Below are positions 1-21,894 of a stretch of 21,894 bases of DNA, in pieces (within the stretch, counting starts at the first letter, position 1; the number at the start of each line of letters is the position of its first letter). Both the position numbers and the translations under genes were made by a program. Location of the stretch: the IMG/VR virus record IMGVR_UViG_3300008262_000410, positions 1-21,894 of that record; one strand, 5' to 3'. The DNA is from a virus. The notes below the pieces were generated by a model. It saw only the letters and a list, made by a program, of their open reading frames with translations. It had not been told where the DNA came from and did not search any database.

Positions 1-805
1 CCAATAGAAGGCGGTTACCTCCTGGTCTTGTTGTGGGGCGGGTGCCTCCTCCGCTCGGGTTCTTTCCATCAGGAGGTAGGACAACAGGAGGCTGGCCCCC
101 AGGTTTCTGTCCACCAGGGAAATTGGCCCCAGGCATTCCAGGAATCGTAGGAAATAATCTAGATAATTTAGTAATTCCGTCTACTAATTTATCGAACCCA
201 TTAAGTAAACCTTTAAAACCGGACATTAAAGTACTTGATAATAAAGAGATCGCACCAACTATTCCTGCAAGAAGAATTTTACCTAAGCCAGATAACATTC
301 CTCCAGATGCGCCGCCGCCCATATCTAAACCCGACATTCTTCTAGCAATAGCTTCGGCAAGCTTTTCTCTCTCAATTGCACGTTTAGAATCTGTACTTTG
401 CCTAGCTATAAAATCTATATTTCTAGCTTGTCTTTCGGTTATATCCCTAAGTGCGCTCATTTCCTCCATCATTTTTTGTTGATATTTAGATGGGCCGAAT
501 ACCTTACTAAATAAATTTGTAAAGAACCCTTTATCGGGTTGCGCTTTACCTCCAAAGGATGAGCCGAAAGATCCCTTGCCCTTTCCTGCTAGATAACTTT
601 TTATTTCTGAAATACCGCTACCAAGTTTAAAAACTTCCCTTTGTATATCTTTATTTTCTTTATTAGATGAAGATCTCCTATTCTTAAAGATTTCATCAGA
701 TATAGTATGCAATATCTTCGATTGTTCTCGAAGACTATCATTTTGTGCCTTTAGGCTATCTATGATAACTCTATCGGTTGGGTTCAACTTATCGAAAGGT
801 AACAT
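1..805 (-). CDS. tape-measure-like virion protein, 3' end beyond window
   Basis: The frame is open from an ATG at 805-803 to the window edge, giving about 268 residues with no stop. It begins MLPFDKLNPTDRVI. The first ~150 residues are charged, Gln/Lys/Glu-rich and probably helical or coiled-coil. At about residues 165-205 there is a Gly/Ala/Leu/Ile-rich hydrophobic stretch (LLAGIVGAISLLSS and following amphipathic helices). From about residue 218 the chain is Pro/Gly-rich low complexity (for example PGGQKPGGQPP). Charged helices plus a membrane-like segment, directly downstream of gp26 and a chaperone-like ORF, fit a tail tape measure or gp29-like hub protein. That role is inferred from position and composition, not from a recognised motif. 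The + strand ORF at 33-482 is a shadow of this gene. The start is 3 nt after the stop of the preceding short ORF, which suggests translational coupling. Confidence 0.6.
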   Translation of the reverse strand, partial: MLPFDKLNPTDRVIIDSLKAQNDSLREQSKILHTISDEIFKNRRSSSNKENKDIQREVFKLGSGISEIKSYLAGKGKGSFGSSFGGKAQPDKGFFTNLFSKVFGPSKYQQKMMEEMSALRDITERQARNIDFIARQSTDSKRAIEREKLAEAIARRMSGLDMGGGASGGMLSGLGKILLAGIVGAISLLSSTLMSGFKGLLNGFDKLVDGITKLSRLFPTIPGMPGANFPGGQKPGGQPPVVLPPDGKNPSGGGTRPTTRPGGNRLLL

Positions 806-808
806 GTA

Positions 809-1003
809 TTATCCCTTAAATGCTTTTTGTTTCAATTTTTCGTTTTGTTCGCTAATGTGTTCTATAAGCATAGTGACGTAAATATCTCTTTCCCATGGTA
901 ACATATTTTCTATTTCAGTTAACGAATAATTATGACTATTCATTAATGAAAAATTTAACTTATAATAGTTAAGAAGACCCTCATGAGAAAGAGTTAAACG
1001 AAA
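809..1003 (-). CDS. tail assembly chaperone-like extension, reached by putative -1 frameshift from gp26
   Basis: This frame is open from 1024 to a TAA at 811-809. From the putative slip at 1000-1006 it encodes about 64 residues: FFRLTLSHEGLLNYYKLNF, then SLTEIENMLPWERDIYV, then a charged tail. The first ATG in the frame is at 943-941 and would give 44 residues, leaving out the LTLSHEGLLNYYKLNF part, which has no start of its own. The protein-like sequence on both sides of that ATG suggests the frame is entered from gp26 by -1 frameshifting. It lies between gp26 and a tape-measure-like gene, where lambda G/T-type chaperone frameshifts occur; T4 has gene 51 after gene 26. The WERDIYV motif resembles short ORFs I recall after gp26 in marine T4-like phages; this needs a search. 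Confidence 0.6.
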   Translation of the reverse strand, partial: FRLTLSHEGLLNYYKLNFSLMNSHNYSLTEIENMLPWERDIYVTMLIEHISEQNEKLKQKAFKG

Positions 1004-1263
1004 AAATTTTGTAGACCTTCTAATTTAACTTCATTCTTAGTTCCACACTTACTACAATTTTGCTCAACAGTTTGAGTAATTTTTGGCATGGTAACAAAGA
1101 ATTTTTCTAACTTTTCAAACTGACTTCTTGAAAAAGAATTAACAAATTCTATTAACTCTTCTTTTGTATAATCTGTGTATTGTTGCTCATCTGTAAATAC
1201 CACTTTGATACAGGATGACAGTTGATTTCGCTCTAATATTAATGAACAAATATTCAATATCAA
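994..1263 (-). CDS. 26: gp26-like baseplate hub/chaperone protein, C-terminal fragment
   Basis: This 89-codon frame encodes the C-terminal part of a gp26-type protein. The recognisable part starts near SSCIKVVFTDEQQ and continues through YTKEELIEFVNSFSRSQF, KLEKFFVTMPKI, a CSKCGTKNEV Cys pair and LEGLQNFF at the end. The only start at its 5' end is a TTG at 1263 without a convincing ribosome binding site. The first ~15 residues are an out-of-frame reading of the N-terminal fragment's coding sequence, so independent initiation is doubtful. Together with the fragment at 1187-1471 it forms one gene shifted by one frame between about 1225 and 1212. The frame ends at a TAA at 996-994, immediately after the slippery run at 1000-1010. 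Family assignment rests on remembered cyanophage gp26 sequence. Confidence 0.55.
   Translation of the reverse strand: MILNICSLILERNQLSSCIKVVFTDEQQYTDYTKEELIEFVNSFSRSQFEKLEKFFVTMPKITQTVEQNCSKCGTKNEVKLEGLQNFFV
1000..1010 (-). other. candidate -1 ribosomal frameshift site
   Basis: On the - strand the gp26 frame reads CAA AAT TTT TTC GTT TAA. This contains U UUU UUC (1006-1000) and the overlapping A AAU UUU (1009-1003), both of the X XXY YYZ slippery type. A Shine-Dalgarno-like AGAAGG lies at 1021-1016, about 10 nt upstream, a spacing known to stimulate -1 slippage in dnaX. The zero-frame stop follows at 996-994. A small palindrome, CTCATGAG, lies about 15 nt downstream; I see no strong pseudoknot. 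Confidence 0.6.
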
Positions 1264-1471
1264 AATTAGGAAGTTCTTTAACTTTTAGTTTATTAAATGT
1301 ACAAACATCTACTAAATCTGTAACTATTTTATAAATTTCTTCAGAATCCGACTCTAATGCGGTTAAGAGAATTTTATATTCTTTAACTAAGAATGGTCTA
1401 TATTTTACTTTTTCTTCGGTAGAAGGTAAAATCAATTCATAGGTTGGTGTTTCTAATTTAGGTAAAGCCAT
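1187..1471 (-). CDS. 26: gp26-like baseplate hub/chaperone protein, N-terminal fragment
   Basis: This 94-codon ORF starts at an ATG (1471-1469) with GAGGA a few bases upstream. It begins MALPKLETPTYELILPST, followed by KVKYRPFLVKEYKILLTALE and FDIEYLFINIRAKS, a pattern typical of gp26 in T4-like marine phages. Homology-like sequence ends at about Ser83 (codon 1225-1223); the last 11 residues, TVILYQSGIYR, look like an out-of-frame tail before a TGA. The C-terminal half continues in the +1 frame (994-1263). The two parts would total about 157 residues, against 208 for T4 gp26, so an out-of-frame internal deletion of a middle segment is more likely than a single-base error. It follows the tube-fold gene by 14 nt in the same operon. 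Confidence 0.6.
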   Translation of the reverse strand: MALPKLETPTYELILPSTEEKVKYRPFLVKEYKILLTALESDSEEIYKIVTDLVDVCTFNKLKVKELPNFDIEYLFINIRAKSTVILYQSGIYR

Positions 1472-1485
1472 GTTATGTCCTCAAT

Positions 1486-2319
1486 TTATGGTATCGTTTC
1501 AATGTCTGGAGATAGTATAGGCCCATCTCCTAAACCGCTTTCTACTCTGTTTGGTTGCTCTCGACGTATTCTAATACTACGGTCGTCTTCAGTTTCTCCC
1601 TCAAGATATTCTGTATCTCGTCTTACTGTGTTTGCTATAATACCTCTTTCAGTGTTTATACTTGGCAATGATCCCCTTTCATCAGTATTTTCTAAGATAC
1701 TCTTTAGTAAAGGATTATTGGTATTTACAACTTGTTGCTCCCATACTTCAGGATACCTAACCGCATTAGGAATCTTATGATAAGGAAACCATCTTCTATA
1801 CGAAAAGGTAACATTTAGTTTGTGTACTTGATTTTGTGTACTATTGTTAAGATCAAGTAAAGCCACGCTTCTAGGAAAAGCATCTTCCAATGTTATCGCA
1901 TATGTGATATTATCTTTTTCGTCTAACTGAAATATAGTAATAGGTACGGTATAATTATCTGCATAATGCACAAAATATTGAAACGGGTCTACGATTATAT
2001 TAGTCCAAGCATCAAAAAATCCTTTTACATCCATATCCGTATCAAGCAAAAATGTCATAGTTATACCTTCTCCTCCATACTCAGAATTAAAAGGTCTTTG
2101 ATATGCTGGTCCGTATACTCTTTGCTGTTTAACACCTATTGTTTTAGATGGCAAATTTGCGGATTCGCAAAATAGGCTTATCAATCTGTTAGTCCAAATA
2201 GTCTGCGTAAGATCTGCCAAACCTTTTGGCGTTGGAAAGGATATTTCAAATCTATTAGGTTTAGCTAATCCTCTAATTCTTACTTCAGTTTGAAAATCGC
2301 TTATAGAAAAATTTGCCAT
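1486..2319 (-). CDS. gp19/gp54-type tail tube-fold baseplate protein
   Basis: A 277-residue protein beginning MANFSISDFQTEVRIRGLAKPNRFEISF. Features typical of the T4-like tube family in marine phages are visible: a Leu/Phe-rich N-terminal strand pattern, an SLFCESANLPS segment, VKQQRVYGPAYQRPF, the EYGGEGITMTFLLD strand, FFDAWTNIIVDP, and a late AFPRSVALLDLNNSTQNQ with VTFSYRRWF. These fit the gp19 tail-tube fold. The location beside gp4 and gp26, rather than beside a sheath gene, suggests the gp54-like tube initiator at the baseplate rather than the main tube subunit. T4 gp54 is somewhat longer (about 320). The C-terminal ~75 residues are charged and Arg-rich, with RRDTEYLEGETEDDRS. The start is 3 nt after the upstream stop, consistent with coupled translation. 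Confidence 0.65.
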   Translation of the reverse strand: MANFSISDFQTEVRIRGLAKPNRFEISFPTPKGLADLTQTIWTNRLISLFCESANLPSKTIGVKQQRVYGPAYQRPFNSEYGGEGITMTFLLDTDMDVKGFFDAWTNIIVDPFQYFVHYADNYTVPITIFQLDEKDNITYAITLEDAFPRSVALLDLNNSTQNQVHKLNVTFSYRRWFPYHKIPNAVRYPEVWEQQVVNTNNPLLKSILENTDERGSLPSINTERGIIANTVRRDTEYLEGETEDDRSIRIRREQPNRVESGLGDGPILSPDIETIP

Positions 2320-2322
2320 TTG

Positions 2323-2892
2323 TTATTTGTACTTTCTTTTAGTGTTTTTCCAAACCTTGCCCATACTTTGTTGTTTAAATCCTTCAACCGGTAGCATGCT
2401 GGCGGTTTCCCAATCGGCAAAATTTACTTTCAGGAATCTACTTCGCAATTGCGTATTAAGATATCGTTTTACGCAAGCAGTCGCAGCTAAAAATCTTGAA
2501 GAACTATTTAGTATTTGCCAGGATATTTTAATTTTAGTATTTTCGTCGACTCTGCTATCTGTGGCTAATTTTTTTAAATCTCCCAACAACTTAAATCTTG
2601 CGCCGTATGGAAGATAGTGCAGATTAATTCCTATAAATCCGTCAGCAGTTTTGGAGAAAGGAAGAACTAATGGGACGGTATCATAATAGGGTAATACGTT
2701 TTTATATTTTGGATCATATAAAAACATATACATATATCCAGGAGTAACCACATTTGATAATCTTTGTCCGCGTATCAGTTGTTGCCCCGTTAGTCCTGAG
2801 GATAAATTTATGACAGTGTTTTTATACCAGCGAAAAGCTTTATCCTGGTCACCCTTCTGCATTCTAATCTGAGTAAAGATATTTTCAGCCAT
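2323..2892 (-). CDS. conserved-looking virion-associated protein, function unassigned
   Basis: A 189-residue protein, MAENIFTQIRMQKGDQDKAF at the start and a very basic end (KVWKNTKRKYK). The middle holds YMYMFLYDPKYKNVLPYYDT, PLVLPFSKTADGFIGINLHY and LPYGARFKLLGDLKKL, with alternating hydrophobic and aromatic residues typical of a small beta-rich structural protein. There is no signal peptide or membrane segment. The ATG overlaps the gp4 stop (ATGGCTGA, 8 nt overlap), so the two genes are translationally coupled. I recall similar proteins next to gp4 in marine T4-like phages but cannot give a reliable name; a head-completion or neck role is suggested only by its partner gene. The basic C-terminus could contact DNA. 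Confidence 0.7.
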   Translation of the reverse strand: MAENIFTQIRMQKGDQDKAFRWYKNTVINLSSGLTGQQLIRGQRLSNVVTPGYMYMFLYDPKYKNVLPYYDTVPLVLPFSKTADGFIGINLHYLPYGARFKLLGDLKKLATDSRVDENTKIKISWQILNSSSRFLAATACVKRYLNTQLRSRFLKVNFADWETASMLPVEGFKQQSMGKVWKNTKRKYK

Positions 2893-3340
2893 TTGCGATT
2901 CCTAAATCTTTTTCGGTTAAAATCATAAATTTCATATTACGGTCCTCACAAAATTCAAAGGCTGCTTTCCACTTAGCTTCATTTACCCCATATTGAAAAA
3001 CTTCATCTATAAATTTTTTGGTTTTTCTGGCAGGGATCTGCGGGGGTTTCGTAAATCTTTCAGGCTTAATTTCTATTAAATATTTCTCCGCAATTCCCCG
3101 TTTGTTTTTAATCTTAATATAAAAGTCTACGAAATACCTATGTACTTTTTTATCAATGGGGGAAACGTAGGGAACAATGACGATCTCAGAACCCCATTCC
3201 TGAACGGATGAATTCAAATCGCACCATTTCATAAACCTAAGTTCCCATAGAGAGCGATAAACAATATTAGTCACATCTCCCTTGTATTTCGAAGGATTTT
3301 TCGGTCTAAACTTCCCTTTGTAAGTTTTGGTGTACAACAT
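2885..3340 (-). CDS. 4: gp4 head completion protein
   Basis: A 151-residue protein, close to T4 gp4 (about 150). It begins MLYTKTYKGKFRPKNPSKYK, and the GKFRPKNP..Y.GD start is characteristic of the gp4 (gp50) head completion family. The core SLWELRFMKWCD, then VDFYIKIKN and LIEIKPE, looks like a PD-(D/E)xK nuclease arrangement: Glu in WE, Asp in VDF, and ExK in EIKPE. T4 gp4 is needed to complete DNA-filled heads before tails attach. It is the first gene of the left operon; the ATG at 3340-3338 has an AGGA just upstream and lies downstream of a late-promoter-like AATAAATA on the same strand. Its codons include more C/G third positions than the genes to its left. Confidence 0.85.
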   Translation of the reverse strand: MLYTKTYKGKFRPKNPSKYKGDVTNIVYRSLWELRFMKWCDLNSSVQEWGSEIVIVPYVSPIDKKVHRYFVDFYIKIKNKRGIAEKYLIEIKPERFTKPPQIPARKTKKFIDEVFQYGVNEAKWKAAFEFCEDRNMKFMILTEKDLGIANG

Positions 3341-3344
3341 TTCC

Positions 3345-3352
3345 TATAAATA
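3345..3352 (+). promoter_or_regulatory. T4-type late promoter box (TATAAATA)
   Basis: A perfect match to the T4 late promoter -10 element, which is recognised by the sigma factor gp55. It sits in the 43-nt divergent gap, 31 nt before the gp48 ATG. By T4 spacing, transcription would begin near 3358, giving a leader of about 26 nt. It would drive the right-hand baseplate operon. Confidence 0.7.
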
Positions 3353-3368
3353 ATATTAGATTCAACAA

Positions 3369-3376
3369 TATTTATT
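3369..3376 (-). promoter_or_regulatory. probable late promoter box (AATAAATA) for the left operon
   Basis: On the - strand this reads AATAAATA, one mismatch from the T4 late consensus TATAAATA. It lies 28 nt before the gp4 ATG, almost the same geometry as the + strand box. This symmetry supports a face-to-face pair of late promoters, although the AT-rich background makes single-mismatch matches common. Confidence 0.45.
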
Positions 3377-3383
3377 AAAGAAA

Positions 3384-4553
3384 ATGGCAAAAGGTATCTA
3401 CGATCCCGAAAAAGATTCCGTTGACAGTATACGAAAGAAATACGAAGCGGAATATAAAAATCAGTTCAAGGGTGCGTACAATATAGGAACCCATGAATAC
3501 CCTGAGGGGCTTCGGGTAAAACCGGATCTTCAGCACTACGTGGCGTTCTATATTAACGTCAGAGAAAAGAGCTCGACGTCGATTATTCAATCCAGAAGAA
3601 ATCCTTTTGAGGATTATGTTGTAGATGAAAAAACTCAAAAAGAAATTGACGCTATTGCCGCACAATCGAGGACCGGTAGAATAACTCAAGCGGATGCGGA
3701 GTCCGCAGTAGCAACCGCAAAAAACTATGCAGGTAGGATAGTTGCGGGTGCGACCTTAATAGGGGCGGGATTAAGCTCCGGTATACGAGGCGCAGGAAAA
3801 GCACTGATCCCAGCAACTTTAGCGGGGGGTGTCACGTCAGTAGTCACAAATATGATAGATAATGCAAATTTTCAGGCATTCAAATCTGGTAGAACTTCTA
3901 GATTAAAGGATGTCATAACATTAAACATAGAAGAAAGGCCTTCGGTAAGATATGGCGTTAATTATACCAACTCTGATGTGGCTGGCTTACTTGGACTGGG
4001 TGGAATCTTTATTCAAGGTTCCGCGGCTCTAACAGCTAAAAATTTAAAAAATGCCGAACCTGAATTACAAGCTAGATTTCTAAGTGAGTTAGCTAGAATT
4101 CCTTCTCTTGGTCAGGGCGGAGGCATTATTAATGATCTAAGAGAATTATCATCAAGAACAAAAACCAATCCATTTCGGGAAACTTTGTTTGAATCGGTTA
4201 ATTATAGAAGTTTTACTTTTAGATATAGATTTTTTCCAAAAAGTGTTTCCGAAAGTCGAAGAATAAAAGATATAATACAATTATTTAAGATACACATGCA
4301 TCCTGAATTAACTGCACAAAAATTGTTCTATGTTTATCCTTCAGAATTTGATATACAATATTTCTACAAAGATAAAGAAAATGATTACCTACATAAATTT
4401 ACTCGATGCGCACTAACAGATATGGCAGTCGATTACGGTGGCGAACAGTTTTCTACGTTTCAAGATGGTGCCCCAGTTGAAGTAGGATTATCGTTGACGT
4501 TTACAGAATTAGAAAGTTTAACTTCCGGAGCTATTGATTCCTATGGCTATTGA
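3384..4553 (+). CDS. 48: gp48 baseplate tail tube cap
   Basis: A 389-residue protein near T4 gp48 (about 364). The C-terminal third has the family pattern: NPFRETLFESVNYRSFTFRY, then RFFPKSVSESRRIKDII, FKIHMHPEL, YPSEFDIQYFY and a late FTRCALTDMAVDYGG. The middle (about 105-155) is Gly/Ala-rich, with AGATLIGAGLSSGIRGAGKA, and may form a flexible or membrane-like helix. gp48 sits on the baseplate and, with gp54, starts polymerisation of the gp19 tube. This is the first gene of the right operon, 31 nt below a perfect late promoter box. The first ~250 codons use noticeably more G/C-ending codons than later genes. Its stop overlaps the start of the next gene by 11 nt. Confidence 0.8.
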   Translation: MAKGIYDPEKDSVDSIRKKYEAEYKNQFKGAYNIGTHEYPEGLRVKPDLQHYVAFYINVREKSSTSIIQSRRNPFEDYVVDEKTQKEIDAIAAQSRTGRITQADAESAVATAKNYAGRIVAGATLIGAGLSSGIRGAGKALIPATLAGGVTSVVTNMIDNANFQAFKSGRTSRLKDVITLNIEERPSVRYGVNYTNSDVAGLLGLGGIFIQGSAALTAKNLKNAEPELQARFLSELARIPSLGQGGGIINDLRELSSRTKTNPFRETLFESVNYRSFTFRYRFFPKSVSESRRIKDIIQLFKIHMHPELTAQKLFYVYPSEFDIQYFYKDKENDYLHKFTRCALTDMAVDYGGEQFSTFQDGAPVEVGLSLTFTELESLTSGAIDSYGY

Positions 4554-5151
4554 TTTCTTTTCAGATTTTCCGAAAATATCATATACTATAGATGACTATG
4601 AAACTAGACAAGTTGTCGTGGACATATTTAAGCGAGTTATCTTATCTAAAGAATATTTAGACAATTCCTTATATTTTGAAGAATATGATGTTTTGCATGG
4701 AGAAACGCCCGAGGAAGTTTCCTATAGATTTTATGGCACAACGAATTTAAACTGGGTAATTTTAATGTTTAATAATATTATGGATCCTCGTTTTGAATGG
4801 CCTGTTTCAGAAGAAACCTTATATAAAATTACAGAGAAAAAGTACGGAGCAGCTCAAAACGTATTTGCTATTAATCGAGCAAAAAATAATAAAGGTTATA
4901 TCGTTGAGACGTTCTTTATTCTTACAGAAGATTCTACACACGAAGAACCTATAAGATTACTTGTAGAAAATCCAACAGATGAGGGTATCAATACTCCAAT
5001 CGCATATCAGGATTCTACAGAAATTGCAGACTATGAAAGTAATTTTGAAGTTGAAACTGAAAAAAATGAAAAGAATAGAAGTATTAAAATACTAAAACCT
5101 GCAGTAGTACAAGAAGTTATTTCTAACTATAAAAAATTAATTACTATTTAA
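4543..5151 (+). CDS. 53: gp53 baseplate wedge protein
   Basis: A 202-residue protein from the ATG at 4543 (T4 gp53 is about 196). A TTG nine bases upstream is in frame, but GGAG at 4527-4530 is well placed for the ATG and too close to the TTG. The N-terminal MAIDFFSDFPKISY, then DIFKRVILSKEYL and the segment EYDVLHGETPEEVSYRFYGT with NLNWVILMFNNI, are typical of gp53 in T4-like phages; the HGETPEEVSYRFYG part resembles a LysM-like fold. gp53 joins neighbouring wedges around the hub. The gene overlaps gp48 by 11 nt and its TAA shares a base with the next ATG (TAATG), so translation is coupled. Confidence 0.8.
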   Translation: MAIDFFSDFPKISYTIDDYETRQVVVDIFKRVILSKEYLDNSLYFEEYDVLHGETPEEVSYRFYGTTNLNWVILMFNNIMDPRFEWPVSEETLYKITEKKYGAAQNVFAINRAKNNKGYIVETFFILTEDSTHEEPIRLLVENPTDEGINTPIAYQDSTEIADYESNFEVETEKNEKNRSIKILKPAVVQEVISNYKKLITI

Positions 5152-6509
5152 TGGCCGCTCCACTAGAAGAAATCTTAGATGTACCCGGGCAGGTTCAAAT
5201 TGATAACCTTGTTCTAATATCTTTTAGAAAGAATACCTACCTAAATATTACAGATTATCTTATAGAATTAAATCTTTTTGAAAGTATTTTTAATCCATTT
5301 GTAACTGGAGAAATACTTTTAACAGATAGTAGAAATTTAATTCGAGCATTCGGGCTTGTTGGTGGAGAGTACTTATCAGTTACGTTAAGAACTCCTACAT
5401 TTTCTTCGGATAAAGGTATTTCAAAAATTTTTAAAATATCTTCATTAGAAGATAAAACATATATTAAAGACGGAGGTACTTTAATATACAAATTGACTTT
5501 TACTTCTATAGAAATGTTTCAGGATTTATTGAATCCAATTTATAGAGCATACGAAGGAAAACCTGAAGAAATAATAAAAAACTTATATGAAGAATATTTG
5601 ATGACAAATCGTAATATTCGCCTTTCCGGAGAACCAGTTGCGGACATAAAAACTCCGTTAACCTTTTTCGGGGAAACCTCTAATACGTTAAAATTTGTTA
5701 GTCCGGGTTGGTCACCCCTACAGTGTATAAATTGGACGTGTAGTAAAACATTGCCGGCAAACGGAAAAAGCGCAAATTTTTTATTTTGGGAAACAACTAA
5801 AGGATTCTATTTTGGAAATTTAGATACCATACTTAATAGACCTGAGGTATCTTCGATAGGAAATTATGTATATTCTTCTCCAAAAATAGTAACCACCGAT
5901 GAGGATGATATTGCGAATTTAAGCTTTATGTTTAATATACGATCATTAACCGTGCCGAAAGTTTTTGATCAATTACAAAATTTAATGTATGGTTATATTT
6001 CAAATAGGGTAATTGACGTAGATATTATTAATAAGGTATATGAAACTATAGATTATGATCATGGCACCAATTTTAATAACTATTCTCATTTAGAAAAAAA
6101 AGAAGCGGTTCCTTTTTTCGACGATACTGTTGAAAGTAACCCGGCTACCTACAGAAAAGTAAATTTTTCTAATCCAGGATTGCACACCGGATTTCTGAAA
6201 AATTTTAGTGAGCGAGAAAAAAATATCTGGGGAAATAGAAGATCTAACGTGTTGGAACTGAATAATTTTAGAATGGAATTAGTAATTCCAGGAAGAACAG
6301 ATATTGAGTGCGGGCAAACAATGTATGTTAGATTGCCTAAAAAAGATCCTGGGGGATTAACTCAAGAAAATAAAACATTATATCAAGATGACGATATGTA
6401 TTCTGGGTATTATTTAATAACTAGTTTAAATCATAAAATTAATCCAAGAACTCATTTTATTACTATGACAGTAACTAAAGATAGTTTATCATATGAGGTA
6501 CTTAAATAA
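5151..6509 (+). CDS. 27: gp27-like baseplate hub protein
   Basis: A 452-residue protein located between gp53 and gp5, the expected place for the hub subunit that forms the trimeric collar on which the gp5 spike sits. The sequence fits: NLFESIFNPFVTGEILLTDS near residue 45, GGEYLSVTLRTPT near 75, YKLTFTSIEMFQD near 112, then FFGETSNTLKFVSPGWSPLQ around 172-191. The C-terminal ~80 residues have NFRMELVIPGRTDIECGQTM and SGYYLITSLNHKI, a beta-barrel pattern of hub proteins that anchor spike and tube. T4 gp27 is 391 residues. Both ends use 1-nt TAATG overlaps with gp53 and gp5, matching the tight stoichiometry of a gp27-gp5 complex. Confidence 0.7.
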   Translation: MAAPLEEILDVPGQVQIDNLVLISFRKNTYLNITDYLIELNLFESIFNPFVTGEILLTDSRNLIRAFGLVGGEYLSVTLRTPTFSSDKGISKIFKISSLEDKTYIKDGGTLIYKLTFTSIEMFQDLLNPIYRAYEGKPEEIIKNLYEEYLMTNRNIRLSGEPVADIKTPLTFFGETSNTLKFVSPGWSPLQCINWTCSKTLPANGKSANFLFWETTKGFYFGNLDTILNRPEVSSIGNYVYSSPKIVTTDEDDIANLSFMFNIRSLTVPKVFDQLQNLMYGYISNRVIDVDIINKVYETIDYDHGTNFNNYSHLEKKEAVPFFDDTVESNPATYRKVNFSNPGLHTGFLKNFSEREKNIWGNRRSNVLELNNFRMELVIPGRTDIECGQTMYVRLPKKDPGGLTQENKTLYQDDDMYSGYYLITSLNHKINPRTHFITMTVTKDSLSYEVLK

Positions 6510-9043
6510 TGGTAGAATTTATTTGGTGGGTTGGTGTAGTTGAAGATAGAAATGACCCCGAAAAACTAGGTAGGTGCAAGGTTAGAATTTTTGGTTATCA
6601 TACTGAGGATAAAACTATACTACCAACAGACGATTTGCCTTGGGCGATTCCAATACAGCCGATAAATTCTGCATCGGTTTCGGGGATAGGTTTTACTCCA
6701 GTCGGAATTGTAACTGGAACTTGGGTCACCGGTTGGTTTTTAGATGGCGAGGATAAGCAACAACCTGTTATGTTGGGAACTATTCCTGGAAAAACTCCTG
6801 CCAGAGAAGAAGCGAAAGAAAAACAAAAACAGGACTCTGCGGACGATACAGTATTAAAGGATAATACGGGAAGTCCAATATACGAAGAGAGCGGTAACTT
6901 CATTTTTAAAAGCGCAGAGGTAACAAGTTTAAGAAATTCGTTTGATCCTTTAAAACCTACAGATATTGATATTCTTTTTAATAGTATTGCAAATAAAGTA
7001 TCGTCTAATAATCAAACTAAGATCGGTACCAATAATGAATTAGGAAAATATCAATTTACGATATCTGATTTAATGGTGTTAGGATATTTGAGACTACCTT
7101 CTGATGGGAATATACTAAAAGAAATAGTTGACGATAGATCATTTTGGGTCGGTTTAAATGGAATAACATCTAAGCAGGAATTTTTATCAAACAGGCTTCT
7201 TCAAGAAGAAGCAATGTTAAGATTAACTAAATCTAATTACGATAAATTAATTTCTTTGGATAAAATTTCTACAAAAGATGATCCTAAAGTAATTGCAGGA
7301 TTTTTAGCAAGTGCACACGTATTTGGGGTAACTGGTGCAGACGATTTAGAAAGAAAAGATGCCTACGGTAGACAAGCAAAAGAATTTTTTAATTTGGGTG
7401 TAGTATCGCTTGGCGGGAATTTAAATACTGATATAGATATCAAATATTCTGAAGTTGAAAATTATTTACCTGAAATAAATGACGGCAATATTACAAATGA
7501 GGACCTAGCATTGAGCCCAGGATTTTCTGATCCAAACAGAAAATATCCAAAGTATGAGTATGAAGGATTATCCGACATTAATAAACTAGCAGTAGGTAAC
7601 AGGTCGCATCTGTTATTTAAAATAAAAGAAGCACAAAAAACAGAAAACATACAAATAGGTAGAGCGGAAAAACGTTGGAGTGAGCCCGAGCCTGCATATG
7701 CTGCGTCATATCCATATAATCAAGTAATTGAAACTGAAGCAGGGCATGTAATAGAACTTGACTCTACTCCTAACGCAGAAAGAATACACATATTTCATAA
7801 AAAAGGTACCTATATAGAAATAGATGTAAACGGCACTATGGTAAGAAAAGTATTAGGCGATAACTATGAAGTTTTAGATCGTAATAATTTTGTATATGTT
7901 AAAGGTGCGAATAATTTAACTGTAGAAGGCAAAACTTCAATTTATGTAAAAGATAATGCCGTCATTGAGGTTGATGGAGACGTATCTGTAACAGGTCACA
8001 GAGATGCGGTAGTTCAAGCTGCTAGAAACTTAGCTGTTTCTGGAAAAAATTTGGTGTTATCAGGAAAAGATGGAGTTAATATAGTTTCGGATGGAGCTAT
8101 TAATTTGCAGGCAGGAAGCGATATAAACATAAACTCCAAAAATAATTTGTCTCTGCAGGCAACAGGTACAATTAGCATAAAGGCATCCATTAACTTATTA
8201 ATGGATGCAATACTAGTTAAGACGCAGATGGGAGCAAACTTTGTTAAAGATTTGGTTATTCGAGCATTTGATCCTCCGGAATTAAGAAATCCCGTTAGAT
8301 CTTCAGTTCCTGTTTTAGAAAGAACAAGTTTTTTTCAGGAAGATTTATTATTTGATGCAGGGGAAGAAGAGGGGGATGAATGGAGACGAAATAGAGAAGC
8401 AACAGGTGAGACATCTAAATTTCTTAAAGTGCGCTGGGAATTACCACCACAAGGAAAATCTTATCGTTCTACACAACCTAGTACCCGCGTATCATGTGAT
8501 GTTTGTAATCAGTTTGGAAGAATGTTTCCTAGATCATTTAAACTATCAAAAAATTTCACAATAGAACATATGTTAACTGGGGACTGGGCTCCTCAAAAAG
8601 TACAAGCACAACGAGGATTGTCGGAAAAGCAAATTGTTTGTAATGCAATGCAAATTGCAGAAAATTGTCTCGAACCATTACTTAAAAGGTATCCAAGGTT
8701 AAAAATTACCAGTTGGTTTCGAGATGTTAATATTTTAGACGAAAACGGAAAATCTGTTGGTATGAGCGACCATGGATTAGCTGCAGCAGTCGACATACAA
8801 GTTAATAATCTTTCTTTGCAAGATCATCTTTCTGTTGCGCACTGGTGTCTAAGCAATATACCTTATAGACAACTTCTTTTTGAGTATAAATTATATCCAG
8901 GTAGTGCAGATCCAAGAACTGCATGGATTCATATTGCGTTATTATTGGATGAAAATGGAAAAATTATTGAGTCTTCAAAACCTCCAGTGCAGACATGGCA
9001 AGATGATCGCCCAATACTTGTAGGTCTTCCTGTTGATGTTTAA
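6509..9043 (+). CDS. 5: gp5-like baseplate spike with lysozyme-like and M15 peptidase domains
   Basis: An 844-residue cell-puncturing spike. Residues 1-95 are the gp5 OB-fold (FIWWVGVVEDRNDPEKLGRC, LPWAIPIQP, GDxxQxPVxLG-type end). Residues ~150-300 resemble a lysozyme-like domain: LGKYQF (G179-F183), QEEAMLRLTKSNYDKL and IAGFLASAHVFGVTGADD; however, the segment where the catalytic Glu is expected reads KVSSNNQ. Residues ~408-565 are the triple beta-helix, with repeating VxVxG-type strands. Residues ~683-844 are a peptidase M15_3-like domain: TGDWAPQKVQAQRGLS, SDHGLAAAVD with H755 and D762, FEY with E792, and WIHIAL with H808, the expected zinc ligands and acid. Such enzymes cut peptidoglycan cross-link peptides. 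T4 gp5 (575) has only a lysozyme. Confidence 0.85.
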   Translation: MVEFIWWVGVVEDRNDPEKLGRCKVRIFGYHTEDKTILPTDDLPWAIPIQPINSASVSGIGFTPVGIVTGTWVTGWFLDGEDKQQPVMLGTIPGKTPAREEAKEKQKQDSADDTVLKDNTGSPIYEESGNFIFKSAEVTSLRNSFDPLKPTDIDILFNSIANKVSSNNQTKIGTNNELGKYQFTISDLMVLGYLRLPSDGNILKEIVDDRSFWVGLNGITSKQEFLSNRLLQEEAMLRLTKSNYDKLISLDKISTKDDPKVIAGFLASAHVFGVTGADDLERKDAYGRQAKEFFNLGVVSLGGNLNTDIDIKYSEVENYLPEINDGNITNEDLALSPGFSDPNRKYPKYEYEGLSDINKLAVGNRSHLLFKIKEAQKTENIQIGRAEKRWSEPEPAYAASYPYNQVIETEAGHVIELDSTPNAERIHIFHKKGTYIEIDVNGTMVRKVLGDNYEVLDRNNFVYVKGANNLTVEGKTSIYVKDNAVIEVDGDVSVTGHRDAVVQAARNLAVSGKNLVLSGKDGVNIVSDGAINLQAGSDININSKNNLSLQATGTISIKASINLLMDAILVKTQMGANFVKDLVIRAFDPPELRNPVRSSVPVLERTSFFQEDLLFDAGEEEGDEWRRNREATGETSKFLKVRWELPPQGKSYRSTQPSTRVSCDVCNQFGRMFPRSFKLSKNFTIEHMLTGDWAPQKVQAQRGLSEKQIVCNAMQIAENCLEPLLKRYPRLKITSWFRDVNILDENGKSVGMSDHGLAAAVDIQVNNLSLQDHLSVAHWCLSNIPYRQLLFEYKLYPGSADPRTAWIHIALLLDENGKIIESSKPPVQTWQDDRPILVGLPVDV

Positions 9044-9071
9044 GAATATTTTACCCCAATAAATATCTAAT

Positions 9072-9470
9072 ATGGCCACTTCTAGAGCAACTAAAAAGTT
9101 TGTAGATTTAGATCTTTCTTTTAAGGTGAACCCTTTCACCAAAGATCTTTATCTAAAAACGGATGAGGAAGCAGTTAAAACTGCGGTAAAACATCTCATT
9201 CTAACTAAAAATTTTGAGAGACCTTTTAGACCAGAAATAGGCACACAAGTTACTGCATTGATGTTTGAGAATTTTACGTCTGCAGTAAAAATTGCAATGG
9301 AACGAACAATACGTGAAACTATAGAAAAATATGAACCAAGAGTTAGATTAGTCGATATAAAAATAACTGAAAATTTAGATGATAATGATTTAACTGTGAC
9401 TATAGTATTCACCTTAAAAAATACGGATACTCCTATAACGATATCCACATTACTAAGTAGAGTAAGATAA
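9072..9470 (+). CDS. 25: gp25 baseplate wedge protein
   Basis: A 132-residue protein, the same length as T4 gp25. The family EPR motif is present (E88-P89-R90 in KYEPRVRLVDIK), preceded by FERPFRPEIGTQVTALMFEN and a helix with AMERTIRETI. gp25 is a baseplate wedge component conserved across contractile injection systems, where it binds gp6 and starts the sheath. It follows gp5 after a 28-nt gap that contains AATAAATA at 9058-9065. The stop abuts the gp6 ATG with no gap. Confidence 0.92.
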   Translation: MATSRATKKFVDLDLSFKVNPFTKDLYLKTDEEAVKTAVKHLILTKNFERPFRPEIGTQVTALMFENFTSAVKIAMERTIRETIEKYEPRVRLVDIKITENLDDNDLTVTIVFTLKNTDTPITISTLLSRVR

Positions 9471-11312
9471 ATGGCAAACTATAGAATTTCGGAATTAGAT
9501 TTTGATGAGATCAAAATCAATCTAAAACAATTCTTAACAAATTATAGAGATAAGAATAATAATCTTATTTTTAAAGATTATGATTTTGAAGCATCCAGTC
9601 TGTCTATTCTTTTAGATATTTTATCTTATAACACATATTATAACGCATACCTTGCCAATATGGTTGCAAATGAGATGTTTTTAGATTCTGCAAGCAAAAG
9701 AGAATCTGCAGTTTCAATCGCAAAACATCTAGGATATACTCCAATATCTTACAGAAGTGCAAGAGCAAAAATCTCTTTTGTTGCGGATACTCCCCAAGGA
9801 AGTCCTGCTACACTTACACTACCAAAATTTTCAGCATTCACTACTACTGTAGATGGTGTGTTATTTGCCTTTTCTAATTTAGATTCTGTTACAGTAAGAC
9901 CAACTGAGGGTAGATATATTTTTAATGATGTAACTATAGTAGAAGGAGAACCTCTAAGTTATACTTATAGAGTAGATGTATCTGGACCAGGCGAAAAATA
10001 TGCAATTCCTAACTTAAATATTGATACCACAACTATAAGAATAACAGTACAAAACTCTTACTCTGATACTACGCAAACGGTTTATACCAGGGCAGGAAAC
10101 TTAGATGGTTTAACGGGAGAATCTTTAGTATACTTCTTAGAAGAAAATCCAACCGGAAATTATGAAATCTTTTTCGGTGACGGTGTACTAGGTAAAAAAT
10201 TAATATCAGGTAATTTGGTAAAGATAGAATATTTAGTTAGCAATGGTTCGGTTTGCAACGTATCAAGCGAAATCGAACAAATATTCAATATATCTACTGT
10301 AGTAAATAACCTAAGAGTATCCTCTCCGATTATTGCGACTGAAAATTCTACGGGCGGAGATGAGCCTGATACCTTAGACGAAATTAAATTTAAGGCTCCT
10401 AGATTCTTATCATCATTTAATAGAGCAGTCACTGCAAATGATTATAAGTCAGTAATAGAGGCAAATTATCCTTTAGTGGAATCCGTATCTGTTTGGGGTG
10501 GAGAAGAAAATGATCCGCCTAAATATGGTAAGGTCATAATTTCATTAAAACCATATTCAGGATATACTATTAATCAGGAATTAAAAGACAAAATATCTAA
10601 TGAGATTCTTTTAGATCGCAAGGTAATGTCAATTGTTCCAGAATTTGTGGATCCTAATTATCTCTATATTACTTTAGATATTAAGGTTAAATTTGACGCT
10701 AAAAATTCTAGATATACAATTTCAGAATTAGAATCTTTGACCAGGAATACTGTGCAGGAGTATTTTAGATTTGAACTACAAAAGTTTAATAAGCCCTTTA
10801 TATATTCTAAGTTATCTAAACAAATAGATGCTTTAGATAATTCAATCATAGGAAATTTAAGTTCCTTTAGAGTCCAAAAAAGAATCAACCCCATAGTAAA
10901 TGGTAATAATGGATATACAGGAACAACTTTAATAAAATTTGCTAATAAACTAGTTTCAGGTACTCTGCAATCTACAGGATTTTATTATAAAATAAATGAA
11001 ACCATATTCTCTGTTTATATGAAGGATGTATTAACATCTCAGGATACTGGGACTGTTAATTTATATGATTTAATTAATGATGGTTTATTAGTTTCAAATA
11101 TAGGCACAGTAAATTATTCCGCCGGCACGGTTTCTATTCCTTCTTTAGTACCTGCAGGATTTTATGAAAATGCAACAGATATTAGAATATCATCTAAAAT
11201 ACAGGATTTAGATATTACATCTTCTAAGGATTTAATATTAGTTATTGATGACAGCATCTCGAATGTTTTAATTAAACGTGCTGCAGGATTAACAATAAAC
11301 ATTACTACGTAA
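9471..11312 (+). CDS. 6: gp6 baseplate wedge protein
   Basis: A 613-residue protein (T4 gp6 is 660) directly after gp25, as in T4-like phages. It starts MANYRISELDFDEIKINLKQ; the N-terminal helical part FEASSLSILLDILSYNTYYN and MVANEMFLDSASKRESAVS is the signature of gp6 in marine T4-like phages and of baseplate J-like proteins. The middle includes NYEIFFGDGVLGKKLISG and FKAPRFLSSFNRAVTANDY, the usual J-like core before the VITANYPLVESVSVWGGEE-type strand. The C-terminal region forms the dimerising ring domain. gp6 is the backbone of the iris-like inner baseplate ring. It ends one base before the next gene. Confidence 0.92.
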   Translation: MANYRISELDFDEIKINLKQFLTNYRDKNNNLIFKDYDFEASSLSILLDILSYNTYYNAYLANMVANEMFLDSASKRESAVSIAKHLGYTPISYRSARAKISFVADTPQGSPATLTLPKFSAFTTTVDGVLFAFSNLDSVTVRPTEGRYIFNDVTIVEGEPLSYTYRVDVSGPGEKYAIPNLNIDTTTIRITVQNSYSDTTQTVYTRAGNLDGLTGESLVYFLEENPTGNYEIFFGDGVLGKKLISGNLVKIEYLVSNGSVCNVSSEIEQIFNISTVVNNLRVSSPIIATENSTGGDEPDTLDEIKFKAPRFLSSFNRAVTANDYKSVIEANYPLVESVSVWGGEENDPPKYGKVIISLKPYSGYTINQELKDKISNEILLDRKVMSIVPEFVDPNYLYITLDIKVKFDAKNSRYTISELESLTRNTVQEYFRFELQKFNKPFIYSKLSKQIDALDNSIIGNLSSFRVQKRINPIVNGNNGYTGTTLIKFANKLVSGTLQSTGFYYKINETIFSVYMKDVLTSQDTGTVNLYDLINDGLLVSNIGTVNYSAGTVSIPSLVPAGFYENATDIRISSKIQDLDITSSKDLILVIDDSISNVLIKRAAGLTINITT

Positions 11313-11313
11313 A

Positions 11314-12690
11314 ATGGTAATTAAAGTTTTCGATACAAAAGATCTTTTGGGCCCTTTAAAAATATTGGGTGTATCTAAGCCTGATACTTTTGCGGGATAT
11401 AGAGAAGGGTGGTTTTACCCTCTTTATACAACCAGAGGGGAGGCAATTCAAGAAGATCTAGATAGAGGCGGTAAGGGAATTTATAGAGTACTAACTTTCT
11501 ACAATAGAAAGGGAGAATTTTATATACCTGAAAGTTTCATCAATATAGGTGAAGCGAAGGATCCCTTAATTTATACGGTGCATCAAGGAGACGGTGCCGA
11601 AAATCCTTTTAAACGAGTACAAAATAGATTATCGCTTTTAATAGAAGAACAACTTCCGGATTTTATACAAACAGACTATTCTATGTTTGTAACATTTTTA
11701 AAAGCATATTATGAATTTTTAGAACAGAATAATGAAGCTCAAGAAGTTCTGCAGGATATAACTAAGTATTCGGATATAGATAAAACCTCAAGTGATTTAA
11801 TAACCAAATTTATTAAAAATTATGCATATGACATACCACAATCAAGCATATCAAATAATAGATTTTTAGTAAAGAAAATAAGAGAAATCTACAGCAAAAA
11901 AGGAACAGAGCCAGCATATGAAATGCTATTCAACATTTTATATAAAGAATCTATTAGTTTCTTCTATCCATACGAGGTGGTGCTAAAGCCTTCCACAGGA
12001 AAATGGACTAAACGATTTGTTCTAAGAGTTCAGCAAACAAATCCAACACAAAATATTTTTGGTTTTGAAGATACTGAAATTATAGGGAAGACTTCTAAAG
12101 CAAGAGCAATAGTTAGTAAGGTAATTAAAATAGATTTACGAGGATATGAGGTTTATGAATTAGTTTTAGATTCAACAAGTTTATTCGGAGAGTTTTTAAG
12201 AGATGAAGAAATTGAGGCAACTAAAACAATTCTATTAAGTAACGAAAATTATTCTGTAGCTCCACTTAGTGCTAAGGTATATTCTATACTAAGTAAAATT
12301 GATATTATAGACGGAGGGGTGGGGTATAGTAAAGGACACCCAATAACAGTAACTGATGCTACAGGAGTTTTGGCAACAGTTAAAGTTAATAGTGTAAATA
12401 GATTCGGTACTATTACTGGATTTGATATAATAGAACCAGGTGTAAATTATAGTGTTAATTGTGTAGTTAGCGCCGGTCTTCCTACTGCACAGTTAAAAGG
12501 AACCTATTCTTTTTATCGAGGTGCTGTGACAGTAACATTCCCCGAGCAGCATGGATTATCTAAAGGGAAACACCTAAGTGTAAATTACACTGGTAATATT
12601 TTCAGTCCTTTAGATAATACTTCACATACCGCAACTATTACGTCAATACCTAACGTAAGAACAATTAGATTTAGATATCCTGGATTTTAA
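11314..12690 (+). CDS. gp7-position baseplate/tail structural protein
   Basis: A 458-residue protein between gp6 and the protease gene, where T4 has gp7 (1032 residues). Conserved-looking parts are FIQTDYSMFVTFLKAYYEFL, then ITKYSDIDKTSSDL, IREIYSKKGTEPAYEMLFNI, LYKESISFFYP and LKPSTGKWTKRF, a pattern I recall from structural proteins in this position in marine T4-like phages. From about residue 329 come beta-rich GGVGYSKG...ITGFDIIEPGVNYS strands and a final HGLSKGKHLSVNYTGN module. The short length relative to T4 gp7 may mean that the wedge function is shared with the following genes. Direct evidence that it is a true gp7 homologue is lacking. It begins 2 nt after gp6 and ends 2 nt before the next gene, with no independent promoter visible. 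Confidence 0.65.
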   Translation: MVIKVFDTKDLLGPLKILGVSKPDTFAGYREGWFYPLYTTRGEAIQEDLDRGGKGIYRVLTFYNRKGEFYIPESFINIGEAKDPLIYTVHQGDGAENPFKRVQNRLSLLIEEQLPDFIQTDYSMFVTFLKAYYEFLEQNNEAQEVLQDITKYSDIDKTSSDLITKFIKNYAYDIPQSSISNNRFLVKKIREIYSKKGTEPAYEMLFNILYKESISFFYPYEVVLKPSTGKWTKRFVLRVQQTNPTQNIFGFEDTEIIGKTSKARAIVSKVIKIDLRGYEVYELVLDSTSLFGEFLRDEEIEATKTILLSNENYSVAPLSAKVYSILSKIDIIDGGVGYSKGHPITVTDATGVLATVKVNSVNRFGTITGFDIIEPGVNYSVNCVVSAGLPTAQLKGTYSFYRGAVTVTFPEQHGLSKGKHLSVNYTGNIFSPLDNTSHTATITSIPNVRTIRFRYPGF

Positions 12691-12692
12691 AA

Positions 12693-15600
12693 ATGTCTGA
12701 CAAAAATTTAAAAGAATATATAGTAACTCTACATAGTTACGAACACCTAGATAGTTTCTATGAGGATATGGAAACACCGGGTGGTAACCTATATATTCCT
12801 GATCGGGCAGTGGATTTAGTTAATCGTAGACCCATAAGTCGAAATACTCACTATTTACTTACAGAAGAAGAAGCTCGTTTAATCAGACAGGATCCAAGAG
12901 TTTTAGATGTGGATATTCCTGTTGACCATAATCCTCTTACAGTTAGGAGTTATTCTTGGTCACAAACCAATACTTTTAGTCCGCAGCTGCCGCCTTCAAC
13001 GACGGATAAAAATTGGGGGCTTCTTTATTCAACCTCAGAAACAATAAACAGTTCTTTAGATAGTTTTTCTTCGGTTTCCGCTACTGTAACCAGACCTTTT
13101 TCGGGAAAAAATGTAGATTTGGTTATGGCTGAATCAACTATTAAGAAAAATCACGCAGAATTTGCTAAAAACGCTGATGGGACAGGCGGATATAGAACTA
13201 TAGAAACCAATTGGTATGGATACGGTCTTGGTTCGCCCCCAACAGTTACACCTCAAGAAACCTCACCATATAATTATAGTTATGTCGGATTTCATGCAAC
13301 CCATACCGCAGGTACTGCAGCGGGGAATACTCAGGGCTGGGCGAAAGATTGTAATATCCATTTTAATGTTCCAATTTATGCAGGATCTTTTCCAAATTAT
13401 CAGGGCCCCTGGGATTATATTAGAACATGGCATAGCTGGAAAAAAGTTAATGCTATAAATCCAAATACAGGAATACATAATCCTACAGTTGTTTCTTTAA
13501 GTACAAACGTTAGAACAAAACTTTTTACCTTTGGATTGGGAACGATACATTATAGGGGAGTATCATATCCTGGTCCTTGGGCTCGTAATCCTTCTCGCAC
13601 AGATCGAGACAATCCGGGGGCATGGACTAACGGAACTGTAAGTTTAGCGGATGTAGGTTTTAGAGAAGTAAGGTCTGACGATAATATACTTTGGTATGTA
13701 TTCGCTGGGCAAAGCATGGTTGCAGAAAATGCTGATTTAACTGACGCGATTAATGATGGGGTAATTATAGTTCAATCTGCAGGTAATCATTCTTCTAAGG
13801 TGGTGCGCCCAGGCGATCCAGATTATAATAATTATGTTATTGCCTTAGATGATGGCAAAACCTATTATCAAAATAGAAATGAATGGACAGCAGATGTTAT
13901 TGCAGTTGGCAATCATACTGCCGCAAGAAGACTAGGATATACCACAGATACTGGACCTGCTATTACGATTTGGGCCCCTGGCACAAACATTATCTCCTCA
14001 ATATCAGACAGTGCAGAAAGAAATGAGTTTTCTGATCCGCGCGGATTAAACAATGATAAGTTGCTCTCAATATCTGGTACTAGCATGGCAGCGCCGCAGG
14101 TCGGCGGAGTTCTTGCCTGTTTGGCAGAACTGTGGCCTTCGGCGACGCAATCGCAAATGAAGAATTTTATTCTAACTCATGCTAGAAGTAGAATGACTAG
14201 TTCTGCGTTTACTATCTTTCCAAACACCCTTTCATATAGAGATTCAGATACAACAGATAAAACTTTATATTATCCAAATTTTAGTTTTAGTGTTTCTCCG
14301 AACAAATCTTCAGTGTCATCTGATGAAATAGTTGTTATTAACATAACAGGTTCTATAGATTCACCCCTTACCTGGGAATCTTGGTCAGCAAAATATAACA
14401 TTCCCCAAGATGAGGGACAACTTGTTGCGGCTGCATTATACACTAATAACAACTTGTTAGGAAATTATGGACCTTCATCTACTCCTTTTTATGGTTTGTA
14501 TAGAGAACCAGATGCCGAAGGGTTAGCATATTGGCATAGTCAATGGATAGCAAGTGGTAAAAATCTTGAGACAGTTAAGCCCGCATTTGCTCTAGGAATA
14601 CCTTCAAGTGATACTATAGATTATGCAAGAATTAGAACTAATTCGAAGACCTTTTTAGAAACCAACAACGGTAGTGTTTTTTACGATGGTGCTTTCGATT
14701 TGCCTGTTGGGTCTAGAGTATATCTTACAGAAGAAGGTAATGCAACTGCACAGGATTTTATTGATGGATTAACTAAAATTCCTGTAACTATTACTGGACC
14801 AGTTACTACTGTTACTCGCAAAGTCAGCCCGAATAGAACAACATCAAGAACAAGTACTTTAAAATTACGCACAGGTGGATATTCTGGCACTGTACAAGCA
14901 ACTGCTTCTTCTATATCTATTATAGGAGTTGCACCACCTCCCCCTCCACCCGTTGTATCTACTTATAGTTTCGGAGGTATTCCGACCTCAATCAATGAGG
15001 GAGCTACAGGAACATTTAATGTAAATACAACTAACGTAGATAATGGTACAACTTTATATTGGACAATTAATAATGGTACCTCAGTAAATGCGGATTTTAC
15101 CGCAGTTTCAGGATCCTTAATTATTAATGGTAATACTGGGTCATTTACAATAACACCAACTGCTGATAATTCTACAGAAGGAAATCAAACCTTTACCGTT
15201 CAACTTAGAACAGGTAGTATATCTGGAACAATTGTTGCAACAAGTTCTAGTGTAACTATAAATGATACTAGTTTAAATCCTGCGCCTGCAACACCTACAT
15301 ATGGATTTAGTTTGGTTCCTTCTGCGATTTCAGAAGGAAGCGCTGAAACATTCGGTGCAACTACAACTAACGTAAGTAATGATACAACTTTATATTGGAC
15401 AATTAGCCATGGCACAACAGTAAGTGCGGATTTTAGCGCTTCGTCGGGATCATTTACCATAACAAATAATCAGGGATCCTTTTCAATAACACCTATAGCG
15501 GATAACACAACTGAAGGTCCTCAGGTTTTCACAGTTCAACTTAGAACAGGTAGTATATCTGGAACAGTTGTTGCCACAAGTTCTAGTGTTACCGTAACTG

Positions 15601-15857
15601 ATTCAAGTACCACGCCTCCACCATCTACGCCCATTTATCAATTTCCTGGAGAAATTCCTACATCCATAGATGAGGGAGATAGCATTACGTATAATTTTTC
15701 AACAACGAACGTACCGAATAATACAACTTTATACTGGACAATTGCACATACAAGCACAGATGCTTCAGATTTTTTAGAAACATCTGGGACATTTACTGTA
15801 ACAAACAACTCTGGGTCGTTTATAGTAAGACCTAAATCGGATGCGACACCCGGTTAA
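12693..15857 (+). CDS. subtilisin-like (S8) virion protease with Calx-beta-like repeats, cut short
   Basis: A 1054-residue protein. Residues ~8-77 resemble an I9 propeptide (KEYIVTLHSYEHLDSFYED ... VLDVDIP). The S8 domain spans ~100-510: the His region FHATHTAGTAAGNTQGW has H201, the oxyanion Asn is N365 (QSAGN), and the nucleophile is S464 in SGTSMAAPQ. At the expected catalytic Asp (VDVVIVDG-type in relatives) the sequence is VDLVMAES, with E147. Residues 561-599 are a WESWSAKYNIP module, followed by a DUF4214-like LYREPDAEGLAYW part. A PPPPPP linker near 750 precedes Calx-beta-like repeats of ~112 residues starting near Y758, Y870 and Y982. The third is cut by TAA at 15855 and continues in the next gene. 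No signal peptide; likely a tail or fibre-associated protease. Confidence 0.85.
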   Translation: MSDKNLKEYIVTLHSYEHLDSFYEDMETPGGNLYIPDRAVDLVNRRPISRNTHYLLTEEEARLIRQDPRVLDVDIPVDHNPLTVRSYSWSQTNTFSPQLPPSTTDKNWGLLYSTSETINSSLDSFSSVSATVTRPFSGKNVDLVMAESTIKKNHAEFAKNADGTGGYRTIETNWYGYGLGSPPTVTPQETSPYNYSYVGFHATHTAGTAAGNTQGWAKDCNIHFNVPIYAGSFPNYQGPWDYIRTWHSWKKVNAINPNTGIHNPTVVSLSTNVRTKLFTFGLGTIHYRGVSYPGPWARNPSRTDRDNPGAWTNGTVSLADVGFREVRSDDNILWYVFAGQSMVAENADLTDAINDGVIIVQSAGNHSSKVVRPGDPDYNNYVIALDDGKTYYQNRNEWTADVIAVGNHTAARRLGYTTDTGPAITIWAPGTNIISSISDSAERNEFSDPRGLNNDKLLSISGTSMAAPQVGGVLACLAELWPSATQSQMKNFILTHARSRMTSSAFTIFPNTLSYRDSDTTDKTLYYPNFSFSVSPNKSSVSSDEIVVINITGSIDSPLTWESWSAKYNIPQDEGQLVAAALYTNNNLLGNYGPSSTPFYGLYREPDAEGLAYWHSQWIASGKNLETVKPAFALGIPSSDTIDYARIRTNSKTFLETNNGSVFYDGAFDLPVGSRVYLTEEGNATAQDFIDGLTKIPVTITGPVTTVTRKVSPNRTTSRTSTLKLRTGGYSGTVQATASSISIIGVAPPPPPPVVSTYSFGGIPTSINEGATGTFNVNTTNVDNGTTLYWTINNGTSVNADFTAVSGSLIINGNTGSFTITPTADNSTEGNQTFTVQLRTGSISGTIVATSSSVTINDTSLNPAPATPTYGFSLVPSAISEGSAETFGATTTNVSNDTTLYWTISHGTTVSADFSASSGSFTITNNQGSFSITPIADNTTEGPQVFTVQLRTGSISGTVVATSSSVTVTDSSTTPPPSTPIYQFPGEIPTSIDEGDSITYNFSTTNVPNNTTLYWTIAHTSTDASDFLETSGTFTVTNNSGSFIVRPKSDATPG
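14964..15854 (+). repeat. tandem Calx-beta-like coding repeats, 336-nt period
   Basis: Three consecutive coding repeats begin at 14964, 15300 and 15636, exactly 336 nt apart. Each carries ISEGxx or INEG, TTNV...TTLYWTI, ADF, GSFxITP and TEGxQxFTVQLRTG. Units 1 and 2 share a perfect 33-nt repeat (15198-15230 and 15534-15566) and another 23-nt repeat (15047-15069 and 15383-15405), pointing to recent duplication. Unit 3 is more diverged and is interrupted by the 32-nt insertion at 15855-15886. Confidence 0.85.
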
Positions 15858-15886
15858 AAAAAGTAACTAAGGGAGATATTTCTTTG
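15855..15886 (+). other. 32-nt insertion carrying stop, SD and start inside a repeat
   Basis: Unit 3 aligns without gaps to units 1 and 2 if these 32 nt are removed: SDATPG joins AAQTFVIQVRTG, matching ADNTTEG-PQVFTVQLRTG. The spacing confirms it: the conserved TT(C/A)CAA..TAGAAC strand in unit 3 starts at 15905, 371 nt after unit 2, where 339 nt is expected. The segment holds TAA, an A7 run (15856-15862), a second TAA, GGGAGA (15871-15876) and TTG (15884-15886). Confidence 0.7.
15871..15876 (+). promoter_or_regulatory. Shine-Dalgarno-like GGGAGA before a TTG start
   Basis: GGGAGA, preceded by AA, sits 7 nt before the TTG at 15884. It is the only strong ribosome binding site near the break, and decides the start of the second repeat protein. 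The previous stop is only 26 nt upstream, so reinitiation is also possible. Confidence 0.6.
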
Positions 15887-17473
15887 GCAGCTCAAACATT
15901 TGTAATTCAAGTTAGAACGGGTGGGGTCACTGGACCTGTTATTGCCACAAGTCCTACTATTACATTAAATGATACTAGTACCGTATCTTCTCCTTATACG
16001 TTAACTACCAGTGCAAGCGAAATAAATGAAGGCTCTGAAGTAACTATTAGTGTTTATACTGTTGGTCTACCAAACGGAACTCTGTTACCATATACAATTT
16101 CTGGATCAGGAATAGACTTAGATGATTTCGTTGGATTAACATCCTTATCTGGTTCTTTTAGAATAACAAATAATTTTGGAAGCGTAAGGTTAGTTCTAAA
16201 AAATGATCTAAAAACTGAATTAGATGAAACGCTAACATTAACATTGACCAGTACAGGAAATAATGAGAGCATTAATGTAATTATACGAGATACGTCTAAG
16301 ACTACTAGCTTAGCAAACTTTTTTGTCAGTTCCCCGGTATCAGTAGTAGAAGAAGGTCAGGTTGCGAGATTTGATATTAGAGCAACTAATTTAGAACCAG
16401 GTACAGTTGTTCCTTATAGAATTTTAGGTATATCCCAAGAGGATTTAACTGGAGATTCCCAAACTGTAGGATATGTAACTTTTGTATCGGGTGCAGTTGA
16501 GGGAGAAACTTATGCAAATGTAAGTTTGTCAATATATGAGGATTTTATAACTGAGGGACCTGAAAGTATAGTTTTACTTTTAGAACCAAGTTTTCCTTAT
16601 ACGTTACAATTATCTTCAACCATTTCAATAAAGGACACTACTCTTAATCCCGGACCTACGTATAGTATAACTGCAAATAAAAATAGAGTATTCGAAAATG
16701 ATACTATAGTATTTACGTTAGTCGCAACAAATGTACCAGCGGGTGGTATTGTTCCTTGGCAAATTGCAGAATTCGAACCAGACACTCCCGAAATAACTGT
16801 AAGCGATTTTTCGGGCATAACTAGCCTTACCGGAAACTTCCCTCCTCTGGTAGAAATTTCTACAGGGGTTTTTAGCTCAAATATAACTTTATCTATACGA
16901 GATGATTTAGTTTTTGAACAGTCTGAATATTTTTATGTGTTTATACCAGGCACAAGAATAGGTTCTCAGGTTGTAGAAATTATAGATTCAGGTAATACAT
17001 TAATAACATCCGACGCTACTTTTTCCGGAAATATATTGGTTAATTTTTTAGACCCCGCGGTGTTACGGGCAAATTTAGGTAGTTTAGCTTCGGGGGTTAG
17101 TTATTGGCAAGACACCACAGGACTAATCTCAGAGAATATGGTTATACAAGGAAAAACGCCATATGCAACTGAAGACTCCTTGGCATTGTATCAACCATTT
17201 TCTTACGTAATACGCTCAAAAGTTTCTATAGAAGAGTGGAGAGACTCAATAAAGGCTCTATTGCACCCCGCAGGAATGGTTATTTTTGGGGAAATAAATA
17301 ATGAAACAACTACGGAAAACTTGTTAAGTTTAGAGGTTAAAGCAGTTTCTGATTCCACAATACGAACACAGGATTCCTTAACTATAGATGATACGGAAGT
17401 AAATGCAAGTACAACATCTATAGGTGGCTCAAATGTAACTGTAGATTCTCTGACATTTTCCTTTAATCTTTAA
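15884..17473 (+). CDS. Calx-beta-like repeat tail protein, continuation of the protease gene
   Basis: A 529-residue protein starting at TTG 15884. Its first residues, AAQTFVIQVRTGGVTG, are the last strands of a Calx-beta-like unit whose first part ends the upstream protease gene. Three more diverged units follow, each starting near ITENEG-type segments (INEGSEVTISVYTV; VVEEGQVARFDIRAT; VFENDTIVFTLVAT). The C-terminal ~130 residues are different: WQDTTGL, LYQPFSYVIRSKVSIEEWRD and LLHPAGMVIFGEI (H461-P-A-G464). I recall the HPAG..FGE pattern from C-termini of virion proteins in marine T4-like phages, where it may be an attachment domain. Together with the upstream gene it is likely one ancestral protein of about 1580 residues. 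It is probably a baseplate or fibre adhesin; glycan or protein binding is not shown. Confidence 0.75.
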   Translation: MAAQTFVIQVRTGGVTGPVIATSPTITLNDTSTVSSPYTLTTSASEINEGSEVTISVYTVGLPNGTLLPYTISGSGIDLDDFVGLTSLSGSFRITNNFGSVRLVLKNDLKTELDETLTLTLTSTGNNESINVIIRDTSKTTSLANFFVSSPVSVVEEGQVARFDIRATNLEPGTVVPYRILGISQEDLTGDSQTVGYVTFVSGAVEGETYANVSLSIYEDFITEGPESIVLLLEPSFPYTLQLSSTISIKDTTLNPGPTYSITANKNRVFENDTIVFTLVATNVPAGGIVPWQIAEFEPDTPEITVSDFSGITSLTGNFPPLVEISTGVFSSNITLSIRDDLVFEQSEYFYVFIPGTRIGSQVVEIIDSGNTLITSDATFSGNILVNFLDPAVLRANLGSLASGVSYWQDTTGLISENMVIQGKTPYATEDSLALYQPFSYVIRSKVSIEEWRDSIKALLHPAGMVIFGEINNETTTENLLSLEVKAVSDSTIRTQDSLTIDDTEVNASTTSIGGSNVTVDSLTFSFNL

Positions 17474-17483
17474 TAAATAATAG

Positions 17484-18788
17484 ATGCCGAATTTAGTCAC
17501 AAAACAATTTAAAATAAGTAATTCAAAGAATTTCATAGAACAATTTTCAAGTTCTAGTGGAAATTCTTTGTATATGTTTTTAGCCAAACCTAGCGCTTGG
17601 GCGCCCGAGTCTGACACCCCGCCCGACCCTACAGATACTCAAAGAGATTATGCTAAGATTTGGGATGAGATTATAGCATTCAAAAAAATATCACCAGCGA
17701 ATATTGTGAATGTAATTCGGAGGGTAAATTGGGTAGAGAACACGATTTACTCCGAATACGATAACGAAGATTTTAATCTTTTAAGTAAAGATTTCTTTGT
17801 CCTTAATAGAGAACTTGACGTATATAAATGTATCAGTAACAATAATGGATCCCCTTCTAGAGTGGAACCTACGGGTAAAAGTTTAAATATTTTTATTACA
17901 TCAGATGGTTACAAATGGAAATATTTGTATAGTATTTCTAATTCCGATAGATTAAAGTTTCTAACAGATAATTGGATGCCTGTTAGAAAAAATGACGATG
18001 TTGCCTCAGTTGCAATAGATGGTGGCATAGAAAATATTAAGTTATATTCTGGAGGGATTGATTATTCCGCAAGAGCAAGAGTAATTGTAGAGGGTGATGG
18101 CATATCTGCTAATGTCGGAACTAGACAAAGCTTAGGCGTAATATATGATTTCGTATATCTTAACAGTGGTAGTAAATATAGATTCGCAAATGCGTATGTT
18201 TTAGATAGTGGAAATTCTCAGGGAAGAGGAGCAAACATACGAGCAATTATAAGCCCTATAGGTGGACATGGTTCAGATCCAATTTCAGAATTGGGAGCCC
18301 ATTACATAATGATTAATGCAGTAACAGAATATAATGAAGGCATTGGAGATTTTCCTGCAGGATTTACTTACAGAAAATTGGGACTAATAAAGAACCCAAA
18401 AAGTACTTCCGGTCAGGTGGCGAACGTATTAACATTAAGTGGTTTATCTGGAATATCTCTATCTAATGTAAATGGTATATTTTTAAATAACGAATTTATA
18501 GAGGGTATAACATCCTCCGCAAATGCCTTTGCAGTTACATCTAATGTAGTTTCGGGTAATGGTTTTGTTAGATATGTACAAGTAATAGATTTAACTAAAA
18601 ACTTTGGTTCTTTTACTATCGGTGAAAATATTATAGGAAAAACTTCTGGGGCGACTGCTAGAGTAGCAAATGTTTTAAGTGCGGAAGTTATTTCAGATAC
18701 GGGTGAGATTTTTTATATAGAAAATAGAATACCAATAACTAAATCTCCAGATCAGACAGATAGTTTACATCTTGTACTAGAATTTTAA
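17484..18788 (+). CDS. 8: gp8 baseplate wedge protein
   Basis: A 434-residue protein (T4 gp8 is 334). It starts MPNLVTKQFKISNSKNFIEQ; the region with NSLYMFLAKPSAW, then YAKIWDEIIAFKKIS, VIRRVNWVENTIYSEYDNED and FFVLNRELDVYKCISNNNG, then SDGYKWKYLYSIS and FLTDNWMPV is the gp8 signature of T4-like phages. gp8 dimers attach to gp7 and gp10 on the outer wedge. Residues ~180-270 and beyond carry GG.DYSARARVIVEGDG-type strands similar to those ending the gp7-position protein. A late INGIFLNNEFIEG-type part and GKTSGATARVANVL resemble phage beta-barrel modules, accounting for the extra length over T4. It starts 10 nt after the preceding gene; no good SD is visible. It ends 11 nt before the next start. 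Confidence 0.8.
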   Translation: MPNLVTKQFKISNSKNFIEQFSSSSGNSLYMFLAKPSAWAPESDTPPDPTDTQRDYAKIWDEIIAFKKISPANIVNVIRRVNWVENTIYSEYDNEDFNLLSKDFFVLNRELDVYKCISNNNGSPSRVEPTGKSLNIFITSDGYKWKYLYSISNSDRLKFLTDNWMPVRKNDDVASVAIDGGIENIKLYSGGIDYSARARVIVEGDGISANVGTRQSLGVIYDFVYLNSGSKYRFANAYVLDSGNSQGRGANIRAIISPIGGHGSDPISELGAHYIMINAVTEYNEGIGDFPAGFTYRKLGLIKNPKSTSGQVANVLTLSGLSGISLSNVNGIFLNNEFIEGITSSANAFAVTSNVVSGNGFVRYVQVIDLTKNFGSFTIGENIIGKTSGATARVANVLSAEVISDTGEIFYIENRIPITKSPDQTDSLHLVLEF

Positions 18789-18799
18789 GGAAAAATAAA

Positions 18800-21700
18800 A
18801 TGGCAGTAGATACTAGCGTTTCTCCATATTTCGATGATTTTAACGATTCCAAAAATTATGTTAGGGTTCTCTATAAACCCGGCGTCGCGGTACAAGCTAG
18901 AGAATTAACTCAAACACAGACTATACTTCAAAATCAGATTAAGTCTGTAGGTAATTTTTTATTTAAAGATGGTGCCAAGGTAACGGGCCCTAAACCTTCA
19001 GTTAATCTTGATGCTAGAACAGTTAAATTAAAACCTAATGATTCTAGCGGGCAGGCTTTAAATTTAAATAACTTACTTAATACCTTTGTTACTGCGACTA
19101 ATTCTGATGTATTGGGTTATGTAGATTTTGTTTTTACTGCGGATGATCCTAACATAGGCGACCCTCCCAGTGTAGTTATATCTTTAAAAAGATTTAATTC
19201 TACCAACGATGGAATGTTTGATCAAAATACAGAATTAAGTTTTTACCTAGATTATACTGATGCTTTACTTAAAAACGCACCGAACTATACTGCAGTTACG
19301 GCTGAAGATATAACTAAAAACGCATCAACAACTTTAAGTGCATTTTCTTCAACTGCACTGTTAGATAATCCAAGTACAATTATTCAAGTTGGAGATCTTT
19401 TAGTTCATCCTGGATTAACTAAAAAGGTGTATGTTACTGCACTTACAAGCACAACTCAAATTGAATTAAGTGAGGCTCCGGGAGTTACTTTTGGTAGCGA
19501 AAACGTTTCGTATGTCAATAAAGCAACTAATCCTACTTCCATCTTTATTCAAGATGATGCGACTTTTTATAAATCGGGATTTTTCGTAAAATCAAATACT
19601 CAAAGTATTGTTCCAGATAAAAATACATCATATCCCACAAAGTTGATCGCATTTCTAAGTGATCAACAAATTATAACTAGTAATGATGACGCTAGCCTTT
19701 TAGATCCTGCACTTGAAAACTCAAATTATTTAGCACCAGGCGCGGATAGATTAAAAGTAGATTTAAATTTGGCCAGCTTAGATGTCATCGACGGACAAGC
19801 TACAGAAGATTCTCAAAATTTAATTCCTCTTTTGTTTTTTAACAGAGGAAAAATAGAGTACATAACTGAAATTTCTAATGACGCAGAATTAGACAGAAAA
19901 CTTGCGGAAAGAACATACGACGAATCGGGTAGTTACGTAGTAACGCCTTTTCAAATTATGCCCGAAAATACACTGGAGGAAGATAGTAACTTAGAGTTTA
20001 CCATATCACCAGGCAAAGCGTATGTTGGTGGATATATGGTTAGAACCATCGATGCCACACGAATTACCGTACCTAAACCAACAGCAACTGAAACTAAAAC
20101 TAATCACAACATTAATACCACGTATGGAAGTTATTTTAGAGTAAAAACGGTAACAAACTCTCTAACCAATCCTGCTGATCTTGAAGCAGCCTCAATGTTT
20201 TTAGAGTTACATAACGTAGAAAACCCTACAAGTACATCTTCTTTAGTTGGAATTATTTCATTTAAAAATTTAGAGTATGATACCTTTGTAAGCGGTGACT
20301 CTCCAGAGTATAAATTATTTTTCCATAGCTATTCTCCATCTAAAGATGTTCCTGCAACTTGGGATGCTTGGTCTGCGAAGTATAACATTCCTGCAGACGA
20401 AGGCAAATATATTGCAGATCAGTTATATACCAATAATGACTTATTAGGTAATTTTGGACCAGCATCGACTCCCTTTTTTGCCAACAATTTAACTAGCCAA
20501 GGCACAAGTGCTACCTATAGCTCACCTTTCTTTAAAGCACTAATTTCAACCAGCGGAGTGGCGCAGAATGGTGACACTATTATCTTCGATAAGGATAAGC
20601 CTTCAGATAGTTTAGTTTATCCTATCAATAAAACATACATAAAACGTGTAGATAAAATTAGAACTATCTACAATAAGGTTGTTAAAAATGCGGTCTTTGC
20701 CGGAGGAACATTCTCTACAACATTATCTTTGCCCGAAACTTTCGCATTGGGGGATGGCACGATACCTCCTAGTACAGCAAGAGCAAATTTTACTGTTCTT
20801 GTTAAATCTGGAGCAACAGCTTCCATAAAACTGGGAGCTTTCAATTTTGAGACAGGAACGGTAACCATATCAGGAGATGCAGCAACATTAACTATTGATA
20901 CCGGTGATGCTACATTTACTGGTTTAGCAGATGTTAGTTTAACTGTAGAAAATGATGAGACAGTTCCAAGGGTAAAAACTTTAGTAGAAAATCAGGCAAA
21001 GTTAATAGATGTTGAACTAGCAGATCTTAAATATTCATTATTAAAATCAGACATTTTTTCTTTTGGTGGCGCACATAAGATATCTGATCCTACTCTTTAT
21101 ACTGGAGCGTGGAGTTCCTCTACAAACTATGATTATGATAAAATAGTACATTATTTAGGATCAGTATATAAAGCTAAACTTCCAACGTATAATGTTTCCC
21201 CTGCATACTCAAATGCTTGGGCAATAGTAGAAAAAGAAGAAGCTTCCAGATACACATTCGATAATGGTCAGCGTGATAGTTTTTATGATCATGGCACAGT
21301 AACCTACGTAGGATCCGCAACCCCACCCGGTAATGTTCTAATAACATTCTCATACTTTACTCATACAGGGGATGGTCCTATTGTGGTTCAATCATACCCT
21401 GAAGATATGTATACTAGAATTCCTGTATATCGTTCAGTTATTGATGCCAAAGATTATACTTTAAGAGATTGTATAGATTTTAGACCGAGAAGAGCAGATG
21501 ATTCTAATTATCAAGATTTCTCTGCTGCGGTTATTCCTAACTCTTCGATATTGACAGAAATAGATGTTACTTATTATATTGGTAGAAAAGATAAAATTTA
21601 TGTAACAAACAATTTACAAAACTTTGATTCTCCCTATAACAAATTTTACTTAGAAATAGGTAAGGAAACTGCAAATCCTACTGATCCTGCGGACACTTCG

Positions 21701-21894
21701 GATCTATCTAAATTAAGTATTGCAACTTTAGAAATTCCTCCTTACGTTACAAATTCGTTTGACGTAAAAGTTACATACGAAGATAATAAACGTTTTACTA
21801 TGCGAGACATCGCACAGCTTGAAAACTTAACTATTAGTTTAGATAAAGCTGTAAAACTTCAAGCTATAGAAATTGCTATTTTAAAATCCACAAC
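18800..21894 (+). CDS. DUF4815-type large virion protein, 3' end beyond window
   Basis: The frame is open from an ATG at 18800 to the window end (1031 codons, no stop), with AAGGAAA at 18787-18793 as ribosome binding site. The start, SVSPYFDDFNDSKNYVRVL, then YKPGVAVQARELTQTQTILQ and FLFKDGAKVTGPK, is the DUF4815 pattern found in large structural proteins of marine T4-like phages. Residues 521-559 are a WDAWSAKYNIP module also present in the protease gene. Residues ~771-811 (W771, W807) resemble a CBM5/12-type chitin/cellulose-binding fold: AWSSSTNYDYDKIVHYLGSV, YKAK and AWAIVE. After this come GQRDSFYDHG, YRSVIDAKDYTLRDCIDFRP and RRADDS, typical of the family. It is probably part of the fibre or outer baseplate network. 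Confidence 0.8.
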   Translation, partial: MAVDTSVSPYFDDFNDSKNYVRVLYKPGVAVQARELTQTQTILQNQIKSVGNFLFKDGAKVTGPKPSVNLDARTVKLKPNDSSGQALNLNNLLNTFVTATNSDVLGYVDFVFTADDPNIGDPPSVVISLKRFNSTNDGMFDQNTELSFYLDYTDALLKNAPNYTAVTAEDITKNASTTLSAFSSTALLDNPSTIIQVGDLLVHPGLTKKVYVTALTSTTQIELSEAPGVTFGSENVSYVNKATNPTSIFIQDDATFYKSGFFVKSNTQSIVPDKNTSYPTKLIAFLSDQQIITSNDDASLLDPALENSNYLAPGADRLKVDLNLASLDVIDGQATEDSQNLIPLLFFNRGKIEYITEISNDAELDRKLAERTYDESGSYVVTPFQIMPENTLEEDSNLEFTISPGKAYVGGYMVRTIDATRITVPKPTATETKTNHNINTTYGSYFRVKTVTNSLTNPADLEAASMFLELHNVENPTSTSSLVGIISFKNLEYDTFVSGDSPEYKLFFHSYSPSKDVPATWDAWSAKYNIPADEGKYIADQLYTNNDLLGNFGPASTPFFANNLTSQGTSATYSSPFFKALISTSGVAQNGDTIIFDKDKPSDSLVYPINKTYIKRVDKIRTIYNKVVKNAVFAGGTFSTTLSLPETFALGDGTIPPSTARANFTVLVKSGATASIKLGAFNFETGTVTISGDAATLTIDTGDATFTGLADVSLTVENDETVPRVKTLVENQAKLIDVELADLKYSLLKSDIFSFGGAHKISDPTLYTGAWSSSTNYDYDKIVHYLGSVYKAKLPTYNVSPAYSNAWAIVEKEEASRYTFDNGQRDSFYDHGTVTYVGSATPPGNVLITFSYFTHTGDGPIVVQSYPEDMYTRIPVYRSVIDAKDYTLRDCIDFRPRRADDSNYQDFSAAVIPNSSILTEIDVTYYIGRKDKIYVTNNLQNFDSPYNKFYLEIGKETANPTDPADTSDLSKLSIATLEIPPYVTNSFDVKVTYEDNKRFTMRDIAQLENLTISLDKAVKLQAIEIAILKST

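Follow-up and report, generated by a model that had tools for sequence, protein, structure and literature searches.

The closest described systems are the tail assembly chaperones gpG and gpGT of phage lambda which, together with other frameshifted chaperones, were described by Xu, Hendrix and Duda (2004) and are reviewed in PMC5009743. In Pseudomonas phage Adele and the Andersonviridae, a -1 frameshift was proposed at a poly-T sequence, GTTTTT, located at the end of TAC-N and 5' of the tape measure gene (PMC12846349). As cited in PMC12846349 and PMC10885494, the T4-like tail assembly chaperones TAC-N and TAC-NC were identified by Vladimirov, Gautam and Davidson (2022, Virology 566:9-15). According to PMC10885494, in some T4-like phages a short gene exists alongside a distinct, long fusion gene, and PMC12846349 presents poly-T slip sites as known in T4-like TAC-N genes, crediting Vladimirov et al. 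2022. Judging from these citing passages, a frameshifted tail chaperone in T4-like phages belongs to a known kind (G/GT type) and has apparently already been noticed. The published T4 work argues, by its title, for a mechanism other than frameshifting; the extent of frameshifting in the superfamily is therefore worth stating. The present analysis may add quantitative breadth, the spacing of a Shine-Dalgarno (SD)-like element, a covarying hairpin in marine relatives and a direct contrast with T4.

Organisation of the locus

The window is the whole stretch of DNA that was analysed, 21,894 nucleotides long (positions 1 to 21,894 of IMG/VR virus record IMGVR_UViG_3300008262_000410). The following features were delineated around the gp26 gene, listed from 5' to 3' on the minus strand:

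1486..2319, minus: tail tube protein, directly 5' of gp26 (PHROG 45 tail tube, E 5e-40)
1222..1471, minus: N-terminal part of gp26, putative short tail-assembly chaperone (TAC-N), ATG at 1471 (PF12322 positions 2-77/219, E 2.8e-21; PHROG 150 baseplate hub)
1221..1222, minus: junction left by an out-of-frame deletion of 215 bp in gp26 (blastn and direct comparison); the near-identical contigs L002 and L003/L082 do not have it
994..1221, minus: C-terminal part of gp26, ending ...EGLQNFFV, stop TAA at 996-994 (PF12322 positions 143-218/219, E 1.1e-20), joined to the N-terminal part in L002
1016..1021, minus: SD-like AGAAGG, spacer to the heptamer 9 nt; most relatives have GGAGG or GAGG
1000..1006, minus: slippery heptamer U UUU UUC, putative -1 frameshift site, conserved across relatives
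977..994, minus: weak candidate hairpin ACTCTT / GAGGGT, 5 nt 3' of the heptamer (predicted fold z -1.4)
809..1003, minus: -1 frame extension, gp51-like C-terminal domain (TAC-NC) (PHROG 634 baseplate hub assembly catalyst, E 3e-26; the match begins at the first residue)
2..805, minus: next ORF, truncated at the end of the contig; a tape measure candidate from its position and its counterpart in P-TIM68

The Pfam family PF12322 (T4 baseplate protein gp26) matched in two pieces scoring 76.7 and 74.8 bits, for a curated cut-off of 24.5, and relatives of the gp51-like extension are encoded in 571 phage records. The gene order, namely tail tube, gp26, gp51 extension and then a long ORF, is like that of the lambda V-G-T-H genes, the 3' ORF being here a candidate tape measure gene only. 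No tape measure profile matched the window's own, truncated copy of this ORF. The ORF at the corresponding position in the cyanophage P-TIM68 gave weak matches to tail length tape measure profiles (phrog_4197, E 2.7e-07). Rfam, tRNA and solved-structure sequence searches returned nothing useful. The structure predicted for gp26, with a mean pLDDT of 87.9, gave matches to many viral gp26 models; against the PDB no significant match was obtained, the HK97 chaperone 2ob9 reaching the highest probability in the list (0.38) with an E-value of 1.2. The probable chaperone role of gp26 and its extension is thus proposed on account of their position, their homology with T4 proteins and the literature.

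Three other ORFs of the window were noted. Two are found in the T4-like baseplate region: a large one (12693-15857) containing a subtilase (S8 peptidase) domain, and another at 15884-17473; both match Calx-beta weakly. A gp2-like DNA end protector ORF (window 2323-2892) ends 12 residues before its counterpart in L002 (644-1249), apparently because of a small indel near the 3' end.

Deletion in the gp26 gene of the window

In the window gp26 is not a single open frame: the ATG at 1471 reads to a stop at 1187, and the match to PF12322 lacks positions 78-142. Over this region the contigs L002 and L003 share 99.9-100% identity with the window, apart from 215 additional bases that both carry at 1222/1221; the gp26 of L002 is intact, with 230 residues. 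The deletion shifts the frame, so that in this contig gp26 is disrupted before the slip site and the heptamer cannot be reached in frame from the gp26 ATG. Its junction was searched for in other viral contigs and was not found. It is either an assembly artefact or a rare or defective variant. A second recoding event, into the third frame inside gp26, was considered and rejected, the two near-identical contigs having 215 more bases and an intact gene. A second damaged gp26 was observed in the family, in the marine contig L219, where an internal deletion apparently shortens gp26 and removes the slippery site at its end.

Since the gp26 of the window is broken, the case for frameshifting rests on the intact relatives. 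In the near-identical contigs the slip-site region is identical to that of the window, with the same heptamer.

Relation to T4 gp26 and gp51

A profile was built from in silico frameshift fusions, in which the junction lies near position 235. It aligned T4 gp26 over positions 11-235, i.e. up to the slip site, and T4 gp51 over positions 23-279, across the junction and into the extension. T4 gp51 spans the junction and T4 gp26 ends there; T4 gp51 is thus the homologue of the frameshift fusion and T4 gp26 that of the short form. This result agrees with the chaperone identification credited to Vladimirov et al. 2022 by the papers that cite it. The initial sequence-only reading of this locus, made by a model, had described T4 as having separate genes 26 and 51, which holds, T4 gp51 itself being the long form. 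It had also taken gp26 and its extension as the G/GT pair of this lineage, an idea supported by T4 gp51 aligning as one protein across the junction, by T4 gp26 stopping there and by the gene order, with its candidate tape measure gene.

In T4 both forms are encoded by separate, divergently transcribed genes, 26 and 51, whereas the window has one gene with a putative frameshift site. The predicted short and extended forms share their N-terminal domain, within one gene with a -1 extension. T4-type separate TAC genes are absent from the contig, which is part of a phage genome: in both the window and L002, the extension is present only in the -1 frame relative to gp26 and has no start codon. Two separate genes appear to have replaced the frameshift trick in T4.

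The putative slip site and its conservation

On the minus strand, the gp26 frame ends with CAA AAT TTT TTC GTT TAA. It includes a heptamer of the X XXY YYZ form in the correct phase, and the downstream ORF is in the -1 frame, which translates as FRLTLSHEGLLNYYKLNFSLM... up to a stop at 811-809. The first start codon (ATG, GTG or TTG) of this frame is the ATG at 943, and 5' of the heptamer the frame is open for 6 codons only, without a start codon. The sequence-only reading had described the same gp26 ending with TTTTTTC at 1006-1000, an SD-like AGAAGG about 10 nt upstream (at 1021-1016, with a spacer of 9 nt) and a -1 frame open to 809 with its first ATG at 943, and was accurate on these points. 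It had missed the break in gp26.

Loci were gathered from IMG/VR, from phage records and from one genome contig, 244 in all. That contig holds the single locus recovered by a scan of bacterial genomes, and is probably a virus contig in a MAG. Removal of duplicate contexts left 188 distinct loci with both parts on one strand. The non-redundant set comprised 129 loci, of which 125 have Phe-Phe at the site. The gp51-like ORF is in the -1 frame in 187 of the 188 distinct loci, finished phage genomes among them. The exception is Synechococcus phage S-SCSM1 (L148 1490-1560), in which TTTTTTC is kept and a short insertion behind the stop of gp26 moves gp51, here starting with an ATG, into the other frame. 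This frame change could possibly be a sequencing error or a loss of frameshifting. For the window, one could suppose that the split frames are themselves an error of sequencing or the decay of a once-fused gene, the contig having a separate 215-bp deletion in gp26; with the same arrangement in 187 distinct loci and the heptamer shared by near-identical contigs, this supposition is already refuted by the relatives and can practically be dismissed.

The site reads TTTTTTC in 116 and TTTTTTT in 9 of the 125 non-redundant Phe-Phe loci, and the heptamer is identical in every row of two alignments (75 and 29 rows). The first Phe codon is TTT throughout a codon alignment of 121 sequences, and the codon preceding the Phe pair ends in T in 125 cases for 80.9 expected. 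As a putative stimulatory element, GGAGG, GAGG or AAGG ends 9-10 nt 5' of the heptamer in 119 of the 125 loci. Phe-Phe elsewhere in the same genes is encoded by TTTTTY in only 43 of 122 cases, against 125 of 125 at the site (p ~2e-33), and mostly by TTCTTT (72/122), while the Glu codon at the SD-like site is GAG in 95 of 112 cases against 866 of 3141 elsewhere (p ~4e-35); both p-values assume independence of the loci, which does not hold for related sequences, but the effect is too large for this to change the conclusion. The biases in heptamer, codons and SD-like motif indicate selection on the RNA and not only on the protein. With the -1 frame in 187 of 188 distinct loci and TTTTTTY in 125 of 125, the slip-site arrangement is far beyond chance.

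In the Ackermannviridae phages Bue1 and SFP10 (L144 1750-1911 and L145 1771-1953, respectively), a gp51-like ORF in the -1 frame overlaps the end of gp26, and the overlap reads GATTTTCATTTAATNTTTGAAATTGATTT in both. No U UUU UUY heptamer is present in these two phages, which suggests another mode of recoding or initiation.

Start codons of the gp51-like ORF

That ribosomes start within the -1 frame 5' of the heptamer was considered and rejected, as no start codon exists there in 123 of the 125 loci. GenBank annotations imply a different possibility: ribosomes that terminate at the gp26 stop would reinitiate (translational coupling) and make gp51 as a separate small protein. In about half of the non-redundant loci, codon 6 of the -1 ORF is indeed an ATG (codon 1 being the slipped UUU), situated just past the gp26 stop, and this ATG is common among marine relatives. 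None of the 79 loci having the -1 ORF ATG shows an SD-like motif 4-15 nt before it. In phiM19, Vibrio VP04, phiM9, Mendera and D507, the ATG overlaps the gp26 stop (TGATG or TAATG); coupled initiation is therefore possible in those lineages, where it may add to frameshifting or replace it. At the other end of the range, 41 of the 125 non-redundant loci contain no start codon between the point where the -1 ORF opens and the end of its 9th codon, and in the window's clade ATG, GTG and TTG are absent from the first 9 codons in all 30 loci, FFRLTLSHE being conserved there. Records are divided too: some annotate gp51 as a gene on its own, but the region is unannotated in DSL-LC03 and S-PRM1. Reinitiation would moreover leave the conservation of the heptamer and of the SD spacing without a reason, and T4 gp51 is the fused form. 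We therefore regard a separately initiated gp51 as improbable.

The sequence-only reading had named a start codon and an SD directly before LTLSHEG in homologues as an observation that would contradict frameshifting. The ATG does occur in many marine homologues, but lacks the SD-like motif, and the slippery run is kept in all of them. The same reading had proposed conservation among related loci as a check, and the heptamer, the SD-like motif, the missing start in the clade and the RLTLSHE segment are all kept.

Downstream RNA structure

In marine relatives (75 loci), a hairpin of 10 bp begins 5 nt 3' of the heptamer, with 92.5% of cells paired, and would constitute a second stimulatory element. 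Its covariation score is 0.149, for 0.095 in shuffles (0/500 reach it) and at most 0.063 when the partners are slid by 1-3 columns. One of its pairs is UA in 40, AU in 16 and GC in 8 cases, a synonymous Ala position being linked there to a Glu/Val/Ala change. RNAalifold run on all sequences found nothing, and the supported hairpin is found in the marine subset only. In the window, a short hairpin of six pairs can be drawn at 994-977 within a fold of -7.9 kcal/mol, at the same position as the marine hairpin; it is not significant (z -1.4) and shows no covariation in the window's clade. The sequence-only reading had seen no clear pseudoknot downstream, which was fair for the window, but it missed this drawable hairpin.

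In E. coli dnaX, an SD-like element lies about 10 nt upstream of the slippery sequence A AAA AAG and a hairpin about 5 nt downstream. The loci analysed here resemble dnaX by the SD-like element, the heptamer and, in marine relatives, the spacing of the hairpin. They differ from it by the sequence of the heptamer, U UUU UUC, and by a hairpin that is weak in the window's clade.

Poly-T runs can also cause polymerase slippage, and the site contains a run of six T, from which mRNAs with an altered number of U might be produced. The run is however short, its position 7 stays C in 116 of the 125 loci rather than extending it, and an SD-like element at fixed spacing and a covarying hairpin act at translation; transcriptional slippage is accordingly very improbable.

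Proposed mechanism

Programmed -1 frameshifting yielding a short and a long tail-assembly chaperone of the G/GT type is very probably the best explanation of these data. We infer both the occurrence of frameshifting and its efficiency from the comparison of sequences, on which basis gp26 and the downstream gp51-like ORF are best explained as one recoded gene. Ribosomes translating gp26 would reach U UUU UUC, where the upstream SD-like element, assisted in marine relatives by the downstream hairpin, would make a fraction of them slip back by one base, the two Phe codons re-pairing as UUU UUU. Most ribosomes would terminate two codons further on and release the short chaperone TAC-N. A minority would go on in the -1 frame and produce gp26 fused to a C-terminal domain of about 60 residues (TAC-NC). 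If these proteins act like lambda G/GT, TAC-N would coat the tape measure protein, and TAC-NC would recruit tail tube subunits through its extra domain.

As in lambda, a short protein would be extended by a -1 frameshift near the 3' end of its gene, which lies here between the genes of the tail tube and of a candidate tape measure protein. Unlike lambda, the phage is a contractile T4-like one, the family is PF12322, and the site combines U UUU UUC with an upstream SD-like element, plus a hairpin in marine relatives. With Adele and the Andersonviridae the locus shares a poly-T -1 site at the TAC-N end; the phage families and the motif differ.

Implications for the T4-like superfamily

Frameshifting with an SD-like element, U UUU UUC and a hairpin is somewhat favoured as the ancestral and commonest arrangement in the T4-like superfamily (comprising here Kyanoviridae, freshwater relatives and some Sinorhizobium, Agrobacterium, Pseudomonas and Vibrio phages), the T4 genes 26 and 51 being derived from it by gene duplication. 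If so, what hundreds of cyanophage records list as gp51 would be half of a single recoded gene, wrongly annotated as a gene of its own. If frameshifting does take place, the annotations 'baseplate hub subunit' and 'baseplate hub assembly catalyst' of many cyanophage and T4-like records would merge into one recoded chaperone gene, and it would be explained why gene finders miss gp51 or start it at the wrong place. The superfamily would then offer an evolutionary contrast between recoding, in most relatives, and separate genes, in T4, as means of setting the ratio of the two protein forms.
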